Source: Actinopolyspora mzabensis (lineage in GTDB: Bacteria; Actinomycetota; Actinomycetes; Mycobacteriales; Pseudonocardiaceae). Taken from it: a stretch of 64,000 nucleotides of DNA. Shown piece by piece: positions 1 through 64,000 of the stretch. Where the stretch lies: assembly GCF_900101095.1 (NCBI RefSeq), contig NZ_FNFM01000001.1, forward strand, positions 1 through 64,000, written 5' to 3'. The notes beneath the pieces were generated by a model. It made no database searches, had not been told where the DNA came from, and was given only the letters and a program-made list of their open reading frames with translations. The translations under genes and the position numbers were made by a program. Position 1 is the stretch's first letter. Every line of letters begins with the position of its first letter.

Positions 1-1089
1 GGCTTCCTCGATGAGGGTTTCCACGATCTGGTTCTCCGGCACGGTCTTGATCACCTCGCCCTTGACGAAGATCTGCCCCTTGCCGTTGCCCGAGGCCACC
101 CCGAGGTCGGCCTCGCGGGCCTCACCGGGACCGTTGACCACGCAGCCCATCACGGCCACGCGGAGGGGAACCTCCATGCCCTCCAAACCGGCGGTGACCT
201 CGTCGGCGAGTTTGTAGACGTCGACCTGCGCCCGGCCGCAGGACGGGCAGGAGACGATCTCCAGCTTGCGCGGCCGCAGGTTCAGCGACTCCAGAATCTG
301 GGTGCCGACCTTGACCTCCTCGACCGGCGGGGCGGACAGCGACACGCGGATCGTGTCGCCGATGCCCTGCCGCAGCAGCGAACCGAAGGCCACGGCCGAC
401 TTGACCGTGCCCTGCATCGCCGGACCGGCCTCGGTCACACCGAGGTGCAGCGGGTAGTCGCACTGCTCGGCCAGCAGTTCGTAGGCCCGCACCATCACCA
501 CGGGATCGTTGTGCTTGACCGAGATCTTGACGTCGTGGAAGTCGTGCTCGGCGAACAGCGAGGCCTCCCACAACGCCGACTCGACGAGCGCCTCCGGTGT
601 GGCCTTGCCGTACTTCTCCAGCAGACGCTTGTCCAGCGAGCCCGCGTTGACGCCGATGCGGATCGGCGTGCCGTGGTCCTTGGCCGCCTTGGAGATCTCC
701 TTGACCTGATCGTCGAACTTGCGGATGTTGCCCGGATTGACCCGCACGGCGGCGCAGCCCGCCTCGATGGCCGCGAAGACGTACTTCGGCTGGAAGTGGA
801 TGTCGGCGATCACCGGGATCTTCGACTTCTGGGCGATCGCGGGCAGCGCCGCCGCGTCGTCGGCGGTCGGGCACGCCACACGCACGATGTCACAGCCCGA
901 GGCGGTCAACTCGGCGATCTGCTGCAGCGTGCCGTTGATGTCGGTGGTGTTCGTCGTGGTCATCGACTGCACCGAGACCGGGTGATCACTACCGACACCG
1001 ACGGGTCCCAGCCGCAGCTGGCGGGTTTCGCGACGTTCGGACAGCACTGGCGGGGGAGTGGTCGGCATGCCGAGCGCCACCTGTGTCAA
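1..1089 (-). CDS. ispG: 4-hydroxy-3-methylbut-2-en-1-yl diphosphate synthase, 3' end cut by window edge
   Basis: IspG/GcpE reductively converts MEcPP to HMBPP in the cytosolic MEP pathway, using a 4Fe-4S cluster. The reverse strand reads a typical start ([20 protein letters not shown]), and the cluster ligands are visible as CPSCGR (C281, C284) and GCVVNGPG (C316). 363 codons lie in the window; the family is about 380 residues, so only the extreme C-terminus is missing. The start is uncertain: TTG at 1089 overlaps the dxs stop (TTGA) and has GGAAGGAA upstream, but GTG at 1080 and ATG at 1068 are in frame. It is the last gene of an ispH-dxs-ispG group. In most actinomycetes the housekeeping ispG sits with dxr and rseP, so this looks like an additional copy devoted to the nearby terpenoid cluster (inference). 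Confidence 0.95.
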
Positions 1090-2894
1090 TGGGAGGTTCC
1101 TTCCAGGCGAGTCTGGTTCCGATTTCCGAGTTCGTCGTGCAGCGCTCGGGCGTGTTCGGCGATGGCATCGGCGTTGAGGCCGTTGTCGGCCAGAATCCCG
1201 CCGCGGTCGCCCTGATCCACGAAAGAACGCGGCAGCCCGAGGTTGTGCACCGGGGTGGCCACGTGCTCCTCGGTGCAGGACTGTGCGAGTGCCGCACCTA
1301 CGCCCCCGTTCCGCACGCCGTCCTCGACGGTGAGAACCAGCCGGTGCCGGGAGCTGAGGTGGACCAGCGTGGGGGAGACCGGCAACAGCCAGCGCGGATC
1401 CACGACCGTCACGCCGATGCCCTGTTCCGAGAGAGCGTTCGCAGCCTCGACCACGGGTCCCGCCAGCGTTCCGGTGCTCACGAGCAGCACATCCAGCGGT
1501 TGGGACCTGCTGCGGAACAGGATGTCCAGCCCGTCCATGCGGTTGAGGGCGGGAACGTCGGCACCCACGCTCCCCTTCGGGAAGCGCAGCGCGGTCGGCC
1601 CGTCCTGGGTCGAGACCGCCTCGCGCAGCAGCTCGCGCAGCCGAGTGGCGTCCCGGGGTGCGGCCACCCGGACCTCCGGGACGGTGCCCAGCAGCGCCAG
1701 GTCCCACATGCCGTGGTGACTGGGGCCGTCCGGCCCGGTGATTCCGGCGCGGTCCAGCACGAAGGTGACCGGCAGTCGATGCAGCGCCACGTCCATCATG
1801 ATCTGATCGACCGCGCGGTTGAGGAACGTGGCGTACAACGAGACCACTGGGTGCAGCCCACCCATGGCGAGCCCGGCCGCGCTGGTGACGGCGTGCTGTT
1901 CGGCGATGCCCACGTCGAACACCCGCTCCGGGAACCGCTCGGCGAACTCGAGCAGCCCCACCGGGCGCAGCATCGCCGCCGTCACCGCCACGAGCTCGGG
2001 GCGCTCCTCGGCGAGCTTCGTCAGCTCCGCGCCGTACGTCTTGGTCCAGTTCGGCGCCGAGGCGGCGAGTGGGGTGCCCGCCTCGGGATCGATGGGTCCG
2101 ATGCCGTGCATGCGGTCGGCGACGTCGTTCTCCGCGTGGGAGTAACCCCGCCCCTTCTCGGTGACGCAGTGCACCACCGTGGGGCTGTGCAGCTCCGCCG
2201 CGTGTCGCAGCGCCCGTTCGGTCGCGGCGATGTCGTGCCCGTCCACCGGTCCGCTGTAGGCGAAGCCGAGGTCCTCGAACAGGTTCGGTCCGTGATGCGT
2301 GCCCGCGCGCAGCTCGGCCAGATGTTCGGCGAGCCCGCCCACCGTGGGGCCGTACGAACGGCAGTTGTCGTTGAGCACGACCACCACCCGTCCGGTATCG
2401 CTGCCCAGGTTGTTCATCGCCTCCCAGGCCAAGCCGCCGGTCAACGCGCCGTCGCCGATCACCGCGACCACGGTTTCGTCGGTTTCTCCCAGCACACGGC
2501 GGGCCTTGTCCAGACCGTCCGCGTAGGACAGCGCGGTGGAGGCGTGTGAGTTCTCCACGTGATCGTGCTCGGACTCCGCGCGGAGCGGATAACCGGAGAG
2601 CCCGCTCGCCTTGCGCAGCGAGCCGAACTCCTCCTGCCTGCCCGTGAAGAGTTTGTGGACGTATGCCTGGTGACCGATGTCGAACACGATCCGGTTCTCG
2701 GGCGAGTCGAAGATCCGGTGCAGCGCTATGGTCAACTCGACGACGCCCAGGTTCGGGCCGAGGTGCCCACCGAGGCGGGCGACCCTGTCGACGAGGAATT
2801 CCCTGATCTCGGTGGCCAGGCCGTCCAGTTGTTCCGGTTCCAGTTCCTTGAGTCGTTGCGGACTGGTGATACTGCTCAGTAAGCCGGCTGTCAT
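1086..2894 (-). CDS. dxs: 1-deoxy-D-xylulose-5-phosphate synthase
   Basis: ThDP-dependent enzyme that condenses pyruvate and glyceraldehyde 3-phosphate, the first step of the MEP pathway. Visible motifs are [12 protein letters not shown], the ThDP/Mg site GDGALTGG with a downstream Asn (LNDN), the transketolase-like [15 protein letters not shown] and the C-terminal transketolase domain. The length is 602 residues, slightly below the usual 620-640. The start chosen ([12 protein letters not shown]) matches the family N-terminus; AGGAGGAA lies 13 nt upstream, and an in-frame extension to 2975 has no family resemblance. The stop overlaps the ispG start, so the two are probably translationally coupled. 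Its place beside ispH, ispG and prenyl synthases suggests it raises precursor flux for a secondary terpenoid. Confidence 0.95.
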
Positions 2895-3032
2895 ATCGTG
2901 CTGCCCGTTCCTCCTGCGTGAAGAGTGTTCGATCCCTGCGGCGGGCGGGGTTTCGCCCGGTGTCGCCTCCCCCACGTCGAGTTCCGGCGGAGGTTCCGCG
3001 ACCGACCACCCCGCCCGATCGGGAAGGCCCGA

Positions 3033-4046
3033 TCAGCTGCCGTCGTTACCGGCGGGCCGTTCCGCCGCGCCTTCCCCGGTGCCGCGCAGCACCGACGGGA
3101 GCTCGAAGTGCATCGTCTCGTGGGTGAACTCGCGTTCCGCCACAGTCGCGGGTCCGAAACCGCGCAGTGCCTCGACGACCTCGTCGACCAGCTTCGGCGG
3201 TGCCGACGCACCCGCTGTTACGCCGATGGTTCGCACCCCGTCGAGCCACTCGGCGGTGATGTCCTCCGCGCCGTCGATGAGTTCCGCGGGCGTTCCCTGC
3301 CGTCGGGATATCTCGACCAGCCGTACCGAGTTGGACGAGTTCGTCGAGCCGACCACCAGGACCAGGTCGGACTCCGCGATGACCTCGTTGAGCGCGTGCT
3401 GCCGGTTGGTGGTGGCGTAGCAGATGTCCTCCGAGGCCGGTTCGCTCACGTTCGGATACTTCTCGCGCAGTTCCCGCACGAAATCGTTGGTCTCGTCCAC
3501 GGCGAGCGTGGTCTGGGTCAGGTAGGAGACCCGATCCGGGTCGGGCACGGACAGGTCGGCCACCTCGTCCGCGCTCTCGACGAGCACTGTGGACTCGGGT
3601 GCCTCGCCGTAGGTGCCCTCGATCTCCTCGTGTCCGGAGTGCCCGAAGAGAACCACGGTGTCGCCGCGGGCGGCGAAGCGGCGCGCTTTCGCGTGGACCT
3701 TGCTGACCAGTGGACACGTGCCGTCGATGACGTCCAGGTTCTTGCGGTCGGCCTCCTCCCGCACGGCGGGGGAGACCCCGTGCGCGGAGAAGACCAGGGT
3801 CGCTCCGTCGGGCACCTCGTCGAGCTCCTCGACGAAAATCGCGCCCTTGCTCGCGAGGTCGTCGACGACGTAGGAATTGTGCACGATCTCTTTACGGACG
3901 TAGATCGGGGGCGTGTATGACTGCAGAGCTCGTTCGACGATCTCGATGGCTCGTTCCACTCCGGCGCAAAAGGACCTTGGACTGGCGAGCAGGATCCGAC
4001 GAGTGTCGTCGTCCTGGGTGTGCTCGCCCGAACTCTTGGGTGCCAT
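3033..4046 (-). CDS. ispH: 4-hydroxy-3-methylbut-2-enyl diphosphate reductase
   Basis: IspH/LytB makes IPP and DMAPP from HMBPP, the last MEP step, with an iron-sulfur cluster. The three cluster cysteines are C27 (SFCAGVERA), C111 (DGTCPLV) and C209 ([10 protein letters not shown]). The conserved HNSYVV, SAHGVSP, GHSGHEE and STNSSNS segments are intact. The length of 337 residues is normal for actinobacteria. It is the first gene of a leftward ispH-dxs-ispG set with a 138-bp gap to dxs, and it faces the IclR gene at 4350 across a 303-bp divergent region. Confidence 0.96.
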
Positions 4047-4349
4047 GATTCCGGACGCTAGGTAACGGCGATCGTCTCCTCAACGGCCCGTTCCGTTTTT
4101 CAGAACTCCGCTGCTCTTCGCAGTCCTGCCCGGGGACGGTGTGAAGCCGGTTACGGAACGGAGTCGTTACGTGCCAGGATCGGTGAATGCAGGGGACAGT
4201 CGTTTCGCACGGTCTTTTTCCGATTCCGTCGGCACGCTAGAAAGCGTGTGGCGGGAAGGGGAGGAAAGCAGTGGAGGTAACGCGTTGAAACTCGCGCACG
4301 CTGTCCGGGGCCCGTCCGTCTCACCCGGATTCTCGGGACGATCGAGACC
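4047..4349. promoter_or_regulatory. Divergent intergenic region, ispH / IclR regulator
   Basis: About 300 bp separate the start codons of ispH (leftward) and the IclR-type gene (rightward). It should hold both promoters and is the natural place for the IclR protein to act. I see no clear long inverted repeat and no convincing -35/-10 pair; the assignment rests on geometry alone. Confidence 0.4.
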
Positions 4350-5114
4350 ATGCGCAGGGATATGACCGAGAGCCCGGGCGAACCCTTGCGGAAGGCTTTC
4401 GTCGTTCTCGAGGAAATATCGGGGTCGTCGAAGCCGCTTACCCTGTCCGAGATTTCCCAGCGAGTTGATTTCCCCAAGTCGACGCTGCATCGACTGATGC
4501 GAGTTCTGACGGATATCGGTGCGGTGGTGCGCCTGGAGACCAAGGCGTACGAGCTCGGTGACTATTTTTCCCGCTTGTCCGCGGTCCGGGGCAAATCCAG
4601 GGTGGAGGAATTCAGCGAGGCGATCACGCCCCACCTGATAGACCTGTTCCGGCAGGTCCACTGCGTCGTGAGCGTCGGGATGCTCTCCGCTGCGCGGGTG
4701 CGCTACGCGGGGACGCTGTACCACCGGGAGGACGCCCGGATCGCCCGCGCGTTTCGGCACCCCGTCCCGGTGCACCGTTCCGCCGTGGGCAGGTTGTTGC
4801 TCGCGGGGAGTTCGCGCGACTGGGTGGAGTTCCACGAGGCCGCCTCCGCCGTGTACGCGCCCGGGGCGATGACCAATCCGAGTCGGCTCAAGCGGGAGTT
4901 CGAGCTGATCGGGCGTACCGGTGTGGCCTGCCTCAGGAGCGAACACGATCCCGAACTGGTGGAGGTGGCCGCCCCGGTGTTCCTCGGTGATGACACTCCG
5001 TCGGCCGCCGTCGCCGTCGCCGGGGCGGTGAGCCGCACGAACCTCAGGACGGTGACGCGTACGCTGCTCGAAACGGTCGGAGTCATAACCGACAACCTCG
5101 CCGAAGCCGGATAG
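4350..5114 (+). CDS. IclR-family transcriptional regulator
   Basis: 254-residue regulator with an N-terminal winged helix-turn-helix (about residues 13-72: LTLSEISQRVDFPKSTLHRL) followed by the IclR effector-binding domain (about 85-250). The start is ATG at 4350; ATG at 4362 (MTESPGE) is an alternative. It stands between the leftward MEP genes and the rightward MFS and biosynthetic genes, so it is a candidate local regulator of the terpenoid cluster or of the adjacent sugar-acid-type permease. IclR proteins usually bind small organic acids; the ligand cannot be told from the sequence. Confidence 0.9.
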   Translation: MRRDMTESPGEPLRKAFVVLEEISGSSKPLTLSEISQRVDFPKSTLHRLMRVLTDIGAVVRLETKAYELGDYFSRLSAVRGKSRVEEFSEAITPHLIDLFRQVHCVVSVGMLSAARVRYAGTLYHREDARIARAFRHPVPVHRSAVGRLLLAGSSRDWVEFHEAASAVYAPGAMTNPSRLKREFELIGRTGVACLRSEHDPELVEVAAPVFLGDDTPSAAVAVAGAVSRTNLRTVTRTLLETVGVITDNLAEAG

Positions 5115-5139
5115 TGAAGAGTTCTCCGCTCGTTCTTCG

Positions 5140-5262
5140 TGGTTACTCGCTTGGCGGAACCTCCCGCACGGCTCTCGCTGCGGGGAGGCCCGACATCGGG
5201 TAGCGACCTACACAACGTCGGGCCTTCCTCGCGAGAGCCGCACCGGAGAACCCGCGGCGGTG
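5140..5262 (+). repeat. Dispersed repeat element, family A
   Basis: Non-coding element of about 120 bp carrying the core GGGTAGCGACCTACACAACG between GCCCGAC and GTCGGGC arms, so it can fold. An imperfect copy in the opposite orientation lies at 32855-32975 and a more diverged one at 28750-28862. The TAGCGACCTAC core is shared with the 41011 and 45561 elements. Confidence 0.7.
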
Positions 5263-5359
5263 CCGCCTGCAGGGATGGTCGGAGCTCGGCCCGCGAGGGC
5301 GGTCGGAGTGCGGCCCGCGAGGGGGTCGGTGCGCGGCTTGAGCGCTCCGCGGGCGCGGC

Positions 5360-5375
5360 GATTTCGCGAGAAATT
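5360..5375 (+). repeat. 16-bp dispersed palindrome, copy 1
   Basis: GATTTCGCGAGAAATT, preceded by GGCGCGGC. It is one of ten intergenic copies in this window of GATTTC-N4-GAAATC. It lies about 180 bp upstream of the MFS gene. Confidence 0.75.
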
Positions 5376-5555
5376 TACGTCACAGTGGGAACTGTATCGG
5401 GGCGGCACTGCGCTGCGGTGATTTCGTTCGGGCATCGTCCGATGCGAAACGGGTGTTTGAACGGCATCAGTGCAGGCCGTCATGGTGTGTTCCGGGGAGG
5501 GGGTCGGTGCGTGCGGTGGTGATACCGACACCATCTCTACGGAAAGGCGACACCG

Positions 5556-7016
5556 ATGCCCGGGACCGCGACGAGTTCGACGAACCACGTTTCCCACCAC
5601 GGACGAACCCCGCGGTTACCCACTCGTCTTCTCGTGCTCGGACTGCTGTTCGTCATCACCGCGGTCATCTACGCCGGACGGGGCAGCCTGTCGATCACCG
5701 GTGACGACATGGCCGCCGACCTGGGGTTCTCCACGGTTCAACTGGGCTACGTCTTCTCCGCTTTCGGTTGGTCCTACGTGCTCGCGCAGCTGCCCGGCGG
5801 CATTCTGCTGGACCGGTTCGGGGCCCGCCGGGTCTACACCGCGAGCATCGTGCTGTGGACGCTCGCCACCGCGGCGATCAGCCTCGTGGGGCTGCTGACC
5901 ACATCGGTGCTGGTGGCGTTGGCCGCGGTCTTCCTGCTGCGGCTGCTGCTCGGTGCGTTCGAGTCCCCCGCGCTGCCCGCCAACGCACGGGTGGTGACGA
6001 TGTGGTTCCCCACCGCCGAGCGCGGTTGGGCCACCGCGGTGTTCACCTCCGCGCAGTACCTGGCCACCGCGATGTTCGCACCCCTCATGGGGTGGGTCAC
6101 CCACGAGTTCGGCTGGCGCTGGGTGTTCGTGCTGCTCGGTGTCTGCGGGGTCGTGTTGGCGGCGAGCTGGACCCGTTGGATGCGGAGCCCCACGCGCCAC
6201 CCCCGCGTATCCTCCGCCGAACTGGCCCACATGGAATCCGGTGGTGCGCTGACCGGGCTCGACGACCCACTCAGCCGGCTCGACGCCACCGTCGAGCGGT
6301 CTCGAACGGCCAATGGCAGCGGCCCGGCAGCGGTGGAATCGGCGGACCGGTCGTCGACCGGCAGCGGTGGAACGGAACCGCGACCGGCGCGGCTGGATCG
6401 GGGGACCGTCCGGCGGATCCTGTCGGCTCGTCCGCTGTGGGGTGTCTACGTCACGCAGTACGCGATCAACGCGCTGACCTATTTCTTCATCACCTGGCTG
6501 CCCGTCTACCTCGTGCGGGCCCGCGGGTTGTCCCTGCTGGAGACCGGGTTCACCGCCGCGATCCCCGCGTTGTCCGGGCTGCTCGGCGGGCTGCTCGGCG
6601 GTTGGCTCTCCGACCGGTTGATTCGCCGGGGTCACTCGCTGACCGCCGCACGCAAGACGCCCTCGGTCATCGGGATGTCGCTGGTGCTGCTGCTGGTGCT
6701 CTGCACCCTCACCGACAGCACGGGGCTGATCCTGACCATCCTGGCGATCGCGTTCTTCGGCAAGGGGCTCGGAGCGCTCGGCTGGGCCATCACCACCGAC
6801 ATCGCACCCCCGCGGGCCGCGAGCTTCGTCGGCGGCACGATGAACGCCGTCGGCAACGCGGCGGGCATCGTCACCCCGGTCGTCATCGGCTACACCCTCT
6901 CGGTGACCGGTTCCTTCGACGCCGCCCTGTGGTTCGTCGGTGCCCACGGGCTGCTGGCGTTGTGCGGGTTCGGAATCATGGGTGAAATCCACCGGATCCG
7001 ATTGGAACCTCGCTGA
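5556..7016 (+). CDS. MFS transporter, anion:cation symporter-like
   Basis: 486-residue permease of the major facilitator superfamily with about 12 membrane segments, split by a cytoplasmic loop of roughly 75 residues (about 215-290) rich in Ser, Gly and Arg. RFGARR after the second segment is the MFS motif between TM2 and TM3. The overall pattern (NARVVTMWFPTAERGWATA; GGTMNAVGNAAGIVTP) resembles the ACS family, whose members take up sugar acids such as glucarate, hexuronate and galactonate. It precedes the biosynthetic run in the same orientation, so it could export the product, but the family resemblance points to organic-acid uptake; relics of sugar-acid genes near 21.8 kb make that reading reasonable. 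Confidence 0.85.
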   Translation: MPGTATSSTNHVSHHGRTPRLPTRLLVLGLLFVITAVIYAGRGSLSITGDDMAADLGFSTVQLGYVFSAFGWSYVLAQLPGGILLDRFGARRVYTASIVLWTLATAAISLVGLLTTSVLVALAAVFLLRLLLGAFESPALPANARVVTMWFPTAERGWATAVFTSAQYLATAMFAPLMGWVTHEFGWRWVFVLLGVCGVVLAASWTRWMRSPTRHPRVSSAELAHMESGGALTGLDDPLSRLDATVERSRTANGSGPAAVESADRSSTGSGGTEPRPARLDRGTVRRILSARPLWGVYVTQYAINALTYFFITWLPVYLVRARGLSLLETGFTAAIPALSGLLGGLLGGWLSDRLIRRGHSLTAARKTPSVIGMSLVLLLVLCTLTDSTGLILTILAIAFFGKGLGALGWAITTDIAPPRAASFVGGTMNAVGNAAGIVTPVVIGYTLSVTGSFDAALWFVGAHGLLALCGFGIMGEIHRIRLEPR

Positions 7017-7241
7017 GGATTCTGCCCCGTGGTGGCGGTCGCCATTGTGGTCGCGTTTCCCACGAACCGACGCGGAACTGTCGAACACGTATTCGGGAAG
7101 ACATCACGCGGTCGAATGATTCGGGTTGGCCCAGGGTGTTTTCGCCGGTTCCGGATCGAAAAGTCCGTTGGGCGTTCCCCTTCGGGCCAGCGTTCACTCT
7201 TCCTAGCGACATGGAACGGGGGTCCCCATACAGTCGACGGC

Positions 7242-8231
7242 ATGACGGAGATCGATGTCCCACAGGTTGCCGATCCCGAAATAGCCAGACTGGTCCGTGC
7301 CGAGGTCGAGTACCGCTGGCCCGAGGACGCGTCCGATCTCGACGAAGTGGTGCGCTACGGCCTGGTGCCGTTCGGCAAGATGATGGGGCCCTGGCTCCTG
7401 ATCCGGTCCGGTCTCGCCGTGGGCGGCGAGCTGGCTCCGATGCTCCCCGCCGCGGTAGCGGTGGAATGCGTGCAGGTCGGGGCCATGATGCACGACGACA
7501 TCGTGGACGAGGACGCCGAACGACGCAGCAAGTCCGCCGCCTACGAGACGTTCGGTCACCCCACCGCGATCGTCGGTGGTGACGGGTTGTTCTTCCAGGG
7601 ATTCGCCGCGCTGTCGGACTGCGGGCGCGCGGGAGTCCCCGAATCACGCGTCGCGCGGGGACTGGACGTGCTGGCGCGAACCGGACTCCGTATCGGTGAC
7701 GCCGCCGTCAAGGAAATCAGAATGGGGCGCACCGTCTGTTCCACCGCCACTTATCGGGACATGATCAAGGACAAGAGCGGCGCACTGCTGTGGATGGCTT
7801 GCGGTCTCGGCGCGACATTGAGCGGGGCGGACGAGGAATCCCTGGATGCGTTGCACAATTACAGCAATTTTCTGGGAATCGGTTATCAGATTCGGGACGA
7901 TCTGATGGCCTACGACGGCACCAGAGCGGGAAAACCCAACACCTCGGACATTCGCAACGGCAGGCCCACGCTTCCGGTGTTGCTCGCGCATCGTCGAGCC
8001 TCCCGGAACGAGAAGCTACTCATCGAGGAAATCCTCGCCGACACCACTTCACCGGTCGAGCAGCGCTACGAGGCCATGCGGGACCTGGTGCGGGCCCACG
8101 GCGCGGTGGACTCGGCCCGCGAGATGTCGCGCAGGTACGCCCGGATGGCGGCACGGGCACTGGAGGCACTGCCTCCCGGCGAACACCGCGACGCCCTGGA
8201 GGAACTCACCGCCACGGGTCGTTTGGTGTAG
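7242..8231 (+). CDS. Trans-polyprenyl diphosphate synthase homologue with altered KxxRP motif
   Basis: 329-residue class I polyprenyl synthase fold. The first Asp-rich motif is DDIVD at 85-89 (MMHDDIVDED) and the second is around D219-D220 (IRDDLMAYD). The usual GKxxRP segment that binds the homoallylic IPP diphosphate reads GKMMGP (45-50), so the conserved Arg is Gly. This may mean a changed acceptor. By analogy with fungal PaxC-type proteins, which use this fold to prenylate indole-3-glycerol phosphate, it could be an aromatic prenyltransferase; alternatively it is simply a divergent FPP/GGPP synthase. No strong ribosome site precedes the ATG. The dioxygenase-like gene starts 29 bp downstream, suggesting one operon. 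Confidence 0.88.
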   Translation: MTEIDVPQVADPEIARLVRAEVEYRWPEDASDLDEVVRYGLVPFGKMMGPWLLIRSGLAVGGELAPMLPAAVAVECVQVGAMMHDDIVDEDAERRSKSAAYETFGHPTAIVGGDGLFFQGFAALSDCGRAGVPESRVARGLDVLARTGLRIGDAAVKEIRMGRTVCSTATYRDMIKDKSGALLWMACGLGATLSGADEESLDALHNYSNFLGIGYQIRDDLMAYDGTRAGKPNTSDIRNGRPTLPVLLAHRRASRNEKLLIEEILADTTSPVEQRYEAMRDLVRAHGAVDSAREMSRRYARMAARALEALPPGEHRDALEELTATGRLV

Positions 8232-8260
8232 CGCTCCGACACGCAGAGGAGATGGTTCGG

Positions 8261-8890
8261 GTGAGCACCGTGACCTATTCCCAGTACCTGCAACTGAAGC
8301 AGTTGTTGTCCCTACAGCAACCGCTCACTCCCGATGACGACCGCGAGATCCACGACGGCGAACGGCTGTTCATCGTGGTGCACCAGGCGTCCGAGACGCT
8401 GCTCAGCCAGGCGTTGACCGATCTGCGGCACATCGAGGCCGGACTCTGCGACAGCGAGTGCTCCGACCACCGGGCCAACCGCGCGGCACGCGTGGTGGAG
8501 ACGCTGGAAAGTCACCTTGTGCTGCTGCGGAGCTCCCTGAAGCCCGAACACTTCCAGCTGTTCCGGGACAGGTTCGGGACGGCCAGCGGGCTGCAGTCCA
8601 AGCAGTTCCACGAGCTGTTCGAGATCACCCACCGGCTCGCCCAGCGGCACGCCGCCGGCGGGGTCGAATCGGGTGGGATCGAGCTCGCGGAGCGCGAACT
8701 GGTCCGGCTCCGCGCGGCGACCCGGAGCTGGCGATACACCCACCTCAAGCTCGTGGAGCACATGCTCGGTGATCAGCAAGGCACCGGGGAGACCTCCGGG
8801 GTCGAGTACCTGCGGCAGCGGATGGACGAAGCAACTACGGAAATCGCCGGGGGCGGCGACGGCAGCACCACGGAGCCACCCGGGTGTTGA
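8261..8890 (+). CDS. Short tryptophan 2,3-dioxygenase-family haem protein
   Basis: 209 residues with clear TDO-family blocks: YSQYLQLKQLLSLQQPLT, a distal-His region (IHDGERLFIVVHQASE), LRSSLKPEHFQLFRDRFGTA with SGLQSKQFHELFE, and a haem-ligand region WRYTHLKLVEHMLG followed by GTGETSGVEYL. Authentic bacterial TDOs are about 280 residues; the middle helical insert between QFHELFE and WRYTH is much reduced here. GTG at 8261 is preferred because GAGGAG lies 9 nt upstream; the ATG at 8252 abuts that site. The stop overlaps the next start. In this context it may oxidise an indole in a prenylated intermediate, or act as a haem mono-oxygenase as some family members in natural-product clusters do (inference). 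Confidence 0.85.
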   Translation: MSTVTYSQYLQLKQLLSLQQPLTPDDDREIHDGERLFIVVHQASETLLSQALTDLRHIEAGLCDSECSDHRANRAARVVETLESHLVLLRSSLKPEHFQLFRDRFGTASGLQSKQFHELFEITHRLAQRHAAGGVESGGIELAERELVRLRAATRSWRYTHLKLVEHMLGDQQGTGETSGVEYLRQRMDEATTEIAGGGDGSTTEPPGC

Positions 8891-10293
8891 GGAGAAACGG
8901 ACAGTCGCGCGCACCGGCTCCGACCCGTTCGCTCGGGCACGTCGCGGTACTCGGCGGAAGCGTGGCCGGACTGCTGACCGCCCACGCTCTCGCGGGGCAC
9001 GCCGAACGGGTCACCGTCCTGGAACGTGATCACTACCCGGACACCCCCGTCGCCCGAGGTGGAGTCCCGCAGTCCCCGCACACCCACGTGCTGCTCACCA
9101 GCGGTATCAGAGCGCTGGACGAGCTGCTTCCCGAACTCTCGCCGTCGCTGCGCCGGGAAGGCGCCCCGTCGCTGTCGGTTCCGGCCGACCTCGGGGTGTG
9201 GCAGGCCGGGCAGTGGGTGTCCCGGCAGCATCACTCGGAGCCGGTGGTCACCGCCTCACGACCGTTGCTGGAGCACCTGATCCGCCGCTGCGTGCTGCAG
9301 CGCCACCCCCGCATCGACGTCAGGACCTCGGCTCGGGTGACCGGCCTGCTCGGCGACTCCGAACACGTCGCGGGAGTCGCTTTCCGCGAGCGCGGGTCCG
9401 AACGCGGCGAACAGCGGGAACTCGACGCCGACCTGGTGGTCGATGCCACCGGGCGGACGAGCAGAACTCCCGAGTGGCTGGACGCTCTCGGCGTCACCGT
9501 CCCCCAGGAGGAGGTACTGGCGACCGGCCGTGCCTACGCCACGTGCTCCTTCCGCACCGACAGCAGCGAGCCGCTCGACCGCGTGAGCGGCTTCTACCTC
9601 GTGCCCGACGCGACGCAGCCGCTGGGAGCCATCATGTTGCCCGCGGAGGGCGACCGCATGATGGTGACGCTGTCCGGCCCCCGCGCGAATCCACCTCCCA
9701 CCGATCCGGACGGTTTCGTGGAGTTCGCCCGCGCGCTTCCGCACCCGGAGCCCCACCGGTGGCTGCGGCAGGCCGAACCGCTCACCCGCCCGGTCGGGTA
9801 CCGGCACACCGCGAACAGGCGTCGTCGCTACGACCGCGCTTCCGGACTCCCGAGCGGTTTCCTCGTCGTCGGTGACGCCCTCTGCGCGTTCAACCCCGTC
9901 TACGGGCAGGGGATCTCTGTCGCGGCCATGAACGCCGTGGCCCTGTCCCGGCAGCTGGCCGCGAGCGGGAACCGACTCACGACGCGTCGAGCCCAGCGGG
10001 CGGTGCTGGCCTCGGCACGTGGCGCCTGGGACGTCGCCACCGGCGCGGACAGTCCCATGCCCGGAGCCGAGGGGAACGCGCTGCGCGACGGCCCCGCCGA
10101 TCGGGTCCTCGACCGGTACCTCGAACGGGTACGCGAACGGGTGCCCGGCGATCCGGTGGTGTGCCGCGCGTTTCGCGACGTCCTCTTCCTGCTGGCACCG
10201 CCCAGCAGTCTGCTGACCTCCCGGCGGGTACTGCGTCGTGCGCTGTTCCGCCCGACGACCCCGACTCCCGATGAGCTACCGACCCGCGATTGA
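8884..10293 (+). CDS. FAD-dependent epoxidase/oxidoreductase, squalene-epoxidase-like
   Basis: 469-residue flavoprotein of the GR2/PHBH-related fold. The N-terminal dinucleotide motif GGSVAGLLTAHAL (about 23-35) is followed by ERDHYPD, and the C-terminal FAD motif is GDALCAFNPVYGQGIS. This type occurs in bacterial terpenoid and meroterpenoid clusters, where it epoxidises the terminal alkene of a prenyl chain before cyclisation. That role fits the Pyr4-like cyclase at 16925. The GTG start at 8884 overlaps the last codons of the dioxygenase-like gene; GTG is followed directly by TTG, which could also initiate. Confidence 0.85.
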   Translation: MLRRNGQSRAPAPTRSLGHVAVLGGSVAGLLTAHALAGHAERVTVLERDHYPDTPVARGGVPQSPHTHVLLTSGIRALDELLPELSPSLRREGAPSLSVPADLGVWQAGQWVSRQHHSEPVVTASRPLLEHLIRRCVLQRHPRIDVRTSARVTGLLGDSEHVAGVAFRERGSERGEQRELDADLVVDATGRTSRTPEWLDALGVTVPQEEVLATGRAYATCSFRTDSSEPLDRVSGFYLVPDATQPLGAIMLPAEGDRMMVTLSGPRANPPPTDPDGFVEFARALPHPEPHRWLRQAEPLTRPVGYRHTANRRRRYDRASGLPSGFLVVGDALCAFNPVYGQGISVAAMNAVALSRQLAASGNRLTTRRAQRAVLASARGAWDVATGADSPMPGAEGNALRDGPADRVLDRYLERVRERVPGDPVVCRAFRDVLFLLAPPSSLLTSRRVLRRALFRPTTPTPDELPTRD

Positions 10294-10458
10294 CGATCGT
10301 CGCAGAGAGTGAGAGCGCAACGCCATGTCACGCGACAGCTCACCGGCCCGACCCGGCGCCGAGGGGTACCGGACGGCCACCGAAGTGGACCAGCCGGCCG
10401 CTCCGTTCCGCGCTCGGTGCGGCGGAGGAACATCCCACGCCGACACGGTGGTGGTTCC

Positions 10459-11484
10459 ATGAGTACGACGCACGCGGAACGGTCCCCCGACGCGCTCGAC
10501 GCGGGCATCGCGCTGGTGCGCCCCGCGCTGCGCGCCGCGGTGCGTGACTACCTGTCCCACGAGACGGAACTGGTCGCCGGCTACCACCACGGATGGTCCG
10601 ACGAACAGGGCAGGCCCACCGAGGAGTGGAGCGGCAAACTCGTACGCCCGTCCCTGGCCCTGCTGTCAGCGCGGAGCACGGGCGCCGACCCGGCGGACGG
10701 GGTGGCCGCTGCGGTGGCGGTGGAGCTGGTGCACAACTTCTCGCTGCTGCACGACGACATCATGGACAACGACTCGGCCCGGCGCGGCAGGGCGACCGCG
10801 TGGACGCTGTTCGGGGTGCCGCGGGCGATCCTGGCCGGTGACGCGCTGCTGGCCGCGGCCACCGGGGTGCTGCTCGACAGCGGGAAACCGGGTGCCGGAA
10901 CCGCGGCCAACTCCCTGGCCACGGCGACGCGGCGCATGATCAGCGGTCAGGCCGCCGACGTCGAGTTCGAGCGGCGGGACGACGTGACACTGGACGAGTG
11001 CCTGCGCATGGCGGGCGACAAGACCGGTGCGCTGCTTTCCTGCGCGTGTTCGATCGGCGCTGAACTGCTCGGCGCGGAGGCGGAACTGCTACACCGCCTC
11101 GCCCGGTTCGGTGAACACATCGGAGTCGCTTTCCAACTGGTCGACGATCTGCTCGGGATCTGGGGCGAGCCGGAACGCACCGGCAAGCAGGTGCTGGCGG
11201 ACATCAGGGTGCGCAAGAAGTCACTGCCGCTGGTGTTCGCGCTGAACGAGGGCGGCTCGGACGAGCTCTCGGCGCTGTACCACGGTTCCGAGCCGTTGGA
11301 CGAGAAGCAGGTGCACCGCGTCGCCGAACTGGTGGAACGCGCCGGTGGTCGCGAGTGGACCCACGAGGAGCTGGCGCGCCGGGTGGCGGGCGCGCGCGAA
11401 TGCCTGGAACACGACGGCCTGCCGCGGTCCGTGCGCGAGGAACTGCTGGAAATGGCCGCCTTCCTCACCGACCGGAGGTTCTGA
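10459..11484 (+). CDS. Polyprenyl diphosphate synthase (GGPP/FPP-type)
   Basis: 341-residue class I trans-prenyl synthase. It has a canonical KLVRP segment (SGKLVRPSLALL), the first Asp-rich motif DDIMD at 99-103 (LLHDDIMDND) and the second, DDLLGIWG, around D229. Unlike the homologue at 7242, all diphosphate-binding motifs are intact, so this is the likely producer of the C15 or C20 chain. Chain length cannot be fixed by eye; the residues before the first motif (HNFSLL) are the usual determinants. It lies 165 bp after the epoxidase, and the ATG at 10459 (MSTTHAERSPD) was chosen because upstream in-frame sequence is not family-like. Confidence 0.92.
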   Translation: MSTTHAERSPDALDAGIALVRPALRAAVRDYLSHETELVAGYHHGWSDEQGRPTEEWSGKLVRPSLALLSARSTGADPADGVAAAVAVELVHNFSLLHDDIMDNDSARRGRATAWTLFGVPRAILAGDALLAAATGVLLDSGKPGAGTAANSLATATRRMISGQAADVEFERRDDVTLDECLRMAGDKTGALLSCACSIGAELLGAEAELLHRLARFGEHIGVAFQLVDDLLGIWGEPERTGKQVLADIRVRKKSLPLVFALNEGGSDELSALYHGSEPLDEKQVHRVAELVERAGGREWTHEELARRVAGARECLEHDGLPRSVREELLEMAAFLTDRRF

Positions 11485-11616
11485 TCGAGCCCTTTCGGAG
11501 CGGGACTCCGCTCTACCCGGGAACTCGCCGGGTCGAGGCCCCGCGCTGACTTCCCCGGGCCCCGAACCCGGTGGAGACGTCCGTTGCTCACCACTTCAGC
11601 AAGAGGGAAAGACCCC

Positions 11617-12813
11617 ATGAACGAGCCCAAACCACTACCCATCGCCGCGCGTGCGGAAGGGTGCCCCTTCACCCCAGCCGACGAGCTGTACGAGATGCAG
11701 CGGTCGGAGGAACTGCCGCGGATCATGGTGCCCAGCCCGCTGCTGGACGAGTTCGAGGCGGCCACGATCACTCGCTACGAGGACGCCAAGAACGCGCTCA
11801 GCGACACCAGGCTGCGGATGGGATTCGTCTTCGACCCCGAGGCGCCGCGGACCATGCTCAACCAGCCGGGCAACCTGCTCAACTACAACGGTGCCGACCA
11901 CTCCCGGCTGCGACGCATGCTCACGGGAGCCTTCACCGTCAAGCGGGTGCGCTCGTTGCGGCCGATGATCGAGCGGATCGTCTCGGACCGGCTGGACGCG
12001 GTGGAGCAGGCAGGTGCCGGTGCCGACCTCGTGCAGCTGTTCAGCACCCCCATCCCCACGCTGGTGATCTGCGAACTGCTGGGAGTGCCCTACGCGGACC
12101 GCGCGGACTTCCAGCATCGCGCCCAGGTCGGACTGGACGTCAACACCAGCCGTGAGACCCAGATCCGGAACCTGGCCGAGATGGACGAGTACATGGCCAC
12201 GCTCATCGCGTCCCACCGCGAGAGCCCCGGCGACAACCTGCTGGGGAGCGTGGTGCGGGAGCACGGCGACGAACTGACCGACGACGAGCTGGTCGGGATC
12301 GGCAACATGCTGCTGATAGCCGGGCACGAGACCACGGCCAGCATGCTCTCCGCGAGCACCACGCTGCTGCTGCGCAACCCGGATCAGCTCGCGGTGGTGC
12401 GCGACGAGCCCGACGCGGTGGACGGGGCCGTGGAGGAGCTGTTGCGCTACTGCTCCCCGGCCACCGCGATGCCACGACAGGCGGCGGCGGACATGTCCGT
12501 GCGCGACCAGGAGATCGGGGAAGGCGAACGCGTCGTGGTCTCGGTGCTGGCCGCCAACCGCGATCTGCCGGAGGCCGAGGAGCGGGACCTGGACGAGCTG
12601 GACGTGCGCAATCCCCCGAAGCACCACGTCACCTTCGGTTACGGCGCCCACCAGTGTCTCGGCCAGCAGCTGGCGCGCATGGAGCTGCGCATCGCGCTGC
12701 CCGCGCTGTTCAACAGGTTCCCCACGCTGCGGTTCGCCTGCCCGGAGGAGGACATCGAGTACCGGACCAAGGCGCTGGTCTTCGGGGTGCGCAACCTGCC
12801 GGTCACCTGGTGA
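11617..12813 (+). CDS. Cytochrome P450
   Basis: 398-residue bacterial class I P450. The I-helix oxygen-binding motif is AGHETTAS, the ExxR motif lies in EELLRY, and the haem loop is FGYGAHQCLGQQLAR with the thiolate ligand C347. AAGAGGG precedes the ATG by about 8 nt. The ferredoxin gene 107 bp downstream is the probable electron donor. It would hydroxylate the terpenoid or aromatic part of the product; the substrate cannot be deduced. Confidence 0.96.
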   Translation: MNEPKPLPIAARAEGCPFTPADELYEMQRSEELPRIMVPSPLLDEFEAATITRYEDAKNALSDTRLRMGFVFDPEAPRTMLNQPGNLLNYNGADHSRLRRMLTGAFTVKRVRSLRPMIERIVSDRLDAVEQAGAGADLVQLFSTPIPTLVICELLGVPYADRADFQHRAQVGLDVNTSRETQIRNLAEMDEYMATLIASHRESPGDNLLGSVVREHGDELTDDELVGIGNMLLIAGHETTASMLSASTTLLLRNPDQLAVVRDEPDAVDGAVEELLRYCSPATAMPRQAAADMSVRDQEIGEGERVVVSVLAANRDLPEAEERDLDELDVRNPPKHHVTFGYGAHQCLGQQLARMELRIALPALFNRFPTLRFACPEEDIEYRTKALVFGVRNLPVTW

Positions 12814-12837
12814 GTGCCGCTTTCCGACGTCGCGGCC

Positions 12838-12905
12838 CCGCGGCGGAGCCGGCGGGAGGTTCCGCCGGGCGAGCGACCCGACAACCCGACCGGAGAACTT
12901 CGATG
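12838..12905 (+). repeat. Partial copy of dispersed repeat family A
   Basis: The segment GCCGGCGGGAGGTTCCGCC and its flanks match the distal part of the 32855-32975 element in the same orientation (GAGCCGGCGGGAGGTTCCGC, then GAGCG/GAGCA and a CCGACCGG-type end). The TAGCGACCTAC core is absent. It sits in the short P450-ferredoxin spacer. Confidence 0.5.
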
Positions 12906-12919
12906 AGGAGGTCACGAGA

Positions 12920-13129
12920 GTGAACGTCGACGTGGACCAGCCCCGCTGCGTGGCAGCGGGCCACTGCGTCTCGGCCGCTCCCGAGGTGTTCGACCAGCGT
13001 GACGAGGACGGGGTGGTGGTCCTGCTGGACGAGACCCCCGGCGAGCACGAGCACGAGCGGGTCCGCGAGGCCGCGCTGCTGTGCCCCTCGGCCGCCATCA
13101 CGGTGCGGGAGGGCGAGCGGCCGTCATGA
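12920..13129 (+). CDS. Small 3Fe-4S-type ferredoxin
   Basis: 69-residue acidic ferredoxin. The spacing CVAAGHC...CPSAAI gives three conserved Cys (about C10, C16, C54) with Ala/Gly where a fourth ligand would be, as in 3Fe-4S ferredoxins that serve actinobacterial P450s. The GTG start has GGAGG 8 nt upstream. It follows the P450 gene directly, so the two are probably partners. The stop TGA overlaps the ATG of a 38-codon open frame (ATGA). Confidence 0.93.
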   Translation: MNVDVDQPRCVAAGHCVSAAPEVFDQRDEDGVVVLLDETPGEHEHERVREAALLCPSAAITVREGERPS

Positions 13130-13242
13130 GCGATGCGCCCGCGGTCGGGGCCTCGGCGGCCGGACCGCTCACCACGGCGGGCCGCTTCCCGCGCCACGGG
13201 CCCGCCAGTCGTTTCCCCCGAGTCCGATCGTCGCTGGAGTAA
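13126..13242 (+). CDS. Possible 38-residue small protein
   Basis: The ATG overlaps the ferredoxin stop (ATGA) and the frame runs to a TAA 3 bp before the monooxygenase start, filling the whole gap. The predicted peptide is rich in Ala, Arg and Pro, has no recognisable domain and could be chance. The perfect fit with coupling on both sides is the only argument for it; it may act mainly to couple translation. Confidence 0.25.
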   Translation: MSDAPAVGASAAGPLTTAGRFPRHGPASRFPRVRSSLE

Positions 13243-13245
13243 CCG

Positions 13246-15069
13246 ATGCCCGACCACGAAATCCCGGTACTCGTCGTGGGGGGAGGTGGCTGTGGTCTGT
13301 CCACATCGATCTTCCTGTCCGATCTCGGTGTCGAGCACCTTCTCGTGGAACGCCGCGAGTCGCCCTCGGCGTTGCCACGAGCCCACTACCTGAACCAGCG
13401 GACGATGGAGATCTTCCGCCAGCACGGCCTCGCGGCGGAGGTCTACCACGGCAGCGCACCGCTGGAGAACATGAGCGAGGTCGTCTGGCGCACCTCGCTG
13501 GCCGGTGACGGAGAGCTGGACGCACTGGATCTGCACCGGATGGACGCGTTCGGTGGTGGCTCGACGGCGGGACCCTACCTGGCCGACAGCCCCTGCCCTT
13601 CGACCAACTTCCCGCAGCACCGGCTCGAACCGCTGCTGCACCGGCACGCCGTGGAGCGGGCACCAGACGGCGTGCTGTTCGGCCACGTGATGGAGGAGTT
13701 CACCAGGGACGAGTCCGGCGTGACCGCCGTGGTGACCGAGAGTTCCACCGGACACCGCTTCACCGTTCGTGCCCGCTATCTCGTCGCGGCCGACGGCGGG
13801 CGCGGCATCGGTGACGAGCTCGGTGTGGAAATGACGGGGGAGGGCGGCGCGCTCGACGTGGTGTCCGTCCACTTCAGCGCGGACCTCGCCGAGTGGTGGC
13901 CCGGTGACTCGGTGCTGATGACCAACTTCGTCGGCATGGACGGCGGCCCCATCTCCCGATACGGAATGGTCGCCCTCGGGCCGGAGTGGGGACTGAAGTG
14001 CCGGGAGTGGGCGCTGCACTTCCATCCGGCCCCCGACAGCGAGTTGGACCTCGGTGAGGAGGCCATGCTCGAGCGGGTTCGGCAGCTGCTCAAGCTGCCC
14101 GACCTGGACCTGGAGATACACCGGGTGAGCAACTACCGGCCCGAGGGCGTCGTGGCCGGGACCTTCCGCGTCGGCAACGTTTTCCTCGCCGGCGATGCGG
14201 CCCACCGCCAGCCACCCGCCACCGGTCTCGGGCTGAACTCCGCGATCCAGGACGGACACAACCTCGCCTGGAAACTCGGTGCGGTGCTCGACGGCACCGC
14301 CGATCGACGACTGCTGGACACCTACGAGGCGGAGCGGCTTCCGGTGGCACGCCGCAACGTGAGCTGGGCGATGTACGCCTTCCGCAACCACGCGGTGGCC
14401 CACGCGGGACTCGGCCTGCTGCCGGGTCAGCCGCTGGAATCGGCCCGCGCCACCATTCGCGCGTTGTTCTCCGACACCCCGATGGGGCGGACGCGGCGGG
14501 CGAGGGCAGCGGAGGTCTTCGCCACGCAGCGGGTGGAGTACCAGGCGCACGACATCGAGATCGGATTCGCCTACGAGGAAGGTGCGCTGGTTCCCGACGG
14601 GACACCCCCGCCGGACAGGGACCCCATGGGGTGTGGGCACCGGCCGATGACCAGGCCGGGACACCGGCTGCCGCACGCCCGCCTCGCGCGGGGCGGGGAC
14701 GTGTCCACGCACGACCTCGTCGGAGCCCACGGCGGCTTCGTGCTGTTCACCGGTGAACAGGGCGGTTCCTGGACGGCGGCGGCCGAACGCGTGGCCGAGG
14801 ACTACGGCGTGTCGCTGGCCGTCGTGCCCATCGGGGAGCACGACCCCGGCGAGCAGGACGAGGACGCGACCGGGGCCAACGGGCACGTCGACGTCGACGG
14901 CACCTGGCGGGAGACGGCGGGCCTCGGCACCGGAGGCGCGGTGCTGGTGCGCCCCGACAACCACGTCGCCTGGCGCGCCACCGAGGACGGCACCGACAGC
15001 GAGGCGCGGCTGCACGACGCGTTCGGCCGAATCCTCGGCCGCACCGTCACGAGCGGGGCGGGGAGCTGA
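13246..15069 (+). CDS. FAD-dependent aromatic hydroxylase, TfdB/phenol hydroxylase-like
   Basis: 607-residue class A flavin monooxygenase. GGGGCGLSTSIFLSDLG is the Rossmann motif, the DG-type motif lies around VAADGGRGIGDELG, and the second FAD motif is GNVFLAGDAAHRQPP. The C-terminal thioredoxin-like domain (about 430-600) contains TRPGHRLPHARL, as in 2,4-dichlorophenol 6-monooxygenase (TfdB). It would hydroxylate a phenolic or related aromatic ring. It sits between the ferredoxin and the epoxide-hydrolase-fold gene, whose GTG begins 2 bp after this stop. Confidence 0.9.
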   Translation: MPDHEIPVLVVGGGGCGLSTSIFLSDLGVEHLLVERRESPSALPRAHYLNQRTMEIFRQHGLAAEVYHGSAPLENMSEVVWRTSLAGDGELDALDLHRMDAFGGGSTAGPYLADSPCPSTNFPQHRLEPLLHRHAVERAPDGVLFGHVMEEFTRDESGVTAVVTESSTGHRFTVRARYLVAADGGRGIGDELGVEMTGEGGALDVVSVHFSADLAEWWPGDSVLMTNFVGMDGGPISRYGMVALGPEWGLKCREWALHFHPAPDSELDLGEEAMLERVRQLLKLPDLDLEIHRVSNYRPEGVVAGTFRVGNVFLAGDAAHRQPPATGLGLNSAIQDGHNLAWKLGAVLDGTADRRLLDTYEAERLPVARRNVSWAMYAFRNHAVAHAGLGLLPGQPLESARATIRALFSDTPMGRTRRARAAEVFATQRVEYQAHDIEIGFAYEEGALVPDGTPPPDRDPMGCGHRPMTRPGHRLPHARLARGGDVSTHDLVGAHGGFVLFTGEQGGSWTAAAERVAEDYGVSLAVVPIGEHDPGEQDEDATGANGHVDVDGTWRETAGLGTGGAVLVRPDNHVAWRATEDGTDSEARLHDAFGRILGRTVTSGAGS

Positions 15070-15071
15070 TC

Positions 15072-15461
15072 GTGTCCGCCACAGCACATCGGAGTCTGGT
15101 TCGTGAGTTCCTGGGCCGAATGGGGCCCTCCCCGGCCGATGTCCGTTCCGCCGTGGAGAGTTTCCTGACCGAGGACTGCGTCTGGGAGAACCCCGGTTCC
15201 CCGGTCTGCCACGGCAAACGGCGGATCCTGGAGATGATGCCCGCCGACTTCGCCCAGCTGAGGGTGCGATTCCGGCACATCGTCACCACCGGCGAGACCG
15301 TGCTCGTCGAACGGGTCGAGGACATGCTCCGTGCGGACGGCAGTCCCATCGCGCTGAACCTGAAGGTCATGGCCGCGTTCGAGATCCGGGACGGTCGCAT
15401 CAGCGCGTGGCGCGACTACTTCGACATCACCAACCTGATATCCGATCCGCCCGACTGGTGA
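15072..15461 (+). CDS. Limonene-1,2-epoxide hydrolase/SnoaL-like protein
   Basis: 129-residue alpha+beta-barrel protein of the NTF2-like superfamily. The N-terminal helix, CVWENPGSPVCHGK, the ERVEDMLRADG strand pair and the terminal WRDYFDITNL match the limonene epoxide hydrolase branch, in which Asp-Arg-Asp residues activate water. It could open an epoxide formed by the 8884 flavoprotein, or act as a cyclase or dehydratase as other SnoaL proteins do. It starts 2 bp after the preceding hydroxylase and is surely co-translated. Confidence 0.82.
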   Translation: MSATAHRSLVREFLGRMGPSPADVRSAVESFLTEDCVWENPGSPVCHGKRRILEMMPADFAQLRVRFRHIVTTGETVLVERVEDMLRADGSPIALNLKVMAAFEIRDGRISAWRDYFDITNLISDPPDW

Positions 15462-15575
15462 CTCCCGGAGGGGGGCATTCCTCGTCGCGATCACGCCACG
15501 GAGGGCCCGCGGAGCGGCCCCGAGGTGTGCGGGTAGGGCGCGAATCGACAACGACACACTCCAGGAGGCAGCCGT

Positions 15576-16769
15576 ATGACGAGTCCGACCGAGGACACCA
15601 AGGAGCTGCGCGACGAGCTGCTGGAACGGGTCCGATCGATCGGACCGGTACTGGCGGACGGCGTTCCCGACGGGGATCGCGAGCGCAGGCTTCCGGACGC
15701 CACCGTTCGGGCGATCGAGGAGTCCCGGGTGGGCAGACTCTGGACGGCCCGCCGCTACGGCGGGCTGGAGACGGGGGTGCGCACCCTGAGCGAGGTGACC
15801 AAGGCACTCTCGCACTACTGCCCCTCCACCTCGTGGGTCGTCAACAACATCAACGGATCCAACCTGTTCGCGAGCAGGTTCCCCGTGCGCGCCCAGGACG
15901 AGGTGTTCGGTGAGGCCCCCGGGGCGAAGCTCGCCTCGATCTTCGTCGCTGCCGGCGAGCTGGTTCCGGCCGAAGGGGGGTACTCGCTGACCGGCAAGTG
16001 GCCCTACGCCTCGGGCATCCTGCACGACGACTGGGCGATACTGAGCGCTAAGGAACTCGACAGCGGCGGCGAGACCGTGCGCCCGGTGTCCGTGCTCGTT
16101 CCCGTCGGCGATCTCGGTATCGAGGACACCTGGTTCACCGTCGGCATGCGGGCCACCGGAAGTCACACCGTCGTGGCCGAGGACGTCCACGTCCCCGAGC
16201 ACCGGGTGATTCCCGCCGAGATACAGCTGGGGCGGCAGCACAGCACCGACCTCGAGCTGAACCCGCTGTTCCGGTCCCCGGCGGTGGCGGCCATGGCGGT
16301 CATCTGCGCCTCCGTCGTGCTCGGCATCGGGCAGGCCGCGCTCTCCTGCGTGGTCGAGAAGGCGCCGTCGCGCAAGATCCCGCCGAGCACCTACGCCAGC
16401 CAGCCCGAATCCCCGACGTTCGTCTCGGAACTGGGACGCACGGCACTGAACATCGACGCCGCCGAGATGCATGTGCGTCGGTCGGCCGACGCGATCGACG
16501 CGGCCGCCGAGCGGGCGGTCTCGGTCCCCGAGAACGAACTGCGCAGGATTCGCGGCGACGCGGCGCACTCGGTGAAGCTGATAACCGGGGCGCTGGACGA
16601 GTTGATGTGGGCCTACGGCGCCTCGGCCTTCGCCGAGGCGAGCCCGATGCAGCAGTACTGGCGCGATGCCAACACCGCGGCCAGGCACGCCATGCTCAAC
16701 GTGCAGGTGGGCCACGAGCTCTACGGTGGTTCGTTCTTCGGGCTGGATTCGATCGTTCCCGGGCTTTAG
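15576..16769 (+). CDS. Acyl-CoA dehydrogenase-fold flavin-dependent monooxygenase (class D)
   Basis: 397-residue protein with the three-domain acyl-CoA dehydrogenase fold: an N-terminal helical domain, a beta domain (GYSLTGKWPYASGILHDDWA; WFTVGMRATGSHTVVAEDV) and a C-terminal four-helix domain ending ELYGGSFFGLDSIVPGL. This pattern is that of HsaA/HpaB-type two-component hydroxylases, not of true dehydrogenases. XiaF of xiamycin biosynthesis, which hydroxylates an indole sesquiterpenoid, belongs to the same fold, making an indolic or phenolic substrate attractive here. No flavin reductase gene is seen nearby. CCAGGAGG precedes the ATG. Confidence 0.87.
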   Translation: MTSPTEDTKELRDELLERVRSIGPVLADGVPDGDRERRLPDATVRAIEESRVGRLWTARRYGGLETGVRTLSEVTKALSHYCPSTSWVVNNINGSNLFASRFPVRAQDEVFGEAPGAKLASIFVAAGELVPAEGGYSLTGKWPYASGILHDDWAILSAKELDSGGETVRPVSVLVPVGDLGIEDTWFTVGMRATGSHTVVAEDVHVPEHRVIPAEIQLGRQHSTDLELNPLFRSPAVAAMAVICASVVLGIGQAALSCVVEKAPSRKIPPSTYASQPESPTFVSELGRTALNIDAAEMHVRRSADAIDAAAERAVSVPENELRRIRGDAAHSVKLITGALDELMWAYGASAFAEASPMQQYWRDANTAARHAMLNVQVGHELYGGSFFGLDSIVPGL

Positions 16770-16841
16770 TGAGGTGTGGGGGCTCGGTTCTCGTGGGGTC
16801 GGGCGGGCCGAACCCCCGTGACGGCTGCTCAGGAGGTGTTC

Positions 16842-16898
16842 GTGGTGCTGTCGGGTTCGTCGTTCGCGCCGTTCGAGAGAGGTACGGAATCGAGTTGA
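16842..16898 (+). CDS. Possible 18-codon leader peptide upstream of the cyclase
   Basis: AGGAGG lies immediately upstream of GTG at 16842 and is the best ribosome site in the gap. The frame reads 18 codons and stops at a TGA that overlaps a TTG (TTGA, 16895) in the cyclase frame. This may be a leader that couples translation into the membrane cyclase, or a chance match. The cyclase's own ATG at 16925 lacks a Shine-Dalgarno. Confidence 0.25.
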   Translation: MVLSGSSFAPFERGTESS

Positions 16899-16924
16899 GC
16901 TGGTTACCACCGTTCCTGGTCCCG

Positions 16925-17626
16925 ATGTCGGACGTCGCTCCGGTCACGATCGAGGCCGTCGACATCCCGGGGTGGCTCTTCTGGTCGGTCGCGGGGCCGA
17001 CCGTGGTGGGTTGGCTGCTGACCTACCTGCTGTCCATCCGGCAGACGGCCCTGGACGGCAGGATCGCCATTCCCGCCTACATGGTGGCGGTGAACTTCTC
17101 CTGGGAGTTCAGCCTCGGGTTCATCCTGGAGCAGACACCGAGCCAGCGGCAGATCAACACGGTCTGGGCGGTGATCAACGTGTTCCTGCTCTACCAGGCG
17201 TTCCGCTACGGCCCGCGGGACTATCCTCACCTGCCCCGGTTCACGTTCCGAGTGCTGCTCGGCGGGCTCGCGGTGTGGTCCTCGCTGGTGGTGATGGCCG
17301 GTGCCAACGAGTTCCACGACCGGGACGGCATGTACATCGGCATGATCATCAACGTGTTCCTCAGCGCCGCGTTCATCCTGATGCTGCGTAGACGGAACTC
17401 CTCGGTGGGGCAGTCCCTCCACATCGCAGTGGCGAAGTTCCTCGGTACGTTCTCCGCCGGGCTGACCGGCTTCCTGCTCTATCCCTCCCGGATACTCTTC
17501 CTGGTGCTGATACCGACGATGGTGGTGCTCGACGTGGTCTACATCGTGCTGCTGTACCGCAGGATGCGGCTGGATGGCAGAGACCCGTGGAGCTTCCACG
17601 GGTACCGGAGTCCGGTGCCCGGGTGA
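16925..17626 (+). CDS. Membrane-integral terpene cyclase, Pyr4/PaxB family
   Basis: 233-residue integral-membrane protein with about seven hydrophobic helices (first at PGWLFWSVAGPTVVGWLLTY). The signature NFSWEFSLGF places an acid at E61, and a second acid D203 lies in the last helix (VLDVVYIVLLYRR). In fungal Pyr4 the two residues shown to be essential are a Glu in the same helix position and a late Asp, which protonate the terminal epoxide of a prenyl chain; bacterial relatives (drimentine-type) are known. It would cyclise the epoxidised meroterpenoid made by the upstream genes. The start could be TTG at 16895, ten codons earlier, overlapping a leader stop. It is the last gene of the rightward biosynthetic run. 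Confidence 0.85.
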   Translation: MSDVAPVTIEAVDIPGWLFWSVAGPTVVGWLLTYLLSIRQTALDGRIAIPAYMVAVNFSWEFSLGFILEQTPSQRQINTVWAVINVFLLYQAFRYGPRDYPHLPRFTFRVLLGGLAVWSSLVVMAGANEFHDRDGMYIGMIINVFLSAAFILMLRRRNSSVGQSLHIAVAKFLGTFSAGLTGFLLYPSRILFLVLIPTMVVLDVVYIVLLYRRMRLDGRDPWSFHGYRSPVPG

Positions 17627-18675
17627 AGCGCTGCCGGCTCCTCCGAAGTACTCCGAAGTCGCGACGGCTCCCGCGAAGGCGACCGCATCTCCGGGAACCG
17701 TCGTGGTGGTGGGCGTCTCGGGGAGCGTTGCCGGGCACATCGAACGGTTGTCGGAACTGTGCGGCGGGGAGACGTATCGCTCCGCCGTTGATCTCCGGTC
17801 AACCGTTGATTCGTCTCGAGCTCCTGACGTGTTCGCCTCCCGGCGTGGGGGTGGCGGAGCGCCGGAGGTCGACTGTCACGCTTCGTGGTCGAAGCGCTTC
17901 GCGTCATGTTGCCGGAAAGCACAGTGCAGCGGCTTTTCGAGGTATTGATTAGAATTATGTTCATATTTTGATCGCGTTCCGTTGTTGTTCGCGGTTGCGG
18001 GCGTACGTGTCGAGATTTTCCTTTCTCGTCGATTCGGCTTTACCCGCGGGGCGGGACGAGAGGTCGTCATCCGTGTTTCGCGACGCCGTGAGTGTCTCGT
18101 ATGTCGATATTCCGATGTTTTTATGCGTGTCGCGTCGAAATTTATCACAGATCGTCCGGAGTGAGACTTTCTTAACACCTCGGTGCTGTCGTGCGGAGGG
18201 TTCCCGCCATCGCCGCGCCGTGCGTCTGATCGATGCGCAACGAGTATTCGTTACCTCGGGATTGCTGGTTCCCGCCCTGTGGCCTGCGCGTCGGCGAGTT
18301 TCGGGGGCGTCGATGCGCTCTGCGCGCCGGTGGAGTTACTCCCGTTTACCTTGACCGGTCACGAAATCGGTGTATACCTTTATGTCGTACCGCAGAACTA
18401 GTTGACCCAATCGGTCGAAGCCCGATTGATACGGGCGCGCCCGACGAAACCGCTGCTCGATCGGAGGATCCCGGAACAGGAGTAGAGATTGTGATTCCGT
18501 CGGTAAAGATTGATTGTTGTCCGTTTCACACTTTGCTCGTTTTTGCTCGGTTCCGGCGGAGGTTCCGGTTCGAGTCGCTGTCCGCGCCCGTGCTGACGAT
18601 CCGTGCTGAGCACTGCTGAATTTGCCGTTCACACACTTCATCCCAGACGATTGCTCGCGGTGCTAGGAGGCTCCG
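17627..18675. other. Long non-coding region upstream of LuxR-type gene
   Basis: About 1 kb with no convincing gene. Open frames here have unbiased codon use and no recognisable domains. From about 17930 to 18560 the DNA is distinctly more AT-rich than the surroundings. CCGTTGAT occurs twice within 30 bp near 17790-17815. Most of this is probably promoter and leader for the regulator at 18676; a decayed gene is possible. Confidence 0.5.
18351..18378 (+). promoter_or_regulatory. Candidate sigma-70-type promoter
   Basis: TTGACC at 18351 and TATACC at 18373 are separated by 16 bp, a good match to a housekeeping actinobacterial promoter. Transcription would start near 18385, leaving a leader of about 290 nt before the LuxR-type start. 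A weaker second pair (TTGACC near 18401, TGATAC 19 bp later) follows. Confidence 0.5.
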
Positions 18676-19299
18676 GTGAACTCGATTCGAGTGTTCGTGC
18701 GGACCGTGGACCCGTTGACCAGCATGGCTGTCAGCCATTACCTGGACAGTCGGCCGAACATCGAGGTGGTGCCCGCCGAGGAGCACACGCCGGTGGACGT
18801 GGTCCTCGTGGTGGCCGAGCGGCTGACCGTCGACGTGGCCTCGACGCTGCGCAAGATCAAGGCGACCCTGAACGCACCCGTCATCATGATTCTCTGCGAG
18901 ATCACGCGCAACGACCTGGTTCCGGCCGTCGAGTGCAACGTGGCCGCGGTGCTGCCTCGGGAGGCCGCTTCCCGGGAGCGAATCGAGGAGGCCGTTCGCA
19001 CCGCCGCGGCGGGGGGCGGACTGCTGCCCTCGCCGATGCTCGGCGAGCTGTTGCGGCACTTCGAACAGCTGCAGCGCGAGGTTCTCGCGCCGAACGGGCT
19101 GCACGCCTCCGGCCTGACTCCCAGGGAAATCGACGTGCTGCGGCTGATGTCGCACGGTTTCGACACTTCCGAGATCGCCGAGGAGTTGAATTTCTCCGAA
19201 CGGGCGGTCAAGCGAGTGGTTTCCGAGATCACCGGTCGTCTTCAGCTGCGGAACAGACCGCACGCGGTGGCCTACGCGTTACGGATGGGGGTGATCTGA
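18676..19299 (+). CDS. LuxR/NarL-type regulator with atypical receiver
   Basis: 207 residues: a receiver-like N-terminal domain (about 1-115) and a LuxR-type helix-turn-helix (about 145-205: LTPREIDVLRLMSHG, then IAEELNFSERAVKRVVSEI). The strand that normally ends in the phosphorylated Asp reads VDVVLVVAE, with no acid at the usual site, and the N-terminal acidic pair is reduced to one Asp (TVDPLT). Phosphorylation is therefore doubtful, as in orphan regulators of antibiotic clusters that respond to ligands. GTG at 18676 has TAGGAGG upstream. No kinase gene is adjacent. It may control the terpenoid cluster (inference). Confidence 0.88.
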   Translation: MNSIRVFVRTVDPLTSMAVSHYLDSRPNIEVVPAEEHTPVDVVLVVAERLTVDVASTLRKIKATLNAPVIMILCEITRNDLVPAVECNVAAVLPREAASRERIEEAVRTAAAGGGLLPSPMLGELLRHFEQLQREVLAPNGLHASGLTPREIDVLRLMSHGFDTSEIAEELNFSERAVKRVVSEITGRLQLRNRPHAVAYALRMGVI

Positions 19300-19710
19300 G
19301 AGCCGGTGCGACCGACCGGCCGTCTCCGCTCGGCACGGAGTCACGTACGGGGTTCCCCGTGCCGGTCAGGAAGTGGTGCTCAGTAGCGGGCGTGCTCCGT
19401 CTCGAATGTTCCCGTCCAGCCGCTCGTGTCGTTCCGTGGTGCCGGTGTACCGAGCCGGCACCACAAGTTTAATTCAAAGTACGAGGCCAGGCGGCTGGTC
19501 AACGCCGAAGTTCCTGTTATGTATTCCGTGTGTCTACTGTTGACGTCAATATGTAATTAAACTTAGCCTTGTCGAGTTATCCGGCGTCGACCGATGGGAG
19601 TCCGTGGGGTGATCGGTCGGGGGATCACCGCACGGGCCGGTTGGGTCGAGCCGGGGCGCGAAGGGCGGAACCCCGCCATGCCGGAGCGACCCGCTCCCGG
19701 GAGGTGGCAC
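19300..19710. promoter_or_regulatory. Intergenic region upstream of pobA
   Basis: 411 bp with no gene. The stretch around 19470-19570 is AT-rich and contains the perfect palindrome TTGACGTCAA at 19540-19549, a plausible operator for the GntR protein encoded downstream of pobA or part of a promoter. No other element is evident. Confidence 0.4.
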
Positions 19711-20919
19711 GTGTCCGAAATCGACACCACGGTAGTGATCGTCGGAGCCGGCCCGGCGGGCCTGACCACGGCGAACCTGCTGCTGGCGCGCGGAATCGAG
19801 ACCGTCGTACTCGACCATTGCGACCGTGAGCGGTTGGTCGGCCGCTCGCGCGCCGGACTGCTGGAACGTCGCACGGTCGAACTGCTCGCCGAGAACGGAC
19901 TCGCGGGCGGACTGCACGCGGCGGGCGCGGTGCACCGGGGCTGTGAGTTCCGCTCCGAGGGCACCGCCTTTTTCACGGACTGCTCCGCGCACTACGACGG
20001 AATCCCGCAGTGGGTCTACCCCCAGCAGGAGATCGTCGCTGATCTGCTCGACGCGTACGAGCGGGCCGGTGGGACCGTGCGGTACGCGACGGCGGTCGAT
20101 TCGGTGCGCGGGTACTCCGAACACGCCACGGTTCGCTGTGCCGACGGCACCGTGATCCGAGCACGTTATCTGGCGGGAGCGGACGGTCAGCACGGTGCCT
20201 GCAGGGACGGCGTCCCCGATGACGCGGTGTCCGACCACACCATGCGGCACGAGTTCCGCTGGCTGACCCTGCTCGCCCACGCGCCGCCCTCCGCCGAGCA
20301 CACGATCTACGCGCAGCACCGGAACGGATTCGCCGGGCACCTGCTGCGTTCGGACACCGTGACCCGATTTCACCTGCAGGTTCCCCTCGGCGCGACACTC
20401 GAGGAGTGGCCGGATCGGCGGATCTGGTCGGAGCTGCGTACCCGACTGGCCAAGCCCGGTTGGACGCTGCACGAGGGCGAGATCTTCAGCAAGAACCTCC
20501 TGGAGATGCACAGCCGGGTCACCGAACCGATGCGCCACGGGCGTGTCTTCCTGCTCGGCGACGCCGCGCACCTCATCACACCGTCCGGCGGCAAGGGGAT
20601 GAACCTCGCCATCGCCGACGCGGCCGAATTCACCCACACGGTCACCGAGCACCTGGACACCGGGGACGAGAGCGTGCTGGACCGCTATTCCCAGCGGCGG
20701 ATACCCGACGTCTGGAAGGCGCAGGAGTTCAGCCACGCACTGCTGCACACGACGCACACCTACTATCCCTCCGAGTCCCCGGACGCCGCCTTCCGCCAGC
20801 GGCTCCAGCAGTCGCGGTTGTGGCAGCTGCGGAACTCACCCGCCTACGCGCGGAACTTCGCGGAAAGCTACATCGGGCCACCGCTCGCCGGTCTCCCCGG
20901 TGCCGCCGTCGAGGTGTGA
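19711..20919 (+). CDS. pobA: 4-hydroxybenzoate 3-monooxygenase (PobA-like)
   Basis: 402-residue class A FAD monooxygenase that should convert 4-hydroxybenzoate to protocatechuate with NAD(P)H. Motifs: GAGPAGLTTANLLLARG, SRAGLLERRTVELL, YPQQEIVADLLDA, the family-specific block WLTLLAHAPPS with IYAQHRNGFAGH, and GRVFLLGDAAHLITPSGGKG for FAD. GTG at 19711 follows GGGAGG by 6 nt; upstream in-frame ATGs lack resemblance. No protocatechuate-pathway gene is in the window, so it is either a stand-alone catabolic gene or supplies/modifies an aromatic unit for the cluster. The GntR gene follows 122 bp downstream. Confidence 0.88.
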   Translation: MSEIDTTVVIVGAGPAGLTTANLLLARGIETVVLDHCDRERLVGRSRAGLLERRTVELLAENGLAGGLHAAGAVHRGCEFRSEGTAFFTDCSAHYDGIPQWVYPQQEIVADLLDAYERAGGTVRYATAVDSVRGYSEHATVRCADGTVIRARYLAGADGQHGACRDGVPDDAVSDHTMRHEFRWLTLLAHAPPSAEHTIYAQHRNGFAGHLLRSDTVTRFHLQVPLGATLEEWPDRRIWSELRTRLAKPGWTLHEGEIFSKNLLEMHSRVTEPMRHGRVFLLGDAAHLITPSGGKGMNLAIADAAEFTHTVTEHLDTGDESVLDRYSQRRIPDVWKAQEFSHALLHTTHTYYPSESPDAAFRQRLQQSRLWQLRNSPAYARNFAESYIGPPLAGLPGAAVEV

Positions 20920-21041
20920 CCCTTCCGGGGTGGCCCCGGCGGACTCGTTTCGCCGGGGAGACCGGCCGCTCCGGCGAGTTCCCGGAGAGCGTTTCCGCGG
21001 TGGCACACTGGCCCGGTGCGCTGCCGCAGGAGGAACCGCAG

Positions 21042-21713
21042 GTGACCCCGACCGACGAGCCCGCCGACACCAGGACCGACGTCGTCGCCGACCAGATCCG
21101 CCAGGGCATCGTGCTCGGCAGTTATCCCCCGGGGACGAGGTTGCGCCTGGCGGGACTGGCCGATGAACTCGACGTCAGCCGGGTCCCGTTGCGCGAGGCG
21201 TTCCGGGAACTGGTGGCCGAGGGGCTGGTCGAGGTGTATCCGCACCGGGGAGCGGTGGTCAGTCCGCTGCGCGAGCAGGAGGCCGAGGACTGCTTCCGGC
21301 TGCTGGAAACCTTCGAGGTCATGGCGGCCGAACGTGCGGTGCGCTCCGACCACGCCGGTGTCGCCGCCGCGATGCGTGCCGAGCTGGACCGGATGGACGA
21401 CCTCGATCCCGAGGTGGATCGGGCCGAGATGCTGCGTGCGCACCGCGCCTTCCACTTCGTCACCTTCGACGCGTTGGGGGAAGGAACGATGCGGCGCCAC
21501 GTGAGAATGCTCTGGCACACCTGCGAGCGCTACATCAACCTCGCCAACACCGGGGCGCGCCACGAGGAGGCCCGGCAGGAGCACCACCAGCTGGTCGCGG
21601 CTTTCGCGGCGGGCGACGCCGCCGTGGCAGCGGCCGTCGCCCGTGTCCACGTGCAACACGCCGCGGACGCCGCGCTGCGCCGCCTGTCCACCGAAACCGG
21701 TGCCGACCGGTAG
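21042..21713 (+). CDS. GntR-family regulator (FCD type)
   Basis: 223 residues: an N-terminal winged helix (about 10-75: LRLAGLADELDVSRVPLREAF) and an all-helical FCD ligand-binding domain (about 85-215) with the metal-site pattern HRAFHFVTFDALG ... HHQLVAAFAAGDAAVAAAVARVHV. GTG at 21042 is preceded by AGGAGG at 8 nt. It is next to pobA in the same orientation and probably senses an aromatic or organic acid to control it. Confidence 0.9.
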   Translation: MTPTDEPADTRTDVVADQIRQGIVLGSYPPGTRLRLAGLADELDVSRVPLREAFRELVAEGLVEVYPHRGAVVSPLREQEAEDCFRLLETFEVMAAERAVRSDHAGVAAAMRAELDRMDDLDPEVDRAEMLRAHRAFHFVTFDALGEGTMRRHVRMLWHTCERYINLANTGARHEEARQEHHQLVAAFAAGDAAVAAAVARVHVQHAADAALRRLSTETGADR

Positions 21714-21784
21714 TCCCGGTCCGGTAGTCCCAGTCCGGTAGTCCCGGTGCCGAACGGGCCAGGGCCGCGCGGGGTGAGTCGGAC

Positions 21785-21920
21785 TCACCGGTCCATCGTC
21801 TCGTCGTGGTGCTCGCCGTTGATCTCCACGTCGTCGAGCCGCAGGTTCGAGACGTGCTCCGGGCGCATCGGCTCCCGCACCTCGTGGAAGCTGGACTCCG
21901 AGATCGTCACGTCGCTGATC
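21785..21920 (-). pseudogene. C-terminal relic of a beta-helix glycosidase (GH28-like)
   Basis: The minus strand reads VTISESSFHEVREPMRPEHV then SNLRLDDVEINGE and a stop, a typical C-terminus of pectinase-type right-handed beta-helix proteins. No upstream part of such a gene is present; the frame runs into unrelated sequence around 21920. It is interpreted as a deletion remnant; the family call rests on a short stretch. Confidence 0.45.
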
Positions 21921-22094
21921 GGCGAGAACCTGTGCGGCGTGCGCCGGTTCCGGGACGCGTTGGCGCGCGAGATCCGTGACGTGGTCCAACCCAACGTGGT
22001 CGGGGTCGGCGGCATAACCCCGCTCCTGCGCATCGCCGAACTCGCCGACACGTACGACGTGCCGGTGGCGGCCCACCGCCGCCCGGCTCCGTAG
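21912..22094 (+). pseudogene. Relic of an enolase-superfamily sugar-acid dehydratase
   Basis: The plus strand reads SLIGENLCGVRRFRDAL, then DVVQPNVVGVGGITPLLRIA and ELADTYDVPVAAH, matching the C-terminal barrel half of mandelate racemase/galactonate dehydratase proteins (GEN, QPD-type and GGIT motifs, final active-site His). N-terminal and distal parts are absent and the frame stops soon after the His. It abuts the oppositely oriented beta-helix relic, so both are leftovers of a lost pectin/sugar-acid locus. Confidence 0.6.
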
Positions 22095-22390
22095 GAGATT
22101 CCGGAAATCACCGGAAACGGGTGGGTTTCACCGGGAAAATTCGGATATGTCCGAAACACGACCGTTGTCTTTCGGATGGTTTTCGTCGTTTCCCGGTTGC
22201 TCCTTTTGGGGACGATTTCGTGGATCCGGTTGTTCGTTTTCGGTGGTCCGTGGAATCACGTGGATTGTTCGGGTTGTTTTTGTATGATGTGTTTCATTGC
22301 TGGTGAACCGTTTTCGGGGATGGGCGTCCTACGGGATGAAAGTCGATCGGTTCGATCGTTCTGTCACGCCGCAGCAAGGAGAATTCCGCC

Positions 22391-22942
22391 ATGAAGCGTT
22401 CGACGATTGCCTCCGGCATCGCCGCCACCTTCCTCGCCGCCGGAACGGTTGTGGGCACTGCTTTCGGCGCCACCCCCGGCACACAGCACGAGCGGTCCGC
22501 CTCGGTGGAGACGGCTTCGCAGTCGGCTTCTTCGCAGGTTTCCTCCTGCACCGCCAACGATCTCTCGATCAACATCACCAAGGATCCGCACGGGGGTGCC
22601 GGGCAGCAGGCTTTCGCGGTGCACTACACCGCCGCCGACGCCGACACCCACTGCCTGATGCAGGGATTCCCCACCCATCTGAGGTTCTTCCAGCCCGACG
22701 GTGAGACCGCGCCGGGTATCTCGGCCCGCGCGGAGCACACCGTGGCCGAGCCGGTCACCATCGATGCCGATCACTCGGGAGTGTCCTACTTCATCCAGCC
22801 CACCATCGGGCAGCACAACGAGCTCGGCTCGGTCTCGTTCCAGGCGCCCACCGGTGTGCAGCGCAAGCAGATCGAGGTTGCCTGGCCCGACGAGCCCGTC
22901 ATCGGTGCCGAGCTGAAGGTCACCCCGGTCCGCCAGGCGTGA
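22391..22942 (+). CDS. Secreted DUF4232 protein
   Basis: 183 residues with a Sec signal peptide (MKRSTIASGIAATFLAAGTV, cleavage near AFGA-TP) and a DUF4232 beta domain (about 52-180) with two Cys (SSCTAND, THCLMQGF) that may form a disulfide. Function unknown; the family is common in actinomycete secretomes. AGCAAGGAG precedes the ATG. The roughly 300-bp upstream region is relatively AT-rich with a TATGAT hexamer at 22283, likely a strong promoter. Confidence 0.88.
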   Translation: MKRSTIASGIAATFLAAGTVVGTAFGATPGTQHERSASVETASQSASSQVSSCTANDLSINITKDPHGGAGQQAFAVHYTAADADTHCLMQGFPTHLRFFQPDGETAPGISARAEHTVAEPVTIDADHSGVSYFIQPTIGQHNELGSVSFQAPTGVQRKQIEVAWPDEPVIGAELKVTPVRQA

Positions 22943-23059
22943 CACCTTCCGCGGCCACTCGATGACCGCACGGATCGCGTCACCGTCGCAGCGCCCCGAG
23001 ACCCGGTTTCCGGGTCGCGGGGCGCTCTGCTCTGTTCGTTCCGCCCGCCTCGGCGCGGC

Positions 23060-23075
23060 GATTTCGCGGGAAATC
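23060..23075 (+). repeat. 16-bp dispersed palindrome, copy 2
   Basis: GATTTCGCGGGAAATC, preceded by CGGCGCGGC as in other copies, between convergent genes. A further GGAAATCGCCGCCG lies 20 bp on, and a shorter relative (GATTTCCGGGAATC) overlaps the exchanger stop near 23173. Confidence 0.7.
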
Positions 23076-23157
23076 GCCGCCGCTGGAAATCGCCGCCGCG
23101 CCAGGGGGCGGACACTTCGTGCCCGAGCTTTCCGTGAACCTCTCGGTCTCGAGCGGC

Positions 23158-24405
23158 TCAGTGCGAGTTCACCGATTTCCGGGAATCGCCGGTATCCGCG
23201 GTCTCGCGCTCGTTTTGTCGTCCTCTGAAAGGCGCCGCGAGAGTGGGCAGGATGTGGTGGCGATTGGCCACCAGCGCGCCTGTCGCCAGGACCGCGTACA
23301 CGAGGACGAGCACGTAGCGGGCCGTCTGCCCTGGGAACACGAACTGGGCGGCGAACAGGGTCAGCAGTGTCCAGGCTGCCCAGCGGGGGAAGCGCAGGGC
23401 CAGCAGGGCCGCCACTCCCAGCACGGTCTGCGTGGCGGTGAGCAGGAACTCCTCGATCTGTCGTGCGTCCAGCGACAGGGCAGTGGAGCCACCGCCGATC
23501 AGGTAGGCCAGCGGCAGACTGCCGACGAGCAGGGTCCATTGGTTGACCTTGCTGGAGATCAGGGTTCCGATCGCGTCGGCACCCTTGCCACGGGTGGCGA
23601 ACAGGATCGCGACGATGAATTCCGGCGCCTCGGAGGAGAGCGGTGCCAGCCACTGCACGAGCAGGAACTGGTCGATGCCCAGCCTGGTGCCGGTTTCGAT
23701 CAGCGCGTCGGCGAAGGGTTCCGCGCTGGCGAGGATGACCGCGGCGGAGAGCACGAACAGCGTTACCACCAGCGCTCGGCGGGAACGCCGCGGCAGTCCT
23801 CCGAGTGTGGCCGCGGGGCCGACCAGGTCGGGTTCCCCCGGCTCCGCGCGGGAGACTTTCCACAGGTAGAACACGAAGAACCCGATGAGCGCGAATCCCA
23901 GCCACAGTGAGAGCTCCCCCGTCACGGGGATGACGAAGGCCGCCAGCGAGGCGACGGCCAGGAAGCCGAGTTCCACCCGGTAGCCGGAATCCAGCACCAG
24001 CTCCCGCACCGTCCGTCCGCTGCGGTGGCGGGCCAGGGCCAGCGTCACCAGCACCACCACCGACCAGCCGAGTCCCAGTAGCAGGCGGTTGGAGCCGGTC
24101 ATGTTCGCCGCCGCGTACGAGACGTACTCGGGTTCCTCGCCCGCCGTGTAGGCGAGGTAGAGGTCCACTGCGTACTCGGGGAGCACGGCGATCACGGCCA
24201 GCACCGCGATGGCCAGCCCGCCCGAGATGTCGACCTGGGCGGCCTCGGCCGCCCAGGCCAGCACGAAGGAGGAGGCGACCACCGCGGCCCCGAACAGCAC
24301 CAGTCCGACGGGCGGGATCACGGAGTACCCGGTCAGCCGCAGGACGAGCGCCGGGAGGGCCAGCACCGCGCACAGCCCCAGTGGGCGCAGCAACCTCGTA
24401 GGCAT
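23158..24405 (-). CDS. Cation/calcium exchanger (CaCA family) membrane protein
   Basis: 415 residues with about 11 membrane helices. The two inverted alpha-repeats of the sodium/calcium exchanger superfamily are visible: LPEYAVDLYLAYTAG and LSSEAPEFIVAILFATRGKG, each carrying the central acidic residue. It probably exports Ca2+ or another cation against H+ or Na+. It is transcribed divergently from the ArsR gene at 24658, which may control it. GGAGAAGAG precedes the ATG. Confidence 0.88.
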   Translation of the reverse strand: MPTRLLRPLGLCAVLALPALVLRLTGYSVIPPVGLVLFGAAVVASSFVLAWAAEAAQVDISGGLAIAVLAVIAVLPEYAVDLYLAYTAGEEPEYVSYAAANMTGSNRLLLGLGWSVVVLVTLALARHRSGRTVRELVLDSGYRVELGFLAVASLAAFVIPVTGELSLWLGFALIGFFVFYLWKVSRAEPGEPDLVGPAATLGGLPRRSRRALVVTLFVLSAAVILASAEPFADALIETGTRLGIDQFLLVQWLAPLSSEAPEFIVAILFATRGKGADAIGTLISSKVNQWTLLVGSLPLAYLIGGGSTALSLDARQIEEFLLTATQTVLGVAALLALRFPRWAAWTLLTLFAAQFVFPGQTARYVLVLVYAVLATGALVANRHHILPTLAAPFRGRQNERETADTGDSRKSVNSH

Positions 24406-24657
24406 CTACGTCTCTTCTCCGAACGGTCGGGTGCCCCGGCAGGGCGAGCGCCGCTGGGGTGCTCGGTCGGGACACGGGGGTCGGAGGCTCACTCACCCAC
24501 CCGCCTCGTGACCGGGGCCCGGCGAGCCGGGCGCGTGGGCGTTTTCCTCCGGAACGTTCGGGAACCGTCACATTTACTTCGTTGTTTTCGCAATCGACGA
24601 AACATTTGCGGGGTGGCGAACCGACTCGTTTCGGCATGGGGAAAAATCGGACCGGCC
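24406..24657. promoter_or_regulatory. Divergent region, exchanger / ArsR
   Basis: About 250 bp between two divergent start codons. Between 24565 and 24610 the DNA is AT-rich and contains the imperfect inverted repeat TTCGTTG-N10-CGACGAA, a plausible operator for the ArsR-type repressor. Confidence 0.4.
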
Positions 24658-25044
24658 ATGGCGAACCAGCACTTTCCTCCCGACGCACACCGGTCCGTGC
24701 CCTGCGGCTCGGCGGAACCGACCGAGGCCCAGCTGTCCGAAGCGGCGGGCACCTTCGCCCTGCTGGGCAGTCCGGTCCGGCTGCACCTGGTGTGGTTGAT
24801 CGCACAAGGATCGGCCGACGTGAGCACGTTGGCGGCAAAGGTGGGTGTAAGCGTCGCCACGGCCAGCCAGCACCTGAGCAAGCTGCGGCTGGCCGGGGTG
24901 ATCAGCATGCGCCGCGACGGACGCAGACACCTCTACGCCGTCGACGATCCGCACGTTCGCACCCTGATCGAGCAGATCTTCGACCACATCGCCCCGGACG
25001 GGAGCCTCGCCCCCGATCCGTCCCCGGAGGGCGACACGAGCTGA
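24658..25044 (+). CDS. ArsR-family transcriptional regulator
   Basis: 128-residue winged-helix repressor. The HTH reads DVSTLAAKVGVSVATASQHL, with a wing RRDGRRHLYAVDD. No CVC metal site of the classic ArsR/SmtB alpha-3 type is present, so metal sensing is not evident; C-terminal His residues (DDPHVR, IFDHI) might form an alpha-5-like site. It lies 11 bp before a methyltransferase gene, suggesting an operon, and opposite a cation exchanger. Confidence 0.9.
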   Translation: MANQHFPPDAHRSVPCGSAEPTEAQLSEAAGTFALLGSPVRLHLVWLIAQGSADVSTLAAKVGVSVATASQHLSKLRLAGVISMRRDGRRHLYAVDDPHVRTLIEQIFDHIAPDGSLAPDPSPEGDTS

Positions 25045-25055
25045 GAGGCTGATCA

Positions 25056-25748
25056 GTGTCCACTGCCCCGGATAGCGGCCCCGAGCCGCTCAGGGGCAGT
25101 CCCGGGGTCGTCCCGGATGTTCAGTGGTGCTGCCTGTGCTGCCATGTCGGCATGGCTGGTCTGGGCGAGCGGTTGGCGGAGAGGGGATTCGCGCATCCGC
25201 GCGGCCTGTTCGGGAGGCTGGGCGGACGTCTGATGAGCCGTGGCAACGCCGCCACCGAACGAGAGGTGGTGGCTCTGGCCGAGCCGAACGGGCGGGACGA
25301 AGTGCTGGTCGTCGGGCCCGGTCCCGGGGTGGGGGTGCAGACCGCCGCGCGGTGCGCTCGACGGGTCGTCGGTGTCGACCCCTCGGACTTGATGCTCGAA
25401 GCGTGCCGCCTGCGTTGCGCCGATCAGGTTAAGCGGGGGCGGGTGCGGCTGGTCCGGGCGACTGCCGAGCGCACCGGGCAGCCGGACGGCTCGTTCGACG
25501 TGGTGCTCTCCGTCAACAACGTCCAGCTCTGGCCCGACCGGCACGAGGCACTGGTCGAACTCGCCCGCGTGCTGCGCCCAGGCGGCCGCCTGGTGCTCTC
25601 GGCGCACGAGCGGTGGCTCGCCGGGGGACTGCGCTCGTTGCACGAGAGCGTCGTGGTGACGGGATTCACCGACGTCAGTACCCGGACCTGGCAACCGCCG
25701 AGTCGTGGGACTCCACCGGCCGCGCAGCTGTGCGCGAGGCTCCCCTGA
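25056..25748 (+). CDS. Class I SAM-dependent methyltransferase
   Basis: 230 residues. Motif I is VLVVGPGPGVGVQTA, motif II VVGVDPSDLMLEACR, and post-motifs FDVVLSVNNVQLWPD and LRPGGRLVLSAHERWL are typical of ubiE-like methyltransferases. The N-terminus has an unusual WCCLCCHVGMAG cluster of four Cys. GTG at 25056 has GAGAGG upstream. Coupling to an ArsR gene invites an arsenite methyltransferase reading, but the ArsM Cys arrangement is not present, so the substrate is unknown. Confidence 0.85.
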   Translation: MSTAPDSGPEPLRGSPGVVPDVQWCCLCCHVGMAGLGERLAERGFAHPRGLFGRLGGRLMSRGNAATEREVVALAEPNGRDEVLVVGPGPGVGVQTAARCARRVVGVDPSDLMLEACRLRCADQVKRGRVRLVRATAERTGQPDGSFDVVLSVNNVQLWPDRHEALVELARVLRPGGRLVLSAHERWLAGGLRSLHESVVVTGFTDVSTRTWQPPSRGTPPAAQLCARLP

Positions 25749-25808
25749 AGGGCGTCCTGGCGGCCCCCAACCTGACGCACGATGCTCCGGGGAAGCCGGC
25801 ACGACGGT

Positions 25809-26615
25809 TCAGGCCGGCTCGCCCGTCGCGCTGAGTTCGTTGCCGAGGTCGGTGGCCAGCCGCCGCATCAGCGGCACCACGTCGTTGACGGCGATCCGTT
25901 TCATCCGCGCCTCGGGGCCACTGATCGAGATCGCCGAAGCCGCGGGTGCGTCCGGGATGGCCACCGCGTAGCAGCGCACCCCGACCTCCTGCTCCCCGTC
26001 GTCGAGGGCGTAGCCGAGCTCGCGGATGCGGGCGAGCTCCTCGCGCATGCCGTTGACGCTGGTGATGGTCCGCTCGGTCTGCGGGTGCATTCCGGTGCGG
26101 TTGAGTACCTGGGTGACGCTCTCCTCGGGCATGGTGGCCATCACGGCCTTGCCCACGGCCGTGGCGTGCGCGTCCACGCGTCTGCCGACCTCGGTGAACA
26201 TCCGCATCGAGTGCTGCGAGGGGACCTGCGAGACGTAGACGATCTGCGCCCCGTCGAGCACCGCCATGTTCGAGGTCTCCCCGGTCGCCTCGGTCAGCTC
26301 GGCCAGGTAGGGCCGGGCCCAGGAACCCAGGGTGCGGCTGGCGGTCTCGCCGAGCCGGATCAGGCTCGGGCCCAGCGCGTAACGGCGGGACGGCTGTTGC
26401 CGGGCATAGCCCGTGCGGACGAGCGTGCGCATGATGCGGTGAATGGTCGGCAGCGGCAGCGCCGAAGCCTCCGCCAGGTCGCTGAGGGCGACTTCGCCTC
26501 CCGCGTCGGCCATCAGCTCCAGCAGCTCGAAGGTGCGTTCGACCGACTGAACGCCGCCCTGCGTGGGTTTGGCGCGATCGGATCCGTTCCCGCCCGCGTC
26601 CTGTCCAGCCGCCAT
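25809..26615 (-). CDS. IclR-family regulator, AllR-like
   Basis: 268 residues: HTH (about 35-85: LSDLAEASALPLPTIHRIMR) and an IclR effector domain (about 95-260: VGRRVDAHATAVGKAVMA; GVRCYAVAIPDAP). It is divergent from malate synthase and at the edge of a full allantoin-glyoxylate locus. In Streptomyces coelicolor an IclR protein, AllR, controls allantoinase, glyoxylate carboligase and malate synthase genes, with allantoin/glyoxylate derivatives as effectors; this gene is the obvious counterpart. GAAGAGGAAC precedes the ATG. Confidence 0.88.
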   Translation of the reverse strand: MAAGQDAGGNGSDRAKPTQGGVQSVERTFELLELMADAGGEVALSDLAEASALPLPTIHRIMRTLVRTGYARQQPSRRYALGPSLIRLGETASRTLGSWARPYLAELTEATGETSNMAVLDGAQIVYVSQVPSQHSMRMFTEVGRRVDAHATAVGKAVMATMPEESVTQVLNRTGMHPQTERTITSVNGMREELARIRELGYALDDGEQEVGVRCYAVAIPDAPAASAISISGPEARMKRIAVNDVVPLMRRLATDLGNELSATGEPA

Positions 26616-27079
26616 CCAGTGTTCCTCTTCCCGTGTGTCGCTCGACCCCGTCAGCGGTCGGTTTCCGTCTCCACCGTACGGCGATGGGCCAGTGTATCCG
26701 CCCGATCAGCCGGGAGCTCCCGATGTGGGCGAACTCGTCACTCCCGTGCGGAGCCGGCGAACGGGGCCCGTCACCTCTTCTTCGGGGTGGGCTCCCGCTC
26801 GGACGGCCCCGGCCCGAGCGGGGTGGGTGGTCCACTTCATCTTGCCTGTAACGGTATGCGGAAACTAACCTCCACGATGCAAAAAACATAACGGGCGTAC
26901 CGCGAGCCGGTGACGGGCTCGGTCGAGTCTTTCGGCTTTCGAACCCGTCCTTGTCGTTCCGACCGCCCGGCCGGACGAGCACGGCGGGTGGGTTCCGAAG
27001 GGGTGCGAGGGCGCCACCGGCGCGGCAAGCTGTGTCACCAGCCACCGTCTGTAACCCGGCATCAGAAAGAGGTGGACTC
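26616..27079. promoter_or_regulatory. Divergent region, AllR-like / malate synthase
   Basis: 464 bp between divergent genes. An AT-rich stretch at 26850-26892 (with GTAACGGTATGCGGAAAC and a run of six A) is the probable promoter area of aceB. The TCAACA-N3-TGTTGA operator found upstream of the uric-acid and allantoinase operons is not present here. Confidence 0.45.
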
Positions 27080-28681
27080 ATGTCCCGATCGACCCCGGCA
27101 CAGGGCGTTGAGGTCCTCGGCGCTCCCGTGGAGCGCGGCAACGAGATCCTCACCCCCGAGGCACTGGACTTCGTCGCCCGGCTGCAGCGCTCCTTCGGCG
27201 CGCGACGTGACGAGCTGCTCGCCCGCAGGCAGCAGCGCCGTGACGAGGCAGCCAGGACCGGCAAGCTGGACTTCCTGGCGGAGACCCGCCACATCCGCGA
27301 GTCCGACTGGCAGGTGGCCGAGGCCCCGCCCGCGCTGCGCGACCGCCGCGTCGAGATCACCGGCCCGACCGACCGCAAGATGGCCATCAACGCGCTCAAC
27401 TCCGGCGCCAAGGTCTGGCTGGCCGACCTGGAGGACGCCAACACGCCGCACTGGAGCAACGTCGTCTCCGGCCAGGTCAACCTCCACGACGCGATCCGCA
27501 AGCAGGTCGAGCTGCACTCCAACGGCAAGCAGTACAAGCTGCGCGACGACGTCGAGCACGCCGTCCCGCTGGTCCGTCCCCGCGGTTGGCACTTCGACGA
27601 GCGGCACATCCTCGTCGACGGTCAGCCGGTCGTGGGCGCGCTGGTGGACTTCGGGCTGTACTTCTTCCACAACGCGCAGGAGGGGCTGCGCCGCGGCACC
27701 GGGCCGTACTTCTACCTCCCCAAGATGGAGAGCCACCTCGAGGCCAGGCTGTGGAACGACGTCTTCGTGCAGGCCCAGCAGGAGCTCGGCGTGCCGCAGG
27801 GTTCGGTGCGCGCCACCGTGCTCATCGAGACGATCCCCGCCGCCTTCGAGATGGAGGAGATCCTCTACGAGCTGCGTGAACACAGCGCCGGCCTCAACGC
27901 CGGGCGCTGGGACTACCTGTTCAGCGTGATCAAGACGTTCCGCTCGGCCGGATCGGACTTCGTGCTGCCCGACCGCAACAGCGTGACCATGACCGCTCCC
28001 TTCATGCGCGCCTACACCGAACTGCTGGTGCGCACCTGCCACAAGCGCGGTGCCTTCGCGATCGGTGGCATGGCCGCGTTCATCCCGAACCGGCGTGACC
28101 CGGAGGTCACCGAGCGCGCGCTGGCCAAGATCCACGACGACAAGCGCCGCGAGGCCAACGACGGGTTCGACGGATCCTGGGTGGCCCACCCGGACACCGT
28201 GTCGGTGTGCAAGGAGGAGTTCGACGCGGTGCTGGGCGACAAGCCCAACCAGCTGGACCGCAAGCGCGAGGACGTCTCCGTCGCCGCGGCCGACCTGCTC
28301 AACACCGCCGAGACCGCCGGTGACAAGACCCTCGCGGGGCTGCGCTCGGCCGTGGACGTCGGGGTGCGCTACATCGTGTCCTGGCTCGGCGGCAACGGTG
28401 CGGCCGGTATCCACAACATGATGGAGGATGCCGCCACCGCCGAGATCTCGCGGTCGCAGATCTGGCAGTGGCTGCACAACGGCATCGTGCTCAACGACGG
28501 GCAGCAGGTCACCAAGGACCTGGTCCGCCAGGTGCTCGCCGACACCGAGAAGGAACTCCGCGCCGAGGAGGGCTTCCCGGTCGAGAACCTGGACCGGGCC
28601 GTGGAGCTGTTCGAGCGGGTCGCGGTGGCCGACGAGTTCGTCGACTTCCTGACGCTGCCCGCCTACGAGCAGATCGACTGA
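27080..28681 (+). CDS. aceB: Malate synthase A
   Basis: 533 residues; condenses glyoxylate with acetyl-CoA to malate. Recognisable blocks: WLADLEDANTPHWSNVV, GLYFFHNAQ, YFYLPKMESHLEARLWND, TVLIETIPAAFEMEEILYEL, DGSWVAHPDTVSVC and the C-terminal SRSQIWQWLHNG. The length matches the AceB (isoform A) group. ATG at 27080 has AAAGAGG 8 nt upstream. In this island it disposes of glyoxylate from allantoate, in parallel to the carboligase branch at 40-45 kb, and is expected to be under the divergent IclR regulator. Confidence 0.97.
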   Translation: MSRSTPAQGVEVLGAPVERGNEILTPEALDFVARLQRSFGARRDELLARRQQRRDEAARTGKLDFLAETRHIRESDWQVAEAPPALRDRRVEITGPTDRKMAINALNSGAKVWLADLEDANTPHWSNVVSGQVNLHDAIRKQVELHSNGKQYKLRDDVEHAVPLVRPRGWHFDERHILVDGQPVVGALVDFGLYFFHNAQEGLRRGTGPYFYLPKMESHLEARLWNDVFVQAQQELGVPQGSVRATVLIETIPAAFEMEEILYELREHSAGLNAGRWDYLFSVIKTFRSAGSDFVLPDRNSVTMTAPFMRAYTELLVRTCHKRGAFAIGGMAAFIPNRRDPEVTERALAKIHDDKRREANDGFDGSWVAHPDTVSVCKEEFDAVLGDKPNQLDRKREDVSVAAADLLNTAETAGDKTLAGLRSAVDVGVRYIVSWLGGNGAAGIHNMMEDAATAEISRSQIWQWLHNGIVLNDGQQVTKDLVRQVLADTEKELRAEEGFPVENLDRAVELFERVAVADEFVDFLTLPAYEQID

Positions 28682-28749
28682 TCGACCGCCACGGTGGCCG
28701 TCCGGAAGCGTTCGGGCGGCCACTGCGGGTGCCTGTTCGAGGCCGAACC

Positions 28750-28862
28750 GCCGCGGGTTCTCTCGTGGTGCTCTCGCGAGGACGGTTCCGACGTTGTGCA
28801 GAACCGCTATCCGATGTCGGGGCACCCGCAGCGAGAGCCCGCGAGAGGCTCCGCCAAGCAAC
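28750..28862 (-). repeat. Dispersed repeat element, family A (diverged)
   Basis: Shares CGCGGGTTCTC, CTCTCG(C/T)GAGGACGG, CCGACGTTGTG, CCGATGTCGGG, GCGAGAGCC and CTCCGCCAAGC in the same order as the 32855-32975 element. It lies between malate synthase and the DUF6986 aldolase gene. Confidence 0.6.
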
Positions 28863-28913
28863 CGCCCACGCGAACCGAGTCGCGGACGCTCCTAAAAATT
28901 CGGAGGAGGACAA

Positions 28914-30173
28914 GTGCCCAGTACTTCGTTGAACCGGGCCGATGTGGACGTTCGGCTGGCCCCGCTGGCCGATGTCGACGCGCGGATCGCCGCCAGGTTC
29001 CGCAGGACCGCGACCGCGCGCCAGCCGGTGCACACCTGCTACGTCCCGGCGGGCAGGGTGGACGCCGGTACCCTTCGGAACTGGGGAGACGAGGCGCTGG
29101 CGGCGCTCGACGAGCACGCCCCGAGCGCGGCGGACCTCGCCGGGGTCATCGACGTTTCCGAGCGCCGCGCCACCGAGGTACTGCCGCGAGTGCGGGCCAA
29201 GCTCCAGCGGTCCCCCGTGGAGGACCTCCGCATCGACTTCGAGGACGGCTACGGTGCGCCCGGCGACGAGGTGGAGGACGCCGACGCCGAGCGCACCGCC
29301 GGTGTGGTGGCCGAGTGGCTGCGGCAGGGCACGGCTCCCGACAACTTCGGGCTGCGCGTCAAGTCATTCGACGATCCCGAGCTGCGTGCCCGTTCGGTGC
29401 GCACGCTGGACGTCTTCCTCACCGAGCTGCTCGCCAGGCACGGTGAGCTGCCCGGAGGCTTCCTGCTGACCTTCCCCAAGGTCGTCGACGTGCGGCAGGT
29501 GGAGGCGTTCGTCGAGGTGTTGGAGCTGGTGGAGCGCACCCTGGGACTCGCCTCCGGTTCGCTGCGGTTCGAGATCCAGGTGGAAACCACCCAGTCCATC
29601 GTGGACACCGAGGGCAGGTTGGCGCTGCCGAGGTTCATCGGAGCGGGACGTGACCGGATCAGCGGGCTGCACTTCGGAACCTACGACTACACGGCGGGCT
29701 GCGGACTCACCGCCGCGCACCAGCACCTGGCGCACCGGGCCTGCGACTTCGCCAGACACGTGATGCAGGTGTCGGCGGCGGGGACCGGGATCTTCCTGTC
29801 CGACGGGTCGACCAACGTGCTGCCGGTGGGCGGGGCCGAACAGGTTCGGCACGGCTGGCGGACCCACTACGGGCTGGTGCGGCGTTCGTTGGAGCACGGC
29901 TTCTACCAGGGGTGGGACCTGCACCCGGCGCAGTTGGTCACGCGCTACGCGGCCGTGTTCGCCGAGTTCCGGGACTCCGCCGAGTCCGAGGCCGCTCGAC
30001 TGGCCGCCTACGTCTCCGCCACCGGCGGAGCGGTACTGGACGAGCCCGCCACCGCCAGGGCGCTTGCGGCGTCGTTCGTGCGGGCGCTGGACAACGGCGC
30101 CACCGACGCCGAGGAGGTCGCCCGGATGACCGGTGTTCCCGAGCCCGAGCTGCGCGAGCTCGGTCGGGTGTAG
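28914..30173 (+). CDS. DUF6986 aldolase/citrate-lyase-like protein
   Basis: 419 residues related to the HpcH/HpaI and CitE TIM-barrel families: metal- and CoA/oxoacid-binding segments DLRIDFEDGYG, FLLTFPKVVDVRQVEAF, RFEIQVETTQSIVD and GLHFGTYDYTAGCGL. Genes of this type sit next to malate synthase in several actinomycetes, but I know of no proven reaction; a C-C lyase acting on a glyoxylate- or malate-derived acid is likely. GTG at 28914 has GGAGGAGG 5 nt upstream. It is in the same direction as aceB but 232 bp away across a repeat element. Confidence 0.82.
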   Translation: MPSTSLNRADVDVRLAPLADVDARIAARFRRTATARQPVHTCYVPAGRVDAGTLRNWGDEALAALDEHAPSAADLAGVIDVSERRATEVLPRVRAKLQRSPVEDLRIDFEDGYGAPGDEVEDADAERTAGVVAEWLRQGTAPDNFGLRVKSFDDPELRARSVRTLDVFLTELLARHGELPGGFLLTFPKVVDVRQVEAFVEVLELVERTLGLASGSLRFEIQVETTQSIVDTEGRLALPRFIGAGRDRISGLHFGTYDYTAGCGLTAAHQHLAHRACDFARHVMQVSAAGTGIFLSDGSTNVLPVGGAEQVRHGWRTHYGLVRRSLEHGFYQGWDLHPAQLVTRYAAVFAEFRDSAESEAARLAAYVSATGGAVLDEPATARALAASFVRALDNGATDAEEVARMTGVPEPELRELGRV

Positions 30174-30209
30174 TTTTCTCCGGAAACGCCGCATCCGGGC
30201 GGGAGCGGC

Positions 30210-30225
30210 GATTCCGCGAGAAATC
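30210..30225 (+). repeat. 16-bp dispersed palindrome, copy 3
   Basis: GATTCCGCGAGAAATC, with one mismatch to the consensus, directly before the terminator hairpin between two convergent genes. Confidence 0.7.
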
Positions 30226-30228
30226 GAC

Positions 30229-30265
30229 GGCCCTTCCGGAGTTTTCGTGGTTCTCCGGAAGGGCC
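30229..30265. terminator. Bidirectional intrinsic terminator
   Basis: Perfect 13-bp arms GGCCCTTCCGGAG (30229-30241) and CTCCGGAAGGGCC (30253-30265) around an 11-nt loop, placed between the convergent aldolase and DJ-1-like genes. Confidence 0.8.
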
Positions 30266-30317
30266 GTCATCCTGCTGAGGGACTGCCGTCGAGAACGCCG
30301 TGCCGAGGGTTCGATGC

Positions 30318-30962
30318 TCAGGACCGCCCTTCCAGTAGGAATCGGCTGCGGTTCCGGAGTGCCTCGGTGATCTCGGTGGGCGCCTTGTCCGGGGAACCCG
30401 AGCCGTAGGGCGGTAGCGGGTCGTATTCGATGCCGAGCTGAATACGGCGCGCGGTGTCCTCGTCCGCCAGTTCCCCGGCGAGTCCCAGTCCCATGTCGAT
30501 ACCGGCGGAAACCCCGGCAGCGGTGACGTACTTGCCGTCACGGACCACACGCTCGCTGCTCGGGGTCACCCCCAGTGGAGACAGCTGTTCCAGAGCGAGC
30601 CAGTGCGAGGTGGCGGTGCGCCCGGCGAGAATCCCTGCCGCGGCGAGAATCAGCGATCCGGTGCACACCGAAGTCGTACGGGTGGTGTTCTCGTCGGCGG
30701 TGCGCAACCACTCGTGGACGGGGCCGTCGGACATGTGGTCCGTCTGCCCTGGGCCGCCCGGCACGACCACGATGTCCGGCCGGGACACTTCGTGAAGAGC
30801 GGCATCGGCGACCAGGCTGAGACTTCCCACCTCGTTGCGCACCGCTCCGCGGTCTTCGCCGACGAACACGACCTCGGTATCGGGCAGCCTGCTGAGAACT
30901 TCGTAGGGACCGACCGCGTCCAGCGCGGTGAACCGGTCGAACAGCAGGATGGCGATCCGCAT
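30318..30962 (-). CDS. DJ-1/PfpI family protein (isonitrile hydratase-like)
   Basis: 214-residue class I glutamine-amidotransferase-like protein. The nucleophile elbow is VCTGSLILAAAG with the reactive Cys, an acidic residue lies in the N-terminal FDRFTALDAVGPYEVL, and GIEYDPLPPYGSG is a pattern shared with isonitrile hydratases. AGGAGAAG precedes the ATG at 30962. It starts 7 bp after the stop of the GlxA-like gene, so the two form an operon. The substrate is unknown. Confidence 0.85.
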   Translation of the reverse strand: MRIAILLFDRFTALDAVGPYEVLSRLPDTEVVFVGEDRGAVRNEVGSLSLVADAALHEVSRPDIVVVPGGPGQTDHMSDGPVHEWLRTADENTTRTTSVCTGSLILAAAGILAGRTATSHWLALEQLSPLGVTPSSERVVRDGKYVTAAGVSAGIDMGLGLAGELADEDTARRIQLGIEYDPLPPYGSGSPDKAPTEITEALRNRSRFLLEGRS

Positions 30963-30969
30963 TCTTCTC

Positions 30970-31956
30970 CTAGACAAGGCTTGATTCACAGCGCAGGCGG
31001 TCGCGGTACTCCGAAGGACTGACACCGAGATCCCGCAGGAAGACGCGCCGCATCGTCTCCGTCGTGCCGAACCCGCAGTGCCGCGCGATCTCAGCGATTT
31101 CCGCGCCGGTGTCCCCGAGTGCGCGTCGCGCGGCGTCCAGCCGCACGCGGTCCACGTATCGTCCGGGTGGGATACCCACCTCGCTGCTGAACGAGCGCGC
31201 GAACTGGCGCGGCGAGAGGTTGGCCCGCCGTGCGAGTGCCGCTACCGAGAGGTCCGAAGCGGGGTGCTCGACGATCCACTGCTGCAGGTCCCGCAGCGGC
31301 TCGCGCCGCGCCGTCTGATTGGCGAGCGGTGCGCTGAACTGTGGTTGATTGCCGGGACGTCGTAGAAAGACCACCAAGTATCGTGCGATCAACAGAGCGG
31401 TATCGCGGTTCAGGTCCTCCTCGACCAGTGCCAGCGCGAGGTCGATACCCGTGGTTACTCCCGCCGAGGTGGCTACGCCGCCGTCCCGAACGAAGATCGG
31501 CTCCGCCACGACCTCGATATCCGGGAAACGGTTCGCCAGGGATTCGCAGTGGGCCCAGTGCGTGGTGGCTCTGCGTCCGGACAGCACGCCTGCCTCCGCG
31601 AGCAGGAAGGCTCCCGTGCAAACCGATACGATCCGTTCGATTCTCGGAGCTGCCCAACGGATCCAATCCACGAGTTCGGGACACGGTGTGCGGGTACCTA
31701 CGCCGCCCGGAACGAGCAGCAGGTCCGGTGCCGACACCTCGCGAAGATCCCGGTCGGGAGTGAGCAGCAGCCCGCTGGAGGTGCGGACCGGTCGAGCGTC
31801 GAGAGCGGCGGTGTGCACGACGTACTCCGGTTCGCCACCACCGGAGGTCTGCCGCTCGTTGGCACCGGCGAACACCTCCAGCGGCCCGGTGACGTCGAGA
31901 CTCTGTACTCCCTCGAAGAGAACCACGAGCACGTTGCGGGAGCGCATGGGAATCAT
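30970..31956 (-). CDS. GlxA-type AraC regulator (DJ-1 domain + AraC HTH)
   Basis: 328 residues: an N-terminal DJ-1/PfpI-like domain (about 8-185, VCTGAFLLAEAG elbow) and a C-terminal AraC double HTH (about 225-320: LSVAALARRANLSPRQFAR; IAEIARHCGFGTTETMRR). Such regulators often control a neighbouring DJ-1-type enzyme, here the gene 7 bp downstream. No strong ribosome site precedes ATG 31956 or the alternative at 31947. Confidence 0.9.
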   Translation of the reverse strand: MIPMRSRNVLVVLFEGVQSLDVTGPLEVFAGANERQTSGGGEPEYVVHTAALDARPVRTSSGLLLTPDRDLREVSAPDLLLVPGGVGTRTPCPELVDWIRWAAPRIERIVSVCTGAFLLAEAGVLSGRRATTHWAHCESLANRFPDIEVVAEPIFVRDGGVATSAGVTTGIDLALALVEEDLNRDTALLIARYLVVFLRRPGNQPQFSAPLANQTARREPLRDLQQWIVEHPASDLSVAALARRANLSPRQFARSFSSEVGIPPGRYVDRVRLDAARRALGDTGAEIAEIARHCGFGTTETMRRVFLRDLGVSPSEYRDRLRCESSLV

Positions 31957-32051
31957 GTTGGCCGTCGCGCGCGGGCGGCCACAATGTCGATTCTCCCAAC
32001 TTTTCTGCCACCACCGGACGGGAGCGGCCCGTTTTCACCGGGCGCGGCGTC

Positions 32052-32067
32052 GATTTCTCGCGAAATC
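32052..32067 (-). repeat. 16-bp dispersed palindrome, copy 4
   Basis: GATTTCTCGCGAAATC, i.e. the consensus in reverse orientation. It lies between the GlxA-like and DUF3995 genes, with GGCGCGGCG on its left side. Confidence 0.75.
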
Positions 32068-32150
32068 GCGGGGCGGATGGTGCGACGGCGAAGCGGGAAG
32101 GCACCGTTCCGGCCGTGGATCGCTCGGCGCGGCCATCGGGACAACCGCCC

Positions 32151-32648
32151 TCAGAACATCCGTCGTCCGGTGCCCGAAGCCCGAGTATCGCGAGGATCGC
32201 CGGAGCGTAGCGCCGTGGCCAGCAGCAGCACTCCGCCGAGTACCCAGTAGGGGTCCCAGAGCAGCACGTAGTACCAGTACCAGTGGCTGACGCCGCCCTC
32301 GACCGGTACGACTCCGGCCAGCACCAGGCTGTTGCCCACCACTCCGAACAGGCCGTAGACCGCGCAGACCACCCCGGAGGTCCAGAGCACCAGCGCGAGC
32401 AGTCCGCGCACCGCCCGGCTTCGCCACTGCCGGGTGGCCAGCCAGGCGGCGAGGCCGATACCGGCCTTGAGCAGGGCCGCCCCGAGGTTCAGCAGCGTGA
32501 ACAGCGGCGTCGGATCGTCGGTTTCCAGCGGATGCGCGCCGGTGCGGCCGCCGAACGCCCAGAACACGCTCAGCGCGGCGAACAGCAGCGCCCACACGAC
32601 GCTCGCGTAGTGCGGCAGGTACCGGCCGTGCCGTTCGGTGCGGGTCAC
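32151..32648 (-). CDS. DUF3995 integral membrane protein
   Basis: 165 residues with four membrane helices (VVWALLFAALSVFWAFGG; TLLNLGAALLKAGIGLAAWL; GLLALVLWTSGVVCAVYGLF; YYVLLWDPYWVLGGVLLLAT), matching the small DUF3995 family of unknown function. GTG at 32648 (VTRTERHGRYLPHYAS) is preferred; GTG at 32657 is possible. No Shine-Dalgarno is visible, and a TAGTGT hexamer just upstream would fit a leaderless transcript. Confidence 0.78.
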   Translation of the reverse strand: MTRTERHGRYLPHYASVVWALLFAALSVFWAFGGRTGAHPLETDDPTPLFTLLNLGAALLKAGIGLAAWLATRQWRSRAVRGLLALVLWTSGVVCAVYGLFGVVGNSLVLAGVVPVEGGVSHWYWYYVLLWDPYWVLGGVLLLATALRSGDPRDTRASGTGRRMF

Positions 32649-32680
32649 GTCACGCACACTATCGGTGTGCGGCCGAACCG

Positions 32681-32720
32681 ACGACCGTGCCGTACCGGTT
32701 GCCCGGTACGGCACGGTCGT
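32681..32720. terminator. 18-bp perfect hairpin
   Basis: Arms 32681-32698 and 32703-32720 are perfectly complementary around a TTGC loop (ACGACCGTGCCGTACCGG and its complement). There is no T tract. It may terminate leftward transcripts from the peptidase gene before the DUF3995 promoter. Confidence 0.7.
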
Positions 32721-32854
32721 GTCGAAGCGTTTCGCACGGCTCGTTGTGGTTTGCAGCCGTGCCGACGATCGAAGCGGTACCTGCTGCGCGGCAGAGCCGA
32801 AAAACCCGACCCGAGTAGTCGGCCCCGCGGAAAACCACTTACGCAGCCCGACCA

Positions 32855-32975
32855 CCCGCGGGTTCTCCCGCGTCGCGCTCTCGTGAGGACGGCCCGACGT
32901 TGTGTAGGTCGCTACCCGATGTCGGGCCCCCGGAGCGAGAGCCGGCGGGAGGTTCCGCCAAGCGAGCATCCCGGC
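32855..32975 (-). repeat. Dispersed repeat element, family A
   Basis: Inverse copy of the 5140-5262 element, including GTGTAGGTCGCTACCCGATG and GGAGGTTCCGCCAAGCGAG. It lies downstream of the peptidase gene at 32997. Confidence 0.7.
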
Positions 32976-32996
32976 ACTCCGGCCGGAAAATTTCGA

Positions 32997-33740
32997 TCAG
33001 AAGCAGTTCGGGGCGTTCCAGTACCTGCCGGAGCGGGTGTCGAGGTGGGTGTGGTCGTTGTGCCCGGCAGCGCCGGGTCCGATGATGCCGTTGAAGCCGG
33101 AACTCCTGGCCGCGCGGGCGAGGTCGCACAGCGAGTGAGCACCGGTCAGGTCCGCCGCCAGGCCGTAGGTGTGCTTGCTGTTCGGGGCGCCGCCCACGGC
33201 GTCGTTGTGCGAGACGCTGCGGAACCCGGAGCTGACGTAGAGCGGGCTGTCGCCCATCTTGTGCCGCATCGCCTCCAGCTTCCACATGTTGCGCAGCACG
33301 TTGCTGCGCACGTTCGAGGTGCTGGTGTTTCCGCCGGAGAAGCCGCTGCCGTCACCGGAGGTGAACTCGGAGTACGCGAAGTGCGCCGGGGTGCAGTCGG
33401 CGTCCTGCAGCGAGTAGATCTGGCTGTAGGTCTCCGGCCCGGCGACTCCGTCCACGGTCAGCCCGTAGCCGCTCTGGAACCGCTCCACCGCGTTGGCGGT
33501 CTCCGGGCCGTAGACACCGTCGATGTTGACCGGGTCGCCGTAGGCAGCCCAGCCCGCCACGCGAACCTGCAACCTGCGGACATCGCTGCCGCTGTCACCC
33601 TGGGACAGCGTCTCTCCCCAGGTGTAGCAGGAGTCCGCGGCGGCGGGCGCCGGGTCGAGCACGCTCGTCCCGCCCAACAGGCCCAGGCTCAGCGTGAACG
33701 CGCCGAGAAGACCCAGCATCGAACGACCTGTTCGTTTCAT
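32997..33740 (-). CDS. Secreted zinc D-Ala-D-Ala carboxypeptidase (M15) with PG-binding domain
   Basis: 247 residues: a Sec signal peptide (about 1-35, ending AAADS), a peptidoglycan_binding_1 domain (about 42-108: LSQGDSGSDVRRLQVRVAG ... DGVYGPETANAVERFQ) and a peptidase M15-type catalytic domain with the zinc ligands in SKHTYGLAADLTG (His, Asp) and HNDHTHLD (His). It resembles the Streptomyces albus G enzyme and should trim peptidoglycan stems. GGGAGGTAGG precedes the ATG. It lies 83 bp downstream of an amidase gene in the same direction. Confidence 0.92.
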   Translation of the reverse strand: MKRTGRSMLGLLGAFTLSLGLLGGTSVLDPAPAAADSCYTWGETLSQGDSGSDVRRLQVRVAGWAAYGDPVNIDGVYGPETANAVERFQSGYGLTVDGVAGPETYSQIYSLQDADCTPAHFAYSEFTSGDGSGFSGGNTSTSNVRSNVLRNMWKLEAMRHKMGDSPLYVSSGFRSVSHNDAVGGAPNSKHTYGLAADLTGAHSLCDLARAARSSGFNGIIGPGAAGHNDHTHLDTRSGRYWNAPNCF

Positions 33741-33822
33741 TTCCTACCTCCCTCGTAGGGGTTCGGACGGCGCGCTCTGGTGGTGCGCACCGCCGTAACG
33801 GAAAACCGGTGTGCTCGAAGGA

Positions 33823-34899
33823 TCAACCGAGCAGCTCGTCCCAGGTGCGGGCGTCGACCACACCGTCGACACGCAGCCCGCGACCGTCCTGGAAGTTCCG
33901 CACCGCCGACTCGGTGACCGGGCCGAAGATGCCGTCCACCGTCGTGCCGAGCCGGTGCTGCACCGCCCGCACCGCCGGGCCGCTGTCACCGTTCTCGCGG
34001 TCACGGACCGCCTGGTTCCACGTCTGGGTGCCCGCCAGACCGTCCACGATGGCGCCGGTGGAGCGCTGGAAGTCGCTCACCGCGGTCTCGGTGGCGGGAC
34101 CGTAGATTCCGTCGATGCTCAGCGTGGCGCCGTGCTCGTTGAGCAGGTGCTGCAGTGTCCGTACCCGCTCGCCCTCGTCACCGGGGCGCAGCAGCGGCCA
34201 GCTCACCCCGGTGGGATCCCCGCCGACCGAGGCGGCCACGTCGGCGCGCAGCTGTCCCAACAGGGCGTAGAGCCGGTCGCCAGGGCAGCCGGTGGCGTTG
34301 AAGTCACGGTGCCCGTAGATCTCGTAGGACTCGATACCGTAGGAGTCGCACAGCGCCACGCAGAGTTCGACCAGCTTGTCGTACTGGGTACCTGGGAACG
34401 CCACGCTGTTGTAGGTGCCCTCGTTCTCGATCCCCACGGCCAACCTGTTCTGCCCGCTGGTGTGCGCGCTGACCACGTGGTTGCCACCGCTGTCGAAGGC
34501 GGCGAGGCTGTGGTGCCTGCCTTCGGTGAGGTGGCCGCCCCGGCTGAGGGTGAAGTGCTGGCCGGTGTCGATCCAGCCGTTGTGGTCCATGTGGTAGTCC
34601 TGAATGGACCGTGCCAGCTCGAACGCGTGCGCGCGGGAGTAGTCCGTGCTGTTGGGGGTGGCGGTGTGGTGCACGATGATCTTGCGGGCCGGGCGCGCCA
34701 GTACCACCGGCTCGCTCCGGGGCGGGCGTGCTCCCCAGGAGTCGGTACCCGCGATGCTCAACGCACGCGTGCTCGGCGGTGAGGTCGTGGCCGCTGCCGT
34801 TCCGCCCAGTAACAGGCCCGTGGTTCCCAGCAGGGTGCCGCCGAGCAGCGCTCGCCGGGTGGTCTCGTTCGGTTTCGCGTCCCGCCGTCTGTCGGGCAT
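33823..34899 (-). CDS. Secreted N-acetylmuramoyl-L-alanine amidase with two PG-binding domains
   Basis: 358 residues: a twin-arginine-like signal (TTRRALLGGTLLGTTGLLLG), an amidase_2/PGRP domain (about 48-215) with zinc ligands in KIIVHHTATPNS and GHRDFNATGCPGD, then two peptidoglycan_binding_1 repeats (about 235-295: DGIYGPATETAVSDFQ; about 305-357: DGIFGPVTESAVRNFQDG). It cleaves the amide bond between muramic acid and the stem peptide. It is followed by the M15 peptidase, giving a wall-hydrolase pair. Confidence 0.93.
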   Translation of the reverse strand: MPDRRRDAKPNETTRRALLGGTLLGTTGLLLGGTAAATTSPPSTRALSIAGTDSWGARPPRSEPVVLARPARKIIVHHTATPNSTDYSRAHAFELARSIQDYHMDHNGWIDTGQHFTLSRGGHLTEGRHHSLAAFDSGGNHVVSAHTSGQNRLAVGIENEGTYNSVAFPGTQYDKLVELCVALCDSYGIESYEIYGHRDFNATGCPGDRLYALLGQLRADVAASVGGDPTGVSWPLLRPGDEGERVRTLQHLLNEHGATLSIDGIYGPATETAVSDFQRSTGAIVDGLAGTQTWNQAVRDRENGDSGPAVRAVQHRLGTTVDGIFGPVTESAVRNFQDGRGLRVDGVVDARTWDELLG

Positions 34900-35375
34900 C
34901 TGTTCGCTCCCGCCGTGGGAATCGGTGGTCGATGATTTTCGGTTCGCGAACGGGCGGAGCGAATTTTTCCCACCGATGGGGGAGGTGGCAAGAAGCTGTT
35001 CGGAGTTTCGGCCGGATTGCCGCCTTCCGGTCGAGTATCCTGCTCCGGAAGGGTGAGAGCGGTGCGCCGTAACGGCCGCATTCCGGGTTTCGTCCGTTTT
35101 TGGCAGGATTTACGCGTCATTCGTGTTTTCCCCCGATTGTCCGCTCGATTGGTTTCCTTTTCGGGGGCTCCGGGAAGCAACGGGCCGCGGCGGAGCGAAC
35201 GACGAGCTGCCCGGAGTGATTAATCCGGGATTTTCCCGAAACCGGTGGGAAGATGATCACGGGCTCCCGTGCCGGGTGAGGCGGTACGGGAAACGGTGCG
35301 AAAAACGGGAACAAGAAGCACAGTGGCTCCGGATCCCCGGGTGAGTCCCGATGAGTGTCGCGGCCGAAACGCGCG
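34900..35375. other. Intergenic region without recognisable gene
   Basis: About 480 bp between the amidase start and a terminator. Open frames here lack coding bias and recognisable domains. It presumably contains the amidase promoter; nothing else is evident. Confidence 0.5.
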
Positions 35376-35414
35376 AAGCGGGGACCCGGCCGCACGGACC
35401 GGGTCCCCGCTTTT
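35376..35414. terminator. Intrinsic terminator downstream of the permease
   Basis: Arms AAGCGGGGACCCGG (35376-35389) and CCGGGTCCCCGCTT (35399-35412) with a 9-nt loop, followed by T residues on the plus strand; the minus strand also starts with AAAAGC. It lies 120 bp beyond the permease stop. Confidence 0.8.
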
Positions 35415-35533
35415 CGGGATCCCCGCTTTTCGGGAGACTCGCTCTTCGGGTGTCGCTCGGGTGGGCGGTGTTCCGAAGCGCCACCGATCACCCGGCCGTC
35501 GAGGCCACCTGACCGGGCGGTCGCGAACCGCTG

Positions 35534-37060
35534 TCAGTTGGTGCGTTCGGTGTCCTGCGCGAGGCTGTTCGGTTTGGGAGGGGGAACCGGCCCTGCCTGC
35601 GTTCCGCCCGCACCCACCTCCTCGGGCTCGGCGGTGTCGACCGAGAGCGCCGCTGCTGCCGCCCCTTCCGGGGTCTCGTCCACTCCGGAAGCCGGGTGCT
35701 CGCCCTGCCCGGAGCCTCGTACCCCGTTGAACAGCAGGTTCAGCGCCAGCGCTGCCAGGCAGCCGGTGCTGATGCCGGAGTCCAGCACGGTACGCAGCGC
35801 GGCGGGGAAGTGCTCGTAGAAGTTCGGCGACACGATCGGGATCATGCCGACCCCCACCGCCCCCGCGACCACCAGCGAGTTCAGCGGGTCACCGAGATCC
35901 GCCTTGCCCAGCGTGCGCATCCCGCTGGAGGCGACCGAGCCGAACAGCACCAGCGCCGCACCACCCAGCACCGGCTGCGGTACCAGCGAGACCACGGCGC
36001 CGACGATCGGGAACAACCCGAGCATGATCAGCACGCCACCCGCGGCCGCCACGACGAACCGGCTCTTGACCCTGGTCAGCGCGACCAGCCCCACGTTCTG
36101 CGCGAACGCGCTGCAGGTGAATCCGCCGAACACCGCGCTCAGCGCGCTGCCCGCTCCGTCGGCGCGCAGCCCGGCGGCGATCGTCTGCTCATCGGCGGGG
36201 CGATCCACGATCTCGCCCAGCGCGATCATGTCCGCGGTGCTCTCCATCATCGCGACGAGCATCACGATGCAGATGGAGATCGTCGCCGTCAGGCTGAACG
36301 CCGGAGTGGCGAGTTCGAACGGCATGGGGACGTCGAAAATCGGGGCCTGCTCGAAGGTGGAGCTGTCCACCGCGCCCAGCGGCCACGCCACGAGGGTTCC
36401 GATGACCAGGCCGATCAGCAGGGCGATCCGGTTCCAGAATCCCTTGAGGAATCTGTTGAGCAGCAGTACCAGTACGAACGTTCCCGCACCGAGTCCGATC
36501 CGCAGCGGAGAGGCGAAGTCGGCGGCCTCGCTGTCGTTACCGGCTATCCAACCGATCGCGACGGGGAACAGCGACAGTCCGATCAGCGTGATCACGGTGC
36601 CGTTGACCAGCGGCGGGAAGAAGCGCACCAACCGGGAGAAGTATGGTGCGGCGATGAAGGCGAGGATCCCGGCGATCAACACCGAGCCGTACACTATGGA
36701 CAGTGCTTGTTGCTGGTCGTGCTGCGCGACGATGGCCAGGATCGGGGCCACGGAGCCGAAGGTGACGCCGTTGACGAACGGCATGCGCGCACCGACCCGC
36801 CAGACACCGACCGCCTGCAGCAGGGTCGCGATTCCCGCCGTCAGCAAGCTCGCGCCGATCAGCAGCGTCATTCGGAGCGGGTCCAGCCCCAATGCCTGGC
36901 CGATGATCAGTGGAGGCGCCACCACACCCGCGTACATCGCGGCGATGTGCTGCACACCGTAGGCCAGCAATTTGCCCGGCGGAAGTACCTCGTCCACCGG
37001 ATGGGAGTCCTGTCTTCCGTTTCTCGTGCCGCGATTGCGCCTACTGATGAACAGGGGCAT
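35534..37060 (-). CDS. NCS2/NAT-family urate/xanthine permease
   Basis: 508 residues with about 12-14 membrane helices. Family features: YGVQHIAAMYAGVVAPPLIIG near the N-terminus, the acidic motif in MMESTADMIALGEI and the NAT signature QNVGLVALTRV. The N-terminal and C-terminal (about 460-508) tails are hydrophilic. This family imports urate, xanthine or uracil with H+. Being next to uricase and on the same strand, it most likely imports uric acid. ATG at 37060 has AGGAG 6 nt upstream; GTG at 37078 is the alternative. Confidence 0.92.
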   Translation of the reverse strand: MPLFISRRNRGTRNGRQDSHPVDEVLPPGKLLAYGVQHIAAMYAGVVAPPLIIGQALGLDPLRMTLLIGASLLTAGIATLLQAVGVWRVGARMPFVNGVTFGSVAPILAIVAQHDQQQALSIVYGSVLIAGILAFIAAPYFSRLVRFFPPLVNGTVITLIGLSLFPVAIGWIAGNDSEAADFASPLRIGLGAGTFVLVLLLNRFLKGFWNRIALLIGLVIGTLVAWPLGAVDSSTFEQAPIFDVPMPFELATPAFSLTATISICIVMLVAMMESTADMIALGEIVDRPADEQTIAAGLRADGAGSALSAVFGGFTCSAFAQNVGLVALTRVKSRFVVAAAGGVLIMLGLFPIVGAVVSLVPQPVLGGAALVLFGSVASSGMRTLGKADLGDPLNSLVVAGAVGVGMIPIVSPNFYEHFPAALRTVLDSGISTGCLAALALNLLFNGVRGSGQGEHPASGVDETPEGAAAAALSVDTAEPEEVGAGGTQAGPVPPPKPNSLAQDTERTN

Positions 37061-37185
37061 TGGGTACTCCTGGGCCACGGAGGAAATATGGGTTAGCTAA
37101 ATCAATTCTCTGCGAAATCTCGAATCAGGCGTTGCCGTCGAGTAACGGTGTGGTTTCCGGAGAAAAAGGTGAGAGTTGAGACAAC

Positions 37186-37215
37186 GGGGTCGCCGGTTCT
37201 GCTTCCGGCGACCCC
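37186..37215. terminator. Intrinsic terminator after uricase
   Basis: Perfect 11-bp arms GGGGTCGCCGG (37186-37196) and CCGGCGACCCC (37205-37215) with an 8-nt loop, just past the uricase stop and before the permease start. The permease is therefore probably a separate transcript. Confidence 0.75.
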
Positions 37216-37225
37216 GGCGGCGGAA

Positions 37226-38116
37226 TCAGAATTCCGGCAGGCTGTACCAGGCTCGCGGTGCCTCGTCGACGTCGTCCCGGGTCACGGTGCCCTCGATGAG
37301 TCCGTATGGGCGGTCGGCGGCGAAGAAAACCTCGTTCTCGTTCTGCATGCCGAACGGTTCCATGTCCACCAGGAAGTGATGTTTGTTGGGCAGCGACATT
37401 CGCACTTCGGCGACCTCGGGGTGCTTTTCCAGCACTGCCTTGCCCATTTCGTGCAAACTCTGCTGCAACGCGTAGCTGTGGGTGGTGGCGAATGTTTCGA
37501 GCATGGTTTCCCGGATCGAGCCGAAGCTCTTCGCCCAGTCCACATCGGTGTGCAGATAACGCCACCGTGCCGTGACCGCCGTCGCGAGAATCCGGTCCTC
37601 GGTCTCCCCCAGCGTGGTGAACCGGTCCTTGGGGTATCCCCAGAACTCCGAACCCGTGGACTTCAGCACGACCAGGTCCTTGAGTCCGGAGACCACGTGC
37701 GTCTCCGAACCGTCGATGGTCACCGCGGTGGTGCGCTTCTCGTCGCTGGACCTGGCGAACGAGTGGTCGTGCCCGGTTCCCGCGACCGGGATGCGTTCCC
37801 AGGCGTACTCCTCGACGAGGATGCGCGCGCCCTTGACCGGCTCCTGGGTGTCGATGAAGTGCCGTCCGAGCCGTACCGCGAAGTCCTCGATCTCACCGAC
37901 CGGCTGCTCCTTCGCCAAGCCGTAGACCGTGTTCTTCTGGGTGTCGGTCGGCAGCACCTTGGCGTTGTCACCGGTGTAGTGCGTGTCGTCGAAGTCGCCG
38001 CGCAGCGCGGTGCTGACGTTGAGGTCCTTGATGGTGTGCCTGCTGCTGCCCCGGTTGATCGTGACGATGCGGCACTCGGACTTGCCGTACTGGTTGGGGC
38101 CCATGACGATGCCCAT
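37226..38116 (-). CDS. uox: Urate oxidase (uricase)
   Basis: 296 residues; cofactor-free oxidation of urate to 5-hydroxyisourate. Conserved segments: NQYGKSECRIVTINR, the catalytic-Thr region (DDTHYTGDNAKVLPTDTQKN), FGLAKE-like VYGLAKEQP, LVVLKSTGSEFWGYPKDRF, TLGETEDRILATAV and the C-terminal LPNKHHFLVDMEPFG. ATG at 38116 has GAGGGAG about 11 nt upstream; ATG at 38104 is possible. It is third in the uraD-uraH-uox operon, 7 bp after uraH. Confidence 0.97.
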   Translation of the reverse strand: MGIVMGPNQYGKSECRIVTINRGSSRHTIKDLNVSTALRGDFDDTHYTGDNAKVLPTDTQKNTVYGLAKEQPVGEIEDFAVRLGRHFIDTQEPVKGARILVEEYAWERIPVAGTGHDHSFARSSDEKRTTAVTIDGSETHVVSGLKDLVVLKSTGSEFWGYPKDRFTTLGETEDRILATAVTARWRYLHTDVDWAKSFGSIRETMLETFATTHSYALQQSLHEMGKAVLEKHPEVAEVRMSLPNKHHFLVDMEPFGMQNENEVFFAADRPYGLIEGTVTRDDVDEAPRAWYSLPEF

Positions 38117-38123
38117 GAGCTGA

Positions 38124-38474
38124 TCAGCTCCCTCGGTATGTGGAATAGGCGAACGGGCTCAACAACAGCGGAACGTGGTAGTGCTGCTCCGCGTCCGCGA
38201 GGCGGAAGGTGATCTGCACCTGCGGATAGAAGGAGTCGACGCCCAGGCGTTGGAAATATGCTCCTGTTTCGAAGGTCAGCCGGTAGGTGCCTTCGGTCAG
38301 GCGGCTCGGTCCGAGCTGTTTGGCCCTGCCGTCGTCGTTGGTCACGGCTTCGCCGAGGGAGGTCCACCCGTCCCGCGTGGCCTGCTCCAGCGCGACCTCG
38401 ATCCCCGCGGCGGGCAGCCCCCGGGAGGAGTCCAGGACGTGTGTGGTGACGGCACTCGTGGTTGTCTCGCTCAC
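38124..38474 (-). CDS. uraH: 5-hydroxyisourate hydrolase (transthyretin-like)
   Basis: 116 residues of the transthyretin fold; hydrolyses 5-hydroxyisourate to OHCU. Hallmarks are TTHVLDSSRGLPAAG at the N-terminus, a central FYPQVQITF and the terminal YSTYRGS tetrapeptide that distinguishes the enzyme from transthyretin. GTG at 38474 overlaps the stop of the OHCU decarboxylase gene (GTGA), so expression is coupled. Confidence 0.96.
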   Translation of the reverse strand: MSETTTSAVTTHVLDSSRGLPAAGIEVALEQATRDGWTSLGEAVTNDDGRAKQLGPSRLTEGTYRLTFETGAYFQRLGVDSFYPQVQITFRLADAEQHYHVPLLLSPFAYSTYRGS

Positions 38475-38998
38475 GCTTCGATCACTCTCGCCAGCCGTAG
38501 TCTCGCGATCTTGCGCAGTTCGTCGGCGACGACGCGCAGTTCGGTCTCGGGGTCGTTGTCCAGTCGGGAACGCAGGATCTCCAGCAGCTCCGGTCCGCTG
38601 CGTCCGCTCGCGCACACCAGGTAGACGTGCCCGAAGCGGCGTTCGTACTCCTCGTTGGCCTCCGCCAGCTCCACGGCCAGCTTGGTGTCGTCCGCGTCGA
38701 CGCCGGACTGCTCCCGGCGCGACCACGAGGCCGAGGTGTCGTTGCCCGTGGATCGCTGGCCGATCCTCGGATGAGCGGCCAGCGCGGAGTGGATCTCCGA
38801 CTCGGTGAGCTCGTTCGCCGCGCGGTCGGCCGTTTCGTAGAGCTGGTTGTCGGACTCGTAGGGCCGGTTGTCGGCCAGCTCGTTCGCCCAGCGCTGCACA
38901 TCGAGGCAGGCCAGCAGTTTCTTGACGAGCTCGGGCCGGGGCAGGCTGTTGAGCCTGGCCAGTCCCGGGCCGGCGCCGGTGGAAGATGGTGCTGACAT
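38471..38998 (-). CDS. uraD: OHCU decarboxylase
   Basis: 175 residues; stereospecific decarboxylation of 2-oxo-4-hydroxy-4-carboxy-5-ureidoimidazoline to S-allantoin. Present: LARLNSLPRPELVKKLLACL, the AAHPRIGQR motif, SREQSGVD-like SRREQSGVDADD, and EYERRFGHVYLVCASGRS. ATG at 38998 has GTGGGGAAC 5 nt upstream. It is first gene of the uricase operon; its promoter region holds a TCAACA-N3-TGTTGA operator at 39100. Confidence 0.96.
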   Translation of the reverse strand: MSAPSSTGAGPGLARLNSLPRPELVKKLLACLDVQRWANELADNRPYESDNQLYETADRAANELTESEIHSALAAHPRIGQRSTGNDTSASWSRREQSGVDADDTKLAVELAEANEEYERRFGHVYLVCASGRSGPELLEILRSRLDNDPETELRVVADELRKIARLRLARVIEA

Positions 38999-39099
38999 CG
39001 GTGTTCCCCACGGATTCGCGTGGTTGTTCTCCTCGGGTTCACCCGCATGTTCCCTCGGAGCGGCTGGTGGCAAAAGTTAAGGCCGCTCAACCGAGGGTG

Positions 39100-39114
39100 T
39101 CAACACTTTGTTGA
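39100..39114. promoter_or_regulatory. Putative operator of the uric-acid operon
   Basis: TCAACACTTTGTTGA, an inverted repeat with 6-bp arms and 3-bp centre about 100 bp upstream of uraD. A near-identical site (TTCAACATTTTGTTGAA) lies upstream of allantoinase at 45970, implying one shared regulator, probably the AllR-like IclR protein or the thiamine-domain regulator. Confidence 0.6.
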
Positions 39115-39282
39115 AAGTTGCTGGTCCACGCTGTGCGTTCGCACAATGATCGCGGTTTTGGGGAGAGGTGTTCGGCCGAAACGCCCGATCCGGGACCACT
39201 GCGCGTGTCGGTGGCGCGCTACTGCGTTCGGAGCAGCGCGCCGACCGGGGCTGTGCGGCGTGTCCCCGTTCGGCGCGGTATC

Positions 39283-39298
39283 GATTTCTCGCGAAATC
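39283..39298 (-). repeat. 16-bp dispersed palindrome, copy 5
   Basis: GATTTCTCGCGAAATC, reverse orientation, flanked on the right by GCCGCGCC. It lies in the 415-bp gap (38999-39413) upstream of the uraD operon and downstream of the thiamine-domain regulator. Confidence 0.75.
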
Positions 39299-39413
39299 GC
39301 CGCGCCGGTCGAGAGGGGAAACCGGGGAGCGCGGGTCCGGCGGGGGAGTGCGGCGCGGCCGGGCCGCTGGGGAGGCGTAGGCGGGGGCCGTCGAAGAGGC
39401 GGACGGCGGTTGT

Positions 39414-40034
39414 TCAGGAGCGTTCGCGGTTGAGGTAGTTGTAGACGGTGAAGCGGCTGACCCCGAGTTTCTTGGCCACCGATTCCACCGATTTGCGCAG
39501 CGTGAAGGCGCCGCGTTCCTCGAGTAGGCGCACGGCGCGCTGCTTGTCGGCCCGAGACAGGTCGGCCAGGCCCGCGCCGAGCTCGGTCTCGACCTGCGCT
39601 ATCAATCGATCCAGTGCGCTGGTGAGCTCCTCGTTCGGCATCCGTACCGCGACGGCGGGCACGCCGTCCCAGTAGAGCAGTACGTCATCGGATCTCCGTT
39701 CCTCGACCGGCACCGTGCTGGCGCCGATCCGGCTGAGCAGCGGCTGGATCGCGGAAGTCAGCGGATGCACGTGAAACCTCAACCGTCCCGGGGGGGTGTC
39801 GTCGATGCTGACCTGCAGGGTGATTCGGTCCGCCCCCGCGTCCAGGGTTCGCTCCAGCACCGCCGACAGGGCCGGAAGTAACACTGCCCGCTCCCCGCTG
39901 ATGGCCGTACCGAGCGGCCCGAACTCCGGCTCCAGCCCGGACTCGCGCAGCGCGTCCCGAGCCACGGCCGCGTGCGCGGGGGGATCGCCCTCGCCCTCGA
40001 ACGGTTCCGTCGTGAACTCGGCTCTGAGTCGCAT
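39414..40034 (-). CDS. Thiamine-binding-domain/HTH fusion regulator
   Basis: 206 residues. Residues 1-80 match the MTH1187/YkoF-type thiamine-binding domain: ESGLEPEFGPLGTAISGE, then LERTLDAGADRITLQVSID. Residues about 81-155 are uncharacterised (DVLLYWDGVPAVAVRMPNEE). Residues about 162-204 form the helix-turn-helix found at the end of YheO-like regulators (LSRADKQRAVRLLEERGAF; VAKKLGVSRFTVYNYLNRE). It is divergent from hyi-glxR-gcl-glxK; gcl encodes a ThDP enzyme. I infer a regulator that reads thiamine (or a related ligand) status. ATG at 40034 has GGAGG at 6 nt. Confidence 0.8.
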   Translation of the reverse strand: MRLRAEFTTEPFEGEGDPPAHAAVARDALRESGLEPEFGPLGTAISGERAVLLPALSAVLERTLDAGADRITLQVSIDDTPPGRLRFHVHPLTSAIQPLLSRIGASTVPVEERRSDDVLLYWDGVPAVAVRMPNEELTSALDRLIAQVETELGAGLADLSRADKQRAVRLLEERGAFTLRKSVESVAKKLGVSRFTVYNYLNRERS

Positions 40035-40150
40035 CGAGCACCTCCGCTGCCGTCCGTCCCCGTCGTACGCCTCATCACGGTAGCCCGCCGGTGCGACGGG
40101 TGTTGACCCTGTCGTGGACACTCAGTATTCTATCGCTGTACGAAATAAAA

Positions 40151-40167
40151 ATTTCACTATGTGAAAT
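40151..40167. promoter_or_regulatory. Putative operator upstream of hyi
   Basis: ATTTCACTATGTGAAAT is a perfect inverted repeat (7-bp arms, TAT centre) in the 158-bp divergent gap between the thiamine-domain regulator and hydroxypyruvate isomerase. It differs from the TCAACA operator, so a second regulator, most simply the divergent gene's product, is expected to bind. Confidence 0.6.
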
Positions 40168-40192
40168 ACGGGTGAATCAAGGGGGCACACGG

Positions 40193-40990
40193 ATGCATCG
40201 CTTCCCGTACGCAGTCAACACGTCGATCCTGTTCACCGAGCTCGACGTGTTGTCCCGGCCCGCAGCCGCCAAGGCAGCCGGTTTCGACGCCATCGAGTTC
40301 TGGTGGCCGTTCTCCGAGGCCGTTCCGGGCGACGGTGAGGTCGACAAGTTCGTCCGCGCCGTCGAGGACGCCGGTGTCTCCCTGGTCGGGTTGAACTTCT
40401 TCGCCGGCGACATGCCCGCCGGGGACCGTGGCGTGCTCTCGCACCCCGCCAGGTCCGCCGAGTTCCGCGACAACGTCGACGTGGCGGTGGGAATCGGCGC
40501 ACGGCTGGGCTGCACCGCCTTCAACGCCCTCTACGGCAACCGGATCGAGGGCGTACAGCCCGCCGAGCAGGACGCCGCGGCCGTGGAGAACCTCACCGCC
40601 GCGGCGAAGGGAGCCGCGCGCGTCGACGGCACCGTGCTGATCGAGCCGGTCAGCGGCACCCCCAGCTATCCGCTCAAGAAGGCCGACGACGCGGTCGCCG
40701 TCATCGACCGGGTACGTGAATCGGGCGGTGTGGACAATCTGCGGCTGCTGTTCGACCTGTACCACCTGATCGCCAACGGTGACGATCCGGCAGCCGCCAT
40801 CGACAACCACGCCGCTCGGATCGGGCACGTCCAGATCGCCGACGCCCCCGGTCGAAACGAGCCCGGCACCGGCCAGGTGGACTTCGACCACTACTTCGCC
40901 AAGCTGCAGCGGGCCGGCTATCGCGGGCACGTGGCGCTGGAGTACAAGCCCAGCGGCACCAGCGCCGACAGCTTCGGCTGGATCTATTGA
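40193..40990 (+). CDS. hyi: Hydroxypyruvate isomerase
   Basis: 265-residue AP-endonuclease-2-like TIM barrel that interconverts hydroxypyruvate and tartronate semialdehyde. Family segments: NTSILFTELDVLSRPAAAKA, FDAIEFWWPF, GLNFFAGDMPAGDRGVLSHP, LLFDLYHLIANGDD, GHVQIADAPGRNEPGTG and HVALEYKPSG with metal-binding Glu/Asp/His residues. AAGGGGG lies 8 nt before the ATG. It is first of the rightward glyoxylate-to-phosphoglycerate set. Confidence 0.95.
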   Translation: MHRFPYAVNTSILFTELDVLSRPAAAKAAGFDAIEFWWPFSEAVPGDGEVDKFVRAVEDAGVSLVGLNFFAGDMPAGDRGVLSHPARSAEFRDNVDVAVGIGARLGCTAFNALYGNRIEGVQPAEQDAAAVENLTAAAKGAARVDGTVLIEPVSGTPSYPLKKADDAVAVIDRVRESGGVDNLRLLFDLYHLIANGDDPAAAIDNHAARIGHVQIADAPGRNEPGTGQVDFDHYFAKLQRAGYRGHVALEYKPSGTSADSFGWIY

Positions 40991-41010
40991 GCGTGACTAC
41001 GTCGGCTCTG

Positions 41011-41154
41011 GCGCGGTGGTCGGGTAGCCGTCACGTGAGTCGGCGCCTTGCCGCGTTGGGCCGGCTCTTGAGTAGCGACCTACGCGGCGAGCGGCCCTGC
41101 CTCGCAATGCATCCGACTCACGCACCGGGGACACCCGCGCTGCGACCCGCACGG
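41011..41154 (+). repeat. Dispersed repeat element, family B copy 1
   Basis: About 140 bp closely matching 45561-45705 in the same orientation: TCACGTGAGTSGGCGCCTTG, TTGAGTAGCGACCTACG, GGCGAGCGGCC, ATGCATCCG, CTCACGC and CGCTGCGAC in order. It contains the TAGCGACCTAC core of family A. Confidence 0.75.
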
Positions 41155-41183
41155 CCGCGTCCCGACAGCGGCCCCGGCGCGGC

Positions 41184-41199
41184 GATTTCGCGAGAAATC
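41184..41199 (+). repeat. 16-bp dispersed palindrome, copy 6
   Basis: Perfect consensus GATTTCGCGAGAAATC preceded by CCGGCGCGGC, between hyi and glxR, 95 bp from copy 7. Confidence 0.75.
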
Positions 41200-41278
41200 G
41201 ACGCCGCACGGGAGAACCCGCTGCGGTGCGGGCTGCGAGGGTGGTCGGAGTTCGGCTTCGCACCGCCGAGGGCGCGGC

Positions 41279-41294
41279 GATTTCGCGAGAAATT
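41279..41294 (+). repeat. 16-bp dispersed palindrome, copy 7
   Basis: GATTTCGCGAGAAATT preceded by GGGCGCGGC, 49 bp upstream of the glxR start. It forms a direct pair with copy 6. Confidence 0.75.
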
Positions 41295-41342
41295 GACGGA
41301 GAGAGTGAACTCGAGGACTTCAGTGACGAGAGGGGAAACGCG

Positions 41343-42221
41343 ATGACCAAGGTAGGGTTCGTCGGACTCGGCATCATGGGTGGCCCGATGGCCGCCAACC
41401 TCGTCGAGGCCGGGTACGAGGTAACCGGTTACAACCGCAGCAGCGCCAAGGTGGAGAAACTGGTCGACGCGGGCGGCAAGGGAGCGAGCACCATCGCCGA
41501 GGCCGTCTCCGACGCCGAGGTGATCGTGACCATGCTGCCCGACTCCCCGGACGTCGAGACGGCGGTGCTCGGCGACGACGGCGTGCTGGCGCACGCCCCG
41601 GCCGGTGCGCTGCTGATCGACTGCAGCACCATCCGTCCCGAGGTCTCGCGCAAGGTCGCCGAACAGGCGGACAAGCAGGGGGTCCGCGCGCTGGACGCCC
41701 CCGTCAGCGGTGGGGAGCAGGGCGCCATCGACGGTGCACTGTCCATCATGGTCGGAGGCGAGAGCGAGACGTTCCGGGCGGCGTCCGGGGTGTTCGACGT
41801 GGTCGGCAAAACCGTGGTGCACGTCGGCCCGGCCGGGTCCGGTCAGACGGTCAAGGCCGCCAACCAGCTCATCGTGGCGGGCAACATCGCGCTCGTCGGC
41901 GAGGCGCTGACCTTCCTGGAGGCGCAGGGAGTCGACACCGAGTCGGCGTTCCAGGTGCTCGGCGGCGGACTAGCGGGCAGCAAGGTGCTCGACGCCAAGA
42001 ACAAGGGCATGCGCGAACGCAGCTTCAAGCCGGGATTCCGCATCGAACTGCACCACAAGGACCTGGGCATTCTGCAGAGCGCGGCCCGCGAGTCCGGCGT
42101 CGCCACCCCCGTGGGCAGCCTCGTCGCGCAGCTCATGGCCGCGGCCGTGGCCCAGGGGGACGGCTCGCTGGATCACTCCGGGCTGTTCCGGCAGATCGCC
42201 CGCCTCAGCGGCAGGGAATGA
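41343..42221 (+). CDS. glxR: 2-hydroxy-3-oxopropionate (tartronate semialdehyde) reductase
   Basis: 292-residue beta-hydroxyacid dehydrogenase; reduces tartronate semialdehyde to D-glycerate with NAD(P)H. N-terminal VGFVGLGIMGGPMAANL is the Rossmann motif and signature; the substrate-binding DAPVSGGEQGAIDGALSIMV and the catalytic Lys in GQTVKAANQLIVAGN are intact. GAGGGG precedes the ATG by 7 nt. It lies between hyi and gcl in the same direction. Confidence 0.95.
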   Translation: MTKVGFVGLGIMGGPMAANLVEAGYEVTGYNRSSAKVEKLVDAGGKGASTIAEAVSDAEVIVTMLPDSPDVETAVLGDDGVLAHAPAGALLIDCSTIRPEVSRKVAEQADKQGVRALDAPVSGGEQGAIDGALSIMVGGESETFRAASGVFDVVGKTVVHVGPAGSGQTVKAANQLIVAGNIALVGEALTFLEAQGVDTESAFQVLGGGLAGSKVLDAKNKGMRERSFKPGFRIELHHKDLGILQSAARESGVATPVGSLVAQLMAAAVAQGDGSLDHSGLFRQIARLSGRE

Positions 42222-42519
42222 CCAGCGGGCGAACCCCAGCGGGCGAACCACTGTCGCACGATTTCCGAGGGAAGGGTGGCACCAACGCCGCCAAGCATCC
42301 GGGCCACCCACCCGTCGGAACAACCCCGGTGCGTGCGTACGGACTCCGGACCGTCGCCGCGTACCGCGCGGAGCGGAGACCTCCGCATCCCACACGGCTC
42401 GGACGGCCGCCGTCGTCCCGGCCCCACACCGAGTGTCACCACGGCAGGTTCGCACTCCGCGGCACCGTCGAGCAACCGTGCCGCCGCGAACCCGCCGCAT
42501 CGGAGAGGTCGTGCATACC
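42222..42519. other. Gap between glxR and gcl
   Basis: 298 bp with no convincing gene. A short tandem repeat (CAGCGGGCGAACC twice) lies at its left end. It could hold a separate gcl promoter, but no clear hexamers are seen. Confidence 0.4.
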
Positions 42520-44214
42520 ATGCCGAAGGTTCCCGTCATGCAGGCTGTCGTCGACGTCCTCGAATCCGAGGGAGTCGACGTCGCGTTCGGCTGCCCCGGG
42601 GCGGCCATCCTGCCGCTGTACGCGGCGCTGGAGCACCGCGACATCGAGCACCTGACCGTGCGCCACGAGGAGGGCGCCACCCACATGGCAGACGGGTGGT
42701 CCCGCACCAACGGCAACGTGGGTGTCGCCATCGGGACCTCCGGTCCTGCGGGCACCAACATGATCACCGGTCTCTACACCGCCCAGGCCGATTCCGTGCC
42801 GATCCTGTGCATCACAGGTCAGGCGGTTTCCGACAAGCTGCACCAGGAGGCCTTCCAGGCGGTCGACATCGTCGACATCGCCAAACCCGTCACCAAATGG
42901 GCGGTGCAGGTGAAGGAAGCCGCCCAGGCGCCGTGGATCTTCCGGGAGGCTTTCCGCGTCGCCCGCTCCGGCAGGCAGGGGCCGGTGCTGATCGACCTGC
43001 CCCTCGACGTGCAGCGGCAGGAGATCGAATGGGACCCGAGCATCGACGCGCCGCTGCCGATTCACCGGGTGGAGCCGCACCAACCCCGGGTGGAACGCGC
43101 GCTGGACATGCTGCAGCGGGCCGAACGTCCGCTGATCCTCTCCGGGGGCGGCGTGGTGCTGGGCGAGGCGCACGAGCGGTTGCGCGAACTCGCCGAACTG
43201 CTGGGCATCCCGGTGCAGGTCACCCTGATGGGCAAGGGGTCCTTCCCCGAGGATCACGAACTCTGGGCGGGTATGACCGGTATCCAGACCAGCCAGCGCT
43301 ACGGGAACCAGTCCTTCATGGAGTCCGACCTGGTGCTGGCGCTGGGTGCGCGCTTCGGTGACCGGCACACCGGAGCGTTGGACGTCTACCGCGGGGATCG
43401 CCGGTTCATCCACGTCGACATCGAGCCCACTCAGCTGGGCAAGGTGTTCGGTCCCGATCTGGGCATCGTCTCCGACACCGGGCCGTTCCTGAACGCGCTG
43501 CTGGAAACCGCTCGACGCCGTTCGGCCGCACCCCGGTTCCACTCCTGGGTGGACCGGGTCAACGAGCTCAAGAAGACCCACACCAGGCCGGACGACTACG
43601 ACAGCGTGCCGATCAAGGCCCCCAGGGTGTTCCGGGAGATCAACGAGATCTTCGGGCCGGACACCTACTTCACCACCGCGATCGGGCTGTACCAGATCTG
43701 GTCCGGGCAGTTCCAACGTACCCACAAACCCAGGCACTACCAGGTGTGCGGCCAGGCCGGTCCGCTCGGCTGGGAGATTCCCGCCGCGATCGGGGTCAAG
43801 TCGGCCGAGCCCTCGGCCGAGGTCGTCTCGGTGGTGGGGGACTACTCCTTCCAGTTCCTCGTGGAGGAGCTGGCCGTGGCCGCGCAGTACGACGTCGGTT
43901 TCGTGATCATCATGCTCAACAACGAGTACCTCGGGCTGATTCGCATGGCCGAACAGGGCTACGACATGAACACCGAGGTCGACCTGCACTACGACGAGCA
44001 CGGCACGGACAACGTGAAGGTGATGGAGGCCTACGGCTGTTCCGGGCGTCGCGTGCTCGATCCCGCCGAACTCGGCGAGACCATCGAGTGGGCGCGCAAG
44101 GAAGCGGTGGCCACCAGCAGGCCGGTGCTTGTCGAGGTGATGATCGAGCGCGAGGCCAACACCGCCAACGGGGTCCGTATCGACGCGATGAACGAGCCGG
44201 AACCGGTCGGCTGA
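42520..44214 (+). CDS. gcl: Glyoxylate carboligase (tartronate-semialdehyde synthase)
   Basis: 564-residue ThDP- and FAD-family enzyme that joins two glyoxylates to tartronate semialdehyde and CO2. Gcl-specific segments: GTSGPAGTNMITGLYTAQAD, SVPILCITGQAVSDKLHQE, AVDIVDIAKPVTKWAV and the ThDP/Mg motif VVGDYSFQFLVEELAVAAQY through LNNEYLGLI. At the position where E. coli Gcl is known for Val51 instead of the canonical ThDP-activating Glu, this protein reads VRHEEGATH, i.e. Glu50. ATG at 42520 has GGAGAGG 11 nt upstream. It sits downstream of hyi and glxR and before glycerate kinase. Confidence 0.93.
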   Translation: MPKVPVMQAVVDVLESEGVDVAFGCPGAAILPLYAALEHRDIEHLTVRHEEGATHMADGWSRTNGNVGVAIGTSGPAGTNMITGLYTAQADSVPILCITGQAVSDKLHQEAFQAVDIVDIAKPVTKWAVQVKEAAQAPWIFREAFRVARSGRQGPVLIDLPLDVQRQEIEWDPSIDAPLPIHRVEPHQPRVERALDMLQRAERPLILSGGGVVLGEAHERLRELAELLGIPVQVTLMGKGSFPEDHELWAGMTGIQTSQRYGNQSFMESDLVLALGARFGDRHTGALDVYRGDRRFIHVDIEPTQLGKVFGPDLGIVSDTGPFLNALLETARRRSAAPRFHSWVDRVNELKKTHTRPDDYDSVPIKAPRVFREINEIFGPDTYFTTAIGLYQIWSGQFQRTHKPRHYQVCGQAGPLGWEIPAAIGVKSAEPSAEVVSVVGDYSFQFLVEELAVAAQYDVGFVIIMLNNEYLGLIRMAEQGYDMNTEVDLHYDEHGTDNVKVMEAYGCSGRRVLDPAELGETIEWARKEAVATSRPVLVEVMIEREANTANGVRIDAMNEPEPVG

Positions 44215-44351
44215 TCGGTTCCCCGCTTCGGGTCGGGCCACTCCGTCCGGCCGTGACTACCCGTACCGCCCGCCGCCCCGGGCCACCTCCGATCGGCCCG
44301 CGGCGCGGCACGGGTTCCGAGACCGGGGTCGACCGGACGGTCGACGCCAGG

Positions 44352-44395
44352 GGTGCCCTCTGCCTCGGTGCCGGGCTTAACTGGCAGGGGGCACC
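44352..44395. other. Hairpin between gcl and glycerate kinase
   Basis: GGTGCCCTCTGCC (44352-44364) pairs with GGCAGGGGGCACC (44383-44395) with one mismatch and an 18-nt loop. No T tract follows, so it may be an mRNA-stabilising or attenuating structure 27 bp before the glycerate kinase start. Confidence 0.55.
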
Positions 44396-44421
44396 CTCTC
44401 TTCGAAGATGCGGAGCGTGTT

Positions 44422-45546
44422 GTGACTGGTCATGTTCTCGTGGCACCGGACAAGTTCAAGGGGTCGCTGACCGCGGCCGAGGTCGCCGAGGCGGTCACCG
44501 CGGGGCTGCGCGGCAGGATGCCCGCGGTCGCGGTCCGCGGCAGCCCGGTCGCAGACGGGGGCGACGGCACCGTGCGGGCAGCGCTGGCCACCGGGCGGTT
44601 CGAACGTTCGCTCGTGCGGGTGACCGGGCCGACCGGTAGGAGAGTGGACGCGGAGATCGCGGTCGGCGAGACGACCGCGGTCGTCGAGCTCGCCTCGGCC
44701 TCCGGGCTCGCGCTGCTCGCGCCCGGCGAGTTCGATCCGCTGCGGGCCTCCAGCCACGGGACCGGGGAGCTGATCGTCGCCGCGCTGGACGCCGGGGTGA
44801 GCGGGATCGTGCTCGGTGTCGGCGGCAGTGCCTGCACCGACGGTGGGGCGGGAATGCTCACCGCGTTGGGAGCCCGGCTCAGCGATGCGGCCGGGAATCC
44901 GCTCTCCCCCGGAGGTGGGGGACTCGAACGGATCGCCGAGGCCGATCTGTCCGGTTTGGACCCGCGTCTGGCAGACGTGGACCTGGTGTTGGCATCCGAT
45001 GTGGACAACCCGCTGTGTGGTTCCTCCGGCGCCGCGCATGTCTACGGCCCCCAGAAGGGCGCGAGTGCGGAGCAGGTGCGGCGGCTCGATGGCGCACTGG
45101 AGCGGTTCGCCGAGGTGATCGGCCGCGCCACCGGGGAGTCGGCCGCCGACCGTCCCGGCGCCGGTGCGGCGGGTGGCGTGGGGTACGGAGCCATGACCGC
45201 GCTGTCCGCGAGGTTCCGCTCCGGCAGCGACGTGGTGCTCGAACTCGTCGACTTCGACCGCGATCTGGCTGGTGCGGCGCTGGTGGTGACCGGGGAGGGC
45301 GCGCTGGACGAACAGACGCTGCACGGCAAGGTTCCCGCGGCCGTGGCCGCGCGTGCCGCCGAGGCGGGTGTGCCCACCGTGGCCGTGGCGGGCAAGTGCT
45401 CGTTGTCCCGGCAACGTCTGCGGGACGGCGGTTTCACGGCGGTCTACGCCTTGGCGCACCTGCAGCCCGACCCCGCCCGCTCCATCGAGGGGGCCGCCCA
45501 CCTCCTCCAGCGAGTGGGCGAGCACATCGCCGACGACTTTCTGTGA
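44422..45546 (+). CDS. glxK: Glycerate 2-kinase (GlxK/GarK family)
   Basis: 374-residue kinase that phosphorylates D-glycerate with ATP, delivering carbon to glycolysis. Typical segments: VLVAPDKFKGSLTAAEVAEAV, GSPVADGGDGTV, LGVGGSACTDGGAGMLTALG, VLASDVDNPLCG with YGPQKGAS, and VVTGEGALDEQTLHGKVP. GTG at 44422 (VTGHVLVAPDKF) was chosen as the family-like start. It is the terminal step of the hyi-glxR-gcl-glxK set. Confidence 0.95.
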   Translation: MTGHVLVAPDKFKGSLTAAEVAEAVTAGLRGRMPAVAVRGSPVADGGDGTVRAALATGRFERSLVRVTGPTGRRVDAEIAVGETTAVVELASASGLALLAPGEFDPLRASSHGTGELIVAALDAGVSGIVLGVGGSACTDGGAGMLTALGARLSDAAGNPLSPGGGGLERIAEADLSGLDPRLADVDLVLASDVDNPLCGSSGAAHVYGPQKGASAEQVRRLDGALERFAEVIGRATGESAADRPGAGAAGGVGYGAMTALSARFRSGSDVVLELVDFDRDLAGAALVVTGEGALDEQTLHGKVPAAVAARAAEAGVPTVAVAGKCSLSRQRLRDGGFTAVYALAHLQPDPARSIEGAAHLLQRVGEHIADDFL

Positions 45547-45560
45547 TGTTCCCCGCTCGG

Positions 45561-45705
45561 GCAGCGTGGTTGCGTAGCGGTCACGTGAGTGGGCGCCTTG
45601 GGAGCGTCGGGCCGGCTTTTGAGTAGCGACCTACGTGGCGAGCGGCCTGGCCTCGCGATGCATCCGCCTCACGCGCTCGAGACACTCACGCTGCGACACT
45701 CACGG
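45561..45705 (+). repeat. Dispersed repeat element, family B copy 2
   Basis: Direct-repeat partner of 41011-41154, 4.55 kb away, with the same order of conserved blocks. It flanks the glxR-gcl-glxK segment together with its partner. Confidence 0.75.
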
Positions 45706-45735
45706 TGACTTCCCGACGGCGCTCTCCGGGGCGGA

Positions 45736-45751
45736 AATTTCGCGAGAAATC
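45736..45751 (+). repeat. 16-bp dispersed palindrome, copy 8
   Basis: AATTTCGCGAGAAATC followed by GACG. With copy 9 it forms an 18-bp perfect inverted repeat about 35 bp apart, so the pair can fold into one long hairpin. Confidence 0.75.
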
Positions 45752-45787
45752 GACGCCCACGAGCAGCGGTGGGGCACCGGCTCCGTC

Positions 45788-45803
45788 GATTTCTCGCGAA
45801 ATC
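45788..45803 (-). repeat. 16-bp dispersed palindrome, copy 9
   Basis: GATTTCTCGCGAAATC in reverse orientation, preceded by CGTC; inverted partner of copy 8. Confidence 0.75.
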
Positions 45804-45969
45804 GCCGTGCGGGGGGACGGCGCGGTGCCGCACTCCGACCACTCCCGCAGGCCACACTCCTACCACCCTCCCGGTCGGCACCGCTGCGAGAGGTCCCGCC
45901 ACCTGCACCGCCACGCGGATCGAGCGGCTCACGGTCATCCGCCAGGGGTTGACCGAACAGGGGATAGGG

Positions 45970-45986
45970 TTCAACATTTTGTTGAA
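45970..45986. promoter_or_regulatory. Putative operator of the allantoinase operon
   Basis: TTCAACATTTTGTTGAA, a perfect inverted repeat (7-bp arms, TTT centre) ending 23 bp before the allantoinase start. It is the same motif as at 39100 upstream of uraD, and its place suggests repression by promoter blocking. Confidence 0.65.
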
Positions 45987-46009
45987 AATTTAGTTGGGAG
46001 GTAGTCGCG

Positions 46010-47383
46010 GTGGTCGAACCCGTCAACTCCTCGGCTCCGGAATTCGACGTCGTGTTCCGCGCGCGGAGGTTGATCGGCCCTAACGGGGAGGTATCCGGCA
46101 GTGTGGGCGTCCGGGAGGGACGCATCGCGGCCGTCGAAGCCCTCGACGCCCCGATGCGGGGTGCCCGCACCGTCGAGCTCGCCGAGGACGAGGTCCTGCT
46201 CCCCGGCATGGTGGACAGCCACGTGCACGTCAACGATCCCGGCCGCTCCGAGTGGGAGGGGTTCCCCACCGCGACCCGCGCGGCCGCCGAGGGCGGCATC
46301 ACCACGATCGTCGACATGCCGCTGAACTGCCTGCCGCCGACCATCGACGCGGAATCACTGGAGGTCAAGCGCAAGGTCGCCGAGAACAACGTGCACGTCG
46401 ACGTCGGCTTCTGGGGCGGCGCCGTGCACGGCAACCTCGACGAACTGCGCGGGCTGCACGAGAGCGGTGTCTACGGGTTCAAGTGCTTCCTGCTCCACTC
46501 GGGGGTGGACGAGTTCCCGCCGCTGGACTCCACCGAGCTGGAGCGGGCGCTGCGCATCGTCGCGGAGCTGGACGCGACGATGATCGTGCACGCGGAGGAC
46601 TCCGACGCCATCGAGCACGCCCCGAGCGCGCACGGTGAGAACTACCGCGACTTCCTGCACTCCCGGCCGCGCGGCGCCGAGAACATGGCCATCGCCCAGG
46701 TGCTCGAACTCGCCCGGCGAACCGGGGCCCGCGTGCACATCCTGCACCTGTCCTCCTCCGACGCGCTCCCGATGATCGCCTCGGCACGTGCCGACGGGGT
46801 GCGGGTGACCGTGGAGACCTGTCCGCACTACCTGTCCTTCACCTCCGAGGAGATCCCGGACGGCGCCACCCAGTTCAAGTGCTGCCCGCCGGTGCGGGAG
46901 GCCGCCAACCGCGAGCTGCTGTGGCGAGGACTGGCCGACGGGCTCATCGACTGCGTGGTCAGTGACCACTCGCCGTGCACTCCGGAGCTCAAGCGGCTGG
47001 ACATCGGCGACTTCGGCGTCGCCTGGGGAGGGGTCTCCAGCCTGCAACTCGGACTGTCGGCGGTGTGGAGCCAGGCCAGGATCCGGGGCTTCGAGCTGAG
47101 CGACGTCGTGTCCTGGATGTCGTCCGGCCCGGCCCGGGTCTCCGGGCTGCGCGACAAGGGAGCCCTCGCGGTCGGTTCCCACGCCGATCTGTGCGTTTTC
47201 GCGCCGGACGAGGCCTACGTGGTCGACGCGGAGAAGCTCCAGCACCGCAACGCGGTGAGCGCCTACCACGGCCGAGCTCTGGCCGGAGTGGTGCGCTCGA
47301 CCTGGCTGCGCGGTACACCGATCGCCGGTCCGGAAGCCGGGGACGCCCCCACGGGCAAGTTGCTCAACCGAGGAGAAGCATGA
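46010..47383 (+). CDS. allB: Allantoinase
   Basis: 457-residue amidohydrolase that opens allantoin to allantoate. Metal-site residues: HVH in VDSHVHVNDPG (H71, H73), the carboxylated Lys K158 in GVYGFKCFLLHSG, His in MIVHAEDSD and HILHLSSSDA, and Asp in VVSDHSPCTP. GTG at 46010 has GGGAGG 8 nt upstream. The stop overlaps the allantoicase ATG (ATGA). The operator at 45970 sits at the promoter. Confidence 0.97.
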   Translation: MVEPVNSSAPEFDVVFRARRLIGPNGEVSGSVGVREGRIAAVEALDAPMRGARTVELAEDEVLLPGMVDSHVHVNDPGRSEWEGFPTATRAAAEGGITTIVDMPLNCLPPTIDAESLEVKRKVAENNVHVDVGFWGGAVHGNLDELRGLHESGVYGFKCFLLHSGVDEFPPLDSTELERALRIVAELDATMIVHAEDSDAIEHAPSAHGENYRDFLHSRPRGAENMAIAQVLELARRTGARVHILHLSSSDALPMIASARADGVRVTVETCPHYLSFTSEEIPDGATQFKCCPPVREAANRELLWRGLADGLIDCVVSDHSPCTPELKRLDIGDFGVAWGGVSSLQLGLSAVWSQARIRGFELSDVVSWMSSGPARVSGLRDKGALAVGSHADLCVFAPDEAYVVDAEKLQHRNAVSAYHGRALAGVVRSTWLRGTPIAGPEAGDAPTGKLLNRGEA

Positions 47384-48549
47384 GCCGGAACCAGGACACC
47401 ACGAGCGAGGATGCGTACCGCTCGTCGTTGCCCGATCTCGCCTCCCGGGTCTACGGCGGCTCGGCCGAGTACGCCAACGACGAGTTCTTCGCCGAGCGGG
47501 AGAACCTCCTCAAACCCGAGGAGCCCACCTACCAGCCCTACAGCTTCGGCCACAAGGGACAGATCTACGACGGCTGGGAGACCCGCAGGCGCCGGGAGCC
47601 GGGTTTCGACCACGCGCTCGTCCGACTCGGCCTGCCCGGCTTGATCCGCAGGCTCGTCGTCGACACCTCGTTCTTCAAGGGCAACTATCCACCGGAGGTC
47701 TCGGTGCAGGCCTGCGCGGTGGAGGGGTACCCCGATCCGGCGGAGCTCGAACACGCGGAGTGGGAGGAGATCCTGCCGCCCAGCCCGGTCGAGGGCCACA
47801 CCCGCAACGTCTTCGACGTGGATCCGCCGCACCGCTACACCCACGTTCGGCTGTGCATGCATCCGGACGGCGGTATCGCTCGGCTGCGGGTGCACGGTGA
47901 GCCGGTGGCGGATCCGCGCTGGGTCTCCGACCGCTTCGATCTGGGCGCGTTGGAGAACGGCGGCCGGGTCACCGGTTGCAGCAACATGTTCTTCTCCTCG
48001 CCGTCGAACCTGTTCGCTCCCGGACTGGCCCGGGTGATGGGAGAGGGCTGGGAGACCGCGCGCCGTAGGGACGACGGCAACGACTGGGTCTCGGTGCGGC
48101 TGGCCGCGGCCGGGACCGTGGAGCGCGCCGAGGTGGACACCAGCCACTTCAAGGGCAACGCGCCGGGTTGGGCATCGCTCTCCGGTTGCGACGCCCGCGA
48201 GGCCGACCCGGAGGATCCGGCCTCCTGGAGCGAGTTGCTGCCGCGCACCGGGTTGCGGCCCGACACCTGCCACCGGTTCCGCCTGCCGGTACGTGCCGAG
48301 GTCACCCACGTGCGGCTGGACGTGTTCCCGGACGGTGGGATGGCCCGGTTGCGGCTGCACGGCCGGGCGGCCGAGGACGGACTGCGGCACCTGGTGGCCC
48401 GGTGGTTCAATCAGCTGCCTCCGAGGCAGGCCCGGGAGGTGTTGACCGGCACGGCCGGGCTGGACGAGGTCGCGGCGGAGGCACTGCTCGCGCGCGGGCC
48501 GATACCCGAGGACGCGGAGCTCCCGCCCGAGCTCACGGGCCTGCTCTGA
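47380..48549 (+). CDS. alc: Allantoicase
   Basis: 389 residues; splits allantoate to ureidoglycolate and urea. The two jelly-roll repeats are clear: GHKGQIYDGWETRRRREPG with VVDTSFFKGNYPPEVSVQA, and GEGWETARRRDDGNDW with EVDTSHFKGNAPGWASLSG. A C-terminal tail of about 50 residues (VARWFNQLPPRQAREVLTG) extends beyond the usual 330-345 and looks like the N-terminal helices of OHCU decarboxylase. It is translationally coupled to allantoinase. A ureidoglycolate lyase gene, the next step, is not in the window. Confidence 0.95.
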   Translation: MSRNQDTTSEDAYRSSLPDLASRVYGGSAEYANDEFFAERENLLKPEEPTYQPYSFGHKGQIYDGWETRRRREPGFDHALVRLGLPGLIRRLVVDTSFFKGNYPPEVSVQACAVEGYPDPAELEHAEWEEILPPSPVEGHTRNVFDVDPPHRYTHVRLCMHPDGGIARLRVHGEPVADPRWVSDRFDLGALENGGRVTGCSNMFFSSPSNLFAPGLARVMGEGWETARRRDDGNDWVSVRLAAAGTVERAEVDTSHFKGNAPGWASLSGCDAREADPEDPASWSELLPRTGLRPDTCHRFRLPVRAEVTHVRLDVFPDGGMARLRLHGRAAEDGLRHLVARWFNQLPPRQAREVLTGTAGLDEVAAEALLARGPIPEDAELPPELTGLL

Positions 48550-48601
48550 AATCGTTCGAGTAGCTGCCCCACGGAAGCCGCGGGCGCCGGGTACGGATGT
48601 C

Positions 48602-48617
48602 AATTTCTCGCGAAATC
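48602..48617 (-). repeat. 16-bp dispersed palindrome, copy 10
   Basis: AATTTCTCGCGAAATC, reverse orientation, 50 bp after the allantoicase stop. It is the last copy seen; none occurs in the core-gene region to the right. Confidence 0.75.
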
Positions 48618-48712
48618 GCTGTGCCGCCGGTGTCCGTGTCCCGCCGGTACTGCCCTGTTCGGGCGGTACCGGCGGGATGAATCTTGACCCCGTCCGACGA
48701 ATCGGACAAGAT

Positions 48713-48777
48713 CCCTCAGCAACAACACAGTGACAAACACGAAAAAACAAGATCACACACTGTGTTGTTGCTGAGGG
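48713..48777. promoter_or_regulatory. 20-bp perfect inverted repeat at the beta-galactosidase translation start
   Basis: The arms at 48713-48732 (CCCTCAGCAACAACACAGTG) and 48758-48777 are perfect reverse complements around a 25-nt A-rich spacer. The right arm contains the first half of the Shine-Dalgarno GAGGGAGG (48773-48780) that serves the ATG at 48786. As RNA it could mask the ribosome site; as DNA it could be an operator or terminator. The neighbourhood is clearly less GC-rich than the gene. Confidence 0.75.
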
Positions 48778-48785
48778 AGGTGCTC

Positions 48786-51700
48786 ATGAGCGCGAGACGT
48801 GGATTACGTCCCGCGGGCTGGTTGGCCTCGGCAACGGCGATGGCCGTCATGGTCGTGCTGGCGCCCGCCACGGCGCAGGCACGGCAGTCGGACGGTCCCA
48901 CCGATCCCGCCACGGTCGAGTCCTACTTGGAGGACCCGAGCAGGGTCGGGGAGAACCAGCAGCCACATCACGCTTACCTACGCCCCTACGACAACGCGGA
49001 ACAGGCGTTGCGCGCCGCACGCCAGGACACCGCGGCGAAACAGGACCGCCCCACCCGTTGGACCAAGTCGTTGGACGGGCAGTGGCGGTTCCGCTACACC
49101 GATCACTACCGCGAACTCCCCGAAGGCTGGCAGCGCGGAAGCCGCACCAGGCAGTGGGACGACATCTCGGTGCCGGGAGTCTGGCAACAGCAGGGATACG
49201 GTCATCCCGTCTACCGCAACGTCTCCTCCGAGGTGTCCCCGTACGATCCGCCGAAGGTTCCCGACGACGTGAACCCGACCGGTGCCTACGTCCGGGAGTT
49301 CCATCTCCCGAAGGACTGGGACGGCAGGCGCCAGCTGCTTCGGTTCGAGGGCGCCACCAGCGGCAACTTCGTGTGGATCAACGGCAACTACGTCGGCTAC
49401 GACCAGGGTGGCTACACCCCGGCGGAGTACGACATCAGCCAGTACCTGCATCCGGGTAAGAACACCATCGCCGTGCGGGTCCACCGCTGGAGCGCGGGCA
49501 GCTACCTGGAGAACATGGACTTCTGGCACTTCTCCGGGATCTTCCGCAGCGTCCGGCTCTACAGCGTGCCGCGCACCCACATGTCCGACGTCACCGTCCG
49601 TACCGATCTGGACGACTCCTACACCGACGCGACACTCGGCATCGGGGTGGATCTGAGTTCGGTCCGGGGCGGCACCACCGGACGGCACCGCGTGCGGGCC
49701 GAGCTATACGGCCCCGGCGGTGACCGGGTGGCCGGGCTCGACGGGACCGCGAAGGTCGAGGGGGGAAGCTCCCGCATCGACCTCAGCCGGAAGATCGAGG
49801 ACCCCGAGCTGTGGAGCGACGAGAACCCCGCGCTCTACACCGTGGTGCTGCGGCTGCTCGGACCCGACGGCGAGGTGGTGCAGACCACCCAGCAGCCGGT
49901 CGGTTTCCGCGAGGTCACCACGAAGGACAGGCAGATCCTGCTCAACGGCAAGCCAGTGAACCTGCGCGGCGTCAACCGACACGAGCACGATCCCGAGACC
50001 GGTCGCACGGTCAGCCGCGAACGCCAGCGGCAGGACGTCGCCCTGATGCGGCGCAACAACATCAACGCGGTACGGACCTCGCACTACCCGAACGATCCGT
50101 ACTGGTACCGGTTGGCCGACCGCAACGGTCTGCTGCTGGCCGACGAGGTCGACACCGAGACCCACTACCGGGAGAACTGCTCCGCGGCCCCCGAACAGGA
50201 CTGTCTCGCCGACCGCCCGGCATGGCAGGCCGCCTTCGCGGATCGGTTCGACGCGATGATGGAGCGCGACAAGAACCACCCGAGCGTGATCATCTGGGAT
50301 ACCGGGAACGAGGCGGGACTCGGCAAGGCCCACTACGACATGGCCGAGCACGCCCGCACGGTCGATCCGACCAGGCTGCTCTACCACCAGGCCAACAACC
50401 ACGGTGGTGACGCGCCCTACGCGGACGTGGCCGGGCCGCGCTATCCCTCGCCCGGTGCGCTGAAGGAGATCGCCCGCACCGAGACCAAACCGGTCGTCAT
50501 GGGCGAGTGGCTGCACGCCATGGGCAACAGCCTCGGGCACTACGAGGACATGTGGAAAACCATCCGCAGCGAGCCCGCCCTGCAGGGCGGATTCGTGTGG
50601 GACTGGGTCGATCAGGGCCTCTCGCGGCAACGCCGGATGCTGCCCGACTCCTCGGGCAACGACATCCCGGTACACGTCAACGGCAACCCCTCGCTGGTCG
50701 AGGGCGTGACGGGCAAGGCGCTGCAGCTGTCCGGAATGGACGACTGGGCGCAGGCCTACCGCGACCCGAAGCTCGGCATAACGGGCGAGGAGGTCACGCT
50801 CGACGTCCGCGTCAAGCCGTTGTCCTGGGACGGTTCCAACACCTTCCTGGCCAAGGGCGACAAGCAGTGGGCACTGCAGATGCCCGATCGCGACCACATC
50901 GAGTTCTTCGTCTACGGCGAGGGCGGCTGGCACACCGCCAGGGTGGAGATCCCCGACGACTGGTGGGGCAACTGGCACCGCATCACCGGCACCTACGACG
51001 GTTCGCAGGTGCGGCTCTTCCTCGACGGTGAGCAGGTGGCTGCCGAGGCCTACGACGGGACGATCGCGCACAACACCATGTACACCGTCACCGTCGGCCG
51101 GAACCAGGAGAAGCACCGGGACAGCTTCGCCGGGCGGACCGCGCACGCCGTGGTCGACAACGCCCGCGTCTACGACAGTGCGCTGGCACCGGGCGACATC
51201 TCCTCCGGTGCCGACCCGGCCCAGCGGGCGGTTCTCGCGCTGAACTTCGACGAGCAGCGACGCGCGGGAGAGTACGAGACGTACGGCTCCTCGCAGTTCG
51301 TGGTGAACGGTCTGGTCAACGCCGACCGCACGCCGCAGCCGGAGCTGAAGCAGCTTGCCTACAGCCACGCTCCGATCCGGTTCGACACGGTCGACGGGGC
51401 CACCGAGGCCGCCGACGGCCGGTTCGTGGTGCGCAACCTCAACCACACCCTGAGCACCGACGCCTACGACCTGCGGTGGAAGCTGATGTCCAACGGTCGC
51501 GAGCTGGCAGCCGGTCCGGTGAACGTGACCGTGGGGCCGGGCGAGAGCCGACAGGTCGACCTGGACCTGCCGAGCGCGGGTGAAACGGAGCGCTTCCTGG
51601 TGCTCACCGCCAAGCTGCGGGAGGCCTCCCGCAGCATCCCCGCGGGGCACACCATCGCCACCGAACAGCTCGCGGCGGGTGGTGAGCAGGCCCCTGCCGC

Positions 51701-52619
51701 TCCCGGTAGCGACGACCGGAAGCGGAACCGGAGCACGGAGTCCCTCTCGGTGCAGCGTGCCGCCGAGGACGTCCAGGTGCGGGGTGCCGGTTTCCGGTAC
51801 ACCTTCGATCGCGACCAGGGGACGTTGAGCTCGCTGTCCACCGACGGAACCGAGCGGTTGCTCGGCGGCCCCGAGCTCGACGTGTTCCGGCCGCCGACCG
51901 GTAACGAGTGGAGCAACTGGAGCGGGGTCAACCCCGAGGCGCAGTTCCGGGAGCTGGGACTGGATCGGCTGGAGACCGAGGTTCGCTCGGTTCGGGTGAG
52001 CCGTTCCGACTCCGGGAAGGCGAAGGTGGTCGTGCGCACCCGCTCCTCGGCCCCCGACGTTTCCGGTGACGGCTTCGACAGCCGCTGGACGTATCGGATC
52101 GACTCCGCCGGAGGCATCGAACTGCAGCACCGGGTCGAGGCGTACGGCGAACGGATGCGTTCGCTGCCGTGGCTGCCCAAGGTCGGGATGTCGCTGCGGG
52201 TGCCCGAGTCGTTCGGCGACATGACCTGGTACGGCCGCGGCCCCGGCGAGTCCTATCCCGATCGCAAGGACTCGCAGCACATCGGGCGCTGGTCCTCGAC
52301 GGTCGACGAGCAGTGGTTCGACTTCCTGCCGCCGCAGGACAACGGCGTCAAGGTCGACACCGAGTGGGTGAAGCTCTCCGGTGAGCACGCGGGGCTGTCG
52401 GTCTCCGGGGACTCGCTGGCGGTCTCCGCCGACCGGTACTCCAACGCCGAGCGCACGGATTTCGCCTACCAGCTGCGCGAGGACCCGTTCATCACGCTGC
52501 ACGTCTCCGATGCCGTCACCGGCCTCGGTGACACGCCGAATCCGGTGCGGGACGAGTACCGGGTGCGTGCCGACCGCCCGCACACCTACTCGGTGGTGCT
52601 GCGCCCCACCGGAAGGTGA
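48786..52619 (+). CDS. Secreted GH2 beta-galactosidase with inserted LamG-like domain
   Basis: 1277 residues. Signal peptide (about 1-35, ending AQARQ), GH2 sugar-binding and immunoglobulin-like domains (about 80-400), and a TIM barrel with acid/base E509 in GNEAG and nucleophile E574 in MGEWLHAMGNSLG, followed by GGFVWDWVDQGL. A concanavalin-like/LamG domain (about 630-800: VRLFLDGEQVAAEAYDGTIA) interrupts the sequence after the barrel, then come DUF4981 and the Bgal small-chain domain (about 990-1270: MTWYGRGPGESYPDRKDS). It acts outside the cell on beta-galactosides, possibly polymeric ones given the lectin-like insert. No sugar transporter or regulator lies beside it. Confidence 0.93.
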   Translation: MSARRGLRPAGWLASATAMAVMVVLAPATAQARQSDGPTDPATVESYLEDPSRVGENQQPHHAYLRPYDNAEQALRAARQDTAAKQDRPTRWTKSLDGQWRFRYTDHYRELPEGWQRGSRTRQWDDISVPGVWQQQGYGHPVYRNVSSEVSPYDPPKVPDDVNPTGAYVREFHLPKDWDGRRQLLRFEGATSGNFVWINGNYVGYDQGGYTPAEYDISQYLHPGKNTIAVRVHRWSAGSYLENMDFWHFSGIFRSVRLYSVPRTHMSDVTVRTDLDDSYTDATLGIGVDLSSVRGGTTGRHRVRAELYGPGGDRVAGLDGTAKVEGGSSRIDLSRKIEDPELWSDENPALYTVVLRLLGPDGEVVQTTQQPVGFREVTTKDRQILLNGKPVNLRGVNRHEHDPETGRTVSRERQRQDVALMRRNNINAVRTSHYPNDPYWYRLADRNGLLLADEVDTETHYRENCSAAPEQDCLADRPAWQAAFADRFDAMMERDKNHPSVIIWDTGNEAGLGKAHYDMAEHARTVDPTRLLYHQANNHGGDAPYADVAGPRYPSPGALKEIARTETKPVVMGEWLHAMGNSLGHYEDMWKTIRSEPALQGGFVWDWVDQGLSRQRRMLPDSSGNDIPVHVNGNPSLVEGVTGKALQLSGMDDWAQAYRDPKLGITGEEVTLDVRVKPLSWDGSNTFLAKGDKQWALQMPDRDHIEFFVYGEGGWHTARVEIPDDWWGNWHRITGTYDGSQVRLFLDGEQVAAEAYDGTIAHNTMYTVTVGRNQEKHRDSFAGRTAHAVVDNARVYDSALAPGDISSGADPAQRAVLALNFDEQRRAGEYETYGSSQFVVNGLVNADRTPQPELKQLAYSHAPIRFDTVDGATEAADGRFVVRNLNHTLSTDAYDLRWKLMSNGRELAAGPVNVTVGPGESRQVDLDLPSAGETERFLVLTAKLREASRSIPAGHTIATEQLAAGGEQAPAAPGSDDRKRNRSTESLSVQRAAEDVQVRGAGFRYTFDRDQGTLSSLSTDGTERLLGGPELDVFRPPTGNEWSNWSGVNPEAQFRELGLDRLETEVRSVRVSRSDSGKAKVVVRTRSSAPDVSGDGFDSRWTYRIDSAGGIELQHRVEAYGERMRSLPWLPKVGMSLRVPESFGDMTWYGRGPGESYPDRKDSQHIGRWSSTVDEQWFDFLPPQDNGVKVDTEWVKLSGEHAGLSVSGDSLAVSADRYSNAERTDFAYQLREDPFITLHVSDAVTGLGDTPNPVRDEYRVRADRPHTYSVVLRPTGR

Positions 52620-52760
52620 GGCGCGCGGGCGCTGCTCTCCCGACGGGGCCGTCGAGCCGGAATCCCACCGGCCCGGCGGCCCCGCCGCACGTCGGGGAGG
52701 TGTGCGGGAGGCCCGACCCGTTGAGGGCGATGACCTGGGGCTGAAGTATTCTGAGCCATT

Positions 52761-53465
52761 GTGCTCGTCATCGCGTTGGATACCTCGACTCCCGCGGTAA
52801 CCGCTGGGCTGGTCGAGCTCGCGGACTCTCGGCCGCACTCGCTGGCCGAGCGCGTAACGGTCAATCCTCGCGCCCACGGTGAACTACTCACGCCGCAGTT
52901 GCTCGACGTCCTCTCGGAAGGCGGTCATCAGCTGGGTGAGGTGGACGCGATCGTCGTCGGAGCCGGCCCGGGGCCGTTCACCGGACTGCGGGTGGGGATG
53001 GTCACGGCCGCGGCGCTCGGTCACGCCTCCGGAACCCGGGTGTATCCCGTCAGCAGTCTGGACGCCATAGCGGCGCGGACCGAGGGGAACTCACCGCTGT
53101 TGGTGCTCACCGACGCCCGCCGCAGCGAAGTGTACTGGGCCGCCTACGGCTCCAGGAAACCGTACGGCGTGCGCGAGCGGCTGACCGAGCCCGCCGTGGA
53201 CCGGCCCGAGGAACTTCCCACGCTCCTGGAGGGGCTGCACGTCCGGGCCGCGGCGGGCGAGTCGGCCGCGCGGCACGCCCCCGAGCTGGGCCTCGAGGTG
53301 GTCGACCCCGCCTACCCGAGCCCCGAGGGCATCGTGGCGGTGGCGGGAGCGGAGGTGCTCGCCGGGGCCGACCCCCACCCCTTGGTGCCGATGTACCTGC
53401 GCAGGCCGGACGCTGCCGCGCCGGGAGCACCGAAGTCGGTGACGGCCGAGCGGGGGAGGACGTGA
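52761..53465 (+). CDS. tsaB: tRNA threonylcarbamoyladenosine biosynthesis protein TsaB
   Basis: 234-residue ASKHA-fold partner of TsaD in t6A37 modification of tRNA. N-terminal VIALDTSTPAVTAGLVE, then NPRAHGELLTPQLLDVL and the glycine-rich VVGAGPGPFTGLRVGM are characteristic. GTG at 52761 initiates. The stop region overlaps the rimI start by 4 bp, the first of two overlaps in the tsaB-rimI-tsaD operon. Confidence 0.95.
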   Translation: MLVIALDTSTPAVTAGLVELADSRPHSLAERVTVNPRAHGELLTPQLLDVLSEGGHQLGEVDAIVVGAGPGPFTGLRVGMVTAAALGHASGTRVYPVSSLDAIAARTEGNSPLLVLTDARRSEVYWAAYGSRKPYGVRERLTEPAVDRPEELPTLLEGLHVRAAAGESAARHAPELGLEVVDPAYPSPEGIVAVAGAEVLAGADPHPLVPMYLRRPDAAAPGAPKSVTAERGRT

Positions 53466-54025
53466 CCGAGAACCAGTGCCCCGGGAGCCAGCACCCCGGG
53501 AGCCAGCACCCTGGTGAGGCCGGTACGACGGCGGGAACGTCCGAACCGTTCGTCGCGAAGCTTCGCAGCCGCGATCTCCCGCGCTGCGCCGAACTGGAGG
53601 AACTGCTCTTCCCCGACGACGATCCGTGGTCGGAGCACGCTTTCGCCGCCGCGCTGGACGCTGGGGACTACTACGTGGGCGCCTACGACGCCGCGGACCG
53701 GTTGATCGGATACGCCGGACTCGCGCTCGTGGCTCGACCGCCGGGTGCCGAGGCGGAGGTGCACACCATCGCCGTGGACCCGGATTACCAGCGGAGGGGA
53801 GTCGGCAGGACACTGTTGCGCAAGCTGCTGGTTCGCGCGGACGAACAGCGGGCTCAGGTGTTCCTGGAAGTGCGGACCGACAACGATTCCGCGATCGCGC
53901 TTTACCGGGAGCACGGTTTCGAGGTGGTCGGCAAGCGCGAGCGCTACTACCGGCCGTCCGGCGCCGACGCCTACACCATGTGGCGCGGGGCGCGCACGGC
54001 CGAGCAGGAAGGTGGAGCGGTATGA
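53462..54025 (+). CDS. rimI: Ribosomal protein S18 alanine N-acetyltransferase RimI
   Basis: 187-residue GNAT acetyltransferase. The acetyl-CoA loop is [19 protein letters not shown] and the C-terminal [20 protein letters not shown] with [13 protein letters not shown] is typical of RimI. An N-terminal extension of about 30 residues repeats PGSQH twice and looks disordered. It overlaps tsaB and tsaD at both ends. Confidence 0.94.
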
Positions 54026-55089
54026 GTACCGATGGTGGCCCCGGCCGGATCGTGCTCGGTATCGAGACCTCGTGTGACGAGACCGGCGTCGGCCTGGTCC
54101 GACTCGAACCGGACGGCTCGGTGCGGTTGCTTGCCGACGCGGTGGCTTCCAGCGTGGAGCAGCACGCGCGGTTCGGCGGTGTGGTGCCCGAGATCGCCAG
54201 CAGGGCGCATCTGGAGGCGATGGAGCCCACTGCGCGCCGGGCGCTGGACGAAGCGGGCATCAAGTTGTCCGATGTGGACGCGATCGCGGTGACGGCGGGG
54301 CCGGGACTGGCCGGTGCGCTGATGGTCGGAGTGTCCGCGGCGAAGGCGTACGCGGCGGCGCTGGGGGTTCCGCTCTACGGCGTGAACCATCTGCTCGGCC
54401 ACGTCGCGGTGGACACCCTGGAGCACGGGCCGCTGCCCTCCCGCTGCCTGGCCATGCTCGTTTCCGGCGGGCACACCCAGTTGTTGTCGGTGGCCGGTGT
54501 CGCCGACCAGGTGACCGAGATCGGCTCGACCATCGACGACGCCGCGGGGGAGGCGTACGACAAGGTGGCACGCATCCTGGAGCTGCCGTATCCCGGCGGC
54601 CCGCCGATCGATCGGATGGCTCGTGAGGGGGACCCGAACGCGATCGCTTTCCCGCGCGGCCTGACCGGACCACGGGACGCGAAGTTCGACTTCTCGTTCT
54701 CCGGGCTGAAAACCGCTGTCGCGCGTTGGGTGGAGCAGGCACGCGAAGCGGGCAAGCAGTTGCCGATCGCCGACATCGCCGCGTCGTTCCAGGAAGCGGT
54801 GGCCGACGTGCTCACCGAGAAAGCGGTGCGAGCCGCCGTGGAGCTGGGGATGGAAACCATGGTGCTCTCCGGTGGGGTGGCGGCGAACTCCCGGCTCTCC
54901 GGGCTGGCGCGGGAACGCTGCGCCGAGGCCGGGATCACGCTGCGGGTGCCACGCCCCCGGTTGTGCACCGACAACGGCGCGATGATCGCCGCGGTGGGCG
55001 CGCACGTGCTGGCCAACCGCGCCGAACCCTCCCCGCTGGGACTGTCGGCCAACCCGGGAATGTCGGTGGAGACCGTGGTGCTGCGCTGA
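54022..55089 (+). CDS. tsaD: tRNA N6-adenosine threonylcarbamoyltransferase TsaD
   Basis: 355-residue iron-binding ASKHA protein (formerly Gcp) that transfers the threonylcarbamoyl group to A37 of tRNA. Signature [25 protein letters not shown], the metal His in [33 protein letters not shown] and the C-terminal [15 protein letters not shown] with CTDNGAMIA are intact. ATG overlaps the rimI stop. Confidence 0.97.
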
Positions 55090-55102
55090 CCTGGTACCGC
55101 AC

Positions 55103-55140
55103 GGTTGGGACGCGGCTCCCGCGGAGCACACGTCCCAACC
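55103..55140. terminator. Hairpin between convergent tsaD and phoD
   Basis: GGTTGGGACG (55103-55112) and CGTCCCAACC (55131-55140) are perfect 10-bp arms with an 18-nt GC-rich loop; probably a shared terminator. Confidence 0.65.
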
Positions 55141-55197
55141 CCGGACCCGGGCCGGTACTCCGCACCGACTCTCGACCACGCGGTCGCGGCAGCGGAA

Positions 55198-56790
55198 TCA
55201 GCTCCTGCGGTGCAGCCTCGGCTCCCCGTCGTTGACGACGAAGGTGGCCGCTGTCTTCGCCGGGGCGCCGCGCTCGGTGACGTAGTCCAGCGTCCGGTGG
55301 TCCACCCGCAGCTCGTCCCGGCTGAACCTGGTGCGGACGTAGCCGCGCCGGTCCTTGTGAAACTTCACGTGCGGGTTGTCGTCGAGCACGCCCTGCTGGG
55401 TGTCCTCGCTGCCGTCCCCGCCACTGGTGACCGAGGTGGTGATGAACTCGGTGCCCGCGGGCGGTGAGTCCGGGTGATCGTGCGAGTCACGGATCTCGGC
55501 GGCCCAGTGCCGGTGCACATCGCCGGTGAACACCACCCCGTTGCGCACGTTGCTGTTGGCCATCCCGTGCGCGATCCGGTCCCGATTGGCGACGTAGCCG
55601 TCCCAGGCGTCCATGTTGTATCCCTCGCCGGATCCGCCGTCGAGGTCCAACTTGGAGAAGAACACCTGCTGCCCCAGCACGTCCCAGCGGGCACGGGTGT
55701 TCCGGAAACCGTTCATGATCCAGCGTTCCTGCTCTTCGCCGGTGATGCTCCGGTTCGGGTCGAAGCGGTCCTCGCAACCGACGCCGTATCCGTCACCGCA
55801 GGCCTGGTCGTCGCGGTACTGCCTGGTGTCGAGCATGTGGAAGTTGGCGAGCCCGCCCCACCGGATGCGCCGGTAGAGCCGCATGTCGATCCCCCGCGGC
55901 CGGGAGCTCCGCCGCAGCGGCATGTTCTCGTAGTAGGCCCGGAACGCCGCCGCGCGCCGATCGAGGAAGTCGGGGTCCGGTTGTTCCGGTACCTCGTCGG
56001 CCCAGTTGTTCTCGGTCTCGTGGTCGTCCCAGACCACCAGCCACGGCGCCACCGAGTGGGCCCGTTGCAGGTCCTCGTCGGTCTTGTACTGCGCGTGCCG
56101 CTGCCGGTAGTTGGCCAGCGTCCGGGTCTCCGGGCCGAGCACCTTGCGCACGTCCTGGTCCGAGGCGGGGTACTCGTACTGGTAATCACCCAGGTGCAGG
56201 ATCAGTCCCGGCTCTTCCTCGGCCATCCTGCGGTAGGCGGTGAAGTATCCGTCACCGAAGTGGGAACAGGACGCGAAGCACAGCGTCAGATCGCTCATGT
56301 CCCCCGGGGCGGGCGCGGTGCGAGTACGTCCGGCGGGTGAGACGTCGTTGCCCACGCGGAAGCGGTAGAAGTACTCGGCGCCGGGGCGCAGCCCGTCGAC
56401 TTCCACGTGGACACTGTGGGCTTCCTCCGGCCTGGCCCAGGCCAAGCCGCGTTGCACCGGTCGAGCGAACCGCTCGTCCTCGGAGATCTCCCATCGCACC
56501 GGGTAGGGGCGGTTCGGCATCCCGCCTTTGCCGTCCGCCGCGGTCGGTTTCGGCGCCAGCCGGGTCCACAGCACCACACCGGTCGGGAGTGGATCCCCGG
56601 AGGCCACTCCGAGGCTGAAGGGCTCGTGCAGCCTGCCGCTGCCGACACCGGGCAGCCCCCGGACATCGGCGTAGGCGGATCCCGCGACCGTGCCCGCCAG
56701 GGCGGCACCGCCGACCGCGGCGGCTCCTCCCAGCAGCACCGAACGGCGGCCCACCGAGTTGTCGGGCCCGGACGTAGTGGAGTCGGACAT
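55198..56790 (-). CDS. phoD: PhoD-family alkaline phosphatase/phosphodiesterase, Tat-exported
   Basis: 530 residues. Twin-arginine signal GRRSVLLGGAAAVGGAALAG, N-terminal fibronectin-like PhoD domain (about 45-140: SLGVASGDPLPTGVVLWTRL) and a calcineurin-like core with metal residues in FASCSHFGDGYFTAY, LHLGDYQYEY, VWDDHETENNWADE, FHMLDTRQYRDDQ and FTGDVHRHWAAE. It hydrolyses phosphate mono/diesters outside the cell and typically uses Ca2+/Fe3+. GGAGGAG precedes the ATG at 56790. A paralogue lies at 57662 on the same strand. Confidence 0.93.
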   Translation of the reverse strand: MSDSTTSGPDNSVGRRSVLLGGAAAVGGAALAGTVAGSAYADVRGLPGVGSGRLHEPFSLGVASGDPLPTGVVLWTRLAPKPTAADGKGGMPNRPYPVRWEISEDERFARPVQRGLAWARPEEAHSVHVEVDGLRPGAEYFYRFRVGNDVSPAGRTRTAPAPGDMSDLTLCFASCSHFGDGYFTAYRRMAEEEPGLILHLGDYQYEYPASDQDVRKVLGPETRTLANYRQRHAQYKTDEDLQRAHSVAPWLVVWDDHETENNWADEVPEQPDPDFLDRRAAAFRAYYENMPLRRSSRPRGIDMRLYRRIRWGGLANFHMLDTRQYRDDQACGDGYGVGCEDRFDPNRSITGEEQERWIMNGFRNTRARWDVLGQQVFFSKLDLDGGSGEGYNMDAWDGYVANRDRIAHGMANSNVRNGVVFTGDVHRHWAAEIRDSHDHPDSPPAGTEFITTSVTSGGDGSEDTQQGVLDDNPHVKFHKDRRGYVRTRFSRDELRVDHRTLDYVTERGAPAKTAATFVVNDGEPRLHRRS

Positions 56791-57661
56791 CCCGCTCCTC
56801 CAGACAGTTGTTCGAGGACTATCCGGGGAACCACCATCGCCCGTGCTCGTTGTTCGAGCCACCCGTGTTCGGTTGGAATCGGGTGAACTCTCGGCTACGA
56901 GATCCCTACACTCCGGTCTTTCGCACTTCGAGCGGGTTTCGCGGCGCGTGGGGCGCTGGCGGGGAGAACTCCGGCCGAGCGTGGGACTCGCCGCCCGAAG
57001 CCGGGGAACCGGCGCGGGATTCCACTCCGGATTTGCCGCTGGGGATTTGGCGCTGGGGAGCGTGCTGCTGGGATTGCCGCTGGGGAGCGTGGAAATCTTT
57101 CGAGGAAGCTTTTTCGGGGAACTGTCGCCCGTGCTCTTCGGCGGGAATCGTCGAGGCCTCGTCCGCTGGCGGAGCGGTCGGGAAATCGGTTCAGTTACGT
57201 CGGTTCGTGGGGCGCCGGGGTGGGCCGAGTGGTCCGGGTGGCCGGGACGGGCGGGGACGACGTTTCCAGGGCTGGTTCGTCGGCCTGCTCGGTGCTGGCA
57301 TACCCGGCAACCTAGAGCACACAGTCGATCACGGTGTACGCACCCGCCTCTTCGATGGCATCTCTCTCATGTCGATCTGGTTGACCGCGATCCACTTCGT
57401 ACCCCGCAACCGCCGGGCGGGTGACCGGGTGCCTACGATGTGTACAGTCGATCGGGTGACGCTCCGTCGCGACATCCGTCCGTGGTCCGGTGCTTTTCCG
57501 CACGGGTGTTTCCCGCGAGTGGACACTGCACGATCGGCGAGCTCGAATCCCGTCGGCCGACCGATCCCGCCGGTCCGCACAGTGCCCTTCTCGACAGCGC
57601 CCTTCCCGACAGCGCCATTCCGGTCCGCGTCGACCCGGGCCATCCCGACAGCGGACTTCAC
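56791..57661. other. Non-coding gap between the two phoD genes
   Basis: 871 bp without a recognisable gene. Long open frames on the plus strand are rich in Gly, Arg and Trp and show no domain. Micro-repeats occur: CGCTGGGGA-type units near 57040-57090 and GACAGCGCC(C/A)TTCC units near 57590-57620. It may be promoter and leader of the first phoD plus decayed DNA; no PHO box is obvious. Confidence 0.45.
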
Positions 57662-59239
57662 TCAGCCCGGTGTGATCTCGCGCGGTCCGGCCACACCGTC
57701 GGCTATCTCGAAGGACGCCTTGGTCGAGGCTTCGGCGCCGCGCCGCGAGACGTAGGGCAGCACCCGGAAGTCCGCCCGCAGTCGTTCGGCGTCGATCCTG
57801 GTGCGCAGGTAACCGCGCATCCCGCTGCGGAACCGGATGTGCGGATTGTCCGGATCACCGGTGAACTCGCCGTCCTCGGCGTCGCCGCCCGAGGTGACCG
57901 AGGTGGTGACCAGCTCCGAACCGACCGTCGGCGAATCCGGATCCGAGTAGTCGCGCTTCAGTTCGGCCGCGTAGTGCTCGTGGATGTCACCGGTCAGTAC
58001 CACCGGGTTACGCACGCCAGCTGCCAGCCAACCCTCGGTGATCCGCCGGCGTGCGGCGGTGTAGCCGTCCCAGCTATCCATATTGGTCATGGTCAGCGGG
58101 CCGTCCAGCGTGTCGTGGTGGGCGAACATCACTTGCTGGCCCAGCAGGTCCCACCTGGCCCGGGAGCCGCGCAGTCCGTCGAGCAGCCACTTCTCCTGCT
58201 GCTCGCCGGTGATGCTGCGTTCCGGGTCGGACTCGCCGCCGCAGGGGCCGATCAGTCCGCCGCACGCCTGGTCGTCGCGGTACTGCCTGGTGTCGAGCAT
58301 GTGGAAGTTGGCCAGGCCACCCCAGCCGATCCTGCGGTAGAGCCGCATGTCCGCGCCCCTGGGACGGTTGCTCGCGCGCAGTGGCATGTTCTCGTAGTAG
58401 GCCCGGAAGGAGTCGGCTCGCCGTCGCTCGAAATCCACCTGGGGCAGTTCCGGGTCGTCGCCCGCCCAGTTGTTGTCCAGTTCGTGGTCGTCCCAGATCA
58501 CCACCCACGGCGCCGTCCGGTGCGCGAGTCGCAGGTCCGGGTCGGTTTTGTACTCCGCGTAGCGCCTGCGGTACTCGGCCAGGTTGGCGGCCTGGAATCC
58601 GGTGACCGAGCGGGCTGTGCCGGACAACAGCGGGTACTGCAGGTGCCCCAGCTCGTAGATGTAATCCCCCAGGTGCAGCACCAGGTCCGGTTCCTCCTCG
58701 GCGATCCTGCGGTAGGCGGTGAAGTAGCCGTGTTCCCACGCGGCGCAGGAGGCGGTGCACACGGTCAGCGGCCGGCGCAGCGAACCCGCGGCCGGTGCGG
58801 TGCGGGTGCGTCCGGTGGGAGTCAGATGCCCGCCGGTGCGGAACCGGTAGAAGTACTCTCGCCCCGGGCGTAGTCCGTCGAGTTCCACGTGGACCGAATG
58901 GCCCCACTCCGGCACGGCACGCGCGGTGCCGCGTCGCACGATGCGGTGAAATCGTTCGTCCTCGGCGAGCTCCCATTCCACGTCGATCGTCCGGTCGGGC
59001 ATCCCGCCGCGCCCGTCGTCGGCGAGCGGGTCGTGGGCGAGTCGGGTCCACAGCACGAAGCCCTGCGGGTCGGGATCCCCGGAGGCGATGCCGAGGGTGA
59101 ACGGGTCGCCGCGGTTCCGGGGCGAGCTCGTGCGGGCCGTGGCCGCGCCGCTTCCCACCCCCAGCGTCGTGGCCGCGGTTGCCGACGCGAGCAGCAGTTT
59201 CCGTCGATTCCAGTTCGGTGATCCGGCCGGCCGGTTCAT
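57662..59239 (-). CDS. PhoD-family alkaline phosphatase/phosphodiesterase, second copy
   Basis: 525 residues, clearly paralogous to the gene at 55198. N-terminal RRKLLLASATAATTLG is a twin-arginine signal. The PhoD N-domain (TLGIASGDPDPQGFVLWTRL) and metal-site blocks (TASCAAWEHGYFTAY, LHLGDYIYELG, IWDDHELDNNWAG, FHMLDTRQYRDDQACGG, LTGDIHEHYAAEL) are intact, so both copies should be active. GAGAGG precedes the ATG. Confidence 0.92.
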   Translation of the reverse strand: MNRPAGSPNWNRRKLLLASATAATTLGVGSGAATARTSSPRNRGDPFTLGIASGDPDPQGFVLWTRLAHDPLADDGRGGMPDRTIDVEWELAEDERFHRIVRRGTARAVPEWGHSVHVELDGLRPGREYFYRFRTGGHLTPTGRTRTAPAAGSLRRPLTVCTASCAAWEHGYFTAYRRIAEEEPDLVLHLGDYIYELGHLQYPLLSGTARSVTGFQAANLAEYRRRYAEYKTDPDLRLAHRTAPWVVIWDDHELDNNWAGDDPELPQVDFERRRADSFRAYYENMPLRASNRPRGADMRLYRRIGWGGLANFHMLDTRQYRDDQACGGLIGPCGGESDPERSITGEQQEKWLLDGLRGSRARWDLLGQQVMFAHHDTLDGPLTMTNMDSWDGYTAARRRITEGWLAAGVRNPVVLTGDIHEHYAAELKRDYSDPDSPTVGSELVTTSVTSGGDAEDGEFTGDPDNPHIRFRSGMRGYLRTRIDAERLRADFRVLPYVSRRGAEASTKASFEIADGVAGPREITPG

Positions 59240-59426
59240 GGTGTCCTCTCGTCGAACGGATTCGTGCGGGGAGAGCGTGCCGCATAAAAGTGAGCTTTAT
59301 TCGTATATTTCGCGGGCAAAGTCTGCACGGCAGGTGAGTGGAGGGCGACCGGTATCCGGGTGAGATGCTCGTTCCGCGGTGTGTCGAACGAGGAGCACGG
59401 GGTTTTCGGCAGGGTCGTGTTGAAGG

Positions 59427-59453
59427 TTGGCACTCGGCCCGGTAGAGTGCTAG
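59427..59453. promoter_or_regulatory. CIRCE element (HrcA operator)
   Basis: TTGGCACTC (59427-59435), nine bases, then GAGTGCTAG (59445-59453) match the CIRCE consensus TTAGCACTC-N9-GAGTGCTAA with two changes. It lies 104 bp upstream of groES, predicting heat induction through HrcA. Confidence 0.88.
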
Positions 59454-59557
59454 ACGAACGGCGCCGGAGCGCCCCGGCACCCGCGACGGCGGGGAGTCAC
59501 GGAGCCGTCAGGAATCCAGCCAACGCTTCGAAGACCCCAGAAGGCGGAGGTCACACC

Positions 59558-59848
59558 GTGGCGAGCATCAAGCCGCTTGAGGACAAGCTTGTTGTCCAGG
59601 CAAGTGAGGCCGAGACGACGACGGCGTCCGGCATCGTGATCCCGGACACTGCCAAGGAAAAGCCGCAGGAGGGCAAGGTCCTCGCTGTGGGGCCCGGCCG
59701 TGTGGACGACAAGGGCAACCGCATCCCGCTCGACGTCAACGAAGGCGACGTCGTCATCTACTCCAAGTACGGCGGTACCGAGGTCAAGTACAACGGCGAG
59801 GAGTACCTGGTGCTCTCCGCCCGCGACGTGCTGGCCGTCGTCAACTGA
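59558..59848 (+). CDS. groES: Co-chaperonin GroES
   Basis: 96-residue 10-kDa chaperonin. [20 protein letters not shown] with [15 protein letters not shown] is the mobile loop region, and ends [19 protein letters not shown] at 59558 has GCGGAGG 7 nt upstream. It is controlled by the CIRCE element and followed by groEL after 240 bp that contain two hairpins. Confidence 0.97.
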
Positions 59849-59891
59849 CGACTGACTCGTCCCGCTGGCGAGTGAGTCTCGTCAACCGACT

Positions 59892-59960
59892 GGGGACAAG
59901 AACGTCCCCGTGGGCGATAAACCGCCCCGGCGGTCCCCGACGCGGACTTCCGGGGCGGTT
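59892..59960. other. Two hairpins in the groES-groEL spacer
   Basis: First: GGGGAC (59892) pairs with GTCCCC (59904) around a 6-nt loop. Second: AACCGCCCCGG (59920-59930) pairs perfectly with CCGGGGCGGTT (59950-59960). No T tract follows. They may set the groES/groEL ratio by attenuation or RNA processing. Confidence 0.6.
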
Positions 59961-60085
59961 CGCCTGCGAGCGCTGTCTCGCCGAACGCAGGCAGGCGGCC
60001 GCGGGAACGGCCGCGCGCTCGTATACGACTGCGCGCCCGTTCGGCGAACAAGGACATCCCGGCACGCACGCTGAAGGGCTGTTGA

Positions 60086-61696
<1,611 letters not shown>

Positions 61697-61744
61697 CACT
61701 CCCCGGCACGGCCCCACCACCTCGGGTGGGGGCACAGCCGATGG

Positions 61745-61778
61745 AATCGGGGCGGCACCGGACGGTGCCGCCCCGATT
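61745..61778. terminator. Strong intrinsic terminator after groEL
   Basis: Perfect 15-bp arms AATCGGGGCGGCACC (61745-61759) and GGTGCCGCCCCGATT (61764-61778) with a GGAC loop, 49 bp after the groEL stop. Confidence 0.9.
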
Positions 61779-62238
61779 TCGTGTCGCGGCCCCGCGAGCC
61801 GTCGCCGTGCTCCCCCTGTGGCTCCGACACGTCGGCGGTCTCCCCACTCGCCGCGACACGGGCTTCACTGCATCGGACGGGTGCGCCGATGCCGCTGTGC
61901 TCCGATTCCGCTCCCCCGCGAACCGGAGATCCGCTCCGTGACCGGTTCACCGACCGAGTACCTCGCCGGTGCGCGGTCGTGGTGCGGTGCGACCGGTCCA
62001 CCTCGTCGCTCTCCTCGCTCGGGGCCGCCCGTCACCCCGGGCCGGCCGACCCGCGCGGAGCCGGATATCCGTCCGCACGAGCGGATTCCGGCGTGGTTTC
62101 CGGGCCGGTCACTCGTAGGGCTCGAAGTGAGGTGCCCGGCCGCCCTCGTGATGTCCTTTCCCGCTCCTCCCGGAACCTGTCGGTTCGTTCGAATCGTCGC
62201 CCGGTGTGTGGCTTTCCGGGCGATCTCCCGCCGGTGTG
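61779..62238. other. Gap between groEL terminator and whiD
   Basis: 460 bp with no supported gene between convergent genes. A tight palindrome (CGGTGTG-T-CACACCG) overlaps the whiD stop and might terminate its leftward transcript. Confidence 0.45.
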
Positions 62239-62541
62239 TCACACCGCCAGCGGTTCGTCAGTCTTTCGACTGTTCTTGATCATTACCTCGCGCTCCGACT
62301 CCGAGAGCCCGCCCCAGATGCCGTAGGGCTCCTGCACGGTCAGTGCGTGCTTCCGGCACTGCTCCAGAACCGGACAGCGGTGGCACACTTCCTTGGCCTT
62401 GGCCTCTCGTCTGGCTCTGGCCGGGCCACGCTCTCCGTCCGGATGAAAGAAGTACGCGCTGTCCATGCCCCGGCACAGGCCTTGTATCTGCCAATCCCAG
62501 ATATCGGCGTTCGGCCCGGGAAGACGTCGTGTGTCCGCCAT
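62239..62541 (-). CDS. whiD: WhiD/WhiB3-type iron-sulfur regulator
   Basis: 100-residue Wbl protein. Four cluster Cys at C23, C53, C56 and C62, the GIWGG turn and a basic C-terminus are present; N-terminal LPGPNADIWDWQIQG with CRGMDSAYFFHPDGERG is specific to the WhiD/WhiB3 branch. In Streptomyces WhiD is needed for spore maturation; in mycobacteria WhiB3 senses redox state. It works with the primary sigma factor. Downstream of groEL1 in convergent orientation, as in mycobacteria. Confidence 0.94.
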   Translation of the reverse strand: MADTRRLPGPNADIWDWQIQGLCRGMDSAYFFHPDGERGPARARREAKAKEVCHRCPVLEQCRKHALTVQEPYGIWGGLSESEREVMIKNSRKTDEPLAV

Positions 62542-62684
62542 TGCGACGACCACCTCCAATTCGGTGGGTCCCCTCCCTGCCACGGTGTGTTACCGCAGCC
62601 TCGCACGGATCACACTAAAACCGAGTCAAAGCTTGTTCAACCCTTTTGGCTGGTAAAGATGGTTCACGTTGGAGTGACATTGCG

Positions 62685-63959
62685 ATGACCATGCCGGGTT
62701 GCCTCGACGCATGCGCTACCACGAACATGTCCGATGATGATGTGGTCGAGGTGACGAGGTGGTCGGCTGTGGACGCCGAATCGGCCGGATGTGGAGCTCT
62801 GTCCGCCACCGCGAACGGCTCGGCGGGCGACGAGTGCGAGTCCGACGAGGGGGAGGCGCTCGATGTTCCCGTCACCCCGAAGTTGTCGGTCGCGGCCGTC
62901 GCGCGCAGGCTGGGCATCGCTCCCGCTACGTTGCGTACCTGGGACCGTCGGTACGGGCTCGGGCCCACTGAGCACTCCTCCGGGCGGCACCGCCGTTACG
63001 GGCCGGAGGACATCGCCCGGCTGGAGTTGATGCAGCACGCCCTGCTCCGTGGGGCTTCTCCCGCGGAGGCGGCCCGCTACGCGCACGCGACCGCCGTGCG
63101 GCACGGTGGTGCCACGGCGGCGATGGATGCGAGCGGCGGTGAGGCCCCCTCACCGGTGGGTGATCCCTCCCGGCGCGACTCGAGACCTGAATCCGAGTCA
63201 CGTTCCGTGGCCGAGGTGAACGAGGACGGCTCGGTGCTGCTGAGCGGTGTGCTCGGCGACGAGGAGGCGTCGCACGCCGAGCGGCTCGACACGGCCAACA
63301 CCGGTGGGCGGGGGCTGCGACTCGGTGGGGCCAGCCCGAACGCCCGTGGGCTGGGTCGGGCCGTGCTGGCGCTGGACGCGTTCGCCGCGCACCGCATTCT
63401 GCGCCGAAGCGTGGAGCAGGACGGGGTTCGAGCGACGCTCTGCGACGTGCTGTGGCCGGTGCTGCGTGCGCTCTCCGAACTGCGGGAGCGCACCGGGAGT
63501 GGGTCGGAGCTGCCCAAGCTGCTGGAGGACTCGGCGGCAACCGCCTTGCGTTCGGTGATCGCCGATGCCCCCGAACCGCACACCCCGCGTCCGGTGCTGC
63601 TCGCGCCGGCGGTGGGTGAACAGCAGTCGGTGGAACTGTTGGGGCTCGCCGCCGCGCTGGCCCACGCGGGCATCGGGCACCGGCTGTTCGCCGCCGCGCT
63701 GCCCAAGGAGGGACTGGAGGCCGCCATTCGGCGGACGGCGCCAGCCGCGGTGCTCGTCTGGTCCGAGTACTCGGCTTTCGCGGATCCACGGCTGGTCACG
63801 GGGCTGCCCAAACCGCGCCAGCGGGTTCGTCTCTTCGTGGCGGGTGGCGGTTGGTCACCCGAGGCGTTGCCCGAACAGGTGGAGCACCTTGCTTCCTGGG
63901 ACGGGGCGTTGCGGCGGATCGACGAATTGGTGCGGGACACCGGGGAGAGTCAATGGTGA
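62685..63959 (+). CDS. MerR-like HTH regulator with degenerate B12-binding-like domain
   Basis: 424 residues. A MerR-type HTH lies at about 67-118 (LSVAAVARRLGIAPATLRTW, then RRYGPEDIARLELM). After a Ser/Glu-rich linker, residues about 210-420 resemble the helical plus Rossmann-like B12-binding module of CarH-type regulators, but the DxHxxG cobalamin motif is absent (VGEQQSVELLG), so B12 binding is unlikely. The start is uncertain: ATG 62685, 62691 or 62727. It is divergent from whiD and may share its promoter region. Confidence 0.8.
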   Translation: MTMPGCLDACATTNMSDDDVVEVTRWSAVDAESAGCGALSATANGSAGDECESDEGEALDVPVTPKLSVAAVARRLGIAPATLRTWDRRYGLGPTEHSSGRHRRYGPEDIARLELMQHALLRGASPAEAARYAHATAVRHGGATAAMDASGGEAPSPVGDPSRRDSRPESESRSVAEVNEDGSVLLSGVLGDEEASHAERLDTANTGGRGLRLGGASPNARGLGRAVLALDAFAAHRILRRSVEQDGVRATLCDVLWPVLRALSELRERTGSGSELPKLLEDSAATALRSVIADAPEPHTPRPVLLAPAVGEQQSVELLGLAAALAHAGIGHRLFAAALPKEGLEAAIRRTAPAAVLVWSEYSAFADPRLVTGLPKPRQRVRLFVAGGGWSPEALPEQVEHLASWDGALRRIDELVRDTGESQW

Positions 63960-64000
63960 TATAGATCACTCAATGATCCTCGTGTCGCACTCCCGCGGTC

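Follow-up and report, generated by a model that had tools for sequence, protein, structure and literature searches.

Regulators of the YheO/DauR type carry an HTH_22 DNA-binding domain with an N-terminal PAS_6 domain, and archaeal ThiR, a protein-based regulator of vitamin B1, consists of a ThiN-type domain and an HTH. The allantoin pathway of Streptomyces coelicolor is reportedly under the IclR-family regulator AllR. For urate, an excerpt of PMC5487221 describes HucR at the uricase promoter, from which it is released by urate. Here we analysed a 64-kb stretch of DNA from Actinopolyspora mzabensis (the window, taken as a whole), in which one locus likely encodes a repressor of urate catabolism; it would be built from a Thiamine_BP-type sensor and HTH_22, bind TTCAACAnnnTGTTGAA and be released by a purine metabolite. 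We give about even chances to the wider proposal that a thiamine-binding-type fold has turned urate/purine sensor, acting in many lineages as a stand-alone subunit with an HTH partner and unrelated to the MarR-type HucR and PecS. Open-licence PMC articles yielded no description of the regulator or of the operator sequence, and the regulator is likely new to the literature.

The regulator lies on the minus strand at 39414-40034, where the window contains an open frame of 206 aa with the following parts.

39795..40034, minus strand: Thiamine_BP (DUF77/MTH1187-type) domain, residues 1-80 (Pfam 34.4 bits; homologue L017 model and Foldseek).
39417..39770, minus strand: DNA-binding subunit, taken from the GTG as in the split form (HTH_22 78.5 bits; model pLDDT 88.9).
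About 39615-39770, minus strand: middle segment of the DNA-binding subunit.
39429-39614, minus strand: HTH_22 part of the DNA-binding subunit.
39790..39796, no strand: seven-G run (C on the coding strand), one base longer in the window (alignment, frames).
39779..39781, minus strand: TGA that ends the Thiamine_BP gene of congeners, out of frame in the window (alignment).

Pfam places Thiamine_BP (PF01910) at residues 8-81 with 34.4 bits against a cut-off of 24.9, and HTH_22 (PF13309) at residues 141-202 with 76.8 bits against a cut-off of 29.6. The profile search therefore recovered both the N-terminal thiamine-binding domain and the C-terminal HTH that a preliminary description had read from the letters, and the gene layout bears out its statement that the regulator is divergent from hyi, glxR, gcl and glxK. 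The MTH1187 equivalog model TIGR00106 gave the 206-aa protein 20.8 bits, below its cut-off of 54.7, and the sensor part is thus a divergent member of the family. PAS_6 was absent among the 17 Pfam matches of the 206-aa protein at E <= 10, and no MarR model was among its Pfam matches; for the split HTH protein, PAS_6 was absent among the 25 of 39 families listed at E <= 1. This split-form HTH protein of the window scores 78.5 bits on HTH_22, a domain recovered throughout the split alignment (37/37), and Thiamine_BP was found in 24/24 short fusions (E <= 1). The A. mzabensis genome contains a single copy of the regulator gene and, in addition, a distinct Thiamine_BP protein at 103 bits.

In the nine other Actinopolyspora genomes (9/9) the two domains are consecutive separate genes: a Thiamine_BP gene of 84 aa that terminates at a TGA of its own and, after it, an HTH frame, the start of which we set at GTG; three Actinopolyspora loci of the relatives scan are also split and may be of the same species. 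The alignment shows the window alone to be one base longer than its congeners, within the seven-G run at 39790-39796, and through this extra base both frames run together. Given nine split congeners and a difference of a single homopolymer base, the fusion in the window probably results either from an error of assembly or from a mutation private to this strain, both of which fit the sequence alone. Of the fusion put forward in the preliminary description, the two domains are thus real, and a natural fusion in this strain is not upheld.

Genuine shorter fusions occur in Amycolatopsis, Nocardioides, Kribbella and others. The genome scan found at least 541 relatives and the best 80 loci were kept; all locus counts leave out L001, the window itself, and the tree has 79 rows, L005 being left out as its second piece was not recovered. 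When rows with both pieces in one frame are called fused, 42/79 rows are fused and 37/79 are split among these best 80 of at least 541 relatives. The fused rows, each with one short protein of usually 155-173 aa that is devoid of the middle segment, are from Amycolatopsis, Prauserella, Kutzneria, Nocardioides, Kribbella, Pedococcus/Phycicoccus and one unclassified genome, and the split rows are from Actinopolyspora, Saccharopolyspora, Halosaccharopolyspora, Streptomycetaceae, Nocardia and one Saccharomonospora. The tree (139 columns, poorly resolved in places) requires at least three switches between the fused and split forms. That these two parts are joined in some lineages and adjacent in others suggests joint action of the sensor and the HTH. 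It appears doubtful that the A. mzabensis strain has, in the 206-aa fusion, a genuinely new form of the gene; the frame is open in the assembly and short fusions are found elsewhere, but the 9/9 split congeners and the single-base homopolymer difference speak against it, as does the middle segment (about residues 89-140), which is part of the HTH gene in the split form and is missing from the aligned short fusions. A literature lead on programmed frameshifting or phase variation of DUF77 was dropped, as the matches concerned DUF772.

Downstream of the regulator, on the same strand, lie the genes of urate oxidation, and the glyoxylate and allantoin genes lie on the other side.

38471..38998, minus strand: OHCU decarboxylase gene (NCBIfam PRK13798, 197 bits).
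38124..38465, minus strand: HIU hydrolase gene, start approximate (tblastn neighbourhood).
37226..38116, minus strand: uricase, factor-independent urate hydroxylase (TIGR03383, 357 bits).
35534..37078, minus strand: NCS2 xanthine-type permease (TIGR03173, 482 bits).
40193..45546, plus strand: glyoxylate branch hyi, glxR, gcl, glxK, with no operator in front (tblastn, profiles, site search).
46010..47383, plus strand: allantoinase AllB (TIGR03178, 570 bits).

The start of the OHCU decarboxylase gene was chosen downstream of the -10 element, the longest frame starting at 39073. The neighbourhoods of the relatives were surveyed with the window proteins by tblastn in 6-kb flanks, some of which were ended by contig ends. 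Among the best 80 of at least 541 loci, uricase was near the regulator in 80/80 (on its strand in 79), HIU hydrolase in 80/80 and OHCU decarboxylase in 79/80, each of the three being on the regulator's strand except in one locus. The regulator's constant neighbour is the urate-oxidation operon. In the same best 80 of at least 541 loci, gcl was present in 27, hyi in 48 and allantoinase in 55, and the nearest tested upstream gene was a divergent hyi at less than 600 nt in 42/80 and a divergent allantoinase at less than 600 nt in 24/80. In the window, the gcl product (42520-44214) scores 675 bits on TIGR01504, below the cut-off of 711, and 887 bits on the glyoxylate carboligase model NF008431, and belongs to a divergent Gcl group.

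A palindrome, TTCAACAAAnTGTTGAC, is found between the HTH gene and the first urate gene, where it overlaps promoter-like elements.

39100..39115, minus strand: proposed operator TTCAACAAAGTGTTGA of the urate operon (site search, co-occurrence).
39098-39103, minus strand: -35-like TTGACA, overlapped by the proposed operator.
39074-39079, minus strand: -10-like TAACTT, downstream of the proposed operator.
45970..45986, plus strand: another exact copy of the operator, TTCAACATTTTGTTGAA, in front of allantoinase (site search).

With up to two mismatches the window has four palindrome matches, which correspond to two palindromic places, against 0.23 expected. Across the 5.0-Mb genome the exact palindrome is found only at the urate operon and before allantoinase, and five one-mismatch copies lie elsewhere. 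Among the best 80 of at least 541 loci, the exact core TTCAACAnnnTGTTGA lies between the regulator and the first urate gene in 77/80 and the palindrome is exact or has one mismatch in 79/80, with the single mismatch in L024 and L057 and a run of N at its position in L078; these counts include five loci (L028, L036, L042, L052, L080) in which the OHCU tblastn match extends over the palindrome, which is still past the HTH stop. The next tested gene after the palindrome is uricase in three loci and HIU hydrolase in one, instead of OHCU decarboxylase. The palindrome overlaps TTGAC, and TAnnnT follows 17-18 nt on in 70/80 sites (79 of the best 80 of at least 541 loci plus the window; spacers of 15-20 tried), which indicates that it covers the -35 box. 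In 15/80 loci, all from Streptomycetaceae (best 80 of at least 541), a one-mismatch copy is located 66-138 nt before the sensor gene, and this suggests that the regulator controls its own gene in this family.

Two repeat-like patterns were noted during these searches. Palindromes of the GATTTCGCGAGAAATC type were seen by eye in intergenic DNA of the window at about 39283-39298, 45737-45752 and 45788-45803, and stretches resembling GATTTCGCGAGAAATC also occur inside reading frames, so that it looks like a dispersed repeat. G309 has 27 copies of the reversed control pattern on each strand (0 or 1 in the other family genomes listed), and these copies probably belong to a repeat element.

The palindrome and the regulator co-occur across genomes. 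In a class sample of 296 genomes, 31 have the sensor domain, all 31 of them with uricase, and 132 have uricase overall; the exact site is at the uricase operon in 29/31 carriers, 27 of the 31 being from one genus, versus 0/101 uricase genomes without the sensor domain. The distance from site to uricase in these carriers is 255-1136 nt, and in 9 of the 101 sensor-less uricase genomes an exact site lies away from the operon, either on a different contig or at a distance of over 250 kb. A family sample of 200 genomes contains 82 carriers, 81 of them with uricase, and 165 genomes with uricase overall; here the exact site is at the uricase operon in 79/82 carriers versus 0/84 uricase genomes without the sensor domain, 7/84 of which have an exact site elsewhere. 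Pooled, with the two shared genomes counted once, the exact core is present in 107/112 carriers and 0/184 sensor-less uricase genomes; the carriers represent 21 genera within which genomes are not independent, the carrier calls come from 19 or 28 candidates scored per genome, so that a divergent sensor could escape, and the counts are of exact sites, one-mismatch sites among regulator-less genomes having been sought in G134 only.

The five carriers without an exact site comprise three with one mismatch (G213, G290, G485), one with an assembly gap (G465) and one in which the operon is lost (G454). In G454 (L128, 6215-7652) the urate enzyme genes are gone and the regulator is kept beside a shortened permease match, which looks like operon loss. 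The regulators of G391 and G477 are separated from uricase by over 1.6 Mb and the exact site is still at the uricase operon, and in G086 and G262 the urate operon is displaced and the site has moved along; thus, the site follows the operon and not the position of the regulator. G134, which has uricase and belongs to the genus that supplies most of the class carriers, contains a remnant of the sensor gene upstream of its urate genes (L116, 4898-4996; a 33-residue match), and no palindrome with up to two mismatches was found in the 8 kb around these genes. G409 has the site before its urate genes, and around the distant site of G487 none of the tested genes was found within 10 kb.

Ten second sites outside the urate operon, hand-chosen and all from class-sample genomes, were examined. 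Eight of the ten precede a catalase-like frame, all in genus g23, which we take to be Streptomyces on account of the order of its genes and of how large a part of the sample it makes up; one of these frames (L112) scores 479 bits on the catalase HPII model, below that model's cut-off of 1102, and the remaining seven were assigned by their common N-terminus. In G042 the gene behind the second site encodes FAD_binding_5, CO_deh_flav_C and Fer2_2 domains, a set like that of xanthine dehydrogenases; in G086 (g23) it encodes a DUF6986 protein. Uricase produces hydrogen peroxide, and a catalase therefore fits a urate regulon. Some genomes have further exact copies, for example G050:C1:4898224 and G042:C5:140848, and such copies might lie outside the urate regulon. 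DUF6986 proteins are encoded at 28914-30173 of the window and at 1045-2376 of L125 (G086), one of them with similarity to HpcH/HpaI aldolases; in G086 the exact operator is 4 nt from the longest frame of the gene. DUF6986 could possibly be an unrecognised step of the purine-glyoxylate pathway.

From the domains, the linkage to the operon, the conserved palindrome with the genes behind it and its coupling to the regulator, all of which are visible at the level of sequence, we infer the following mechanism. Without inducer the HTH part would bind the palindrome TTCAACAnnnTGTTGAA directly and block the -35 box, in the split form presumably as a complex of two subunits. Rising urate or a related purine would bind the sensor part and the protein would leave the DNA, upon which permease, uricase, HIU hydrolase and OHCU decarboxylase would be made. 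Urate is our first candidate for the ligand, a guess from the regulon, and it is likewise the regulon that makes recruitment of the thiamine-binding-type domain as a sensor of a purine metabolite probable. The regulon would vary by lineage, with allantoinase added in Actinopolyspora and catalase, which would clear the peroxide made by uricase, added in g23. Coverage of the -35 box is the usual position of a repressor, and as the palindrome covers that of the urate operon, repression is the most likely sign of control.

The same regulon could be under an activator, or the sensor could answer to something other than a purine, for instance nitrogen or peroxide. Excerpts of two papers point in this direction, with urate genes that answer nitrogen limitation in Mycobacterium smegmatis (PMC4617892) and, in S. 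coelicolor, hpxQ, hpxT and hpxO (SCO6209-SCO6211) that respond to the oxidative-stress system SenS-SenR (PMC4991794); the latter excerpt makes no mention of a gene pair upstream. The catalase in the regulon would also agree with such a signal. The site covers the -35 box itself, which argues against this alternative, and we regard it as unlikely.

Less probable still is that the palindrome belongs to another regulator and that the Thiamine_BP/HTH pair does something else. Binding of the protein to the palindrome is deduced, further regulators of purine genes are conceivable, and the window has a gene of the IclR family at 25809-26615. Against this stand the co-occurrence in 107/112 versus 0/184 genomes, which includes the cases of unlinked regulator and operon, and the position of IclR-type sites. 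The relevant features of the window are as follows.

40151..40167, plus strand: palindrome ATTTCACTATGTGAAAT of IclR type within the hyi promoter, probably bound by a different regulator (0 mismatches to the consensus).
40131..40145, plus strand: weaker tandem IclR-like site, centre 21 nt off (one mismatch to a looser pattern of our own).
25809..26615, minus strand: IclR-family regulator, neighbour of malate synthase A and candidate to act at the hyi site (BhcR, IclR and AllR models, all below cut-offs).

The IclR-family consensus is given in an excerpt of PMC8222616 as WTTYCRYW3RYGRAAW, with tandem sites 18-22 nt apart. With up to two mismatches it fits only the hyi promoter in the window and not the urate palindrome, and the hyi promoter (40034-40193) contains no operator copy at up to two mismatches. 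The preliminary description had named the hyi promoter as the target; the exact IclR-type match there argues against the hyi palindrome as the regulator's site. In Nocardia, Nocardioides and Kribbella an IclR-like site, seen by eye, lies downstream of the urate palindrome, which likewise speaks against assigning the hyi palindrome to the regulator. Just 3' of the palindrome, at the urate promoter, such a site was noted by eye in L017, L022, L046, L049, L054, L072 and L077, and suggests dual control of the urate promoter in these seven loci.

The structure of the sensor was approached through a model of the homologue L017, not of the window protein, which has a pLDDT of 90 and a pTM of 0.55, so that its domain placement is uncertain. 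Foldseek returned 12 PDB matches at E <= 0.001, 11 of which are named DUF77, MTH1187, MJ1052 or TM0486; the twelfth, SP2199 (2ibo), has no family in its name. On this model, the sensor fold is predicted to be of the DUF77 type. The split HTH protein of the window, modelled with a pLDDT of 88.9 and with its middle segment included, had no PDB match at E <= 0.001. Residues E6, E10 and H21 are invariant in 30/30 aligned sensor domains. E6 is common to the sensor domains and MTH1187, and E10 and H21 have no counterpart in those PDB relatives whose alignment reaches them (two relatives and four, respectively). The residue before a conserved Gly is Glu in four aligned PDB relatives and in the genome's other Thiamine_BP protein, and is Glu in 5/30 sensor rows. 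These differences hint at an altered sensor pocket.

The A. mzabensis genome has, away from this locus, three TPP riboswitches above the Rfam cut-off and one just under it, and these three together with the 103-bit Thiamine_BP protein indicate that thiamine has other readers in this genome. Gcl-type matches of at least 650 bits, a threshold that a gap divides from weaker matches, occur in 57/296 class genomes, 28 of the 57 being without the regulator. Such a match is present in 29/31 class carriers and was not found in G143 and G213, where 4/6 candidates were scored in each. The preliminary description had proposed thiamine sensing for the ThDP-dependent Gcl and a link to the gcl neighbourhood; the regulator instead tracks uricase (80/80 against 27/80 for gcl, best 80 of at least 541 loci), with its operator at purine genes and not at hyi or gcl. 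It is very improbable that thiamine or a relative is the ligand and that the regulator acts at the hyi promoter to couple Gcl to the supply of the vitamin, for although Thiamine_BP membership above cut-off, the resemblance of the homologue model to TM0486, the proximity of gcl (27/80) and of a divergent hyi within 600 nt (42/80; best 80 of at least 541) and the gcl-type match in 29/31 class carriers favour it, the palindrome is at purine genes, two carriers have no such match and 28/57 gcl genomes no regulator, Glu precedes the conserved Gly in only 5/30 rows, and the invariant E10 and H21 are unmatched in the covering PDB relatives.

The repressor proposed here offers a testable regulator of urate catabolism for actinobacteria, presumably including Streptomyces, with a defined candidate DNA site, where urate control of this kind has so far been illustrated by MarR proteins. 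The existence of fused as well as split forms is a natural experiment on how a sensor acts as a separate subunit. If the ligand is a purine, the ligand has changed within a family labelled thiamine-binding, which would caution against deriving function from that label and would provide a new scaffold for urate biosensors.

The closest parallel in function is with HucR and PecS, urate-sensing repressors of the MarR family; our proposal resembles HucR in urate-released repression at a uricase promoter, by analogy and not by relationship. Both are MarR winged-helix proteins, whereas here the sensor and DNA-binding parts are separate domains or proteins. The MTH1187/YkoF-like proteins (DUF77, Thiamine_BP) have the Pfam match and the fold of the homologue model in common with the sensor part, but the DUF77-type PDB matches are about 90-110 residues long, which leaves no room for an HTH, and here the sensor is coupled to HTH_22 and to urate genes. 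The YheO/DauR-type regulators share the HTH_22 DNA-binding domain, but their PAS_6 domain was not found in the regulator described here. AllR acts on a neighbouring branch, and the IclR-family consensus fits the hyi promoter; both the protein family and the DNA site are different. ThiR resembles the regulator described here in that its sensor is fused to an HTH, but its sensor domain is a different one, and both exact operator copies in the A. mzabensis genome are located at purine genes.
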